From NCBI GenBank assembly GCA_027068975.1, contig JALXFN010000095.1:1-50466 (forward strand): a DNA stretch of 50,466 bases, written 5' to 3'. Position 1 is the stretch's first letter; each line of letters starts with the position of its first letter. Under the pieces are notes generated by a model. That model had not been told where the DNA came from. It saw only the letters and a list, made by a program, of their open reading frames with translations, and did not search any database. Source of the stretch: Campylobacteraceae bacterium. GTDB taxonomy: Bacteria; Campylobacterota; Campylobacteria; Campylobacterales; Sulfurovaceae. Of the stretch, positions 1 to 50,466 are shown piece by piece. Position numbers and translations under genes: made by a program.

Positions 1-164
1 GTTAGGATTCTAGCGATATCTCTTCTCGCTACTCTCAACTCACTGGTATTAGTAAGTTGCATTGTTTTTTGCTTTGCTTTAAGTGTAAAAAGTTCAAGCT
101 TTTTCTCTTTAAGCATTGCGTTTAACTCTTCTACGCTTTTATCTTTAATATCAGTATATTTCAT
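1..164 (-). CDS. rpmC: 50S ribosomal protein L29, 3' end cut by window edge
   Basis: The reverse strand from 164 reads [20 protein letters not shown] and continues with a basic helical stretch ending ARRDIARIL at the window edge. This is the two-helix L29 pattern. L29 lies at the polypeptide exit tunnel of the large subunit. The gene follows rplP in the conserved S10-operon order and its ATG overlaps the rplP 3' end by 14 bases, so the two are probably translationally coupled. About 54 of the usual 60-70 residues are present; the C-terminus lies outside the window. Confidence 0.93.
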
Positions 165-576
165 TACTATCCTTCGCAGCAATAATTTTACATTGGAATG
201 GAAGTTTATGTAGAGCAAGTGTTAACGCTTCTCTAGCTACATTTTCAGGAACACCAGCAACTTCAAATACAATTCTTCCTGGCTTAATGTTCATTACCCA
301 CTCTTCAACTGCACCTTTACCTTTACCCATTCTTGTCTCAAGAGGTTTTCTTGTAAGAGGTTTGTCAGGGAAAACACGAATCCAAGATTTACCTTGTCTT
401 TTCATTTGACGAGTCATTGTAATTCTGGCTGCTTCGATTTGTCTTGAGTTGATTCTTCCTGCTGATGTAGCTTTAAGAGCAAACTCACCAAACTCAATCT
501 TGTTACCATTAAATGACTTACCTCTGTTACGACCCTTCATTACCTTACGGTATTTAGTTCTCTTAGGCATTAACAT
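151..576 (-). CDS. rplP: 50S ribosomal protein L16
   Basis: A 141-residue protein of normal L16 length. It carries the family signatures [15 protein letters not shown] near the start, [19 protein letters not shown] in the middle and the [12 protein letters not shown] loop. L16 helps position the A-site tRNA elbow on the 23S rRNA. Two in-frame ATGs are possible, at 576 and 570. The AGGTGA ribosome-binding site sits six bases before the first, and the [11 protein letters not shown] start matches Campylobacter L16 as I remember it, so 576 is preferred. It lies three bases after the rpsC stop. Confidence 0.97.
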
Positions 577-578
577 AA

Positions 579-1277
579 CTATTCACCTCTCTTTTGACGT
601 GGTTTACGACCACCTCTTTTTTCTTCTTTTGGCTCAGCTTGAATACCTTTAGCAAGTACTTCACCTTTGAAAATCCAAACTTTAATACCGATGATTCCAT
701 AAGTAGTTTGTGCTTCTGCAAAACCATAATCAATTTTAGCTCTAAGTGTATGAAGAGGAACACGTCCTTCTAAGTACCACTCAGTTCTAGCCATCTCAGC
801 ACCACCAAGTCTACCAGAAACAGAAACTTTAATTCCTTTTGCTCCAGACTTTAATGCACCCTGAATCACTTTTTTCATCGCACGTCTAAATGCAACACGT
901 CTTTCAAGTTGAGTCGCTACATTTTCAGCTGCTAGTTGACCAGAAGCTTGAGCTCTTTTCTCTTCTTTAATATTAAGAGAGATATCTTTTTTGAACATTT
1001 TGTTCAAAGTAGTTTTTAACTTCTCAATGTCTGCACCTTTTTTACCAATGATAATTCCAGGTCTAGCAGTAACAATCGTAATTCTTACTTTTTTCGCTGT
1101 TCTTTCAATGATAATGTTAGAGACACCTGCATAGAAAAGCTCTTTTTTCAAATATTTTCTAAGTTGATAATCTTCTGCAATAAAGTTTGCTGTTCTCTCT
1201 TTTTTAGGAAACCATCTTGATTCCCAGTTTCTGTTGATTCCAAGTCTAAGACCTATAGGATTAACTTTTTGACCCAT
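579..1277 (-). CDS. rpsC: 30S ribosomal protein S3
   Basis: A 232-residue protein opening [20 protein letters not shown], the typical S3 N-terminus. A type II KH domain with the GxxG-type loop [17 protein letters not shown] follows at roughly residues 60-90, and the C-terminal S3 domain contains [27 protein letters not shown]. The basic tail [11 protein letters not shown] is usual. S3 lines the mRNA entry channel of the 30S subunit. It is separated by one base from rplV and closely precedes rplP, as expected within the S10 operon. Confidence 0.98.
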
Positions 1278-1278
1278 A

Positions 1279-1608
1279 TTATGCCTCCTCTGCTTTTGCT
1301 ACTTCTACCATGATGTGTGCTGTAGGCTTTAAGATTCTACTTGCTGTTCCTCTAGCTCTTGGTCTAAACCTTTTCATCACTGCTGCTTTATCTACTCTAC
1401 AAGAGGTAATTACAACTTCTTCTGGTTCAAAATCACCATTTGCTACTGCTGAAGCGATAACTTTTGAGATAATTCCAGCTGCTTTGTTTGGCATAAATTC
1501 TAATGATGCAAGTGCAAGTTCAGCATTCATACCTTGAACTTCTCTAGCAATCAATCTTGCTTTATTAGGCGATACACGAATAAATTTTAATACTGCTTTA
1601 CTCATCAT
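1279..1608 (-). CDS. rplV: 50S ribosomal protein L22
   Basis: A 109-residue protein with the L22 core [17 protein letters not shown] and the long beta-hairpin region [19 protein letters not shown], which reaches into the peptide exit tunnel and is where macrolide-resistance changes arise in other bacteria. Nothing unusual is seen in the hairpin. Two tandem ATGs at 1608 and 1605 could both start translation. The gene begins immediately after the rpsS stop codon, so coupling is likely. Confidence 0.97.
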
Positions 1609-1884
1609 TTACCCTTTTCTCTGAACAGAACCTTTATGGCCCTTAAATGTTCTTGTTGGTGCAAATTCACCCAATTTATATCCAACGTGGTTCTCTGTAA
1701 TAAATACAGGAATAAACTGTCTACCGTTGTGTACATTGATTGTTAAACCAATGAAATCAGGGAAAATAACTGATCTTCTTGACCAAGTTTTAATAGGTTT
1801 ATGAGAACCCTCTTCTTTAGCCTTAAGAACTTTTTTTCTTAAATGGTCGTCTATAAATGGACCTTTTTTAGTTGATCTTGCCAT
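1609..1884 (-). CDS. rpsS: 30S ribosomal protein S19
   Basis: A 91-residue protein of standard length. It opens [19 protein letters not shown] and contains the conserved [21 protein letters not shown] block and [14 protein letters not shown] near the end. S19 binds 16S rRNA in the head of the 30S subunit next to S13. It sits nine bases after rplB and directly abuts rplV. Confidence 0.98.
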
Positions 1885-1893
1885 CTCTTACCC

Positions 1894-2721
1894 TTACTTC
1901 TTTCTCTTAGAGATAATTAATTTATCACTAGCTTTTTTCTTACGAGTCTTGTAACCTTTAGTCGGCATACCCCATGGTGAAACAGGATGTCGTCCTGAGT
2001 TGGTTTTACCTTCACCCCCACCGTGTGGGTGGTCAATTGGGTTCATAGCAGACCCTCTAGTTTGTGGTCTAATACCTCTATGTCTTTGACGACCAGCTTT
2101 ACCACCAACAACGTTTGCCCAGTCTTCTGACCCAACAGTACCGATAGTTGCTAAACACTCACCAAGAACATATCTCATCTCACCTGATGGAAGTCTAAGT
2201 GAAACGTATTTACCATCTCTACCCATAATCTGTGCATAACCACCAGCTGAACGAGCGATTGAGCCACCTTGACCAGGATTAAGTTCAATATTGTGAACCA
2301 ATGTCCCAACAGGAATCGCTTTAAGTTTCATTGCATTACCAGTTAAGATATCAAGCCCAGACTCAGCTGACATGATTTTGTCTCCAACTTTCATACCTTT
2401 AGCTTGAAGAACATATCTTCTATCACCATCCGTATATTTAACAAGACAAATTCTACAAGTTCTGTATGGGTCGTACTCAACAGTAGCTACTGTTCCTTCA
2501 ACACCAAACTTATTTCTTTTGAAATCAATGATTCTATAAAGTTTTTTAGCTCCACCCTCTCTGTGACGAGATGTGATTCTACCATTTGAGTTTCTACCTG
2601 CTGAACGAGGAAGCTTTTTAAGAAGACTTCTAACACTTGCTTTTGCAGTAATATCACCACTATCAAGATTCGTAATGTAACGTCTACCTGCAGAGGTTGG
2701 TTTATATGATTTAATTGCCAT
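1894..2721 (-). CDS. rplB: 50S ribosomal protein L2
   Basis: A 275-residue protein of normal L2 length. It shows the OB/SH3-like rRNA-binding region with [20 protein letters not shown] and the C-terminal [19 protein letters not shown] segment, whose histidine is near the peptidyl-transferase centre in characterised L2 proteins. The C-terminus [21 protein letters not shown] is basic as usual. Nine bases separate it from rplW. L2 is needed for subunit association and peptide-bond formation. Confidence 0.98.
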
Positions 2722-2730
2722 CTATTTCTC

Positions 2731-3012
2731 CTATACTGCTAAGCTATCAATTTTTGCATCTTCAGGTAAGAATACATAAAACTTTTTAGAGTCTGGTCTT
2801 TTACCTGAAATACCTTTAAATCTCTTAACTTTACCATTAACTCTCATTGAATTTACTCTCAATGGTTTAATACCAAAGTACTCTTGGAAAACTGCTTTTA
2901 GACCATTTTTAGTCATTCTTGGGCTAGTCTGAACAACCAATACACCATCTTCTTGCATTGCAAGTGTTTTTTCTGTGTATAGTATTGCTCTAATATCTGT
3001 AATATCTGCCAT
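2731..3012 (-). CDS. rplW: 50S ribosomal protein L23
   Basis: A 93-residue protein in the expected position between rplD and rplB. It opens [20 protein letters not shown] and has the L23 core with a [17 protein letters not shown] extended loop. L23 sits at the tunnel exit and is the docking site for trigger factor and the signal recognition particle. The start codon directly follows the rplD stop. Confidence 0.96.
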
Positions 3013-3606
3013 CTAGCTCTCCTTACTTACGATTGCTTCCCAAACAGCTTTTTCAATTACCACTGAGTGGTAAGCAGCTGCAAGGTATGCATTTAATTCA
3101 TTTGGCTCAATTAAGTATGCATTTTTAAGGTTTCTAAACGCTAAAAATGTTTTATCATCTATAAGCTCTTTAATCACCAATACATCTCTTTGTCCAAGAG
3201 TATCTACAAATGCTTTAGCATCTTTCGTTTTACCAGACTCAACAAGAATTGAATCTACAACAAAAAGTTTTTCGTTTGCTGCTAAATCAGCCAATGCATG
3301 CATTAAAGCCAATCTTTTTTGCTTTTTATTTACTTTTTGCTCATAGTTTCTATTATTCTTAGGACCAAATGCAACACCACCACCTACAAAGATAGGAGAT
3401 CTTGTAGAACCTGCTCTTGCACGTCCTCCACCTTTTTGAGCCCAAGGCTTCTTACCACCACCACTAACATCTGAACGTGTTTTTGTGTGTGCACTGTTTG
3501 CTCTTAAACCTGCTGCATAAGATTTACAATACAGGTAAAGGTTATGTGGGTGAACATCTAAAAACGACTCTGGAAGGTCACTTGTTTTAATTACTGTTGT
3601 ACTCAT
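3013..3606 (-). CDS. rplD: 50S ribosomal protein L4
   Basis: A 197-residue L4 protein. The long internal loop [20 protein letters not shown] followed by [11 protein letters not shown], which reaches the exit tunnel constriction, is intact at about residues 43-75. The C-terminal half has the family pattern ending [20 protein letters not shown]. In gamma-proteobacteria L4 also represses its own operon, but no such leader can be claimed here. Its ATG overlaps the last base of the rplC stop (TAATG). Confidence 0.97.
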
Positions 3607-4190
3607 TATTTAACAATCCTTACCAATCCACGTGCACCATTGTGACCAGGGATTGAACCTTTTAATACTAAAATTCCATTTTCAGCATCAAATGAAATTA
3701 CATCATTTTTAACTGTAACTTGTGTGTTTCCGTACTGTCCAGGCATTTTCTTACCTTTTTGTACACGACCTGGCCACTCAGCATTACCGATTGAACCAAT
3801 TCTTCTACCAAATCTGTGACCATGAGATGCTGGTCCACCACCAAATCCATGACGCTTCATACCACCTTGGAAACCTCGTCCTTTAGTGTTCAGTGAAGTT
3901 TTAACCAACTCTGCATCTGCTAAAGCATCTGCTGAATAGTCACCAGTTTGGGTACCTTCAGCCACTCTAATTGTCATGAATTTGTTAAACTCTTTATCAA
4001 TACCGAATTTAGCCTGTTGCCCTTCAATACTTTTATTGATTTTTTTGCTGCTGTGGTAAGCCACCAATGCTTTACCATCTTCACGAACTTCACATACTTT
4101 AGTTTCGATAACTTTTAAAAGGGTTACAGGAACACTTGGAACACCAACAGTTCTACTCATACCTACTTTTTCTACAATAAATTCCATCAT
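3606..4190 (-). CDS. rplC: 50S ribosomal protein L3
   Basis: A 194-residue L3 protein, slightly short of the usual 205-215. Family signatures are [33 protein letters not shown] and [19 protein letters not shown]3 helps nucleate 50S assembly and reaches toward the peptidyl-transferase centre. The ribosome-binding site AGGAG lies three bases before the first ATG (4190) and six before the second (4187), so translation more probably starts at the second, giving [12 protein letters not shown]. Confidence 0.97.
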
Positions 4191-4196
4191 CTACTC

Positions 4197-4508
4197 CTAT
4201 CTATCCATTGATCTAATTTCAACATCAACTTCTGGAGCAAGGTCTAGTTTCATAAGTGAATCTATAGTGTCCGAAGTAGCTGAAACAATATCAATCATTC
4301 TTCCGTGAATTCTAATCTCAAACTGCTCACGTGAATCTTTGTTTACGTGTGGCGATTTAAGTACGGTGTATTTTTTAATCTTAGTTGGCATTGGAATTGG
4401 GCCAATAAGTTCTGCACCTGTTCGTTTAACAGCTTCAACAATTGAAGCAACCGATCTGTCTAAAACACGATGATCATAAGCTTTAAGCTTAAGTCTAATT
4501 TTTTCCAT
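4197..4508 (-). CDS. rpsJ: 30S ribosomal protein S10, first gene of the S10 operon
   Basis: A 103-residue S10 protein with [18 protein letters not shown] at the start and the conserved segment [18 protein letters not shown] followed by [16 protein letters not shown]10 also serves as NusE in antitermination complexes in well-studied bacteria. It is the first gene of the ten-gene ribosomal cluster read leftward. A TATAAT box about 90 bases upstream probably drives the operon. Confidence 0.98.
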
Positions 4509-4597
4509 TTAATTTACCTTATAAAGAACTCGTTAAGTTACCGAAAAACAGTGCTTTAAAGCAGGTTTTACAGCTCCTAACTAAATTTTGGAGCCGA

Positions 4598-4603
4598 ATT
4601 ATA
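4598..4603 (-). promoter_or_regulatory. -10 box of the S10 operon promoter
   Basis: The reverse strand reads GGTATAATTC here, a perfect TATAAT box about 90 bases before the rpsJ start codon. No good -35 hexamer is visible 17 bases upstream, which is common for the primary sigma factor in Campylobacterota. The stretch on either side of 4640-4700 is AT-rich and shared with the divergent ATPase gene. Confidence 0.6.
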
Positions 4604-4773
4604 CCGACTTTATCTTTTACAGAGGTTGTGTTTTATGCTGTTTTTTGATTATTTTTTTATTTTATTTCCTTTTAAAAAGGAAATATGATAAAATTCTCCA
4701 AATATTAATAAACATATAGTTTTGACGTATGATATGCTCACATCTACAGCTTTCAAGAAAAAAAAGGTACATT

Positions 4774-5856
4774 ATGCAACTCCTAGAATATTTTCACGAC
4801 CGTAACAATGAGATAACAACCTACCATCAAAGAAAATTCAATATTCCAGAAGCAAACAGAGTGCTACTCTATGGTCCTCCTGCTTCAGGAAAAACCTCTA
4901 TGGTGCTTGACTATCTTATGAACTTTGACCCTGAAGAGATACTCTATATAGACTTTCAAGACCCAAAATTTCAATTTAGAGATATAATGGAAGAGGATGC
5001 AGATGGTTTTATAGAAGTTAATGAGATAGAACTGTTAGTACTTGACCACTATGAGCATGAGTACTTTGAAGTTTTACCTAAAGTAGAGAAACTTATTATC
5101 GTCTCAAGTACCTATTATAATTATGGAGAGAGTTTTGAGTATCTAAATTTACCTCTTTTAGACTATGAAGAGTTTTTCTCTTTTCAAAAACGTGGAACAG
5201 AGACACAGATTTTTAACCTTTTTCTAAAACAGGGTACGCTACCACAACTTGCTATTCCTACAGCACCAAAAGAGCAGATGTTTCAAAACTTTATAAGAAG
5301 TCACTTCGATGAGTCTGAACGAAAACTGCTCAATGTACTGGCTCATTTCAACGGAGCTACGGTAACAACTCATCAGCTCTACACCTATGCCAAAGAGCGA
5401 TATAAGATTTCTAAAGATATGATTTATAAGCAGATAGAAACATTGCAAGAAAAAGGTGTCATAAGCTTTATCGCTGACTTGCAAAAGCCTAGCCAAAAGA
5501 AACTTCTCTTTTTTGATTTTGCTCTTGCCAAATATTTAACCTTAAGCCAAAACTTTCCAAAACAGTTTGACACCATGGTTGCCCTCTCTTTGTATAAACA
5601 CAACATTGCATTCAGAGCATTTGGAATTACGGGGTACATTACAGAATATCACCATCTTATTATTCCTGCTGCATTTGAGGGAGAGTCATCATTCTGGAAA
5701 AAAGCATACAACCGTTTTCCTAGCTATAGAAAGGCAGGAGTTAAAAAGGTTTATATAGTAACAGTAACAAATAGCTATGAGTTTATGATTGAAAATATAA
5801 AGTTTGAAGCATTACCATTTTATGAGTGGATTGTGATTAATGATGAAGAAGAGTAA
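4774..5856 (+). CDS. P-loop ATP-binding protein of unknown role
   Basis: A protein of about 360 residues with a Walker A motif GPPASGKTS near residue 35 and a Walker B-like strand ELLVLD followed by LIIVSSTYYNYG. The C-terminal half has a winged-helix-like region (ATVTTHQLYTYAKERYKISK) and a possible nuclease-like end with KKVYIVTVTNSYEF. This layout resembles the broad family of standalone AAA-type ATPases with a C-terminal DUF4143-like region, but that is a guess. An ATG at 4729 is possible; the one at 4774 is preferred because it has the AAAGGT ribosome-binding site and opens MQLLEYFHDRNN. It diverges from rpsJ and its 3' end meets the SRP RNA gene. No substrate can be assigned. Confidence 0.75.
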   Translation: MQLLEYFHDRNNEITTYHQRKFNIPEANRVLLYGPPASGKTSMVLDYLMNFDPEEILYIDFQDPKFQFRDIMEEDADGFIEVNEIELLVLDHYEHEYFEVLPKVEKLIIVSSTYYNYGESFEYLNLPLLDYEEFFSFQKRGTETQIFNLFLKQGTLPQLAIPTAPKEQMFQNFIRSHFDESERKLLNVLAHFNGATVTTHQLYTYAKERYKISKDMIYKQIETLQEKGVISFIADLQKPSQKKLLFFDFALAKYLTLSQNFPKQFDTMVALSLYKHNIAFRAFGITGYITEYHHLIIPAAFEGESSFWKKAYNRFPSYRKAGVKKVYIVTVTNSYEFMIENIKFEALPFYEWIVINDEEE

Positions 5857-5863
5857 AGATAGT

Positions 5864-5966
5864 ACCCCTTCCAGATACCTACGGCACACAGCAAGGGTGG
5901 GTGGGCTGCTATGTTCCCATCCTGACCCGTTGTCCACCAATGCCGTTGCATAGGTCTAAAAGAGGC
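5864..5966 (-). ncRNA. ffs: Signal recognition particle RNA (4.5S, small bacterial type)
   Basis: On the reverse strand the segment has the domain IV signature GTCAGGATGGGAACATAGCA, matching the conserved GTCAGG, GGAA tetraloop and AGCAGC elements bound by Ffh. The flanks pair into the expected long hairpin: ACCTATGCAACGGCA on the 5' side against TGTGCCGTAGGTAT on the 3' side. Ends are estimated from the helix and the promoter and may be off by a few bases. With Ffh and FtsY this RNA targets membrane proteins to the translocon. Confidence 0.88.
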
Positions 5967-5972
5967 GAGGGA

Positions 5973-5978
5973 ATAATA
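5973..5978 (-). promoter_or_regulatory. -10 box of the SRP RNA gene
   Basis: The reverse strand reads GATATTATTCC, giving TATTAT about seven bases before the estimated 5' end of the SRP RNA. The -35 side is weak. Confidence 0.45.
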
Positions 5979-6032
5979 TCGAACTATTCCTTATAAAAGA
6001 TTAAATTTTATTAGTTTTTAAACGAGATTAGC

Positions 6033-6038
6033 TATAAT
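6033..6038 (+). promoter_or_regulatory. -10 box of tRNA-Ser(GGA)
   Basis: A perfect TATAAT (in GCTATAATTC) lies 17 bases before the mature 5' end of the tRNA. Confidence 0.6.
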
Positions 6039-6055
6039 TCTGCTCTACTAACCAT

Positions 6056-6143
6056 TGAGAGGTGTCCGAGTGGTCGAAGGTGCAGACCTGGAACGTCTGT
6101 GTGGGGTAACTCACCGAGGGTTCGAATCCCTTCCTCTCAGCCA
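6056..6143 (+). tRNA. tRNA-Ser (anticodon GGA)
   Basis: The acceptor stem TGAGAGG pairs with CCTCTCA, followed by discriminator G and an encoded CCA. The anticodon arm is CAGAC-CTGGAAC-GTCTG, giving anticodon GGA (serine UCC/UCU). A long variable arm (TGGGGTAACTCACC) and the T-arm GGGTTCGAATCCC confirm a class II serine tRNA of 88 nt. It lies back to back with the SRP RNA gene. Confidence 0.97.
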
Positions 6144-6201
6144 TATATATTACTACTTACACTATAATCACAATTATTTTTACAACTATAAAGGATACAA
6201 A

Positions 6202-7077
6202 TTGGCTTCTGGTTTTTTTGCACTACTCGATGATATTGCTGTGCTAATGGATGATGTTGCTGTTACAAGTAAAGTTGCTGCTGAGAAGACAGCAGGAATA
6301 CTAGGTGATGACCTTGCAGTGGTGGCAGACCAAGCATCTGGCTTTAAAGCATCACGTGAACTTCCTGTTTTATGGGCTATAGCAAAGGGTTCATTTATTA
6401 ACAAATTTATTATTTTACCTATTGCTTTTCTTTTGACTGCTTTTTTACCTCAAATCATTATTCCTATTTTAATGTTTGGTGGAGTCTACTTAGCCTATGA
6501 AGGTGTAGAGAAAATCTATGAATACTTTTTTCACAAATCTGACCCACAAAGAGCAGAAACGTTAAAAGCCATGAGCCAAGAAGAGATACTAGCAGAAGAA
6601 CAAGTAAAAGTTAAATCAGCCATTATTACAGACTTTATTCTCTCCATTGAAATTGTCATATTAGCACTTAGTACTGTGGCTACTCAAACTCTTCCTGTTC
6701 AAATAGTGGTTGTCTCTTTTATTGCTATCTTAGCAACCATTGGTGTTTATGGGATTGTTGCACTTATAGTTCGAATGGATGACTTTGGGTACAAACTCAT
6801 CACACTAGGAGAGAAAAAAGAGCATAAAACCACCATTAAAATAGGTAAAATGCTCGTTGCTGCACTTCCAAAAGTTATCCGTTCTCTTGCTGTTATAGGA
6901 ACCATAGCCATGGTTTTAGTTGCTGGTGGAATTTTTCTTCATAATATTCATGAACTTCACAACATGTTTCACTCTATACCAGCTATAATATCTGAACTTC
7001 TTATAGGTCTTTGGGTTGGGGTTATAGCCGTTATTGTTATGAAAATATTTGCTGAGATTAAATCTCTTTTAGCGTAG
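6202..7077 (+). CDS. DUF808/YedI-type inner membrane protein
   Basis: A 291-residue protein starting at a TTG codon, MASGFFALLDDIAVLMDDVA, with an AAAGGA ribosome-binding site six bases upstream. The frame is open further upstream, but that would run back through the serine tRNA and is rejected. The N-terminal block LLDDIA..LMDDVAV, VAAEKTAGILGDDLAV and the ASRELPVLWAIAKGS region match DUF808 (E. coli YedI) as I know it. About six or seven membrane segments follow, including PIAFLLTAFLPQIIIPILMF and a pair at the C-terminus. The family is conserved but its function is unknown. Confidence 0.88.
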   Translation: MASGFFALLDDIAVLMDDVAVTSKVAAEKTAGILGDDLAVVADQASGFKASRELPVLWAIAKGSFINKFIILPIAFLLTAFLPQIIIPILMFGGVYLAYEGVEKIYEYFFHKSDPQRAETLKAMSQEEILAEEQVKVKSAIITDFILSIEIVILALSTVATQTLPVQIVVVSFIAILATIGVYGIVALIVRMDDFGYKLITLGEKKEHKTTIKIGKMLVAALPKVIRSLAVIGTIAMVLVAGGIFLHNIHELHNMFHSIPAIISELLIGLWVGVIAVIVMKIFAEIKSLLA

Positions 7078-7091
7078 GTGTTTAACACACT

Positions 7092-7790
7092 ATGCTTCAT
7101 ACACTTTTTCAACCCAACTACAAGCTCATTATTAACCCCAAACTCAAATACACTCACCTAACTATAAACGAACAAGGTGAACTTGTAGTTAAAGCTTCTA
7201 GCAACAATAGATACCAAATAGAGCAACTACTTTTCAAAAAAAAAGAGTGGATAGAAAAGGCACAAAAAAGGTTTATGCAAAAAAAAGGAAAACTACCCAG
7301 CTTTGAAAGTACTAAAAATAAACTCTACTATTTAGGTAAAAGCTACCCTATAGAGATGATTTATATACCACCAAGCAATACTACAAATAGAGTCTCTTTT
7401 GAGTATATACCCCAAAAGGGTTTTACCATAACCTATAATGAATTCAACACAACAGAGTTTTTAAACCAAATAGAGAAGTTTTATAAATATAAAGCAAAAG
7501 AGATAATCACCCCTTTGGTACATGAACAAGCTAAAGTTATGTCACTCTACCCAACTGCTATTAATTTTAGAAAGACAAAACGGCAATGGGGTAGCTGTAG
7601 TGCAAAAAATCGTCTCTCTTTTAACACTGGACTTATAAAACTCCCTTTAGATGTGATACAATACGTGATTATCCATGAGCTTACACACATAAAACATAAG
7701 CATCACCAAAAAGCTTTTTGGCAAGAGGTAGAACATTATTCGCCTAATTATAAAGAACTTGAACAACAACTAAAGGATTACTTGACATGA
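7092..7790 (+). CDS. YgjP-like zinc metallopeptidase (M48/DUF45 family)
   Basis: A 232-residue protein with the metal-binding motif HELTHIKHKHH at about residues 196-206. A glutamate follows in FWQEVEHYSPNY, giving HExxH plus a downstream ligand. The region TKRQWGSCSAKNRLSFNTGL is the typical YgjP/DUF45 lead-in. No signal peptide is visible, so it is probably cytoplasmic. Members are often found with restriction or toxin genes, but here it overlaps the next small zinc-ribbon gene by four bases (ATGA), so those two are translationally coupled. The substrate is unknown. Confidence 0.88.
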   Translation: MLHTLFQPNYKLIINPKLKYTHLTINEQGELVVKASSNNRYQIEQLLFKKKEWIEKAQKRFMQKKGKLPSFESTKNKLYYLGKSYPIEMIYIPPSNTTNRVSFEYIPQKGFTITYNEFNTTEFLNQIEKFYKYKAKEIITPLVHEQAKVMSLYPTAINFRKTKRQWGSCSAKNRLSFNTGLIKLPLDVIQYVIIHELTHIKHKHHQKAFWQEVEHYSPNYKELEQQLKDYLT

Positions 7791-8056
7791 ATTTTTATCT
7801 ACTCTTTTTTCTACTTATTATAATAGTGGGTCTAGTGGTTAGCTACATCTACTTTATGAAAGAGAAAAAAGCAAACTTACAAGCCATAGAACAAGGCATC
7901 TGCCCCAAATGCCATAAAGCTACAATGGAACTCATAGACCAAAGAAGCACAGGATGTTCTAGTCCGAAAATGCTTACTTTTGAGTGTCAATCTTGTGACT
8001 ATATTAACACCTTTCATGTTCAAGGTGGAGGTTGCAGTTCTGGGAGCTGTTCGTAA
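7787..8056 (+). CDS. Small membrane-anchored zinc-ribbon protein
   Basis: An 89-residue protein with one N-terminal membrane segment (LLFFLLIIIVGLVVSYIYFM). A soluble part follows with CPKC near residue 40 and CQSC near residue 68, a likely four-cysteine zinc ribbon. The tail is rich in glycine, serine and cysteine (GGGCSSGSCS) and could give extra metal ligands. Its ATG overlaps the stop of the peptidase gene, which points to joint production. I do not recognise a named family. Confidence 0.8.
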   Translation: MNFYLLFFLLIIIVGLVVSYIYFMKEKKANLQAIEQGICPKCHKATMELIDQRSTGCSSPKMLTFECQSCDYINTFHVQGGGCSSGSCS

Positions 8057-8107
8057 TATAATTTACTGGTAACGAAGCTACAGTTCAGGAAGTTGCTAGA
8101 AGCCTTA

Positions 8108-10131
<2,024 letters not shown>

Positions 10132-10146
10132 TAATTAAAATCGTAG

Positions 10147-10167
10147 GGTGTTGTCCCTGACAACACC
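10147..10167. repeat. Perfect 9-bp hairpin after ligA, GTAGGG-type palindrome
   Basis: GGTGTTGTC, loop CCT, GACAACACC: a perfect stem just after the ligA stop, preceded by CGTAG. No T run follows, so it is not a classical terminator. A degenerate relative (CCGTAGGTTCGGTAACACC) lies 60 bases on. Similar GTAGGG-bordered hairpins occur at 16290 and 35585-35661. Confidence 0.7.
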
Positions 10168-10284
10168 GTCAAAACCAAATTTAGATTTTAAATAAATACC
10201 ATAAAAAACCGTAGGTTCGGTAACACCAAACAAAAAAACAATAATAAAAAAGAATTAAATTTAAGAAGAGTTAAAAAAGAAAGC

Positions 10285-10306
10285 TTCCACCTCAAAAGAG
10301 GTGGAA
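10285..10306 (-). terminator. Rho-independent terminator of the porin gene
   Basis: Perfect 9-bp stem TTCCACCTC/GAGGTGGAA with a four-base loop. On the reverse strand it is followed within a few bases by TTTCTTTTTT, placing it about 25 bases after the porin stop. It may also stop transcripts coming from ligA. Confidence 0.85.
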
Positions 10307-10329
10307 AGAGGCAGATAAACTTTTAGAGA

Positions 10330-11586
10330 TTAAAAATTATATCTTGTCCATACACGGATGATATTATTAGTATCTTCTGTAGCATTACCTGCGACATCTT
10401 TTGCAAAGATTTTATTATCTGCATTTTGCATAACATAAGCAGCTAACATATTTGTACCAAGTGCTTTGAACTTATAGATAACATCAAGTTCAGTATAATC
10501 ATTACTAGCAGCTGAATTATCAGTGGTCATATCATACTTAGCAATAAGTTTACCAGGACCTACAGGCATGTTGGCTCCAAGTACAAAAGTATCATTATCA
10601 TGTGCAATAAAGTTTTGATTTCCAATCATTTGTGTATAAAGTGGTGTTTTTACACCTGTTCCTACATTTTGAACAGATAATGTACCAGCACCTACTTTTG
10701 AATAAGCTAATGAAAGGTTAACACCATTTGTTTTAGCACTTGCTTTAACACCTAAAACATTTGTATCATCCAATCCATCAGGTTTTAACTGTCCACCTTG
10801 AACTGCTAAGCTTACAGGTACTTGAGCTAAAGTATTTAAATCAGCTTTAGTATCTAGCCAAAATGCATCAGTATGAGGTGCTGCTGCATTGTCACTTACA
10901 GGAAGACCATAATAACTACCTGTCAATGTTAAACCATTCAAACTCTTATTTTGAGCAGTTAACATATAGGCACCATTATTTGGTCTTACTGCTGCACCAG
11001 CTTTACCTGTTTGGAACTCATCAAATTTAGAAAGATCACCATGATTGTTGCTTCTGTCAACATACGCACCAACCAAAGTTGTATCTGGAATATCACTATT
11101 GATAGCAACGATAGCATCAAATGTATTTTTATATACATTCCAGCTTTCTGAGAATGCTAATGGAGAAAGAGACTTAGGAAGTTCTTGACGACCCATTTTC
11201 AATGTTGTCTTTCCAACTTGTTTGGTTAAATAGGCTTTTGTCATTGAAAAATAATTACCTGCATCAGTAGCTGTATCACCATTATGACCTAAACCTGATT
11301 GACGTACACCACTTACAAGGTTGTCTTCTAAACCAAGAGTACTTAACCCTGTACCTTGTAAACCAAGTCCAAAACCATTACCTAGGTCAGCATTAGCATT
11401 TAACTGTAAACCAAAGTTAGCACTTGACGCATCTTTGTTAAACATGTCTGTATCTGGAGCCACTGCATCTGCTGTTTGATAATAAACAACTGCTTGCCCA
11501 CCAATTTTGAAATCCACCTCTGCCATAGCACCTGTTGTCATAGCTACTGCAGCGATTGCAGCTAAGCTTAAATTTGTAATTTTCAC
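10330..11586 (-). CDS. Outer-membrane porin, Campylobacterota type
   Basis: A 418-residue protein with a signal peptide (MKITNLSLAAIAAVAMTTGA, cleavage after AMA near residue 22). Alternating beta-strand character follows, ending in an aromatic C-terminus (IIRVWTRYNF) typical of barrel proteins recognised by the BAM machinery. Repeated strand patterns such as LNANADLGNGFGLGLQGTGL fit a 16-18-strand porin. It starts at GTG with a strong AAAGGAG ribosome-binding site five bases upstream; the ATG one base earlier is out of frame and meets TGA at once. It has its own terminator, and a Crp/Fnr-like box lies upstream. The exact solute is unknown. Confidence 0.85.
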   Translation of the reverse strand: MKITNLSLAAIAAVAMTTGAMAEVDFKIGGQAVVYYQTADAVAPDTDMFNKDASSANFGLQLNANADLGNGFGLGLQGTGLSTLGLEDNLVSGVRQSGLGHNGDTATDAGNYFSMTKAYLTKQVGKTTLKMGRQELPKSLSPLAFSESWNVYKNTFDAIVAINSDIPDTTLVGAYVDRSNNHGDLSKFDEFQTGKAGAAVRPNNGAYMLTAQNKSLNGLTLTGSYYGLPVSDNAAAPHTDAFWLDTKADLNTLAQVPVSLAVQGGQLKPDGLDDTNVLGVKASAKTNGVNLSLAYSKVGAGTLSVQNVGTGVKTPLYTQMIGNQNFIAHDNDTFVLGANMPVGPGKLIAKYDMTTDNSAASNDYTELDVIYKFKALGTNMLAAYVMQNADNKIFAKDVAGNATEDTNNIIRVWTRYNF

Positions 11587-11927
11587 ATTTTCTCCTTTAA
11601 GTTTGTATTTATAAGAGTGCTGGTTTTAAGAGATAAAACTCATCAATCTAATAATTGTACATCATCATGATAACAGTAGAAACCTTATCTTTTCTTGATA
11701 TTAATCATATTTATTATATTTTCATTAACTTTTTATACATTTATTACTTTTTTAAATAATTAAGTATTTGTTTTTCTAAGCAACAAAAAAGAGAAAAGCC
11801 CACAATATAGTCATTTAAAGGAAAAAATATTAAAAAATGTTATATGAAAATTAATAATAAAATCTTAATAAATAAACAAATAATAAATGAAATATTAATA
11901 GATTAGATTATAAAAAATAGATAAGTA
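11587..11927. other. AT-rich gap upstream of the porin
   Basis: About 340 bases without a gene. On the reverse strand it holds a possible extended -10 (TGTACAAT, TACAAT at 11654-11659) for the porin and the Crp/Fnr-like box listed separately. The part next to tRNA-Ser (11760-11925) is almost pure A/T with no recognisable element. Confidence 0.5.
11695..11708 (-). promoter_or_regulatory. Candidate Crp/Fnr-family binding site upstream of the porin
   Basis: TTGAT-ATTA-ATCAT matches the Fnr consensus TTGATNNNNATCAA at nine of ten defined bases. It is centred about 115 bases upstream of the porin GTG and about 45 bases upstream of its likely -10, within the range for an activator. A Crp/Fnr-family gene lies at 42522-43199, but a link is only inference. 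Confidence 0.45.
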
Positions 11928-12015
11928 TGGCCGGGAGAGGGAGATTCGAACTCCCGGAGGTGTTACCCTCACCGGTTTTCAAGACCGGCACATTCGACCA
12001 CTCTGACATCTCCCG
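11928..12015 (-). tRNA. tRNA-Ser (anticodon TGA)
   Basis: Acceptor CGGGAGA pairs with TCTCCCG, followed by discriminator G and encoded CCA. Anticodon arm CCGGT-CTTGAAA-ACCGG gives TGA. A long variable arm is present and the T-arm is GGGAGTTCGAATCTCCC. Last gene of the four-tRNA array. Confidence 0.97.
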
Positions 12016-12172
12016 GTATTTGGTAGGATGCTTTTTGAGCAAAGTTACAAAAAACTACGTTAAGCACTTGGCTGTCTTCAGCAGACGGCTCATACGACTA
12101 ATCGTATTTTGCTTAAGTTGAAAAAAATTTTATCTAAAAAAAGATAAAAATAAATTTAAATTATACAGTTTA

Positions 12173-12248
12173 TGGAGGAGCCAACCAGACTCGAACTGGT
12201 GAATAGCAGATTTGCAATCTACGGCCTTACCAACTTGGCGATGGCTCC
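12173..12248 (-). tRNA. tRNA-Cys (anticodon GCA)
   Basis: Acceptor GGAGCCA pairs with TGGCTCC, then discriminator T and CCA. Anticodon arm GTAGA-TTGCAAA-TCTGC gives GCA. T-arm ACCAGTTCGAGTCTGGT. 76 nt; third gene of the array. Confidence 0.97.
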
Positions 12249-12296
12249 AGTATTTTCCATAGTGATTTCAAAAAACAAACGTTAAATGATAATCGG

Positions 12297-12384
12297 TGGT
12301 GCCCGGGGCCGGACTTGAACCGGCACGGTCGCAATGACCGGGGGATTTTAAGTCCCCTGTGTCTACCAATTCCACCACCCGGGC
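12297..12384 (-). tRNA. tRNA-Leu (anticodon TAA)
   Basis: Acceptor GCCCGGG pairs with CCCGGGC, discriminator A, CCA encoded. Anticodon arm GGGGA-CTTAAAA-TCCCC gives TAA. The long variable arm CGGTCATTGCGACCG is typical of a class II leucine tRNA, and the T-arm is GCCGGTTCAAGTCCGGC. Confidence 0.97.
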
Positions 12385-12435
12385 ATAATTGGACACCAAA
12401 ACTATAAATAAAATTAAAATATCACAATTTAAATG

Positions 12436-12510
12436 TGGAGCGAGAAAGGAGGTTCGAACTCCCGACCCCAACCTTGGCAAGGTTATGCTCTACCACTGAG
12501 CTATTCTCGC
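12436..12510 (-). tRNA. tRNA-Gly (anticodon GCC)
   Basis: Acceptor GCGAGAA pairs with TTCTCGC, discriminator T, CCA encoded. Anticodon arm AACCT-TGCCAAG-GTT region gives GCC. T-arm GGGAGTTCGAACCTCC. First gene of the leftward array. Confidence 0.96.
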
Positions 12511-12554
12511 AACACTTAAACAAGTAATTCTTATTACTTTTAAATTGGAGTGCG

Positions 12555-12583
12555 ATTATAGCAACTTTTTTTTTCTTTGTAAA
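12555..12583 (-). promoter_or_regulatory. Promoter of the Gly-Leu-Cys-Ser tRNA array
   Basis: On the reverse strand TTTACA (12578-12583) and TATAAT (12555-12560) are separated by exactly 17 bases, with TGC just before the -10. This is the best complete promoter in the window and lies about 45 bases before tRNA-Gly. Confidence 0.8.
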
Positions 12584-12593
12584 GGTTTTTGGG

Positions 12594-12599
12594 TATAAT
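12594..12599 (+). promoter_or_regulatory. Candidate -10 box of ilvD
   Basis: TATAAT (in GGGTATAATT) lies 72 bases before the ilvD start. The -35 region is a T-rich tract without a clear hexamer and overlaps the divergent tRNA-array promoter. Confidence 0.5.
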
Positions 12600-12670
12600 T
12601 TTTCAAATTTATACATGCTATGCTTATTCACACGTAAATATGGGAATAAGAGTGGTATTAAAGGAAAAAT

Positions 12671-14359
12671 ATGCGAAGTGATATAGTAAAAAAAGGACAT
12701 AACAGAGCTCCTCACCGTTCTCTACTTAGAGCGACAGGATTAAAAGACGAGGATTTTGACAAACCATTTATTGGAGTAGCCAACTCTTTTATAGAGATAA
12801 TCCCTGGACATTTCTTTTTAGACAAGGTCTCTGCCATTGTAAAAGATGAAATTAGAAAAGCAGGATGTGTACCATTTGAGTTTAATACCATTGGTGTAGA
12901 TGATGGGATTGCCATGGGACATGATGGAATGCTATTTTCACTTCCAAGTCGTGAAATTATTGCCAACTCTATTGAAACCGTTATGAATGCCCACAAACTA
13001 GATGCTATGATAGCCATTCCTAACTGTGATAAGATTGTACCAGGAATGATTATGGGTGCTTTACGGGTAAATGTACCTACAGTATTTGTATCGGGTGGTC
13101 CAATGGCTAAAGGGTATACCAAAGATGGTGAACCTATTGACCTTGCAACGGCATTTGAAGCTGTGGGTAAATTTGAAGCTGGGGAGATTACAGAAGCTGA
13201 ACTAACAGACATTGAGTGTAATGCTTGTCCAAGTGGAGGAAGTTGTTCGGGAATGTTCACGGCAAACTCTATGAACACACTTATGGAAGCTATGGGAATA
13301 GCCCTTCCTGGAAATGGAACCATTTTAGCCCTTACAAAAGAGCGTGAGGAGCTTTACAGAAAAGCTGCCAGACGCATCTGTGAAATTGCACTTATGAAGC
13401 AAGAGGAGTCTGCCCTTTATAATGTAAGAAACATTTTAAATGAGAATGCAGTAAGAAATGCTTTTGCAGTTGATATGGCAATGGGTGGAAGTTCTAACAC
13501 GGTATTACATATGTTGGCTATTGCCAAAGAAGCAGAAGTCAACTTTAACCTAGAGGACATCAATAAAATTTCTAAACGTGTTTCTCATATTGCTAAAATA
13601 TCTCCTAGTTTAACCACGGTGCATATGCAAGACATTGACAAAGCTGGTGGAGTAAGTGCAGTAATGCACGAAATGAACAAACGTGGTAATGACATTTTAC
13701 TAGACAACTTAACCGTAACAGGTGAGATGTTAAAAGAGCGTATTGCCAATGCTGAGATAGTAGATACCAATATTATTCATACCATCGACAACCCTTACTC
13801 AGAGGTAGGAGGATTGGCGATTCTCTATGGTAACTTGGCAAAACAAGGTGCTGTTATAAAAACTGCAGGGATTACTGGTGAGCGTGTATTTACAGGCAAA
13901 GCTGTCTGTTTTAACTCACAAGATGAATCTATAAAAGGAATTATTAACGGCAAGGTAAAAGCTGGAGATGTTGTAGTTATTCGTTACGAAGGACCTCGTG
14001 GAGGGCCTGGAATGCAAGAGATGTTGGCACCAACTTCACTGATTATGGGTATGGGGCTGGGTGACACCGTTGCACTCATTACCGATGGTCGTTTCTCGGG
14101 TGCTACACGTGGAGCAAGTATAGGTCATGTAAGTCCTGAAGCTGCTGAGGGGGGAATGATAGGTCTGCTTGAAGATGGTGATGAGATTCATATAGATGTT
14201 GATAAGTATATTTTAAGCGTCAATATTTCAGATGAAGAACTGGCTAAAAGAAAAGCAAACTTTAAACCTTTAGTTAAACCTTTAGAGAGTAAATGGTTAA
14301 GACAGTACCGAGCATTAGTTACCAATGCAAGTTCAGGAGCTGTTTTAGAGGCTGAATAG
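12671..14359 (+). CDS. ilvD: Dihydroxy-acid dehydratase
   Basis: A 562-residue enzyme of normal length. It converts 2,3-dihydroxy-isovalerate and 2,3-dihydroxy-3-methylvalerate to the 2-keto acids used for valine, isoleucine and leucine synthesis. Iron-sulfur ligand motifs are in [14 protein letters not shown] (about residue 120) and [20 protein letters not shown] (about residue 190). The C-terminal domain has [18 protein letters not shown] and [20 protein letters not shown]. The ATG at 12671 has an AAGGAAAAAT lead. It stands alone, with a hairpin terminator after it, and is not linked to other ilv genes here. Confidence 0.98.
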
Positions 14360-14371
14360 ATTCTCTACTTT

Positions 14372-14395
14372 TGAAAGCTGAAAAAACAGCTTTCA
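14372..14395 (+). terminator. Hairpin terminator after ilvD
   Basis: Perfect 9-bp stem TGAAAGCTG/CAGCTTTCA with a six-A loop, starting 13 bases after the ilvD stop, followed by the T-rich TTTATCTCTTCTC. Confidence 0.7.
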
Positions 14396-14552
14396 TTTAT
14401 CTCTTCTCAAAATATAAATCCCTCATTCTATTGTTATTCACAGATAAATATAGTAAACTTCTAGAGCTATGTTAATAAAATAAAACAATAAAAAATAATT
14501 TATAATATATTTTTATACATAGTAATTAAAAATTTAACAAGGAAATTAATTT

Positions 14553-16265
14553 ATGTACAACAGAAACTTAAAAAAAGGGATATTACTTTATACAATACTC
14601 ACCTCAATCTCACTAACTGCTCTATCGGCTAAATCATTTGTAATAGACCATATATATGAAACAGATAGTGCTATACGCCAAAATCAAATTAATCATGGGG
14701 TTATTTTAGATGCAGACTTAAATGTATGTCATGATAAAATGTATATTTTTCATGGAGGAAGCGATCATCAATCTTGTTCTACTCCAGGAATACCAACCTT
14801 GTCAAGTTTTTTAAAAACATTGACAAATAATAATGCTATCGTCTCTTTAGATGTAAAAAGTGCTACAGATGCAAACTATAGGAATACTATCAATGAAATT
14901 AAAAGTTTAGGACTAGATGAATCAAGATTTATATTTTGGGTACGTTCTTTAAGCCAAGCAAAAAATGTTCGAAAGTATTCACAAAAAGTTAAACTTGCAT
15001 ATTCAATTGAAGTAAATAGATATGCAAATGTATCAAAATTAGCAAGTACCTTAAGAACATTAGAAGCAAATAACAACTATAATATTTTTATGATAGGAAC
15101 ATATGGAAATTATGGAACCTATAGTGATTATGCTGATTACATTCATAATAAACTTGGATTGAAAGTAGCATTTCAAATTCAAGGACCAAATCAACACACT
15201 CAAACCTATTTAAATATATCCCAAAAAGCAGATTTTATTATTTCTGACAATCCAATTGATTATATGGACAGTTACCCTAACTATTTTAAACCATACTATT
15301 CTAGTTCGACACCTATAGCGAAACAGAACGCAACAGTGAAGCAAGAAGTAATAACACCTAAAGCAACACAAAGAGAAACACGTAAATTAGAAGCAGAAGA
15401 CAATTTTACTATCATAAATGATAGTGGTTCGAGAAATATTCAATTGTATACAGGAGATAAAGCAAGTCAGGGAAAATTTGTATCCCTTTATGATACAGAT
15501 GATGAACTTAGCTTCAATTTCACTATTGACAAGGATGGAGAGCATACTTTAAAATTCAGAGTACGTAGTGGCAGTGAAAACAACCATATTGGTCGTTTAA
15601 ATGGTTATGAAATAAAAATTGATGGTAATATTGAAACTTCTTTTACTGAAAATATAAATTCATTTGAAATAGATAAAACAACAGGTTCATCTTGGTGTTG
15701 GGGTACGATACAAACAACCATTCCATTGTCTGCAGGAAAGCATAAAATATCAATTAAAGCAACCATGGATTGGAATGCTGTTGATTACTTTTCTGTACCA
15801 TCGGCTTTGACTTCAAACATAGAAGCAGAAGATGCATTGTATGAAAAAATAGATGATGTAGGAAACTATCAAATAACTAAACACTCTATTAGCAATGCAA
15901 GTGAAGGAAAATTTGTAACACTATATGATATTGGAGATAGTGCTAGATTTAAACTTCATGTCCAAGATGAAGGACTCTATACTATTGGAATTAGAATACG
16001 TAGTGGTTCACCTCTACATAGAGGGATAGATTATCCACCATTGAACAATACTAATATGCATAATGGAGCCTATAGTATAAAAGTAAATGGTGAAATAGAA
16101 GATTTTAATGGTGATGACAACTCTATTTCTACTCTTAAAGATTGGATATATTGGGGTACACTCAATAGTACTCATCAAGTTTATTTAAATGCTGGTGATA
16201 ACTTTATTGATATAAAAGCAAATCAGAGATGGTTAGCAGTTGACTCATTTACATTGGAAAAATAA
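14553..16265 (+). CDS. Secreted GDPD-like barrel with two carbohydrate-binding-like modules
   Basis: A 570-residue exported protein. Residues 1-26 are a signal peptide ending ALSA. Residues about 28-270 resemble the glycerophosphodiester phosphodiesterase/PI-PLC-like TIM barrel: VILDADLNVCHDK..YIFHGG matches the E-x-D...H-D metal and acid/base block, VSLDVKSA matches the second strand (L-E-x-K), and the domain ends ADFIISDNPIDYM. The usual N-terminal HRG is not clear (IDHIYETDS stands there). Residues about 282-425 and 426-570 are two related beta-sandwich modules, each opening LEAED or IEAED and ending AVDYF or AVDSF, like CBM6/CBM35 sugar-binding domains. A lipid-headgroup or glycan phosphodiester target is plausible but unproven. 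It has an AAGGAAATT ribosome-binding site and is monocistronic. Confidence 0.75.
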   Translation: MYNRNLKKGILLYTILTSISLTALSAKSFVIDHIYETDSAIRQNQINHGVILDADLNVCHDKMYIFHGGSDHQSCSTPGIPTLSSFLKTLTNNNAIVSLDVKSATDANYRNTINEIKSLGLDESRFIFWVRSLSQAKNVRKYSQKVKLAYSIEVNRYANVSKLASTLRTLEANNNYNIFMIGTYGNYGTYSDYADYIHNKLGLKVAFQIQGPNQHTQTYLNISQKADFIISDNPIDYMDSYPNYFKPYYSSSTPIAKQNATVKQEVITPKATQRETRKLEAEDNFTIINDSGSRNIQLYTGDKASQGKFVSLYDTDDELSFNFTIDKDGEHTLKFRVRSGSENNHIGRLNGYEIKIDGNIETSFTENINSFEIDKTTGSSWCWGTIQTTIPLSAGKHKISIKATMDWNAVDYFSVPSALTSNIEAEDALYEKIDDVGNYQITKHSISNASEGKFVTLYDIGDSARFKLHVQDEGLYTIGIRIRSGSPLHRGIDYPPLNNTNMHNGAYSIKVNGEIEDFNGDDNSISTLKDWIYWGTLNSTHQVYLNAGDNFIDIKANQRWLAVDSFTLEK

Positions 16266-16289
16266 ATTCTCTATTTTTTACGGGATAAA

Positions 16290-16311
16290 GGGTAGAGACA
16301 TCGCTCTACCC
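16290..16311. repeat. Dispersed hairpin repeat, copy 1
   Basis: GGGTAGAG, loop ACATCG, CTCTACCC, then CTAC. The 26-base unit differs at only two positions (both in the loop) from the one at 35585. It lies between convergent genes. Confidence 0.75.
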
Positions 16312-16327
16312 CTACTCTACAACAATA

Positions 16328-16525
16328 TTATTTACCATAGCTATATCCACTACTGTTATAGCTTCCTCCATGATAAGAGCTTCCTCCTCCATAATGGTGA
16401 GAGTTAGAGCGAACTGTTTCTTCTTTTTTTAGAGTCTCTATCTTCTCTTGACCCGTACCTGTATAGGTCAAATAAGATACTCCTGAACCTGTAATAAGAA
16501 AAAATAGTATTATAAGCTTTGCCAT
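16328..16525 (-). CDS. Small secreted or membrane peptide with Gly/Ser/His/Tyr-rich tail
   Basis: A 65-residue protein taken from the ATG at 16525, just after the stop of the upstream DUF4178 gene, where GGAGAT serves as ribosome-binding site. A longer version from 16594 would overlap that gene by 64 bases and is less likely. It opens with MAKLIILFFLITGSGVSYLT, a membrane segment or signal, and ends SSYHGGSYNSSGYSYGK after an SHHYGGG stretch, with two adjacent histidines. The tail looks disordered. The protein is the third gene of a probable operon with two DUF4178 proteins; its function is unknown. Confidence 0.6.
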   Translation of the reverse strand: MAKLIILFFLITGSGVSYLTYTGTGQEKIETLKKEETVRSNSHHYGGGSSYHGGSYNSSGYSYGK

Positions 16526-16530
16526 CTCTT

Positions 16531-17877
16531 TTAATCTCCATCTACAAAAAATATAAAGATAATAAAAATGACCCAAAATATAACCTGTCCCCAATCATCT
16601 ATGCTATCAAAGATTGACTCGTTATCACTATCAATCTCTTTTTCACTTGCTAGTTTTCGTCTGTATCTCCATACAAAAAAGTAATATAAAAGCGTAAAAA
16701 GAAGGAGTAGAGAAGCAAACATAAACAGATAGTTCAGACGGGAACACTTCTCTTTAACCGTAATATTTAACTTAGAACTTATAGCTGAATCTATAGGTGA
16801 AACTAAGAGCTGATAAACGCCTGATTTATCTAAATCTAAATAGACCATAATCTCTTTTGCTCGTCTCTCCCATGTATTTAAACGTTTAGAGACTTTATTG
16901 GTCATGGGGTCAAAAATATAGGCATTTTTTTGAGTTAATGAAAAAATAAGCTTCTCATCTTTAAAAAGCTTCATATTAAAATTATTCAGTGCTTTTGCAG
17001 AGTCTGCTTTAATATGTATAGTGGTTAAATATTGTGTGGAACTCAAGGTAAAAGGCTCTTTTATAGAGGCATTATTATCTACTCTAAAGTGGGCAACACT
17101 CTTCCCTGAACCATCAAACATAACAGCCACCATAAGCAGAGCAACAATAACCATAAACCATAAGGAAACGGTAGAGAGTGCTTTAAGAAATGGTCTTTCA
17201 AAAGGTTTTAGAGGGTGAAATGCCTCTGCTCCATCTCTTTTTTCTTCGGCTATAGAAAAAGCTTCATAAACCTCATTTCTATCCATATATTCATCATTAT
17301 AGAACTCAATCTCTTTGCCATTATTTTCAGCTGTAATTCCATAGGGAGGAGCAATAAGGTCAATATAGTTGATTTTGTCTCCATATTTTGCTACCCATGT
17401 AAGTTCACCCTCCACATAAGTAATCTTTGCAGTATAGGCATCATAAGGTTTGTAAGATTTTCCATCTACCATCACTAACGATTGATTTCCTATCTCCTCC
17501 CACGTTAGGTTAGGAAAGGTTCTGTTTCGTTTAGAATAGATAAGATGACCCTGTTCATAGGTAAGCCAAGCATATCCATAAAGAGGAGAGAAGAGTAAAA
17601 AGTCACTCCACGTATGCTCTACATAAACCGTCTCGTTATAACTTACTCTACCTATTATCGTATACTCAACACCCTTTAACTTCCCTCTCATTCCTAGCTC
17701 AAAAGGTAAACTATAGCTCATTTTTACATTTTTGAAGTTTGAAAGCACTTTATAGTTGTCGTTAAGGTCAAGTACAGACTTACAGTAGGAGCAAGTTATA
17801 CTCTCTACTCTTCCCCCACCAAGTAACTTTAAGGGGGCTGCACAGTTGGTACATTTTATACTTTGAATTTTACTCAT
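16531..17877 (-). CDS. DUF4178 membrane protein with N-terminal zinc ribbon
   Basis: A 448-residue protein. It opens with a zinc ribbon, CTNC and CSYC at residues 9-12 and 29-32. A DUF4178-like beta domain follows at about 50-200, with GVEYTIIGRVSYNETVYVEH and WSDFLLFSPLYGYAWLTYEQ. Three membrane segments lie near residues 232-252, 380-402 and 426-447, leaving a domain of about 125 residues between the first two that probably faces the periplasm. The gene overlaps the upstream DUF4178 gene by four bases and directly precedes the small peptide gene. DUF4178 proteins elsewhere sit with DUF350 and polyamine-synthesis genes; none of those is seen here. The role is unknown. Confidence 0.78.
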   Translation of the reverse strand: MSKIQSIKCTNCAAPLKLLGGGRVESITCSYCKSVLDLNDNYKVLSNFKNVKMSYSLPFELGMRGKLKGVEYTIIGRVSYNETVYVEHTWSDFLLFSPLYGYAWLTYEQGHLIYSKRNRTFPNLTWEEIGNQSLVMVDGKSYKPYDAYTAKITYVEGELTWVAKYGDKINYIDLIAPPYGITAENNGKEIEFYNDEYMDRNEVYEAFSIAEEKRDGAEAFHPLKPFERPFLKALSTVSLWFMVIVALLMVAVMFDGSGKSVAHFRVDNNASIKEPFTLSSTQYLTTIHIKADSAKALNNFNMKLFKDEKLIFSLTQKNAYIFDPMTNKVSKRLNTWERRAKEIMVYLDLDKSGVYQLLVSPIDSAISSKLNITVKEKCSRLNYLFMFASLLLLFTLLYYFFVWRYRRKLASEKEIDSDNESIFDSIDDWGQVIFWVIFIIFIFFVDGD

Positions 17878-18464
17878 GAGTAGAGACTTTTAATGGTTAA
17901 AGGGTCTATCCACTTCCCTTGAAATATCTTATCTATTCCATCTGTAAACTCTACAGTGACAAGATTTCCACCACCTTTACTAAGGTGAATATAGCCATGT
18001 GTTTTACCAATATTTATAGCAAAGGGCAACTCCCCCTCAAAACCCACACAACGCCCCTCTCCAACCTCCGTAGCAAGGTAGGAGCCATAACGCCTACCTA
18101 CCCTTACAGCATGAGGGCTTTTAAAGGGTAAACTTATCTCTGCTCTCTTCTCTAAAACAAAATCACCCTCATCTACACTCAACCAAAACTCCTGATTACT
18201 CTCACCTTTTAAAAACCACTCTTCCCAAAATCCACGCCCATAAGTGTAACGAATTTTCCCCAATGGTAAATAATTTTTATTATCTATAATAATCGCTTCA
18301 TGCAATTTAATTAAAGAGGGTTCAGGACTAAGAGTTGAAGCTTTTCCAATAAGTTTGGCTCCCTCATCGCTAAGAAATATAGATGACTTACAAGAGCGAC
18401 ACTCAACAAGCTTTGTCCATTTAAAATAGATATCCAAAGCATCTCCACACTGTGGACAGTTCAT
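17874..18464 (-). CDS. Soluble DUF4178 protein with zinc ribbon
   Basis: A 196-residue protein opening MNCPQCGDALDIYFKW with the second pair in CRSC, a four-cysteine zinc ribbon. A DUF4178-like domain follows (KNYLPLGKIRYTYGRGFWEE, then WFLKGESNQEFWLSVDEGDF). No membrane segment is present, so it may be the soluble partner of the next gene, which it overlaps by ATGA. The ATG at 18464 has no good ribosome-binding site; the best one, AAGGAG at 18506-18511, is placed for an in-frame ATC at 18500, which would add 12 residues. The true start is therefore uncertain. Confidence 0.75.
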   Translation of the reverse strand: MNCPQCGDALDIYFKWTKLVECRSCKSSIFLSDEGAKLIGKASTLSPEPSLIKLHEAIIIDNKNYLPLGKIRYTYGRGFWEEWFLKGESNQEFWLSVDEGDFVLEKRAEISLPFKSPHAVRVGRRYGSYLATEVGEGRCVGFEGELPFAINIGKTHGYIHLSKGGGNLVTVEFTDGIDKIFQGKWIDPLTIKSLYS

Positions 18465-18634
18465 GGTTTTGTCGATAACTTTTTCATAGAGAGGCTTGAT
18501 GGATACTCCTTTTAAAATTTTAAATTTATTTTACAATCTCATCACATAATCTAGGTTTAATTTTTTTATCTACAATCAAAATATAATACTATTTAGTGTA
18601 TATTTATGCTAATAAATTACAAAGGATTTACGTT

Positions 18635-18970
18635 ATGGTTAAATATATTACGCTATTTGTAATAGCATTTTTGATGCTCGGATGTGGAACAAAGACTACA
18701 TCAGCAAAGGTTAAAAACCAAAGTAAAAAAATAGTAACTCAAGAGCCTAAAGCTGTTGTTAAACCAACAAAGAAAATTAAAAGAATGACCCTTCCAGAGG
18801 GCTTTAAAGAGACTAAAAAATTAAGACCTATGGATGCAAATGTTCCTAAAACTTGTCAAGAGTGGTCAGATGGATGTAATACCTGTAACCGTGCAGGAAA
18901 TAACCAAGCAAGTTGTACTGTGTACACTTGTGAAAATAAGACAGCTTTTTCTTGTTTGAAGTGGCAATAG
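18635..18970 (+). CDS. Small cysteine-rich lipoprotein
   Basis: A 111-residue protein from the ATG at 18635, which has AAAGGA eight bases upstream; an in-frame start at 18596 lacks one. It opens MVKYITLFVIAFLMLGCGTK with a lipobox LMLGC, so it should be lipidated at Cys17. A lysine-rich spacer follows, then a compact C-terminal domain with six cysteines (CQEWSDGCNTCNRAG...CTVYTC...CLKW) that may form disulfides. It diverges from the DUF4178 cluster. I do not recognise a named family. Confidence 0.75.
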   Translation: MVKYITLFVIAFLMLGCGTKTTSAKVKNQSKKIVTQEPKAVVKPTKKIKRMTLPEGFKETKKLRPMDANVPKTCQEWSDGCNTCNRAGNNQASCTVYTCENKTAFSCLKWQ

Positions 18971-18979
18971 AGTGACTTA

Positions 18980-19003
18980 GGTTACAGTAATGTAGCTGTA
19001 ACC
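18980..19003. terminator. Hairpin between convergent genes
   Basis: GGTTACAG, 8-base loop, CTGTAACC: a perfect 8-bp stem in the 39-base gap between the lipoprotein and the outer-membrane barrel gene. The flanking T runs are weak, so this is a likely but not certain bidirectional terminator. Confidence 0.55.
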
Positions 19004-19009
19004 AATACA

Positions 19010-19648
19010 TTAAAAATCAAAAGACACCCCAAGAGAAAGTGCTTCTAAATCAGGAAGATTACTTTTATCAATCAAACGCTCATAATCAACGAACATATTC
19101 ATATCTTCACTTAAAGCATACTCAAGCCCTGCTCCATAAGCAAAACCCGTTTCATCAATATTCTGAATATGAGATGTAGTTGTTTTTCCATACCCTGCTA
19201 ATCCATACAGATTAATATCTTCACCTAGAGGGTATTGTGGTTTTACAAATGCCCCTACATGTTTAATCTTTGAACCTTCATACTCCCAGTTGGTTATAAG
19301 TCCACGAGCTTCTACACCAATATATTTGTTAAAGTCATAACCTGCTTTTGCCATAGCTCCATAGGTGATATCTTCACAATCTATATTTTTAGTACGTCCA
19401 GCTACCAAACCTACTCCTACATACCATTCAGAATCATCTACCAAAGCTACGGGTAAAGGAGTAACTGGCTCTTTTTTGATAGGTGCTTTTACCTCTTTTA
19501 CAACAGGCTCCACTACAGTAACAGCTGGTTCAATCTCTACTACTATATTCTCTGCTTCATACTCTTCTACAGGGAGAATGTCTCCCCCTGCATAACTTTG
19601 ACTACTCAAAGCGATGAGTGCTACCAATGAAAGTGTTATTTTTTTCAT
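19010..19648 (-). CDS. Outer-membrane beta-barrel protein (OmpA-like/opacity family)
   Basis: A 212-residue protein with a signal peptide (MKKITLSLVALIALSSQSYA), a Val/Glu/Pro-rich linker to about residue 70 (VEPVVKEVKAPIKKEP) and an eight-strand-type barrel with WYVGVGLVAGRTKNI, YGAMAKAGYDFNKYIGVEAR, INLYGLAGYGKTT and FAYGAGLEYALSED. It ends with the C-terminal phenylalanine expected for BAM substrates (LGVSFDF). It starts 11 bases after the stop of the 2956-residue repeat protein, so the two are probably one transcript and may work together at the cell surface. Confidence 0.8.
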   Translation of the reverse strand: MKKITLSLVALIALSSQSYAGGDILPVEEYEAENIVVEIEPAVTVVEPVVKEVKAPIKKEPVTPLPVALVDDSEWYVGVGLVAGRTKNIDCEDITYGAMAKAGYDFNKYIGVEARGLITNWEYEGSKIKHVGAFVKPQYPLGEDINLYGLAGYGKTTTSHIQNIDETGFAYGAGLEYALSEDMNMFVDYERLIDKSNLPDLEALSLGVSFDF

Positions 19649-19659
19649 TTTTATATCCT

Positions 19660-22600
19660 TTATATTTTATTTCTTTCTTTTCTAAATAAGAACAATCCAA
19701 AGATTGAACCTATCATAGCTAACAGCCCTAGACCTATTTTTGTAAATACTGGTACAGAGTCTGATGTTTGACACTCTGAAAGGTCATCTACCCCTGCAAC
19801 AACTGTTTTACGGAGGGTAATAAGTGTTGAGGTTGATAACTCATTACCATTATTGTCTTCTACGCTATAAGATATAGGAGTAGGATTCACATAACGAGAA
19901 CCTTTCTCAACAATATACGTTATTGTACCGTCTGGATTTACTGTCCATGTACCTTGAGTTGGAACTTTTAATCGCTTTCCATCTGCAGAGAGTACTGCAT
20001 CTGGATGTTTGTCCATAAACCCTTCAGGTAACACAATCTTTACAGTAGAAACATTCAAATCACCATTATCATTTGCCAATACATTCACCGTTACTGGTTT
20101 ATTCAAATTACCAACTTTTACATCTTCACGTACATTTGCAATATAGTTAACAGTGACAGTAACATCTGGTCTTCGAACACCATATTTATCTTCTACAGAG
20201 TAAGCGATGTCTGCTGGGTCATTAACAAAGTCTGCTTCTGGTGTAAAGCTGATAGAACCATCACTTTCGATGCTCCATACACCTTCACCCTCAACCACTA
20301 AACTTTCTCCAGGGTTCTTAGTACCTGTAATCTGTAGGGTTGAAATATCAATAGCATCTACTTGGTCATTCGCTAATACGGGTACGGTTCCTGTTGTATT
20401 TAACTCTACATTAGAGAGAACATCAGGGAAAATCACCACATCAAACTCTTGATAATCTGGTGTATCATCTCCATCTTCATCAGGTAAAATTGTTGGGTCA
20501 AGCAATGTATCTACATCATCTATCATGCCATCTTTATCTTCATCAACTCCTTCAACCTCTACTACATCAAAAAGACCATCATTATCTGAGTCACTATCTT
20601 GGAAATCAGGAGTTCCATCTCTATCGGTATCAGTTGGAGAAGCTACAGCAACTATCGTTGTTGTTAGACCATTTTCATCTACATCACCATCTACCATTCC
20701 ATCATTATCCGTATCATTGTCTGCTGATGTTCCTGACTCACTTAAGTCTGAAAGGCCATCATTATCAGCATCAATATCTTGAAAATCAGCTCTTCCATCT
20801 CTGTCTGTATCTGACACAACCAAAGTTGTAATGGTACGTGCCTCTTCTGCATCTGTTGGGGCATCAGCACTTTCAGGATTGGCATCAACCACATCAGCTA
20901 AACCATCATTATCTACATCCACAGCACTGTCTACTCGACCATTGTTATCTAAGTCTACACCACCTGCTTCACGTACATCTAAGATTCCATCATTATCTGA
21001 GTCTAAATCTTTAGTATCGACAATTCCATCACCATCAGTATCTCTACCCTCTTCACCACTCTCTTCTACTAAATCAGGTATTCCATCATTATCATCATCT
21101 AGGTCATACACATCAGGTATTCCATCAGCATCTGTATCTTCTAGTGCTTCTGTAGCGAAAGATTCTTTTGTACCATCAAGCATATCAGGTACACCATCAC
21201 CATCGCTGTCTGTTGCATCATCAATCACCCCATCACCATCGGCATCAAGTGCTGCTGGTAATCTTGAGTTATTTGGTTCATTTACATCAGGGGTTCCATT
21301 TCCATCACTATCTGGTAGTGTTGGTAAAAGAGTTCCCTCTTCATCAATAACACCATCACCATTAGCATCGGTTCCACCTGCTTCTGTTACATCTAAGATT
21401 CCATCATTATCAGCATCAAGGTCTCTATAGTCTGGAACACTGTCTCCATCAGTATCTTTTGGAATTGCCACAGCTGTTACTGCTGTTGGTATACCATCTT
21501 CATCTACTGTTGCCTCTTTTATCATTCCATCTGTATCTACATTTTCTGCTGGAACACCTGCTTCTATGGCATCGGCTATTCCATCATTGTCGGAGTCTAC
21601 ATCTTGGAAGTTAGGAGTACTGTCTCTATCTGTATCGGTAACAGGTAACGTACTCATGGCATCATCTACACTGTTGGCTGTTGTTGGCATTCTATCTACA
21701 ATATCAGCTAAACCATCATTATCACCATCAGTGGCATCATCTACTCTTCCATTGTTATCTGTATCTTCTCCACCTGCTTCTACAATATCTAAGATTCCAT
21801 CATTATCTGAATCTAAATCTTTTGAATCTACGATTCCATCACCATCGGTATCTCTATTTGGTGTACCATTATCTTCTACACTATCTAAGATTCCATCATT
21901 GTCATCATCTAAATCATACTCATCTACTATCCCATCACCATCGGTATCAAGAAGTGCTGTTGTTGCAAAACTCTCTTTATTTCCATCTAGTGCATCAGCT
22001 ATTCCATCTCTGTCTGTATCAACTGGAATGGTTCCTGCTTCACCAATCACACCATCTTTATCTGGGTCAATTGCTGCTGGTAACTTAGGGTTATTTGGAA
22101 TCAGTGGATTGGCTACACCATCTGTTGTTGGTATTGCTGTTGGGTCAACCAAACTTTCATTTGGTGTATCATCTAATCCATCTTGGTTCTCATCGGTTCC
22201 ACCTGATTCTACCACATCGGTTAGTCCATCATTATCTGAGTCTAAGTCTCTGTAATCTGCTATTCCATCATTATCTGTATCAACTGCTGTTGCTACTGAT
22301 GGTACAACTGTTGGTATACCATTTTCATCTACTGCTGGGTCTTTTATCATTCCATTTGTATCTACATTTTCTGCTGGAACACCTGCTTCTATTGCATCAG
22401 CTATTCCATCATTATCGGAGTCTACATCTTGGAAGTCTGATTTACCATCTCCATCGGTATCTACTGCTGGAAGAACGGTTACAGCTGTTGCTTCCTCTAT
22501 TGACGTTGGTGCATCTGCACTGTTTGGATTCTTATCTGCTATATCTGCTAAACCATCATTATCTGTATCTGTTGCATCATCTACCTTTCCATCATTATCT

Positions 22601-25600
22601 GCATCTGTTCCATTGGCTTCTACGATATCAAGAATCCCATCGTTATCTGCATCTAAGTCAAGTGAATCAATAATCCCATCACCATCGGTATCACGTGTTG
22701 GGTTATCTCCTAGCTCTACTAAGTCTGTGATTCCATCGTTATCATCATCTATATCATAGATATCAGCTATTCCATCTTTATCTGTATCAAGAAGTGGTGT
22801 TGTTGCAAAACTCTCTTTTGTACCATCTAGTGCATCAGCCATTCCATCTCTGTCTGTATCAACTGGAATGGTTCCTGCTTCACCAATCACACCATCTTTA
22901 TCTGGGTCAATTGCTGCTGGTAACTTAGGGTTATTTGGAATCAGTGGATTGGCTACACCATCTGTTGTTGGTATTGCTGTTGGGTCAACCAAACTTTCAT
23001 TTGGTGTATCATCTAATCCATCTTGGTTCTCATCGGTTCCACCTGATTCTACCACATCGGTTAGTCCATCATTATCTGAGTCTAAGTCTCTGTAATCTGC
23101 TATTCCATCATTATCTGTATCAACTGCTGTTGCTACTGATGGTACAACTGTTGGTATACCATTTTCATCTACTGCTGGGTCTTTTATCATTCCATTTGTA
23201 TCTACATTTTCTGCTGGAACACCTGCTTCTATTGCATCAGCTATTCCATCATTATCGGAGTCTACATCTTGGAAGTCTGATTTACCATCTCCATCGGTAT
23301 CTACTGCTGGAAGAACGGTTACAGCTGTTGCTTCCTCTATTGACGTTGGTGCATCTGCACTGTTTGGATTCTTATCTGCTATATCTGCTAAACCATCATT
23401 ATCTGTATCTGTTGCATCATCTACCTTTCCATCATTATCTGCATCTGTTCCATTGGCTTCTACGATATCAAGAATCCCATCGTTATCTGCATCTAAGTCA
23501 AGTGAATCAATAATCCCATCACCATCGGTATCACGTGTTGGGTTATCTCCTAGCTCTACTAAGTCTGTGATTCCATCGTTATCATCATCTATATCATACT
23601 TATCTACTATCCCATCACCATCCGTGTCTACTGCTGGTCTATCAGAGAAGTCTTCTACATTTCCATCAAGCACATCAGCAATTCCATCTTTATCTGTATC
23701 AGTTGCTTTATTAGGGTCTATAACTCCATCACCATCAGCATCTAAAACACCTGGAAGGTTTGGATTGTTTGGCTCATTAACATCAGCTATTCCATTGCTA
23801 TCTTCATCTGGTAAAGTAGAAGCATCTGTTAAGCTATTTGGAGCATCAATAACACCATCACCATTAGCATCAGTTCCACCTGCTTCTGTTACATCTAAGA
23901 TGCCATCATTATCGGTATCAAGGTCTCTATAGTCTGGAACACTGTCTCCATCGGTATCTTTTAGTGTTGCCACAGCTGTTACTACTGTTGGTATACCGTT
24001 TTCATCTACTGCTGTTTTTTTTATCATTCCTGTTGTATCTACATTTTCTACTGGAACACCTGCTTCTATTGCATCAGCTATTCCATCATTATCGGAGTCT
24101 ACATCTTGGAAGTCTGATTTACCATCTCCATCGGTATCTACTGCTGGAAGAACGGTTACAGCTTTTGCTTCCTCTATTGACGTTGGTGCATCTGCACTGT
24201 TTGGATTCTTATCTGCTATATCTGCTAAACCATCATTATCTGCATCTGTTGCATCATCTACCTTTCCATCATTATCTGCATCTGTTCCATTGGCTTCTAC
24301 GATATCAAGAATCCCATCGTTATCTGCATCTAAGTCAAGTGAATCAATAATTCCATCACCATCGGTATCACGTGTTGGGTTGTCTCCTAGCTCTACTAAG
24401 TCTGTGATTCCATCGTTATCATCATCGATATCATAAATATCTGCTATTCCATCACCATCAGTATCAAGAAGTGTTGCTGTTTCAAACTTACCTTTAGAAC
24501 CATCCATTACATTTGGAATACCATCACCATCACTATCTGTTGCATCATCTATTACTCCATCACCATTATTGTCTATCATCGCTGGTAATTTAGGGTTATT
24601 GGGAATCAATGGATTCGCTACACCATCTGTTGTTGGTATTGCTGTTGGGTCAACCAAACTTTCATTTGGTGTGTCATCTAAACCATCTTGGTTCTCATCA
24701 GTTCCACCTGCTTCTACCACATCGGTTAGTCCATCATTATCTGAGTCTAAGTCTCTATAGTTTGGCGTTGTATCTTCATCACTGTCAATAGGCTCAGCTA
24801 CTTTAACCGATGTTATACCATTGGCATCAACATCACCATCAACTCTTCCATCATTGTTAGCATCAGCTGTTACGACTGTTCGGGCTTCAACAAGGTCACT
24901 TACTCCATCATTATCAGAGTCTATATCTTGGAAATCTCTCTTCAAGTCTCCATCTGTATCAACTACGGCTAACTTAGTAGTTGTCAATCCATCTTCTAGT
25001 GTTGTTGGAGCATCAGCTAAAGCTGGATTATTGTCAACCACATCTGCAAGACCATCATGGTCTCCATCTGTTAGGGTATCTACTCTTCCATCGTTGTTAC
25101 TATCCACTCCATTTGCCTCTACAATGTCTAAAATTCCATCATTGTCAGCATCTAAGTCTTTAGAGTCGATAACACCATCACCATCAGTATCTCTCAATGG
25201 CATACCATTCTCTTCTACCACATCAGGGATTCCATCATTATCATCATCAATATCATTCACATCTGCAATACCATCAGCATCTAGGTCATAAAGAACAGTT
25301 ATTTTAGCCTCATTAGAGACTTTACCTGTGTTATCTGTAACCATGTAGTTAACAGGTGTTGGGTCAAACATAAACCCTGTTTCAGGAGTAAAGGTAATAT
25401 TTCCATCTTTAACACTCCATGTTCCCTCATTTGGAACAACCAAACTCTCACCCATAGCCGAGGTACCAACAAGTTGAATTGCTGTTACATTTATATCATT
25501 TTCAGCATCACTATCATTTCCTAAAACTGCAAGAGTTACAGGATTACCTGTTATTCCAATTTTGCTATCTTCTACAACTACTGGTGCTGTTTGTGGGTAA

Positions 25601-28530
25601 TCAATGGTTATTTTAGCCACATTTGAGACCAATCCTGTCTTATCTGTTACCATATAACTTATAGGTGTTGGGTCATTGGTATATCCTGTTTCAGGAGTAA
25701 AGGTAATATCACCTGTTGTAGCATTTACACTCCATTTACCCTCAGAAGCAACAATCAACTCTGTTACTTTATTCTCCTCTTTATCAACTATTTTTACGGT
25801 TGTTGGGTCGATATCACTCTCTTCATCTGTATCATTGCCAAGTACATTAACAACGGTTGGCTGTGCCGAAACACCTGTTGCTGTGTCTGCTACAACTACT
25901 GGTGCTGTTTGTGGGTAATCAATGGTTATTTTAGCCTCATTTGAAAGCAGTCCTGTCTTATCTGTAACCACATAACTGATAGGTGTTGGGTCATTGGTGT
26001 ATCCTGCTTCAGGAGTAAAGGTTATGGCTCCTGTTGTTGCATCTACTGACCATGTTCCCTCATTTGGAACGACCAAATTTTCACCTGCATTGGTTGTTCC
26101 AACGATTTTTACGCTTGTTGGGTCGATATCATCTTCTATATCGGTATCATTAGCAAGTACATTAACAACTGTTGGCTGTGCCGAAACTCCTGTTGCTGTA
26201 TCTGCCACAACTACTGGTGCTGTTTGTGGGTAATCAATGGTTACTTTAGCCTCATTTGAAACCAGTCCTGTCTTATCTGTAACCACATAACTGATAGGTG
26301 TTGGGTCATTGGTATATCCTGTTTCAGGGGTAAATGTTATGGCTCCTGTTGTATCTACTGACCATGTTCCCTCATTTGGAACGACCAAGCTTTCACCTGC
26401 ATTGGCTGTTCCAATAATTTTTACTGTTGTTGGGTCGATATCACTCTCTGCATCGGTATCATTGCCAAGTACATTAACAACGGTTGGCTGTGCCGAAACA
26501 CCTGTTGCTGTGTCTGCTACAACGACTGGTGCTGTTTGTGGGTAATCAATGGTTACTTTAGCCTCATTTGAAAGCAGTCCTGTCTTATCTGTAACCACAT
26601 AACTGATAGGTGTTGGGTCATTGGTATATCCTACTTCAGGGGTAAATGTTATGGCTCCTGTTGTTGCATCTACTGACCATGTTCCCTCATTTGGAACGAC
26701 CAAACTTTCACCTGCATTGGTTGTTCCAACGATTTTTACTGTTGTTGGGTCGATATCACTCTCGGCATCGGTATCATTGCCAAGTACATTAACAACGGTT
26801 GGCTGTGCCGAAACTCCTGTTGCTGTGTCTGCTACAACTACTGGTGCTACATAATCAGCATCAACATCTCTATAATCCACATCTGCATCATTATCTGAAA
26901 TTAAATCTTCATCAGGAAGAGTCTTAGCTCCACTGTTTAAATCATCATTAACATCTGCACTACTTACATCATCATAAGCATCTAAAATACCATCTTTATC
27001 ACTATCATTTTGATTAATAGCTAAGGTATATCCTGCTTCTGTTCTATCATCTTTACCATCATTATCTGAATCTAAGTCAATATAATCAGGAGTATCTATA
27101 CCATCTGTATTAACAGGTGTTAAACCTCCAGCATAATTATCATCAAGACCATCACTATTAGCATCTGTCCCACTTGGAGCAACATAACCAGCTGTCGTTT
27201 GTGCTTCAACATTATCAGGAATTCCGTCGTTGTCGGAATCTAAATCTAAATAATTAGGAACACCATCTCCATCACTATCTCCTGTTCCCTCAACTGTATC
27301 CAAAATTCCATCATTATCATCATCAAGGTCAATTTTATCAAAAATCCCATCTCCATCAATATCCGTATCTACCAATATAGTAGAGATAGCAGGTGCAGAA
27401 CTTGTACCATAAGTTGTATTGGTCACAGAGATTTCAATTTTTCTATCTGTTTTATCAGGGTTTGCATTTGGATTCACAAAAGTAATACTTTTTAAAGCAG
27501 TTTGATAATCAGCTAAAGAGGCATCTCCACTTAATACTATTTTAATTTTACCTGCAACAGAGCTATCTATAGTTGAGGTAATACCAGCAGGTAAACTACC
27601 TACATTTAAAACATCTCCCTCTTGTGCATTAGTAAATAAAATTGTTGCTTCACCTAAATTGGTACCCAATGCAACATGTTGATTAACCAATACATCACTA
27701 TCTACAATAGCTATTGCTGAACTTCCTGCAGCAAAAGAAGCAGTATAATCCTTACCTGTTGTAGTAGAATCATCTGAATCTAAATCTAATGCTAAAAAAT
27801 CTATACTTTGAGGGTTAACAAACTGAAAATCACCATCTCCATCATGTACCGAACGGGCATAAGTTGCACCAAGATCAATACGATAAGTAATATCCCATGA
27901 AGATACATTATTCCACTTAAAACTTACCATAGAAGTTGTTTCACTGTTTTGATTTTGTGTACCACTTGCTTTAACTAAGCCAGAGACAACTTCTACTTTA
28001 AGATTGGTGGGATTTTCTAAACTATATCCTGTTAATTGTGACAAACTAGGAATAACTGTTTCACGAGTATATGGATTGCCACCCACACCATCTACATCAG
28101 CAACTGAAAAAGTTGGATTACCAAAAGCAAATACAGTTTGATTTGTTCCACTTTTAAAAACTTCCCAATGTAAAGTCAATTCCCCTCCTGTTCTGCCATT
28201 ATTAGACATCAAAATAGAGGGGTCATCTCCAATTGTTTCAAAAACTAAACTGTTAGCATTATAAGCTATAACTGTTGCCCGTAAGTCAATTGGCTCTCCA
28301 TCTATTGTTCCCACATTTGTCCAGAGTCCCACTGCACCTAATCCACTACCTGTAGTTGTAGGGTTAGCAGTTGCTGAAATGGTCATTGGTGCAGCGTATA
28401 CAGGTACGGTAAGTACTCCTAAAATAGCAAGAGCTGCACTTTTAGATATAAATCCTCGAAGCACTGACCTTAAATTTCTTGAAACATAATTGGAAGCTTG
28501 TGATGTATCTAATATATTATTTTCTTTCAT
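19660..28530 (-). CDS. Giant secreted calcium-repeat protein (thrombospondin type 3 and Ig-like repeats)
   Basis: A 2956-residue protein. Residues 1-47 are a long signal peptide ending PVYAAP. Residues about 50-385 form a unique head. Thrombospondin type 3-like repeats (DxDxDG calcium loops, e.g. DTDGDGIVDSKDLDSDNDG) fill about 388-555 and 1085-2690. Between them (560-1080) are five tandem repeats of about 104 residues, each with VNVLGNDTD, NEGTWSV, ITFTPE and PISYVVTDKTGL, an Ig/cadherin-like pattern. Two more such domains lie at about 2700-2910. The C-terminus has a membrane segment then basic residues (GLGLLAMIGSIFGLFLFRKE), with SVPVF before it, reminiscent of CTERM-type sorting tails. 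The region is intact despite near-identical repeats. It is very acidic and likely needs calcium. A surface adhesin, filament or stalk is inferred. Confidence 0.85.
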   Translation of the reverse strand: MKENNILDTSQASNYVSRNLRSVLRGFISKSAALAILGVLTVPVYAAPMTISATANPTTTGSGLGAVGLWTNVGTIDGEPIDLRATVIAYNANSLVFETIGDDPSILMSNNGRTGGELTLHWEVFKSGTNQTVFAFGNPTFSVADVDGVGGNPYTRETVIPSLSQLTGYSLENPTNLKVEVVSGLVKASGTQNQNSETTSMVSFKWNNVSSWDITYRIDLGATYARSVHDGDGDFQFVNPQSIDFLALDLDSDDSTTTGKDYTASFAAGSSAIAIVDSDVLVNQHVALGTNLGEATILFTNAQEGDVLNVGSLPAGITSTIDSSVAGKIKIVLSGDASLADYQTALKSITFVNPNANPDKTDRKIEISVTNTTYGTSSAPAISTILVDTDIDGDGIFDKIDLDDDNDGILDTVEGTGDSDGDGVPNYLDLDSDNDGIPDNVEAQTTAGYVAPSGTDANSDGLDDNYAGGLTPVNTDGIDTPDYIDLDSDNDGKDDRTEAGYTLAINQNDSDKDGILDAYDDVSSADVNDDLNSGAKTLPDEDLISDNDADVDYRDVDADYVAPVVVADTATGVSAQPTVVNVLGNDTDAESDIDPTTVKIVGTTNAGESLVVPNEGTWSVDATTGAITFTPEVGYTNDPTPISYVVTDKTGLLSNEAKVTIDYPQTAPVVVADTATGVSAQPTVVNVLGNDTDAESDIDPTTVKIIGTANAGESLVVPNEGTWSVDTTGAITFTPETGYTNDPTPISYVVTDKTGLVSNEAKVTIDYPQTAPVVVADTATGVSAQPTVVNVLANDTDIEDDIDPTSVKIVGTTNAGENLVVPNEGTWSVDATTGAITFTPEAGYTNDPTPISYVVTDKTGLLSNEAKITIDYPQTAPVVVADTATGVSAQPTVVNVLGNDTDEESDIDPTTVKIVDKEENKVTELIVASEGKWSVNATTGDITFTPETGYTNDPTPISYMVTDKTGLVSNVAKITIDYPQTAPVVVEDSKIGITGNPVTLAVLGNDSDAENDINVTAIQLVGTSAMGESLVVPNEGTWSVKDGNITFTPETGFMFDPTPVNYMVTDNTGKVSNEAKITVLYDLDADGIADVNDIDDDNDGIPDVVEENGMPLRDTDGDGVIDSKDLDADNDGILDIVEANGVDSNNDGRVDTLTDGDHDGLADVVDNNPALADAPTTLEDGLTTTKLAVVDTDGDLKRDFQDIDSDNDGVSDLVEARTVVTADANNDGRVDGDVDANGITSVKVAEPIDSDEDTTPNYRDLDSDNDGLTDVVEAGGTDENQDGLDDTPNESLVDPTAIPTTDGVANPLIPNNPKLPAMIDNNGDGVIDDATDSDGDGIPNVMDGSKGKFETATLLDTDGDGIADIYDIDDDNDGITDLVELGDNPTRDTDGDGIIDSLDLDADNDGILDIVEANGTDADNDGKVDDATDADNDGLADIADKNPNSADAPTSIEEAKAVTVLPAVDTDGDGKSDFQDVDSDNDGIADAIEAGVPVENVDTTGMIKKTAVDENGIPTVVTAVATLKDTDGDSVPDYRDLDTDNDGILDVTEAGGTDANGDGVIDAPNSLTDASTLPDEDSNGIADVNEPNNPNLPGVLDADGDGVIDPNKATDTDKDGIADVLDGNVEDFSDRPAVDTDGDGIVDKYDIDDDNDGITDLVELGDNPTRDTDGDGIIDSLDLDADNDGILDIVEANGTDADNDGKVDDATDTDNDGLADIADKNPNSADAPTSIEEATAVTVLPAVDTDGDGKSDFQDVDSDNDGIADAIEAGVPAENVDTNGMIKDPAVDENGIPTVVPSVATAVDTDNDGIADYRDLDSDNDGLTDVVESGGTDENQDGLDDTPNESLVDPTAIPTTDGVANPLIPNNPKLPAAIDPDKDGVIGEAGTIPVDTDRDGMADALDGTKESFATTPLLDTDKDGIADIYDIDDDNDGITDLVELGDNPTRDTDGDGIIDSLDLDADNDGILDIVEANGTDADNDGKVDDATDTDNDGLADIADKNPNSADAPTSIEEATAVTVLPAVDTDGDGKSDFQDVDSDNDGIADAIEAGVPAENVDTNGMIKDPAVDENGIPTVVPSVATAVDTDNDGIADYRDLDSDNDGLTDVVESGGTDENQDGLDDTPNESLVDPTAIPTTDGVANPLIPNNPKLPAAIDPDKDGVIGEAGTIPVDTDRDGIADALDGNKESFATTALLDTDGDGIVDEYDLDDDNDGILDSVEDNGTPNRDTDGDGIVDSKDLDSDNDGILDIVEAGGEDTDNNGRVDDATDGDNDGLADIVDRMPTTANSVDDAMSTLPVTDTDRDSTPNFQDVDSDNDGIADAIEAGVPAENVDTDGMIKEATVDEDGIPTAVTAVAIPKDTDGDSVPDYRDLDADNDGILDVTEAGGTDANGDGVIDEEGTLLPTLPDSDGNGTPDVNEPNNSRLPAALDADGDGVIDDATDSDGDGVPDMLDGTKESFATEALEDTDADGIPDVYDLDDDNDGIPDLVEESGEEGRDTDGDGIVDTKDLDSDNDGILDVREAGGVDLDNNGRVDSAVDVDNDGLADVVDANPESADAPTDAEEARTITTLVVSDTDRDGRADFQDIDADNDGLSDLSESGTSADNDTDNDGMVDGDVDENGLTTTIVAVASPTDTDRDGTPDFQDSDSDNDGLFDVVEVEGVDEDKDGMIDDVDTLLDPTILPDEDGDDTPDYQEFDVVIFPDVLSNVELNTTGTVPVLANDQVDAIDISTLQITGTKNPGESLVVEGEGVWSIESDGSISFTPEADFVNDPADIAYSVEDKYGVRRPDVTVTVNYIANVREDVKVGNLNKPVTVNVLANDNGDLNVSTVKIVLPEGFMDKHPDAVLSADGKRLKVPTQGTWTVNPDGTITYIVEKGSRYVNPTPISYSVEDNNGNELSTSTLITLRKTVVAGVDDLSECQTSDSVPVFTKIGLGLLAMIGSIFGLFLFRKERNKI
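22001..22758. repeat. Perfect 758-bp direct repeat, copy A
   Basis: Line-by-line comparison shows this stretch identical to 22841-23598, an offset of 840 bases or 280 codons. It lies wholly inside the giant repeat gene, in frame. Confidence 0.93.
22841..23598. repeat. Perfect 758-bp direct repeat, copy B
   Basis: Identical to 22001-22758. A third, partly diverged copy spans about 24056-24430. The identity at synonymous sites points to recent duplication or gene conversion. Confidence 0.93.
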
Positions 28531-28856
28531 TCAATATCCTAGTTAAATTTTATATTTTATATAAATATAGTAACAAGTATGAAATTTATATAAACTTAAA
28601 TTTAAATTAGTTAAAACTATTAATTTATTTACTTAATTTAAATTGGTGTTAAATATGAAAAAAACCATGATATTAAATCAGTTATCATAATAAATAATAG
28701 AAACAAATATCTAAATAAAAGGAGTGCTTTCCTATAAAAGTTAAGAGATAAAAAATAAAAAAGGATTAAGAAAAAACCTCTTGAAAAAGAGGAAAGCCAA
28801 GTAAGGCTTTTTTGAAAAAATAGTAAAAGTAACGACTATCTTTTTCTGAAGAAACA
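28531..28856. other. AT-rich gap between the giant gene and rpsI
   Basis: 326 bases without a gene. It contains the rpsI terminator at 28771-28792 and, on the giant-gene side, only runs of A and T with no confident promoter. Confidence 0.5.
28771..28792 (-). terminator. Rho-independent terminator of rplM-rpsI
   Basis: On the reverse strand CCTCTT, loop TTTC, AAGAGG is followed directly by TTTTTT. It lies about 65 bases after the rpsI stop; a second small stem (AAGCC/GGCTT) precedes it. Confidence 0.85.
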
Positions 28857-29246
28857 TTAACGTTTTGAAAACTGTGGAGAACGTCTCGCTTTTTTCTTAC
28901 CTGGTTTCTTACGCTCAACAACACGTGAATCACGAGTAAGAAGACCCATAGGCTTAAGAATAGCTCTAAAAGATGGCTCATACTCAACCAATGCTTTTGT
29001 AATACCATGCTTAACAGCATCTGCTTGTGCTGAGTAACCACCACCAAGAGTAGAAGCTTTAATATCTACAGATTCTAGTTGCTTAGTAGCTTCTAGTGGA
29101 AGTCTAACTTTCATCTTAAGTGTCTCATGTCCACCTAACCACTCATCAAGAGTTTTACCATTAATAGTCATCTCACCTTTACCTGGAGTTAACCATACTT
29201 TAGCAATGGCTGCTTTTCTTTTACCTGTTGCATAAATAGTTGCCAT
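28857..29246 (-). CDS. rpsI: 30S ribosomal protein S9
   Basis: A 129-residue S9 protein with [20 protein letters not shown] near the start, the [19 protein letters not shown] core and the basic tail [12 protein letters not shown], whose final arginine contacts the P-site tRNA. It follows rplM with a two-base gap, the usual pairing. Confidence 0.98.
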
Positions 29247-29248
29247 TC

Positions 29249-29674
29249 TTATGCCTCCTTGTTAATTTGTGCAGTATGAGGATGCTCAGACCCTGCATAT
29301 ACTTTTAATTTTTTAAGCATTGCTCTACCAAGAGTAGTCTTAGGAAGCATACCTCTTACAGCCAAACGATAAAGTTTTTCTGTATGATTGTCTAACATAT
29401 CATCAAGTTTTTTACTTTTAGTAGAACCAAAGTAACCTGAGTGAGTAAAGTACTCTTTAGTTGCAAGTTTGTTACCTGTAAATTTTGCTTTTTCAGCATT
29501 AATAATTACAACGTAATCACCACAATCAACATTCGGAGTAAATGAAGGCTTGTGTTTACCTCTTAAAAAAGTAGCTACGTCTGTTAAGATACGACCAAAT
29601 GTTTTTCCCTCAGCGTCAATAAGAATCCAATCTCTTTGAACTTCATGAGGTTTCATTACAGATGTTAATTTCAT
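29249..29674 (-). CDS. rplM: 50S ribosomal protein L13
   Basis: A 141-residue L13 protein. It has [40 protein letters not shown] and the signature [20 protein letters not shown]. It is first in the two-gene rplM-rpsI operon and assembles early into the 50S subunit. Confidence 0.98.
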
Positions 29675-29719
29675 GTAATTTCCTTATGTAAAATAGCCCC
29701 AATGGACTTTAGATGGCGA

Positions 29720-29725
29720 AGTATA
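29720..29725 (-). promoter_or_regulatory. Candidate -10 box of rplM-rpsI
   Basis: The reverse strand reads CGCTATACTTC, giving TATACT about 46 bases before the rplM ATG. The -35 side is not clear. Confidence 0.45.
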
Positions 29726-29775
29726 GCGAGTTAAACTTAAAATTTATTTAAATTAAGATAAATTTAAGCTTAAAC

Positions 29776-30900
29776 CTATAACATCAACTCATACCGAGTA
29801 TTTCGACCACCATACCCCTCTATCTCTCGTATAATCCCTTTGTTGAGCATATCTTTAAGATGCCTAGATGCAGTTACAGCGTCTGTTTTGGTTAAGGCTC
29901 TATACTTTTTGTTGGTCAAACCACCCTCAAAGTTGCCCTCTCCTGCGTCAAGAAGTCTGTTGATAACTTTGTTTTGCTTTTCATTGAGTTTTATGTATCT
30001 GATTTTATCATAAAATCGCGTCTTTTTTATTACTTTCTCAATATTTTCAAGTGAAATATTTATGGACTCTTTTATACTCTTTGTATGCCAAACTATCCAC
30101 TCTGTAATGTCTAAATTTGGGTTATAGAGCAAGTTTTGACTCTGTTCAAGCGTATTATAATAACCTTTTCGGTCTTGGTTAATAGCCGAAGAGATGGAGT
30201 AGTATCGGTTATCTAAGCCTCCATCTTTTGCTAAAATATAGTTGACAATGGCTCGACCTATGCGTCCATTACCATCATCGTAAGGGTGAATGGACTCAAA
30301 CCATAAATGAGCAACGGCACTTTTGATAATGAAGTTTTCGCTACTGCTGTTGATATATTCTATTAAAAGTTTAACTGATGATGCTATCTGTTTATGAGGT
30401 ATGGCAACATAATGTACTCTCTCTTTACCAATAGAACCTGAGACTATCTGCATCTCATCATGGTCTCTAAAAATACCTCGCTTTACAGGGTACAAAACAG
30501 ACTCATAAGACTCAAAAATAGCCTCGTGCCATTTGTGTAACCTCTCTATAGTTAACTCATCTTGGTTAAACCTACTATCAAGATATAGTTCTGTTAAGCT
30601 GTCACTTGTTTTGGTAGATCTATCTTCTCTGTTAAATGCAATATTGAGTTTTTTATGTAAAGAGGAGCGTACACTGTCACGCTTTAACTCTACTCCCTCT
30701 ATGAGTGATGTAGCCACAATTTCACTTAAAGAGGTCTCTATGGAGAAGCTGTCATGTTCATTTTGAGCTAGATAACTCATTTTACCTTTTAGCTCTCCAC
30801 TTTTTTCTATGAGTTTAAAAATCATCGGCTCTATTTGGCTGTAATCATGACTAAAATTAGGAAAATTCTGATGTTCCCAAATCCATTTTTTGCTATTCAT
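29776..30900 (-). CDS. Fic-family protein, likely AMP-transferase, with C-terminal winged helix
   Basis: A 374-residue protein. The N-terminus (KKWIWEHQNFPNFSHDY) matches the DUF4172 segment of standalone Fic proteins. An inhibitory helix motif T-x3-E-G is present as TSLIEG (Thr64-Gly69), and the Fic core motif HPYDDGNGRIGR (about residues 205-216) keeps the catalytic histidine and both arginines. The C-terminal 70 residues look like a winged helix (LTNKKYRALTKTDAVTASRH), suggesting DNA binding or self-regulation. Such proteins usually add AMP to a hydroxyl of a target protein; the built-in motif suggests self-inhibition. The target is unknown. It follows addA on the same strand after a 67-base gap that holds a palindrome. 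Confidence 0.9.
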   Translation of the reverse strand: MNSKKWIWEHQNFPNFSHDYSQIEPMIFKLIEKSGELKGKMSYLAQNEHDSFSIETSLSEIVATSLIEGVELKRDSVRSSLHKKLNIAFNREDRSTKTSDSLTELYLDSRFNQDELTIERLHKWHEAIFESYESVLYPVKRGIFRDHDEMQIVSGSIGKERVHYVAIPHKQIASSVKLLIEYINSSSENFIIKSAVAHLWFESIHPYDDGNGRIGRAIVNYILAKDGGLDNRYYSISSAINQDRKGYYNTLEQSQNLLYNPNLDITEWIVWHTKSIKESINISLENIEKVIKKTRFYDKIRYIKLNEKQNKVINRLLDAGEGNFEGGLTNKKYRALTKTDAVTASRHLKDMLNKGIIREIEGYGGRNTRYELML

Positions 30901-30929
30901 AACATAATCCTGTTATCTTTAGATAATTA

Positions 30930-30953
30930 ATCATAACATAAAAGTGTTATGAT
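30930..30953. promoter_or_regulatory. Palindrome upstream of fic, possible operator
   Basis: ATCATAACA, six-base spacer, TGTTATGAT: perfect 9-base arms, about 30 bases before the Fic start codon. A second small palindrome (TTATCTTTAGATAA, 30913-30926) lies between it and the gene. No T run follows on the reverse strand, so an operator fits better than a terminator for addA. Confidence 0.5.
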
Positions 30954-30967
30954 TGTCATAAAACAGC

Positions 30968-33733
30968 TTAAACCTCTACAAACTCCACACCCTCTTCCAA
31001 CAAGTAAACTATAAATCCTCGTGTATACTTCTTCTCTATGTTCTCTATTGCCTCTTTATAGCCTCTTACTTGTTTTCGATGCTCTTGGTGGTACTTTTTT
31101 GAACTCTTATACTCCACCACTATATAGTGGTCATCATGCTCTAGCAGTAAATCTATCTGTTTTAGCTCCTCGTTAAAGCTTAGTGCTTGTTCATTACTTT
31201 TTTTAGCACCCTCCAACAACTTTTGAAACCTATCATTGGTCACCAACTCCAACACACGAATTTTAATCTCTTCAAAGCTCTCAGAAGTTAACTGTTGACC
31301 ATAACGGTTCTTAGTCGCTGTCATGGCATCGGCTAGACCCATAATGGAAAAGGTTGACATCATCTCTAAAACATAGTGCAACACCGTACCAAAGAGCATC
31401 GCTTCATAATCTTTCTCCTCTTCTTCTTCTGGCTTATTTACCTCTTGAACTCCATAGTGGGTTATGGTTATGGGTTCATGATTTGCTTGTTCATTTTGTT
31501 TTTCTATTCTGTTTGGTGTTATTGAACCTACGGACATCTCTATCATGCCTAAGGGGTCAAAAATGGAACCTTTTGGTTTTCTTATGACGACCATACTCTC
31601 TACAGCTCGGGTTAATGCCACATACAACACGTTCATCTTATCTTTAGCATTAAGGTTTTTCTGTTTAGCTAAGAGATGTTTATAGGTTTCATCAAAATTT
31701 TCTCGTCCACCCATTTTGTAAAAAATCTGTTTAACATAGAGGGACTCATCATACTCATAAAGCAGTGTTGAACGGTCAGGGGCTGTACCTTTTAATTTGT
31801 CAAGGACAATAACATGTTCAAACTCCAAACCTTTTGAACCATGAATGGTCATAATTTTTGCTCCAGATTTTGCAGAGGAAGCCACCTCTATAGAGGAGAG
31901 GTTAAACTCTTCTAAAAATGTTGCTATATCAGAAAAAGTTGCAGCAAACTCTAAAAGTTTCAAAAGATTCAAATCGTTCTCAAAATAACCAAAAGAGCCA
32001 ATAAGCTTATGTACCACAGTTAAAGGCTCCATAAAAGGGTGAAACCACGAAACATCAACCTCATCTATACTTTTACCTACCCTCTCTAACATGGCTTGGG
32101 CATCAAGCTCTAAACCAGTGAACAGGTACTGAACCATGGAGACCACGGCTGCCTCTTTTGCCGTATGTTTTAAAGAACTTGAAGTCTTTAAAGAGGTGGC
32201 GTACCCTTTTTCATAACACGCCTCTTGAATGGTTGCTCCATCTTTGTTGGTAGAGACCAAAAAGGCTATATCGGATAGAGGAATACCCTTTTCTAAATAC
32301 ATCTCTAGTTGTTTAACAGCCTCCTCTGCCAACGCTTCTGCTTCTACCACTGCCACATACCCTTCATTGGCACCTTCACGATATTTAGCTATCGGAAAAT
32401 CTACCATGTTTGGTTCAAACCAACGGTTCACTTGCTCTACCACCGATTTGGAACTTCTATAGTTGGTATCCATATTAGAAATTTTTATGTCATAGTGAGC
32501 AGCAACTGAGTTAAATAGCTCTTCAACCCCTCCTCTAAAACGGTAAAGGGACTGCTTGGTATCACCCACATAGAAAAAAGTTCTAAACTCCCCACCTACT
32601 GCAAAGAGTTCATCTATAAGAGGTTTAAGCAGTAAAAACTGTAGCGTAGAAGTGTCTTGAAACTCATCTAAAAGTATATGTTTAAAACGACTGTCTATTT
32701 TAAAATACAAAAACTCTTTATTTATGCTCTCATGCAAAAGCCTATAGGTAAAGTAAGTAAGGTCGTCAAAGCTTAAAACACCTAACTGTCGTGCAGTAGA
32801 AATATTGGCATTTTTATAGTAATCATAGAGTTGAAAAAGATTGTGTAAAACCACTTGTTCTTTAACCCTCGCCCATTTAGAAAGTAGTGCTTTTAATTCT
32901 AAAAATTCCTCTTCTATGGCAGGGTTTTTCTCTACATACTTCTTATAGTTTCTATGGTCAAGTAGGCTCTCTTTCTCAAAGACCGTCTTTTTAAACAGTA
33001 CCTTCACCTCCATAGGCATAAAGTTTTTAATAGCTGAAGCAGAAGCTCCAGACTCTATAACTAACTTATGTAAACTCTCTCGTTTAGCATCAATGCTCCC
33101 CTCTAATACTCTAATATTTTGTAACTCATACGATGCATCAGGCAAAAGTGGGTCTATTTTATAAAAGTTCTGCATTAGTTCAAACATCTTTAAAAAACGT
33201 TTGTCTTCTATGTTCATAGCAAGTTTTACCAACTCATGCAACAAAGAGTTGGCTTGAACCTCTTCTAAAAAGTTCTCCTCTTTCTTCTTATCATCTATCT
33301 CTTTGGTCACAAAGTCTGGCTCTATGTCTATGTAGAGCGAAGCCGAACGTAAAATAGAGGTAAAAAAACTGTCAAGCGTTACTATAAAATTAGAAGAGGA
33401 GAGAAAGTTTGCTAAAACTTCTGGCTGTTTTTCCAAAAGTTCCTCTTTAGAAAAGCCTGTCTGTTCAGAAATAGCCAAAAGTTCACTGGGTTTCTCTTCT
33501 AAGTTTATAAGTAAAGAGACCACACGCTGTTTCATCTCTGCTGCAGCCTTATTCGTAAAGGTCGCAGCCAGTATGGTACTTGGCTCTTCACCTAAAAAAA
33601 GCAAAGAGATATAACGAACAGAAAGAGCAAATGTTTTACCTGAACCAGCAGAGGCTGAGTAGGCTAAATAGGGTTGAAAAGTAGTAGGATTATTTTGCAT
33701 AAATATAGAGTTTTCTCCTATTTTTATAAACAT
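30968..33733 (-). CDS. addA: AddA/RecB-like helicase-nuclease
   Basis: A 921-residue UvrD-type superfamily 1 helicase with a C-terminal nuclease. Walker A is SASAGSGKT near residue 30, Walker B is HILLDEFQDTS, and further helicase motifs include FYVGDTKQSLYRFRGG, MDTNYRSS, TIHGSKGLEFEHVIV and NVLYVALTRAV. The nuclease end has DLLLEHDDHYIVVEYKSSKK, the D...EYK pattern of RecB-family exonucleases. With AddB it resects double-strand breaks for RecA loading; in Helicobacter and Campylobacter the pair is AddAB. The start could be the ATG at 33733 or at 33700. The GGAG motif lies too far from the second for a clear choice. addB lies 2 kb away, separated by an unrelated gene. Confidence 0.92.
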   Translation of the reverse strand: MFIKIGENSIFMQNNPTTFQPYLAYSASAGSGKTFALSVRYISLLFLGEEPSTILAATFTNKAAAEMKQRVVSLLINLEEKPSELLAISEQTGFSKEELLEKQPEVLANFLSSSNFIVTLDSFFTSILRSASLYIDIEPDFVTKEIDDKKKEENFLEEVQANSLLHELVKLAMNIEDKRFLKMFELMQNFYKIDPLLPDASYELQNIRVLEGSIDAKRESLHKLVIESGASASAIKNFMPMEVKVLFKKTVFEKESLLDHRNYKKYVEKNPAIEEEFLELKALLSKWARVKEQVVLHNLFQLYDYYKNANISTARQLGVLSFDDLTYFTYRLLHESINKEFLYFKIDSRFKHILLDEFQDTSTLQFLLLKPLIDELFAVGGEFRTFFYVGDTKQSLYRFRGGVEELFNSVAAHYDIKISNMDTNYRSSKSVVEQVNRWFEPNMVDFPIAKYREGANEGYVAVVEAEALAEEAVKQLEMYLEKGIPLSDIAFLVSTNKDGATIQEACYEKGYATSLKTSSSLKHTAKEAAVVSMVQYLFTGLELDAQAMLERVGKSIDEVDVSWFHPFMEPLTVVHKLIGSFGYFENDLNLLKLLEFAATFSDIATFLEEFNLSSIEVASSAKSGAKIMTIHGSKGLEFEHVIVLDKLKGTAPDRSTLLYEYDESLYVKQIFYKMGGRENFDETYKHLLAKQKNLNAKDKMNVLYVALTRAVESMVVIRKPKGSIFDPLGMIEMSVGSITPNRIEKQNEQANHEPITITHYGVQEVNKPEEEEEKDYEAMLFGTVLHYVLEMMSTFSIMGLADAMTATKNRYGQQLTSESFEEIKIRVLELVTNDRFQKLLEGAKKSNEQALSFNEELKQIDLLLEHDDHYIVVEYKSSKKYHQEHRKQVRGYKEAIENIEKKYTRGFIVYLLEEGVEFVEV

Positions 33734-33752
33734 TATAGTTTTATTTTCTTAA

Positions 33753-33916
33753 TAGACTTCTTGCATAACCCTCTAAATATCCATATTATCTATTGCACAT
33801 CATCTTTCATTAAATATCCTCTCGACTTAGCTAAGGCTAGGACTTCGAGTGTATTTAATAAAATCTAATGCACACTAAATAATATTTACAAAATATAGGG
33901 TTACGCAAGAAGTCTA
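33753..33916. mobile_element. 164-bp foldback element with 20-bp terminal inverted repeats (MITE-like)
   Basis: The ends TAGACTTCTTGCATAACCCT and AGGGTTACGCAAGAAGTCTA are complements with one mismatch. The inner parts also pair: ATTAAATA with TATTTAAT and CTCGA with TCGAG around the centre near 33834, so almost the whole element folds into a long imperfect hairpin. It encodes nothing. The end sequence resembles the GACTTCTTGC-type ends of IS5-group elements from memory. It lies in the gap between addA and the divergent gene at 34042. Confidence 0.7.
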
Positions 33917-34041
33917 ATCAACCACTTTCTAAAAAATATTTTTTTAACTTCACAATTTAAGCACATTTTAACCATGAGTTAACCTACGATTAACCTCTTT
34001 ACTATAAAATTAGTAATAGATTTTATAATAAAGGACACATT

Positions 34042-35580
34042 ATTAGGACAAGCAAATATTTTTTAATAATTTTTACATTTACCTTATCAGCTTTCGGATT
34101 TGACTATCACCTCAAACCTTACGCTTTAACTAAAAATATAGATTGCTTTTTTGGTCTCAATACTAAAGCAGAAGAGGAAAATGGTGGACGTGTTATCAAC
34201 ACCTGTTATATAAAGAGTGATAAAGGTTACGTCGTTGTAGACAGTGGTCCAACTTACGCTTATGCACAACAAGCTTTTACAGCGATGCAAGAAAAAGAGA
34301 AACTTCCCGTTAAATATGTTATTAACACTTCAGCCGAAGAGCTTAATATCTTAGGTAATGAGTTTTACAAAGAGCGAGGAGCAACACTTATTGGTCCAAA
34401 ATCTTATGAAAAACGTATAAAAGAGCAAAAGCCCCTTACCCTATTAGAAAAACTTTCAAACGCTATTTTTACCAATACTCGTTTAATTCCTTTAGATATT
34501 TATCAAAATTCAGATACAACCATTAGCATAGGAAAAAGAAAAATAGAGATTAAAAAGTTAGAAAAAGGTGACAGTAAAAACCTTGTTGTTTATCTTCCAA
34601 AGGAAGAGACTATTTTTGTAGGAAATTATATTTCAAACAAACGACTACCTGAACTTAAAGAGCATGACTCTTTAAATGAATGGATGGAAAACATCAAAAG
34701 CATTGAAAAGTTATCATGGAAACATATTATTACAGCACATGGTACTAAGACAACGAGAAAAGCATTGGCTTCTACTAAAAACTATCTGACAAAACTCAAA
34801 AAAACTGTTTTAGAGTCTATTGAAAACCCTTCAAAGAGCAAAGACAACGACACTTTTGGAACCTATCAGAACACCCCTTTCTTTAAAGAGTTCCATACCG
34901 AAAACATTCAAAAAGCTTACGATGAGTTAAAGATGGCTAAACTAAAAACAGATAAAGTAAAATCTGATAATGAGACAACAGCTATTTTAACTGCAATGAG
35001 CAATATTAAAACCAGTAAAGTTTTAAAAGAGGGTACAACAAAAGCTATTGTCAGCTCTAAAAATATTGAAGAACCAAAAGAAAAAATCAAAAAAGAAAAA
35101 GAGCATATCAAAATATCTAAAGTTGAGATTACACAGGAGACCAGTGTTCAAAGCATTATCGAAGAAGCATCAAAAGCAGAAATTGCACCTACTACAGAAG
35201 AGGAAGTCCCTTATATTAGTTATGATAAAGACTTCTTTACAGCTCAAAGAGATGCTATTAAAGAGCATAAAATGGTATTTATAAAAGTTGAAGCTGATAA
35301 CTGTGAGCCATGTATGGAACTTGACCAAGAACTCGCTTCCAATAAAACCCTTAGAAAAATGATAAATAAATATACCAAAGCCATAAAGGTAAATACCTCT
35401 TATGAGTCTGTACCTTTAGGTTTAACAAGTATGGGTACACCTACAGTATTTGTTATTAATCCAGAGACAGAAAAAGTATTAATGAAACTAGAGGGTGATT
35501 CTGCATATAAAGATTTAGAGGACTCATTAAGGTCCATTACGGGAGAAGAAGAGACAACAGCATTAGCATTAGCACAATAA
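34042..35580 (+). CDS. Exported pseudo-metallo-beta-lactamase fused to a thioredoxin-like domain
   Basis: About 512 residues if read from ATT at 34042. The frame is open from 33994 and encodes a good signal peptide (RTSKYFLIIFTFTLSAFGFD), but there is no ATG, GTG or TTG before 34285. AAAGGA at 34030-34035 sits six bases before ATT, so an ATT start is inferred. Residues about 30-260 follow a metallo-beta-lactamase fold (GYVVVDSGPTYAYA, KYVINTSAEELNILGNEFYK, ITAHGTKTTRKAL), but the metal-binding HxHxDH is replaced by TSAEEL. A charged linker with a lysine-rich helix follows. The C-terminal domain is thioredoxin-like, with VEADNCEPCMELDQE (CxxC) and the cis-proline region GTPTVFVINPET. Possible periplasmic redox partner or binding protein. 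Confidence 0.75.
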   Translation: MRTSKYFLIIFTFTLSAFGFDYHLKPYALTKNIDCFFGLNTKAEEENGGRVINTCYIKSDKGYVVVDSGPTYAYAQQAFTAMQEKEKLPVKYVINTSAEELNILGNEFYKERGATLIGPKSYEKRIKEQKPLTLLEKLSNAIFTNTRLIPLDIYQNSDTTISIGKRKIEIKKLEKGDSKNLVVYLPKEETIFVGNYISNKRLPELKEHDSLNEWMENIKSIEKLSWKHIITAHGTKTTRKALASTKNYLTKLKKTVLESIENPSKSKDNDTFGTYQNTPFFKEFHTENIQKAYDELKMAKLKTDKVKSDNETTAILTAMSNIKTSKVLKEGTTKAIVSSKNIEEPKEKIKKEKEHIKISKVEITQETSVQSIIEEASKAEIAPTTEEEVPYISYDKDFFTAQRDAIKEHKMVFIKVEADNCEPCMELDQELASNKTLRKMINKYTKAIKVNTSYESVPLGLTSMGTPTVFVINPETEKVLMKLEGDSAYKDLEDSLRSITGEEETTALALAQ

Positions 35581-35584
35581 ATTA

Positions 35585-35606
35585 GGGTAGAGACTTTGCT
35601 CTACCC
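35585..35606. repeat. Dispersed hairpin repeat, copy 2
   Basis: GGGTAGAG, loop ACTTTG, CTCTACCC, then CTAC; differs from the 16290 copy only at two loop positions. It starts five bases after the thioredoxin-fusion stop, between convergent genes. Confidence 0.75.
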
Positions 35607-35636
35607 CTACATGTCGTACAAATGAACCCCCGTCGT

Positions 35637-35661
35637 AGGGCTAGACCGACGTGTCTGCCCT
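35637..35661. repeat. Second palindromic repeat in the same gap
   Basis: AGGGC-T-AGAC, loop CGACGT, GTCT-GCCCT, preceded by GTCGT. The arm layout and GTAGGG edge resemble the 10147, 16290 and 35585 units but the arm sequence differs. Confidence 0.6.
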
Positions 35662-35689
35662 TGATTCACATAAAATAGATATTACTTCA

Positions 35690-38011
35690 TCATAAATAAA
35701 CCCCACGCTCACAAAGTAAAGTATAGTCGCAAAAAGTACAGCGACTCACCTCTTCACAACGCTCTGCTACTACTTGATTCATTGATTTTAGCTCACTTAT
35801 GGTTTCATATAAAAGCTCTGTTTTGGCTTCTAGTTCGGTTATCTCTGTCATTTTTCCTGTAAATATCTCTACAAATGCTAAATTTAGTCCTTTGTATTTA
35901 TCTTTCAAGAGTTCAGAGTAGATACTCATCTGAAAATCAGTTAATTTCTCTAAGTTCTTAGTTCGGTTTGCATCGCTTATGGAACCACTTTTATAGTCAA
36001 GAACATAGGTTCCAGCGACATCTTGGTCTATTCGGTCTACTACCCCTTTAAAGTTTACTCCTGCTATGCTACCCACTATCTGTTTTTCACGCTCAACCAC
36101 TCGCCACCCTGCTTTAAAATGGTAAATTTGTTGCTCTATAAATTTAGCCAATTTTGCTTTCCATAAGAGTTTTGAGTAGGCTACTTTAGGGCTATAGGTC
36201 TCCAATAGTTGGTCTAAAAGTCTGTCGATATTTGACTTCATCTCATCACTGTTTTCAAAAAAACGCTTCTCTCTAAAAAGATGCTCTAAAACCTTATGTA
36301 AAAAAGCCCCTTCGTTCAACTCATCCTCATCTTTTGCTTTGAGCTTTTGCTCATAGGTATAATAGTACTTTCTCCTACAAGTCAAAAAGGTTTTAAGCCG
36401 TGTCGCTGACCACGTGATGTCTGTAGCATCAAAGTTCTCTATAATAGGGTCAAGCTGTTCAACCACCATGGAAGGCTCATCATAAAGCAGTTCTAGTGAA
36501 GGATTCACATACTCACCCAAACCTAAGCCCAACTCATAAAGGTAGGTAGCAGGTGTTTTGTTATTGCTTCTACTGTAGATAATGGTTGCTGTTTGAGCTT
36601 GTTCTAGTATGCGTTTATAGAGCTGTTTTTGCAGTGCTTCACGGTCATTTTTAGTAGGTAACTTTGCAAACTTTCGTAATGATGAGTTTAAGAAGCTGTC
36701 TTTTGCAGGGATACTTGGAACAATCCCATCGTTAAAGTCCACTATTACCACCCCTTTAAACGAAACCCCTCTGGTCTCCAACGCTCCCATAACGGTTACT
36801 TTTCCTCCTCGAACATCATCAAGGCTCAGTTGACTTAAACGCTTGAGCCATAAAAAGAGCCATGACTTCACAGACATAAGCTCTTCTGAAAAGACCATCT
36901 TAAACTGCTGAAAAGCCTCCTCAACAACCTCTCTTTTTCTATCCAAATCAAAAGGCTTCATGGTTGCAAAAAAATCTTCCACACCAAGCTTTCTACCCAC
37001 ACTTATTTTATTTAAATCCTCTTCTGCTATGCCATATTTCTTAAGTAAAAACTGCGTTTCAGGTGAGAAACTTTGCCAGTGATGGTAGATGGCTTCCAAA
37101 CGTTTATAGGACTTGGTTTTACTATAGTCAAACCCCATAGCAAAGTTAAAGTTGTTGAGTTTATCATAGAGTCTTAATGTCTCTTTAAAGCTCTCATCAG
37201 GGAGTAGCACCACGATATCATCAGCTTCTATACCTGAATTTACCATTTTTTGAACAGCCTCTAAAAGTAATGGTATTTGAGTGAGTCGCTCTTCTACAGA
37301 AAAGACTTTAGCTCGGATGGTCTCTTGATTTTTTAGAGAGCTTAGCACAGTTTGGGTATGTAAATCAAAAGAGACAAAAGCATCCTCTTCTAACTCTACC
37401 CCCATCTCTAAAAATCGCTCTTGCATCTTTTTGTTAAACTTTGAAGTCTGCATATGAATCACAAAAGGTTTTGCTTTTGCTATCTTGCTTATCAGCTCCA
37501 ACTCAAAGTAACTCATGTACCCTTCTAAATAGAGTTCAAACCTATCATAACTCTCTACAAAACCTTGGTTTATACGGTAGTTTTCAGGGGTAAACACACG
37601 GTCAGTTAACCCTTTTGAGAGTAAAATATTTCTATAATTTTTTAACAACTCTTCAAGTATCTCAATATGCTCTGAAAACTCTACATATGCATCACCCTCA
37701 ACCAAAGCATCAAAACTTACCTTTTCATGAGAAAGCTCCTCAAAGAACTTAAATATGGCATCAGTTTTGGTAAAAAACCTTATTAATTCCCGATTAATTT
37801 TTAGACCATTAAAGGCATCAAAGTTACTTGCCTCTTGCAAAAAAAGTGCCCGTTGCAAAGGGTCAACCATGGCAAGTTCAGGGAGTAAAATAGCCCGACG
37901 TTCAAAGTCATCTATTCGCATTAGTGAAGGCAACAGAGCATCCTGCTCTTTTTGAGCAACTCTGGCATTTCGTATGGCACGAGAGGTAGGGTAAATGTGT
38001 AGTATTTTCAT
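35690..38011 (-). CDS. addB: AddB-like nuclease/helicase-fold subunit
   Basis: A 773-residue protein. It opens MKILHIYPTSRAIRNARVAQ and carries an inactive-looking helicase-like core (RGVSFKGVVIVDFNDGIVPS, VLLPDESFKETLRLYDKLN). The C-terminal PD-(D/E)XK nuclease contains GVVDRIDQDVAGTYVLDYKS. Four cysteines in FLTCRRKYYY and RCTFCDYTLLCERG form the iron-sulfur staple seen in AddB and Cas4-type nucleases. It should pair with AddA (30968-33733) in break resection. In Helicobacter the two genes are apart; here they are close and on the same strand but interrupted by the thioredoxin-fusion gene on the other strand. Confidence 0.88.
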   Translation of the reverse strand: MKILHIYPTSRAIRNARVAQKEQDALLPSLMRIDDFERRAILLPELAMVDPLQRALFLQEASNFDAFNGLKINRELIRFFTKTDAIFKFFEELSHEKVSFDALVEGDAYVEFSEHIEILEELLKNYRNILLSKGLTDRVFTPENYRINQGFVESYDRFELYLEGYMSYFELELISKIAKAKPFVIHMQTSKFNKKMQERFLEMGVELEEDAFVSFDLHTQTVLSSLKNQETIRAKVFSVEERLTQIPLLLEAVQKMVNSGIEADDIVVLLPDESFKETLRLYDKLNNFNFAMGFDYSKTKSYKRLEAIYHHWQSFSPETQFLLKKYGIAEEDLNKISVGRKLGVEDFFATMKPFDLDRKREVVEEAFQQFKMVFSEELMSVKSWLFLWLKRLSQLSLDDVRGGKVTVMGALETRGVSFKGVVIVDFNDGIVPSIPAKDSFLNSSLRKFAKLPTKNDREALQKQLYKRILEQAQTATIIYSRSNNKTPATYLYELGLGLGEYVNPSLELLYDEPSMVVEQLDPIIENFDATDITWSATRLKTFLTCRRKYYYTYEQKLKAKDEDELNEGAFLHKVLEHLFREKRFFENSDEMKSNIDRLLDQLLETYSPKVAYSKLLWKAKLAKFIEQQIYHFKAGWRVVEREKQIVGSIAGVNFKGVVDRIDQDVAGTYVLDYKSGSISDANRTKNLEKLTDFQMSIYSELLKDKYKGLNLAFVEIFTGKMTEITELEAKTELLYETISELKSMNQVVAERCEEVSRCTFCDYTLLCERGVYL

Positions 38012-38073
38012 AAAAAGATTATAGCAGATTTTTATTCACAATTTTTTGCTATTATAAATAAAAAGGTTTCTCC

Positions 38074-39969
38074 ATGTTGTACTTCCTAGATAATCTTTCC
38101 GTAAATTTTCTAAATACGCTAAAACGCTTCCCCATGGTTAGTCTCTCAGCCTACCTTATGACACTTATTTTACTTATCTTCTCCATTACGGGTCATGGAC
38201 TTATGGAGAAGTATCCAAACTATGATTTGGCTAACAAAATAGCATTTTTAATGACCCTTGCTATGCCTCTCTTTTTTGTTTTAAAACTCTCTTCTAAAAA
38301 ACAGTTTATGACACTTATAGGTATGGCTCTTCTAGTTGGCTACTATTTTCTTTTTATTCCTGATAATTTAGAAAATGCAAACTCTGCATTTTTCCAAAGA
38401 CACTTTTTATGGATAGTAGCATTAATGATATTTTCCATAGTAGCACCTTTTCTTTTTCGTCCAACAAACAATGAAGATTTTTGGGAGTGGACACAGCAGA
38501 TTGTTTTTGCACTTTTAGCAACATTACTCTTCTCGATTGTACTGTTTTTAGGGTTAGAAGGAGCAAGATATGCACTAGAAAAACTTTTTAATATTACTGC
38601 TTTACCTCGCTTTAAACATCGAGTAGAAGAGATATTTATGCTTACAATATTTGGGCTTTTTTCTATCAACTACTTTTTATCACAAGTTCCAAAAAATCCT
38701 CTACTTATAACTTCCAGACCCTATAGTAAAATAGAAAATATCTTTACTAAATACATCTTAACTCCTTTGGTTATCATCTATTTTCTTATTCTTTTTGCTT
38801 ATACCTTTAAAATTATATACCTTAACCAATTCCCAACAGGGGTTCTTGCTTGGCTTGTACTCATTTTTTCAGGGCTTGGCATAGTAACATTTCTTTTTTG
38901 GACACCTTTATGGGGTGAAAAAATCAAAAAATACAAAAAACTAATTTGGATAGCCATACTTCTACAAACCTTTGTTCTAGCCATAAGTATCTATATGCGT
39001 ATAGAGCAGTATGGCTTAACAGAAAACCGTTACTTCATAGCCTTGGCAGGAGTTTGGTTATTTGTAACCTCACTCTACTTTATCGTTTTAAAAAATGCCT
39101 CTTATAAATGGATATTTATTACCATTCCTCTGCTGATAGTAGTTTCCCTATCTGGTCCCTTTTCTGCTAGAGAGCTTTCAAAAGCGAGTCAAGTAGAGAA
39201 ATTACAAACACTTTTAGGTACTTCAATGCCCCTATCAGAAGAGTCAAACAGCACAGTAAAGTACCAAATATCAAGTAAAATAGAGTATCTGTTTAGAAAA
39301 CATGGCATCGACTCTCTTATGCCAGTGATACCTGAGATAGTGGCTAACTATAAACCAAAAAATAATAAACAAAATGATTGTGAAGCAATATCTTATGATG
39401 GTTCATTCCCTTATTATGCTACAAAAAAATTGGGCTTTAACTTCATAGACAAGTGGCAATGGGAACAAAACTTAAGATATGAAGCGAAAAATATACCTAT
39501 CTATATTCATTCCATTTATCCCAATAATACGACTACCTTGAACATAAAAGGCTATGATTGGCTACAATCTTTCTCTTTTTATAATCCAGCAGAAGAAGTA
39601 AACATAAGAGGACCACTCTACTGCCCTCCAATGGCTGAAGAGATACCTGATGACTTCAACAACACTACGCCATTTACACTCAAAACAGATAACGATTATA
39701 TCCATATTGAAAAAGAGAAAAAGAGCATAGCTAAGATAAAAATAGATACATTCATAAGCACCGTTAAAGAGAAATGGGAGGAGCAATATAAAAACAATGA
39801 CAAAACGCTTACTCCTTTTCAAGAAGCTGGATTGAAACCAAAAGATTTAACGCTTGAATATGAAGATTCAGAGATAAAAGTAAAGTTCTTTTTTCAGTCG
39901 CTTGAATTTTCACAAAAAAAGCATAAACTGATACAGTATAATGGAAGAGTGCTTATTCATGAAAAATAG
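38074..39969 (+). CDS. DUF4153 polytopic membrane protein
   Basis: A 631-residue protein whose first 370 residues contain about ten hydrophobic segments (SLSAYLMTLILLIFSITGHG, GMALLVGYYFLFIP, WIVALMIFSIVAPFLF and others). The block FFQRHFLWIVALM..WEWTQQIVFALLATLLFSI matches the DUF4153 family as I know it. The last 260 residues are hydrophilic and likely periplasmic, with YDGSFPYYATKKLGFNF. It diverges from addB across only 62 bases, with AAAAGG before the ATG. The function of the family is not known. Confidence 0.82.
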   Translation: MLYFLDNLSVNFLNTLKRFPMVSLSAYLMTLILLIFSITGHGLMEKYPNYDLANKIAFLMTLAMPLFFVLKLSSKKQFMTLIGMALLVGYYFLFIPDNLENANSAFFQRHFLWIVALMIFSIVAPFLFRPTNNEDFWEWTQQIVFALLATLLFSIVLFLGLEGARYALEKLFNITALPRFKHRVEEIFMLTIFGLFSINYFLSQVPKNPLLITSRPYSKIENIFTKYILTPLVIIYFLILFAYTFKIIYLNQFPTGVLAWLVLIFSGLGIVTFLFWTPLWGEKIKKYKKLIWIAILLQTFVLAISIYMRIEQYGLTENRYFIALAGVWLFVTSLYFIVLKNASYKWIFITIPLLIVVSLSGPFSARELSKASQVEKLQTLLGTSMPLSEESNSTVKYQISSKIEYLFRKHGIDSLMPVIPEIVANYKPKNNKQNDCEAISYDGSFPYYATKKLGFNFIDKWQWEQNLRYEAKNIPIYIHSIYPNNTTTLNIKGYDWLQSFSFYNPAEEVNIRGPLYCPPMAEEIPDDFNNTTPFTLKTDNDYIHIEKEKKSIAKIKIDTFISTVKEKWEEQYKNNDKTLTPFQEAGLKPKDLTLEYEDSEIKVKFFFQSLEFSQKKHKLIQYNGRVLIHEK

Positions 39970-40023
39970 TTGATATATATTAGTTTTTATGTTATACTTT
40001 TTTAATCTTGGAGGGTTATAGCT

Positions 40024-40962
40024 ATGAACATAGTATTATTAGACAGTAAGACACTTGGTAGTGATTTAGATTTAACTCCATTACAAGAGCTTGGTGAACT
40101 AACCACGTTCTCAACAACTGCATCTTCCCAAACAAAAAAACGCATAGAAGATGCTACGATAGTAATAACCAATAAAGTGGTGATTACTAAAGAGCTTATG
40201 CAAAATTCCTCTAAGCTAAAACTCATCTGCATCGCTGCTACAGGTATGAATAATGTTGACTTAGGTGCTGCAGAAGAGTTAGGAATCATGGTTAAAAATG
40301 TATCTGGCTACTCTACAAATTCTGTTGTTCAACACACTTTTGCTTTGGCTCTTTCTCTCATGCAAAGAGTCTCTTACTATAATCAGAGTGTACAAAGTGG
40401 GATATGGAGTGATTCTGACCTCTTCACCGATGTCTCTAACCCTTTTTGTGAAATAGCTGGTAAAAAATGGGGAATCATAGGTCTAGGAACCATAGGTAAA
40501 GAAGTTGCAAGGGTTGCCGAAGCATTTGGAGCCAATATTGAGTACTTCTCTACTTCTGGAGAAAATAAGATTAACGACTATCATCACTCTGAGATTGATG
40601 AACTCTTAAGTATCTGTGATATTGTCTCTATTCATTGTCCTCTAAACAATACTACTCAAAACCTTATAGATGCATCAAGACTTAAACTCCTAAAAGATAA
40701 AGCCATACTACTTAACCTTGCTCGTGGTGCTATTGTTAACGAAGAGGACTTAGCAGAAGAGTTAAATAGACGAGAAATTTATGTAGGACTAGATGTTCTA
40801 GCTAAAGAGCCTATAGAGAAAGATAACCCTCTTTTACATGTTAAAGATAAAAATAGACTCATTATAACGCCACATATTGCTTGGTCAAGTATAGAGGCAC
40901 GAAAAAAGCTTTTAGAAGGAATTGTTGAGAATATTGAGACCTTTATAAAGCAAAAAACCTAG
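40024..40962 (+). CDS. D-2-hydroxyacid dehydrogenase (NAD-dependent)
   Basis: A 312-residue enzyme with the D-isomer-specific dehydrogenase layout. The Rossmann motif is GIIGLGTIGKEVARVAEAFG near residue 152. The catalytic arginine is in LNLARGAIVNEEDL, the glutamate in GLDVLAKEPIEKDNPL and the histidine in ITPHIAWSS. These enzymes reduce 2-keto acids such as hydroxypyruvate, glyoxylate or pyruvate; sequence alone does not choose between them, although the KNVSGYSTNSVVQHTFAL segment is like glycerate/hydroxypyruvate reductases. GGAGGG lies eight bases before the ATG. It follows the DUF4153 gene by 54 bases and may share its transcript. Confidence 0.93.
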   Translation: MNIVLLDSKTLGSDLDLTPLQELGELTTFSTTASSQTKKRIEDATIVITNKVVITKELMQNSSKLKLICIAATGMNNVDLGAAEELGIMVKNVSGYSTNSVVQHTFALALSLMQRVSYYNQSVQSGIWSDSDLFTDVSNPFCEIAGKKWGIIGLGTIGKEVARVAEAFGANIEYFSTSGENKINDYHHSEIDELLSICDIVSIHCPLNNTTQNLIDASRLKLLKDKAILLNLARGAIVNEEDLAEELNRREIYVGLDVLAKEPIEKDNPLLHVKDKNRLIITPHIAWSSIEARKKLLEGIVENIETFIKQKT

Positions 40963-41438
40963 TTTTTAGAGCTATTTGTATAATAATTAATAAAATTAAA
41001 TACTCTATATTTAAATCATAATAATTATTAATATTAAGGAATTATAAATATTTGAATATTAAATAAATATTAATTTATTTTTATAGTTTAATAGTTAAAA
41101 TATTTTTTATGTGTTATAATTTTCTTAGCAGGATATATTTATAACGTAGACCTCCTCCTTCCTTTAATAAATTTTAATATTTATATTCTGCAGAGGTGTT
41201 TTAAGCTATTATAATTAAATATTTTTTTCTCTGTCTCGTCAACAGAACCAAAGCTTAAACATCTCAACCCTTCTTAAATAAAACTCTGTCCTAGTTGATA
41301 AAAAAGCAAAATTCCACTTTATATCATATATTTCTTAATATTTTTTTTAATTATATTTTTTTATATATTGATAGAAATACACGTTAAAAACACTTTAATA
41401 TTTTATAATACAAAAAATAAAAAATAAAAGGATTACAA
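40963..41438. other. AT-rich gap without a gene
   Basis: 476 bases, mostly A/T. It holds a TATAAT-type box near 41115 (TGTTATAATTTT) and, at 41253-41268, a 16-base motif GCTTAAACATCTCAAC that recurs at 45309. No open frame with protein-like content is seen. Confidence 0.5.
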
Positions 41439-42287
41439 ATGATAAATAAACGTTTGGTCGTTATTACCCCTGTTTATAAAAAAGAGTTATCTGAAAATGA
41501 ATATTTATCTATAAAATCTTCTCTTCAAAATTTAAAAAATTATGATAAGGTTATTATTGCACCTGAAAAATTTTTAAAAGATCAAGAATTTATTGATATC
41601 TGGAATGAGTATGGCTATAGAGTAGTTTTTTTTAAAGACAAATACTTTATTAATACTGACAGCTATAATAGATTAATGTTAAATAAAATATTTTATAAAA
41701 AATTTACTGATTATGAATATATGTTAATTGTACAGTTAGATGTTTTGATTTTTTCTAACTCTCTAGATTATTGGATGAATAAAGATCTTGACTATGTTGG
41801 AGCACCTTGGGTTAACAATGACCTTCATGGTATGCGATTTCATTTTTCAGGTAATGGAGGATTATCTTTACGTAAAATAAAAACATTCCTTTCGGTATTA
41901 GAGTCTACTCAACTTTCAAAAAAACAAGATTATTATGGAGTATTACCAATATCAGGAAATCTTAAAACTATTTTACTTTTATCAGTACTATTTAAATTGA
42001 ATTTTAAATATAATGCAAATATTTTTAAATATTTTTATAAAAAACAAGAAGATTATTTTTGGGCATTATATGCACACTTTTTCGTTAAAGAGTTTAAAGT
42101 AGCAAGTATAGAAGACTCGCTTTCTTTTGCCTTTGAACGTTACCCTGAATACTGTTTTGAACAAAATAATAAGTCTATACCATTTGGAGTACATGCATGG
42201 GAAAAATACAATCCTGACTTTTGGAAAAAACATAAAGCAAATATATTCAATAATAAAGAGAATTTTTATTCTAAGATGTGTTCGTGA
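41439..42287 (+). CDS. DUF5672-type glycosyltransferase
   Basis: A 282-residue protein that opens VVITPVYKKELSENEYLSIK. It contains YMLIVQLDVLIFSNSLDYWM, followed by LDYVGAPWVNNDL and SGNGGLSLRKIKTFLSVL, the pattern of DUF5672, a GT-A-like family found in surface polysaccharide loci. LDVLIF takes the place of the metal-binding DxD strand. No membrane segment is seen. The coding sequence is more AT-rich than its neighbours and no other sugar genes lie near it, which suggests transfer. AAAGGATTACAA is the ribosome-binding site. Confidence 0.82.
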   Translation: MINKRLVVITPVYKKELSENEYLSIKSSLQNLKNYDKVIIAPEKFLKDQEFIDIWNEYGYRVVFFKDKYFINTDSYNRLMLNKIFYKKFTDYEYMLIVQLDVLIFSNSLDYWMNKDLDYVGAPWVNNDLHGMRFHFSGNGGLSLRKIKTFLSVLESTQLSKKQDYYGVLPISGNLKTILLLSVLFKLNFKYNANIFKYFYKKQEDYFWALYAHFFVKEFKVASIEDSLSFAFERYPEYCFEQNNKSIPFGVHAWEKYNPDFWKKHKANIFNNKENFYSKMCS

Positions 42288-42521
42288 ACTACCTCTAGGT
42301 GGTCCCCGACCCGAATTTAAATCCAAAGTGCAATTTCTAAATTTGAGATTACTTACGATTACGTTCACCTGCCTCCTAGACTGCTAGACTGTAGACCCAT
42401 AGCCATGGAGAGACCCAAATTTAAATTTGAGTGTTTCTTATCGCAACATTAAATATATAATATTTTGCTATAATTGTCTTTAACTATTTTAACTTCAAGT
42501 AGTTTACAAAAAGGATTTTAA
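42288..42521. other. Odd intergenic segment with short repeats
   Basis: 234 bases after the glycosyltransferase gene. Its first part is unusually GC-rich for this region (GGTGGTCCCCGACCCG). GACCCGAATTTAAATC and GACCCAAATTTAAATT form a near-repeat about 110 bases apart. It may be a relic of an inserted element. It also contains the upstream region of the Crp/Fnr gene. Confidence 0.4.
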
Positions 42522-43199
42522 ATGAAAAATATAGTAGACCTCCCCTTACCTTTTGAAAATCTAGAACCTTCCTTACAAAATAGAATAAATACTCAAGCAC
42601 AAATCGTTACATTAAACAGAGGTGATGATGTCTACTTCGCAGATAAATTAAAAGATTATGTCTATGTTGTAAAAAAAGGAAAGATAAAAAGTTACCAACT
42701 CAATATTGAGAATGGAAAAGAGCAAACACTCTATATATACAGCAACAATCATATCTTTGATACAGTTATCATTTTAGATGGAGAAGATCATGATGTATGT
42801 TATGAGGTGCTAGAAGAGAGTACTCTTGTTATGTACCCTATTGAGTTTATACGTAATTTACTTTATCATTCTCCTGAATTTAGTCGAAAGTTTTATCTAT
42901 ATATGGCACAACAAATGCGTTATATAGAAGAGATGCTGACTGATGTCTCTCTCTACCCTACTGCTGAAAGAGTTATAAAACTTATTCTACAAGACTTTAA
43001 GCCCAGTAATATATTTCGTTTCAATATTCTTGAAGGACTGTCCCATACGGAAACTGCAAATCTTATAGGTACAGTAAGGAATGTATTGGAAAGACATCTA
43101 AAAAATTTAAAAAATGAAAATATGATTGATATAGTCAATAGAAAGATTCAAGTTTTAGATGCAGAAAAACTTCTTAAAAAAGTTAATCTTTTAGCATAA
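42522..43199 (+). CDS. Crp/Fnr-family transcription regulator
   Basis: A 225-residue protein. Residues about 15-125 form a cyclic-nucleotide-binding-like beta-roll (VTLNRGDDVYFADKLKDYVY, VVKKGKIKSYQLNIENGKEQ). A long dimer helix follows at about 125-150, then a Crp-type helix-turn-helix near 175-205 (LEGLSHTETANLIGTVRNVL, with ERHLKNLKNENMI). No N-terminal cysteine cluster is present, so it is not an oxygen-sensing Fe-S Fnr. The ligand could be small or absent, as in NssR-like proteins. It directly precedes yfdX, hist-fold and hdeD-type genes on the same strand and may control them. Confidence 0.9.
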   Translation: MKNIVDLPLPFENLEPSLQNRINTQAQIVTLNRGDDVYFADKLKDYVYVVKKGKIKSYQLNIENGKEQTLYIYSNNHIFDTVIILDGEDHDVCYEVLEESTLVMYPIEFIRNLLYHSPEFSRKFYLYMAQQMRYIEEMLTDVSLYPTAERVIKLILQDFKPSNIFRFNILEGLSHTETANLIGTVRNVLERHLKNLKNENMIDIVNRKIQVLDAEKLLKKVNLLA

Positions 43200-43238
43200 T
43201 TGTTACTCAGGTAGCAAAACTATCTTGCTCCGTCACGA

Positions 43239-43244
43239 TATAAT
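43239..43244 (+). promoter_or_regulatory. -10 box of the YfdX-histone-HdeD cluster
   Basis: TATAAT (in CGATATAATTC) lies 55 bases before the yfdX ATG. Just upstream is an imperfect inverted repeat AGCAA-N7-TTGCT (43213-43229), placed over the -35 region where a Crp/Fnr-type protein could act, and downstream is TTTAG-N9-CTAAA (43254-43272). Confidence 0.55.
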
Positions 43245-43299
43245 TCTTTCACATTTAGTCATATAGGCTAAATAAATTTTATTCACAAGGACTAAAAAA

Positions 43300-44184
43300 A
43301 TGAAAAAATTATTTCTCTCGTCATTAGCTGCATCTCTGTTGGTTACAGCTTCTATTGCAAAAGAAGCAACACCACAGAATACAGCAGTTAAGCAAGTGAA
43401 CAATGCAGCGATTAGTAAAGCAAGAAAAAATGCTATGGAAAATCAAGTTAAAGTTATACAAGAGGCTGTAGACTCACTAAAATATGCACATAATGCACTA
43501 AATGAACTCTATAAAGGTAACCAAGAAAAAGCCTCTAAATCTCTTGAAAAAGCTTTAGGAAAACTAGAAGTTACATTAGCCTCAAAAAATGTACCTAAAC
43601 TTTTACCTGTTGATAGTCATATTGCTGTAAATGAACTTATTACAAGTAGTAATGCGATTAAAGAAGCAGTGAAACATGCTAAAGACCTTTTAGATGATGA
43701 TAAACTACAAGCAGCAAAAGCCATACTTGAACCACTAAAAAGTGAAATTGATATTACAGTTGTAAGTCTTCCATTAGCAACATATCCTAATGCACTTAAA
43801 GAGACAGCAAAGCTAATACATGACAATAAAATAGATGAGGCAAAGGTTGTTCTTGATTTAGCACTCAATACTTTAGTGGTAACAGAAAAAATTATTCCTA
43901 TTCCACTAGTAGAAGCAACAGAACTTATTGCTGCAGCAGCTGAAGTTGCAGAAAAAGACCCCAAAACGGCAAAACTCTATCTTGATGCTGCACAAGAAGC
44001 ATTGAAAATATCTAAACAACTTGGATATGTAAGTACAAGTGATATTACATACAAAGCTTTAGATGATGCAATTTCATCATTGAAGTTAGATGCAACTTCT
44101 GCAGAGGTTAAAGGGTTCTTTACTAATTTAGAAAATAAATTAAAAGACTTTACATCAAAAGTATTTTCACCAAAAGATAAATAA
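43300..44184 (+). CDS. YfdX-family periplasmic stress protein
   Basis: A 294-residue protein with a signal peptide (MKKLFLSSLAASLLVTASIA). A helical body follows with KVIQEAVDSLKYAHNALNEL, KASKSLEKALGKLEVTLAS and AAAEVAEKDPKTAKLYLDAA, the pattern of the YfdX family. In enterobacteria YfdX is a periplasmic protein under the EvgA acid and drug resistance regulon, and has been linked to chaperone-like activity. AAGGAC is the ribosome-binding site. It is transcribed with the next two genes, with gaps of 60 and 12 bases. Confidence 0.85.
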   Translation: MKKLFLSSLAASLLVTASIAKEATPQNTAVKQVNNAAISKARKNAMENQVKVIQEAVDSLKYAHNALNELYKGNQEKASKSLEKALGKLEVTLASKNVPKLLPVDSHIAVNELITSSNAIKEAVKHAKDLLDDDKLQAAKAILEPLKSEIDITVVSLPLATYPNALKETAKLIHDNKIDEAKVVLDLALNTLVVTEKIIPIPLVEATELIAAAAEVAEKDPKTAKLYLDAAQEALKISKQLGYVSTSDITYKALDDAISSLKLDATSAEVKGFFTNLENKLKDFTSKVFSPKDK

Positions 44185-44190
44185 TGATTG

Positions 44191-44213
44191 TTTAGTAGCA
44201 AAATGCTACTAAA
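44191..44213. repeat. Perfect palindrome between yfdX and the histone-fold gene
   Basis: TTTAGTAGCA, loop AAA, TGCTACTAAA: 10-base arms, 32 bases before the next ATG. The left arm shares GTAGCAAAA with the element at 43212-43220 upstream of yfdX. It may be an mRNA processing or attenuation hairpin, or a regulator site; no T run follows. Confidence 0.7.
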
Positions 44214-44244
44214 GATATTGAAAAATAGAATAAAAAGGGAAAAA

Positions 44245-44694
44245 ATGGCAGTAGTAGGATTTACAAAATTGGAGGCACTGTTTAGAAAAGCAGCTTCAAT
44301 AGACATAAAAAAAGGTCATGCAAAACATATTACAGATATTGTAGAAGCTAAGTTAGTTGATTTACTCATAGCAGCTGAACGAAATGCAAATCTAAATGGA
44401 AGAGATGTTATTTGGGCATCTGATTTACCCATTACAAAAGGGCTTCAAGAGACAATCATTAGTTTAAGAAAATTAGAAGAGGAGATAGCAGTAGAGACAA
44501 TTTTAGAGTTTTTAACCACTGTTCCACCATTGAAATATGGCTTATCAGAAGATACAGAGGCTCAACTACCAGAAATTACTGGTGCACTTCTTATTACTAT
44601 GGCAAAAATTATGAAAGAAGTAGATGGTAATGACAGAGCTTTAGACCATGAAACCATTGCTAAAACGAAAAGAATTATGGATTTAACACTTTAA
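44245..44694 (+). CDS. DUF1931 histone-fold protein
   Basis: A 149-residue protein starting at the ATG at 44245, which has AAGGGA upstream; the earlier ATG at 44188 lies before the intergenic palindrome and is rejected. The sequence MAVVGFTKLEALFRKAASID, then RNANLNGRDVIWASDLPITK, matches the DUF1931 family, which includes the Aquifex protein whose structure shows two histone folds in one chain. Two helix-strand-helix units can be seen: residues about 5-65 and 80-145, the second with LLITMAKIMKEVDGNDRALD. DNA binding is possible but not shown. It lies between YfdX and HdeD genes. Confidence 0.85.
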   Translation: MAVVGFTKLEALFRKAASIDIKKGHAKHITDIVEAKLVDLLIAAERNANLNGRDVIWASDLPITKGLQETIISLRKLEEEIAVETILEFLTTVPPLKYGLSEDTEAQLPEITGALLITMAKIMKEVDGNDRALDHETIAKTKRIMDLTL

Positions 44695-44706
44695 AAGGAG
44701 TCCACT

Positions 44707-45267
44707 ATGGTACGTTACAGTCTATTGACAAACAATAAAGATTTATTAGAGAAATTTAGTAAATATTCTAAAATATATGGAGTAATATTTCTGCTAATTG
44801 GTTTAGCAGGGATTGTTTTCCCTTATATTATGTCTTTGACAACAGCCGTTATCTATGCATGGTTTTTACTCTTTAGTGCATTTATGATAGGTTTTCATAC
44901 ATGGCAGACCAATAAAAAAGATTGGCTAGGGTGGCTGAAAACTGTTATTTTTCTTATGGTAAGTATTTTAATGATTATTAATCCTGTTACTGCTGTTGCC
45001 ACACTTGGTATTTTATTTGCCATATACTTTTTTATGGATGCTTTTAGTTCAAGTGCATTGGCATTTGAACTAAAACCAGCAAAAATGTGGTGGGTATCAT
45101 TGCTCAATGGGTTACTCTCATTGATTATTGGTATCTACTTTATTATTGGTTGGCCCATAAGCTCTATGTTTTTAGTAGGTTTTCTAGTAGGAATCAGTCT
45201 TTTCTTTGATGGAATTGCACTGTTAACTTTAGGAAGTGCTGCAAAAACATTGGAAAAAGAAGTATAA
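44707..45267 (+). CDS. HdeD-family membrane protein (DUF308)
   Basis: A 186-residue protein with six membrane segments, among them YGVIFLLIGLAGIVFPYIMS, WLKTVIFLMVSILMIINPV and GLLSLIIGIYFIIGWPISSM. The internal repeat of paired segments and the GI(V/Y)..P motifs match HdeD, a DUF308 inner-membrane protein linked to acid resistance in E. coli. AAAGGAGTCC lies five bases before the ATG. It follows the histone-fold gene by 12 bases and ends the cluster, with a hairpin after it. Confidence 0.88.
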   Translation: MVRYSLLTNNKDLLEKFSKYSKIYGVIFLLIGLAGIVFPYIMSLTTAVIYAWFLLFSAFMIGFHTWQTNKKDWLGWLKTVIFLMVSILMIINPVTAVATLGILFAIYFFMDAFSSSALAFELKPAKMWWVSLLNGLLSLIIGIYFIIGWPISSMFLVGFLVGISLFFDGIALLTLGSAAKTLEKEV

Positions 45268-45270
45268 TAA

Positions 45271-45304
45271 TTTTAAGGGACTTATATTTATTAGCCCCTT
45301 AAAA
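45271..45304 (+). terminator. Hairpin after the HdeD gene
   Basis: TTTTAAGGG and CCCTTAAAA are perfect 9-base arms with a 16-base loop, starting four bases after the stop. The T run is weak (CTTTGCTT), so confidence is limited. Confidence 0.5.
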
Positions 45305-45403
45305 CTTTGCTTAAACATCTCAACTTCTAAATTAACCCAATCAAAAAAACTATACTAAAGCTTACATAAGGTATTTTTTCTAAAAAGACTTCATGGAGCA
45401 ATA

Positions 45404-47014
45404 ATGTTAGACATTCTCATAATCGGTTCAGGTGGGGCAGGACTTTCTGCTGCACTCTCAGCTAAACAACAAGGCTCAACTGTTTTGGTAGTAGGAAAAA
45501 GCTATCCAACAGCTTCACAAACCTCTATGGCTCAGGGGGGGATGAATGCTGCTTTAGGAAACGTCACCCCTGACTCTATTCAAGCTCATATTAATGATAC
45601 CATTAAGTCTGCTCATGGGCTTTGCAATGAAGAGATGGTTAAGCAGATGTGTGAAGATGCACCTTTTAGCATAGAGTGGTTAGAAAAGCTAGGTGTTCCC
45701 TTTGATAGAACTTCAGAGTCTAAAGTAGCCCAACGACAACTAGGTGGTGCTTCAAGTAAACGAGCTTGTTACGCCCAAGACTACACAGGTCTTAAAATTT
45801 TACATACCCTCTACGATAACTGCCTCAAAGAGAATATTGAGATGCTAGAGGAGCATCTACTTCTTAACCTCATCGTTGAAGAAAAAGTTGTTTTAGGAGC
45901 AACTTTTTTAGACATTGTCACAGGTGAAGTCAAAGAGATAAAAGCCAACGCAACCATTATCGCCACAGGTGGATATGGAGCTTTATATAAAAACTTTACC
46001 ACCAACTCAGAAGGTGCTACTGGTGATGGTATAGCAGCCGTTCTTCGTGCTGGTGGAACCATTAGTAATATGGAGTTTGTACAGTTTCACCCCACAGCAC
46101 TGAAAAGCTCTTCTACACTTATTAGTGAGAGTGCTAGAGGAGAAGGTGGATACCTTGTCAACACCAAAGGTGAACGTTTTATAGATGAACTGCTCCCACG
46201 TGATGTGGTGGCTCGTGCTATATTTGAGCAGATAAACAGTGGTGAAGAGGTATTTTTAGACATTCGACACTTAGGAGAAGAGAAGCTCCTACACCTTATG
46301 CCTCAAGAGGTTCACCTATGTAGACTACACGAAGGTGTAGACCCTATTACCGAACTTATTCCCATTAAACCTGTAGCCCACTACACCATGGGAGGAATAG
46401 ATGTTAATGAAAACTTAGAAGTGACAGGATTAAAAAACTGTTACGCCGTGGGTGAGTGTAGCAATGCTAAAATACACGGAGCTAACAGATTAGGAGGAAA
46501 CTCCCTCTTAGAGATTATAAGCCTCGGAAGATTGGCAGGAAATAATGCCGTAGGGTGTGATTGCCATCACACCGAAATAGAAAATACCCAACTACAACAA
46601 GACCAAGAGTACATAGATGGTCTATTTGAAGAGTACCCATACGAAAAAAACTTTTATGACATTCAAAACCAACTAGGAGTTGACTTTTACACTAAAGCAG
46701 GAATAGTCCGAGACAATACCCAACTCAACAACTTTTTAAATGAACTCAGAGTCATAAAAGCCGACCTTGAGGACATGGGTATAGGAGACAAAAATAGAGA
46801 AAACAACACAAACTTAGTGGACTTTCTAGAGTTTCAAAATCTCTTAGAAGTGGGAGAAGTTCTACTCGATGCTGCCCTTGTTCGAGACGAAAGCCGTGGA
46901 GCCCACTACAAAACAGCTTTTCCAAAAGAAGAGGATAAATTTTTCAAAGCCGATGCTCTCTACTGGATAGAAGAGAATGTATTACAAAACAGATTGGTAA
47001 AGGTGGTAAACTAA
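45404..47014 (+). CDS. Flavoprotein subunit, fumarate reductase/succinate dehydrogenase family
   Basis: A 536-residue FAD enzyme. The FAD-binding motif is ILIIGSGGAGLSAALSAKQQ at the start. Active-site regions are QFHPTALKSS, SESARGEGGYLVN, ELLPRDVVARAIF (catalytic arginine) and YAVGECSNAKIHGANRLGGN, with PVAHYTMGGIDVNENLEVTG. The segment TASQTSMAQGG has Gln where most fumarate reductases have the histidine that binds FAD covalently, so FAD is probably not covalently bound. No Tat signal is present, unlike the periplasmic MfrA of related bacteria, so it should act in the cytoplasm. L-aspartate oxidase (NadB) is similar in length and motif, but the next gene, one base on, is an SdhB-like subunit, which favours a reductase or dehydrogenase complex. 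There is no membrane subunit beside it. Confidence 0.83.
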   Translation: MLDILIIGSGGAGLSAALSAKQQGSTVLVVGKSYPTASQTSMAQGGMNAALGNVTPDSIQAHINDTIKSAHGLCNEEMVKQMCEDAPFSIEWLEKLGVPFDRTSESKVAQRQLGGASSKRACYAQDYTGLKILHTLYDNCLKENIEMLEEHLLLNLIVEEKVVLGATFLDIVTGEVKEIKANATIIATGGYGALYKNFTTNSEGATGDGIAAVLRAGGTISNMEFVQFHPTALKSSSTLISESARGEGGYLVNTKGERFIDELLPRDVVARAIFEQINSGEEVFLDIRHLGEEKLLHLMPQEVHLCRLHEGVDPITELIPIKPVAHYTMGGIDVNENLEVTGLKNCYAVGECSNAKIHGANRLGGNSLLEIISLGRLAGNNAVGCDCHHTEIENTQLQQDQEYIDGLFEEYPYEKNFYDIQNQLGVDFYTKAGIVRDNTQLNNFLNELRVIKADLEDMGIGDKNRENNTNLVDFLEFQNLLEVGEVLLDAALVRDESRGAHYKTAFPKEEDKFFKADALYWIEENVLQNRLVKVVN

Positions 47015-47015
47015 C

Positions 47016-47702
47016 ATGCAAATACAAATAAAAAGAAGCAATGAGTTAATAAGTTATGAAATTCCTTTTGAAAGCTCCACCCTACTCAAAGCACTCTACC
47101 ACATTAAAAATAGTGAAGACAACAGCCTTACCTTTAGCTCCAGTTGTCGTTCAGGGGTTTGTGGGACATGTGCTGTTAGAGTCAATGGAAAAGAGGTTTT
47201 AGCCTGTTCTTATAGCATTCAAGAGGGTGACTTAGTAGAACCCCTAGCCTACCATGAAGTCCAACGTGACCTAAAAGTAAACAAACAAAAGGTAAGAGAG
47301 ACACTAAGAACGGCTACGGCATGGCTACAAACTCCACAAGAAGCTCTCATAAATGAACAGCAGGTTCAACTTACAGCCAAACAGACCGACTGTATCTTAT
47401 GTGATTCATGTTACTCCTCTTGCCCTGTACTTGAAGTTAACCCTAACTTTATAGGACCTTTTGCCTTAACAAGAGCCTACCGTTACACAGCCGACCCAAG
47501 AGAAGGAAATATTCAAGCCATTGTAGATAATATCCAAAGTAACGGCATCTGGGACTGTACCCTCTGTGGAAACTGTACCGAAGCCTGTCCACAAGGCATA
47601 GACCCTAAAATGGACATTACCATGCTACGTGGAACAGCCAGTCAATTTGGCTACACCGACCCCAACTTTCAAGCTATGGATTTTGGGTTTGGTGGATTTT
47701 AG
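47016..47702 (+). CDS. Iron-sulfur subunit, SdhB/FrdB family, type E-like
   Basis: A 228-residue protein with an N-terminal plant-type [2Fe-2S] domain (CRSGVCGTCAVRVNG, then C in VLACSYS) and a C-terminal two-cluster domain. The first cluster is CILCDSCYSSCP. The second is CTLCGNCTEACP: it has a fourth cysteine where FrdB and SdhB usually have a non-cysteine residue, so a [4Fe-4S] in place of the normal [3Fe-4S] is expected, as reported for type E succinate:quinone oxidoreductases. It should pass electrons between the flavoprotein (one base upstream) and an unknown partner. The next gene is on the other strand. Confidence 0.88.
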   Translation: MQIQIKRSNELISYEIPFESSTLLKALYHIKNSEDNSLTFSSSCRSGVCGTCAVRVNGKEVLACSYSIQEGDLVEPLAYHEVQRDLKVNKQKVRETLRTATAWLQTPQEALINEQQVQLTAKQTDCILCDSCYSSCPVLEVNPNFIGPFALTRAYRYTADPREGNIQAIVDNIQSNGIWDCTLCGNCTEACPQGIDPKMDITMLRGTASQFGYTDPNFQAMDFGFGGF

Positions 47703-47719
47703 ATGATGAGTTAGGAGCA

Positions 47720-49939
47720 TTATTTTCTATAGGTTCCTGCTCGTCTATTGGTACATCCAAAAAGAACCAATGACTCATAAGCATCTACGGTTGCAGATGA
47801 TTTTCCCAGAGGGCTGTTATCGAATTTTTTACACCCCTCAAGATGGCTAAATACTTTATATGTAGAAGATGGATTAATAAGAACAACAGGAAGCGTACTA
47901 TCTTTGATAATTAGAGAATGTACATCGTATCCATCTTCTTTCCATTGAGAAAAGCTAACATTTGGTTTTAAACCATATCCATCTCTAATTTTAACATTGG
48001 TTCCCTTGTCTACTCGAATAGTATTTGAATCAGAACGTGTTAAGTATTTTTGTCCTTTATCATGAATCGTTTTATAGGTAAGCTTTTCTTTAGATAAAAT
48101 ATTATTATTTTCGATGTATACATTTTTTCTATCTCCTTCTCCCCTTATATCTCCCAAATAAATACTTGTATCATAAGGTAAAATCAAAGTATTCTCTTTT
48201 GCATTTATATCAAATCCACGGTTTATATAGAGACTTTTTGTCGCAGATATTACGGTATTGTTATACACATCTACATGAGAGGAGTCATTGTCTAAATAGA
48301 TACCCTCACCTAAAGCAAAACTTGTATCAACATCATTTGTAGCAGCATAGGAACCAGTACAGTTTTCTATAATATTATTTCTGATAATATCTCTTTCTAC
48401 TGCTCTTTTAGAATTTTCTATATTATGCATTTTATTCACGTATGCATAGATACATCCCCCATCATTTAATGCCAACAGTGCATTAGAAATATAATTGTTT
48501 TCTACAATCCTATCCCCATTAGATAACCATCTAAACCATGAGTTGGACAAAGAGATTCCATTGTAACCAACCCTATCAACTCTATTATTAAATACCTTCG
48601 CACCTGAACTATTCATTACAAAAATACCCGTTAACATATGTGCATCACCAAATGATAAAACATCATCATCAAGGGTAGAGGCTCCTATATCATGAATATA
48701 ATTACTATCAATAATTGCATTATCTGCAAATACTTTTATCCCTCCTGTTCTTGCATGATGGACACTATTTCCTCTAACAACAGTATCAGCAGGAAGACGC
48801 TCATATCTTTTATAAAAATCTCGCAAAGCAATACCCCAACCACTTACATAGGAGATAGTATTGTTTTTTACAATTAACGTATCCTCTTTACTTTTTCGTG
48901 TATCATTTTTTTTATCAATACCATTACCCCTAATTTTAGTAATTTTTAATCCACTAATTGTTACTTTTTTAGCTCCAGCATCAAGATATATACCATGCTC
49001 ACGACAGGCTACCGTTACATTTTTAGGTTCTGTACTAGACTTCAGATAAATTCTATTTTTATGCCAAGCCCACTCATCATCTGTATCTATTGCACCTAGT
49101 ACTTGTGTAAAAAAGACTTTAAATTGTGGGGTAATATTTTTACCATCAGATATAGCTTTCGATTCAAGATTAAGATAACCACCTTCGTAGCTTTTTACAC
49201 GCCTAGAAGCCAATCTCCATTGACTCATTCGTACATGAGCTATAGAGTCTATTATATCAGCATTTGTCATATTGAAATTCTCTAAAGAAAATTTAGATTT
49301 TGAGGGTGAATCTTTAACCGTAAGATATCCACTATTTGGATATCGTGAAGCACTTTTTTCCTCTCCATTTATAAACAGAGCTTGTACTCCACTCATCTTT
49401 ATAGATGGTTGCTCTTTTTCTTCTTTTTTACCATTTTTCTCTACCATAACCATTCTATCATGTACGTCTAACTCATCTATATTCATACATGGAGAGGGAG
49501 CATAATAGAGCCTTTTACTCTCATCATATTTCCAACCCACTACAGATTTTTCTCCTGTAAGCAGTACATTTTTTGCTCCATTGGCTGCTTTAATGGTAAT
49601 ATTCTTATTTAATTTTACACCAGCTTTATATGTACCATCTTCCATAAGTAAAGTTGCTCCAGATGTAGCAGCATCTACAGCTTCTTGTAGTTCTCTATAC
49701 TTTTTATTTGAGCCTTCTATATAAACTAATCCTTTCGTCTTATCATTATTTTTTGCTACTGCTACAACGGAGGAGATTGAGACTTCGTCTACTTTACTCT
49801 CTTCTATGCTCTCATCTTTATCTATATAAACTTTAGGTGCTGTATCTGCATTTAAAGAGTTAAACATAAAAAACATACCTCCTATACTAAGTAAAACAAT
49901 CGTAGTAAAGCCTATATCTTTAATTTTTTCTTTTTTCAT
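47720..49939 (-). CDS. Secreted parallel beta-helix protein
   Basis: A 739-residue protein with an N-terminal hydrophobic signal or anchor (DIGFTTIVLLSIGGMFFMF). A right-handed beta-helix follows, shown by repeated short strands and asparagine ladders such as NATRGNSIHH-like turns: VVRGNSVHHARTGGIKVFAD, AIIDSNYIHDIGASTLD, GAKVFNNRVDRVGYNGISLS and HVDVYNNTVISATKSLYINR. The first part (YRELQEAVDAATSGATLLME, then DGTYKAGVKLNKNITIKAAN) is the typical start of NosD/pectate-lyase-like helices. No catalytic set is identified. A polysaccharide-binding or -cleaving role is possible. The gene converges on the Fe-S subunit. Confidence 0.82.
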   Translation of the reverse strand: MKKEKIKDIGFTTIVLLSIGGMFFMFNSLNADTAPKVYIDKDESIEESKVDEVSISSVVAVAKNNDKTKGLVYIEGSNKKYRELQEAVDAATSGATLLMEDGTYKAGVKLNKNITIKAANGAKNVLLTGEKSVVGWKYDESKRLYYAPSPCMNIDELDVHDRMVMVEKNGKKEEKEQPSIKMSGVQALFINGEEKSASRYPNSGYLTVKDSPSKSKFSLENFNMTNADIIDSIAHVRMSQWRLASRRVKSYEGGYLNLESKAISDGKNITPQFKVFFTQVLGAIDTDDEWAWHKNRIYLKSSTEPKNVTVACREHGIYLDAGAKKVTISGLKITKIRGNGIDKKNDTRKSKEDTLIVKNNTISYVSGWGIALRDFYKRYERLPADTVVRGNSVHHARTGGIKVFADNAIIDSNYIHDIGASTLDDDVLSFGDAHMLTGIFVMNSSGAKVFNNRVDRVGYNGISLSNSWFRWLSNGDRIVENNYISNALLALNDGGCIYAYVNKMHNIENSKRAVERDIIRNNIIENCTGSYAATNDVDTSFALGEGIYLDNDSSHVDVYNNTVISATKSLYINRGFDINAKENTLILPYDTSIYLGDIRGEGDRKNVYIENNNILSKEKLTYKTIHDKGQKYLTRSDSNTIRVDKGTNVKIRDGYGLKPNVSFSQWKEDGYDVHSLIIKDSTLPVVLINPSSTYKVFSHLEGCKKFDNSPLGKSSATVDAYESLVLFGCTNRRAGTYRK

Positions 49940-50068
49940 TTATCAAACCTTTTTAGAAAAACCATGATTTTGGTTTTCAAGATTTTATTATAGCAGTAGA
50001 AATTCAAATATCTATGGATAGTAATTGATTTTATGAAATTTTAAATGATTGATTTTTTGGGAGTAGAC

Positions 50069-50095
50069 CTCTTCTTTAAATTTTTTAAAGAAGAG
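50069..50095. terminator. Long perfect hairpin after the 78-residue gene
   Basis: CTCTTCTTTAAA, loop TTT, TTTAAAGAAGAG: a perfect 12-bp stem, 29 bases beyond the stop of the gene to its right. No strong T run follows on the reverse strand, so it may protect the RNA end or act as a weak terminator. Confidence 0.6.
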
Positions 50096-50123
50096 ATTAG
50101 TAAGATATAATTTTCAACTATTT

Positions 50124-50360
50124 CTAAAGAGATTCAGCCAATTCATCTTTAAGAAAAAAAGTACCTAAGAGTGAAGTGAGTACAAACATGTACACTATAC
50201 TTTCATTACCAAACGAGACTTCAACTTCCTCTTTTTCTATAAGACTTTGAGCTTTTACGACTTCTCCACTATTTGCTTGTATACTATCTTCAACCATAGA
50301 ACCATTCGCAAAAAGAAATGTATGAAAAACAAAAAGAAAACCTAATATTTTTAATAACAT
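50124..50360 (-). CDS. Small exported membrane protein
   Basis: A 78-residue protein with a signal-like N-terminus (MLLKILGFLFVFHTFLFANG), an acidic middle (SLIEKEEVEVSFGNE) and a second hydrophobic segment (SIVYMFVLTSLLGTFFLKDE). AAAGGA lies six bases before the ATG. It is upstream of the beta-helix gene on the same strand, separated by 184 bases and a hairpin. I do not recognise a family. Confidence 0.7.
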   Translation of the reverse strand: MLLKILGFLFVFHTFLFANGSMVEDSIQANSGEVVKAQSLIEKEEVEVSFGNESIVYMFVLTSLLGTFFLKDELAESL

Positions 50361-50466
50361 TTTCTATTCCTTTATTTTTTTTTAATAAATATATTATATT
50401 AAATATAAAATATTTATTTTATTAAAAAGGTTTAATAATCGTAAAAAAACTTACTTTGTGCTAAAA

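Follow-up and report, generated by a model that had tools for sequence, protein, structure and literature searches.

A DUF1931 double-histone-fold gene in a predicted Crp/Fnr-controlled proteostasis and envelope-stress unit of Campylobacterota

What is a protein with a histone fold doing in a gene cluster with envelope-stress proteins? The question is raised by a 50,466-nucleotide contig of a Campylobacteraceae bacterium, analysed here as a whole and called the window, in which an earlier note had described four genes in a row on one strand (a Crp/Fnr regulator, YfdX, a DUF1931 protein and HdeD) and had suggested that they form one stress unit linking acid or envelope stress to chromosome packaging. 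Pfam searches confirmed all four genes at their positions and in the families originally called (Table 1). The 149-residue DUF1931 protein matched PF09123 with 166.5 bits against a gathering cut-off of 21.8, over profile positions 1-138 of 138; it contains no hydrophobic segment, its closest relative is a Sulfurovum protein with 93% identity, and in the DUF1931 tree the Campylobacterota sequences make up one side of a branch, in keeping with a host from the Sulfurovaceae. The HdeD-like protein missed the NCBIfam equivalog cut-off (56.1 vs 189 bits) and met that of the broader DUF308 family. The N terminus of YfdX resembles a signal peptide, as judged by eye rather than by a predictor, and a sequence search of this protein against solved structures gave no match. 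An Rfam search of positions 38000-50466 found no family. In the window, the cluster lies next to frdA/frdB-like genes.

Table 1. Positions and supporting evidence of the cluster genes and promoter elements in the window
Feature	Position	Strand	Evidence
Crp/Fnr-family regulator, 225 aa	42522..43199	+	Pfam PF00027 (cNMP_binding) and PF13545 (HTH_Crp_2); orthologue alignment
Predicted operator GTTACTCAGGTAGC	43202..43215	+	Phylogenetic footprint, genome searches, upstream-region statistics; relatives carry the palindrome TGCWACTNARGTWGCA
Predicted -10 element TATAAT	43239..43244	+	23 nt past the operator, which is centred at about -42.5
YfdX-family protein, 294 aa	43300..44184	+	Pfam PF10938, 1.1e-33, 116.8 bits vs cut-off 26.6
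DUF1931 double-histone-fold protein, 149 aa	44245..44694	+	Pfam PF09123, 5.1e-49; relatives 1wwi and 1r4v; AlphaFold2 model
HdeD-like (DUF308) integral membrane protein, 186 aa	44707..45267	+	Pfam PF03729; five hydrophobic segments

The gaps between the genes, in the order crp, yfdX, DUF1931 and hdeD, are 100, 60 and 12 nt. The first of these contains a palindrome that is conserved in relatives, where its 16-bp form is TGCWACTNARGTWGCA with half-sites TGCAA-N6-TTGCA, and that is followed 22-23 nt on by a TANAAT -10 element. Because the 100-nt gap holds this conserved operator and -10 element, the regulator probably lies outside the transcription unit, which would consist of yfdX-DUF1931-hdeD; the regulator gene, immediately upstream of it, would be transcribed separately. 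The idea of a single stress unit is supported, in the sense of a co-regulated set of all four genes that is conserved in relatives. Of the refuting conditions set in the note (no conserved neighbourhood, separate transcripts, no histone-like helices), none was borne out, except that the regulator gene probably has a transcript of its own. A sigma-70 consensus scan gave 19 sites against 15.7 expected.

A conserved neighbourhood was sought in Campylobacterota and was found, in the same or a permuted order. DUF1931 occurs in 26 and YfdX in 46 of 397 Campylobacterota genomes, and YfdX is present in 26/26 DUF1931 genomes compared with 46/397 overall (p=1e-28, with species that are not independent). 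Among the loci retrieved, Nitratiruptor-type genomes again show crp-yfdX-DUF1931-hdeD, with frdA/frdB-like genes upstream of crp; other Sulfurovaceae have yfdX-DUF1931-hdeD, Sulfurospirillum-type genomes have (crp)-yfdX-hdeD-DUF1931-prx, and DUF505 and peroxiredoxin genes often lie 3' of hdeD. YfdX or HdeD is encoded within 6 kb of DUF1931 at 16/25 Campylobacterota loci and in 0/20 control windows (p=3e-6). The order has changed and the membership has been kept, which argues for selection on co-expression, and we conclude from these neighbourhoods that the cluster is not a chance arrangement. The DUF1931 genes of Nautiliaceae lie beside acpP-fabF-accA or other genes, and no operator was found there with up to 2 mismatches.

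We used the operator to ask which other genes carry the same signal. The search pattern, GYWACTNARGTWGC-N20-25-TANAAT with the reversed pattern as control, was derived from the regions that separate crp from the gene after it, and dnaK genes were not used in building it. A first search with the operator and -10 pattern returned 18 matches in 16 genomes, and none for the control; across the 397 Campylobacterota genomes, operator plus TANAAT occurred at 50 sites in 35 genomes, with 2 matches for the control. The gene directly downstream of these 50 sites was dnaK in 16 cases, yfdX in 14, hsp20 in 5, peroxiredoxin in 2, rhodanese-like in 2 and HdeD in 1; 6 sites preceded other genes, 2 preceded none and 2 lay inside an ORF. 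The spacer between operator and -10 element was 22 nt at 37/50 sites and 23 nt at 9/50, which puts the operator centre at -41.5 or -42.5. By this predicted geometry, the operator would be centred at about -41.5, where class II activators of the Crp/Fnr family bind. The genome that contains the window has a second operator with a -10 promoter, before an hsp20 gene on another contig; among the 28 near-site loci of this genome that were checked for a -10 element, no other clearly combined the correct spacing with a gene downstream.

An operator lay within 300 nt upstream of 34/59 YfdX genes, 8/17 DUF1931 genes and 2/2 HdeD genes that were the first gene, 8/27 peroxiredoxin genes and 6/23 DUF505 genes; the count was 0/50 each for intra-operon DUF1931 and intra-operon HdeD, 0/29 for crp and 2/801 for other genes, and the reversed control gave 0 in all gene classes. 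Allowing up to 2 mismatches added further cases with DUF1931 first. The operator precedes whichever gene opens the unit, DUF1931 itself included. In several yfdX-DUF1931-hdeD operons of Sulfurovaceae (L060, L062, L064, L113, L114, L116 and L117), no recognisable operator was found.

An orthologue of the regulator (E <=1e-44, 35-51% identity) was found in 12/13 operator-bearing genomes tested, and two genomes that have no operator had either no orthologue or a remote one only. The regulator combines a cNMP-binding domain with a Crp helix-turn-helix, and its recognition helix, GTVRNVLERH, resembles those of the aligned orthologues (GTVR[HNQK]V..RH). In the CRP-DNA code, R180 reads a G and E181 reads a G:C pair of the half-site. 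Relative to E. coli CRP, the orthologues keep R180 and R185 and mostly replace E181 by H or N. The half-site TGCAA appears to keep the G read by R180 and to lose the G:C pair read by E181, matching the changes in the helix. A different regulator, such as a heat-shock repressor, might instead bind the palindrome, with the neighbouring crp a bystander, as the operator-bearing genome in which the regulator search had no match (G219) and the position of the dnaK-linked sites, between grpE and dnaK within hrcA-grpE-dnaK operons, would suggest. We think this distinctly improbable, since the -41.5 position and the strict spacing fit class II activation by a Crp/Fnr protein, the register of the half-sites agrees with the recognition-helix changes, and crp adjoins operator-led yfdX, DUF1931 or hsp20 genes.

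The cAMP-binding Arg-Ser/Thr signature is the mark of CRP proper; by inspection, it is absent from the orthologue alignment, and the regulator scored 21.6 bits against an NCBIfam CRP cut-off of 266. Redox signals are often sensed by Crp/Fnr proteins, and it is conceivable, if somewhat doubtful, that the unit answers a change of redox state or electron acceptor, with a regulator that senses respiration or oxidants and with chaperones, peroxiredoxin and DUF1931 as an arm against oxidative damage. The frdA/frdB-like genes beside the cluster, the operator before peroxiredoxin genes and the thioredoxin or peroxiredoxin genes beside DUF1931 in other phyla would all suit such a role; however, the aligned orthologues have no FNR-type N-terminal cysteine cluster, and most operator sites are followed by dnaK, yfdX or hsp20. 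This alternative differs from the proteostasis explanation, which we prefer, mainly in the inducing signal.

We turned to the DUF1931 protein itself, for which chromosome packaging or gene control had been suggested. The AlphaFold2 model of the 149-residue protein (pLDDT 87.6) superimposed on Thermus TTHA1479 (1wwi) with a Z score of 25.2 and an rmsd of 1.0, on Aquifex Aq_328 (1r4v) with a Z score of 16.8, and on single-chain H2A-H2B and the M. kandleri histone with Z scores of ~12. On this model, the protein is a true double histone fold in one chain, which bears out the fold that had been predicted from the letters, and it shares family and fold with Aq_328 and TTHA1479 over its full length. 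Like canonical and alpha3 histones of bacteria or archaea (HMfB, HBb), DUF1931 retains the histone fold, the structural L2 arginine and the following aspartate (the D60 position); unlike them, it has two folds per chain, is acidic and has lost the RKT motif of L2 by which archaeal histones contact DNA; this motif reads R-[DE]-[VILF] in the DUF1931 sequences compared, 1wwi and 1r4v among them. Rather than being basic, the window protein has a pI of 5.26 and a net charge of -5, and 11/11 homologues checked are acidic (pI 4.8-5.7). Surveys recognise two main families of bacterial histones, of which DUF1931 is one (PMC12701072), report that its members lack DNA-binding residues (PMC11390915, PMC12701072) and assign it no settled function (PMC11390915, PMC12701072, PMC13088155).

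These features bear on whether DUF1931 is a stress-induced chromatin protein, one that, by binding DNA in a non-canonical way, would shield the nucleoid or silence it during envelope or heat stress. The complete double histone fold and the retained L2 arginine and aspartate are what such a protein would be expected to have, and histone-fold proteins are reported to be highly expressed in several bacteria, Thermus included (PMC10627809). The acidity of every homologue checked, the altered RKT motif, the missing DNA-binding residues of the surveys and neighbours that are chaperone and redox genes nevertheless make this role unlikely, and the proposal of chromosome packaging is not upheld. DUF1931 probably helps cells to withstand protein damage rather than to package DNA, because its operon carries the DNA signal found in relatives before major chaperone genes.

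The names YfdX and HdeD, taken from E. coli, had also suggested acid stress as the theme. The chromosomal HdeD improves growth of E. coli at low pH (PMC8290217), and a Klebsiella study gives YfdX a part in acid survival (PMC6394985). In the tLST, however, YfdX1, YfdX2 and HdeD make up an envelope module on which resistance to heat and chlorine depends (PMC8290217, PMC8407380), and the available data on tLST-encoded HdeD give no evidence of better growth or survival at low pH (PMC8290217). The operator of the window cluster is common to dnaK, hsp20, peroxiredoxin and DUF505 genes, so an acid-resistance operon is very improbable and acid stress does not hold as the theme. The window cluster likewise pairs YfdX and HdeD as an envelope module, and the wider tLST set (hsp20, a ClpB-type disaggregase, thioredoxin, KefB-like and PsiE; tLST layout in PMC8290217) surrounds DUF1931 in Thermus, as do chaperones, YfdX and HdeD on a Trichormus plasmid. 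It differs in that the one tLST plasmid examined has no DUF1931, in that the window cluster adds a Crp/Fnr-type regulator with its own predicted operator, and in that the linked dna-hsp20-clpG/K core of a mobile island was not found among the genes identified near the window cluster, nor was any sign of mobility. The window cluster resembles a section of a tLST in how it works, without being a tLST itself. In plasmid searches, YfdX had many matches in Enterobacteriaceae and DUF1931 had none there, and the window HdeD found no relative; separately, a protein named HdeD is present on the Trichormus plasmid.

We looked beyond Campylobacterota for the company that DUF1931 keeps, in a genome scan that covered the best 80 loci, Aquificota (Aq_328) not among them. 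A core chaperone or Trx/TrxR/Prx gene lay within 6 kb of DUF1931 at 23/30 non-Campylobacterota loci compared with 1/20 controls (p=3e-7), where the stress families were picked after the neighbours had been viewed and related genomes are not independent. Frequent neighbours were hsp20, clpB, dnaK, groEL, thioredoxin or kef genes. DUF1931 is present in 37/111 Deinococcota genomes, typically in a block hsp20-DUF1931-PsiE-(TrkA_C)-Kef that has thioredoxin upstream in many Thermus. Other arrangements were ClpB-DUF1931 in Ardenticatena, DUF1931-hsp20 in Kribbella and DUF1931-thioredoxin in Rhodopila; in plasmids of Rhodococcus and Nocardia, DUF1931 comes after dnaK-grpE-dnaJ-cbpM-clpB, mostly together with trxA and thioredoxin reductase. 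A conjugative plasmid of Trichormus from a thermal spring carries DUF1931, groESL, hsp20, trx, dnaK, two YfdX genes, DnaJ, CbpM, clpB and HdeD within ~18 kb. Some alphaproteobacterial and Bacteroidota DUF1931 loci had no stress neighbour. A link to YfdX was not retained to explain the loci of other phyla, since only 3/18 such genomes have YfdX.

Taking together the families, neighbourhood, operator, promoter geometry, target genes and cross-phylum chaperone linkage computed here, we consider it likely that yfdX-DUF1931-hdeD is a proteostasis and envelope-stress unit driven by a Crp/Fnr-type class II activator, in which DUF1931 acts through protein contacts. The regulator encoded from 42522 would bind the palindrome at 43202-43215 beside RNA polymerase, at the -35 position, and would switch on the three genes from the -10 element at 43239. 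Through the same arrangement of operator and promoter, it would also control hsp20 in its own genome; in relatives, the arrangement would bring in dnaK, hsp20, peroxiredoxin and DUF505 genes. YfdX in the periplasm and HdeD in the inner membrane would guard envelope proteins in the manner of their tLST counterparts. DUF1931 would be the cytosolic member, acidic, with the histone-pair fold kept and the DNA-contact motif lost, and would most likely work by protein contacts alongside the chaperone and thioredoxin machinery. We infer that the inducing signal is protein damage, by heat or oxidation. The papers on Aq_328 and TTHA1479 assign them no function, whereas here its neighbourhood and a shared promoter signal connect the family with stress and chaperone genes; the linkage in several phyla and a signal common to dnaK and hsp20 give DUF1931 a concrete, testable role, and the tLST YfdX-HdeD module gains relatives in distant phyla.

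More broadly, we lean slightly towards the view that DUF1931 "histones" are widespread proteostasis factors, histone pairs that have become protein-binding components of the stress response, in at least 6 phyla and on plasmids, and that many Campylobacterota run a chaperone regulon (dnaK, hsp20 and yfdX-DUF1931-hdeD) by a Crp/Fnr-family activator that replaces or works alongside HrcA and HspR. For vent Campylobacterota, the operator predicts a chaperone regulon of Crp/Fnr type that is not known to have been described, and a search of the available literature for such a regulon in Campylobacterota found none. Chaperone genes of Helicobacter and Campylobacter are controlled by the repressors HspR and HrcA (PMC7464140, PMC6032397). 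The targets are again chaperone operons of the same phylum, but both of these proteins are repressors, whereas the operator position here points to a Crp/Fnr-type activator and, between grpE and dnaK, to an internal promoter. In a study of Nitratiruptor SB155-2 under Cd and Cu, YfdX, DUF1931 and HdeD are not named in a table of 27 shared up-genes, and dnaK and grpE are up (PMC10092412).

Homologues of the fumarate reductase/succinate dehydrogenase-like genes frdA and frdB, which adjoin the cluster in the window, lie immediately 5′ of crp, the Crp/Fnr-type regulator gene, in fetched loci from Nitratiruptor-type genomes, often overlapping it by 4 nt. This hints that the cluster may be tied to respiration. 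The non-coding stretch upstream of crp in the window holds a near-repeat, GACCC[GA]AATTTAAAT, at 42308 and 42412; a 27-nt probe taken from this stretch matched only this locus among the fetched loci.

Features beside the cluster and at related loci
Feature	Location	Remark
frdA + frdB	45404-47702	adjoin cluster
Non-coding stretch	42285-42430	upstream of crp; holds near-repeat
Second YfdX gene	G000:C74:47578-48471	window's genome, locus L083
DUF505 (PF04458)	L058:5344-7200	
DUF505 (PF04458)	L060:4765-6714	

Neither HdeD nor DUF1931 was found near the second YfdX gene. At Nautiliaceae DUF1931 loci (L072, L139 and others), the gene is often preceded by an acpP-fabF-accA-outer-membrane-like block, and the operator, the cluster's conserved palindrome, was not found.

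Behind operator-led promoters in two genomes (L305, L313) is a gene for a 138-aa rhodanese-like protein, starting 27-29 nt past the -10 element. Operator-led genes of unassigned type at loci L319, L331, L345 and L349 (229, 308, 127 and 104 aa, respectively) are possible new regulon members. hdeD is often followed by DUF505, and the same operator lies 5′ of DUF505 in 6 of 23 cases.
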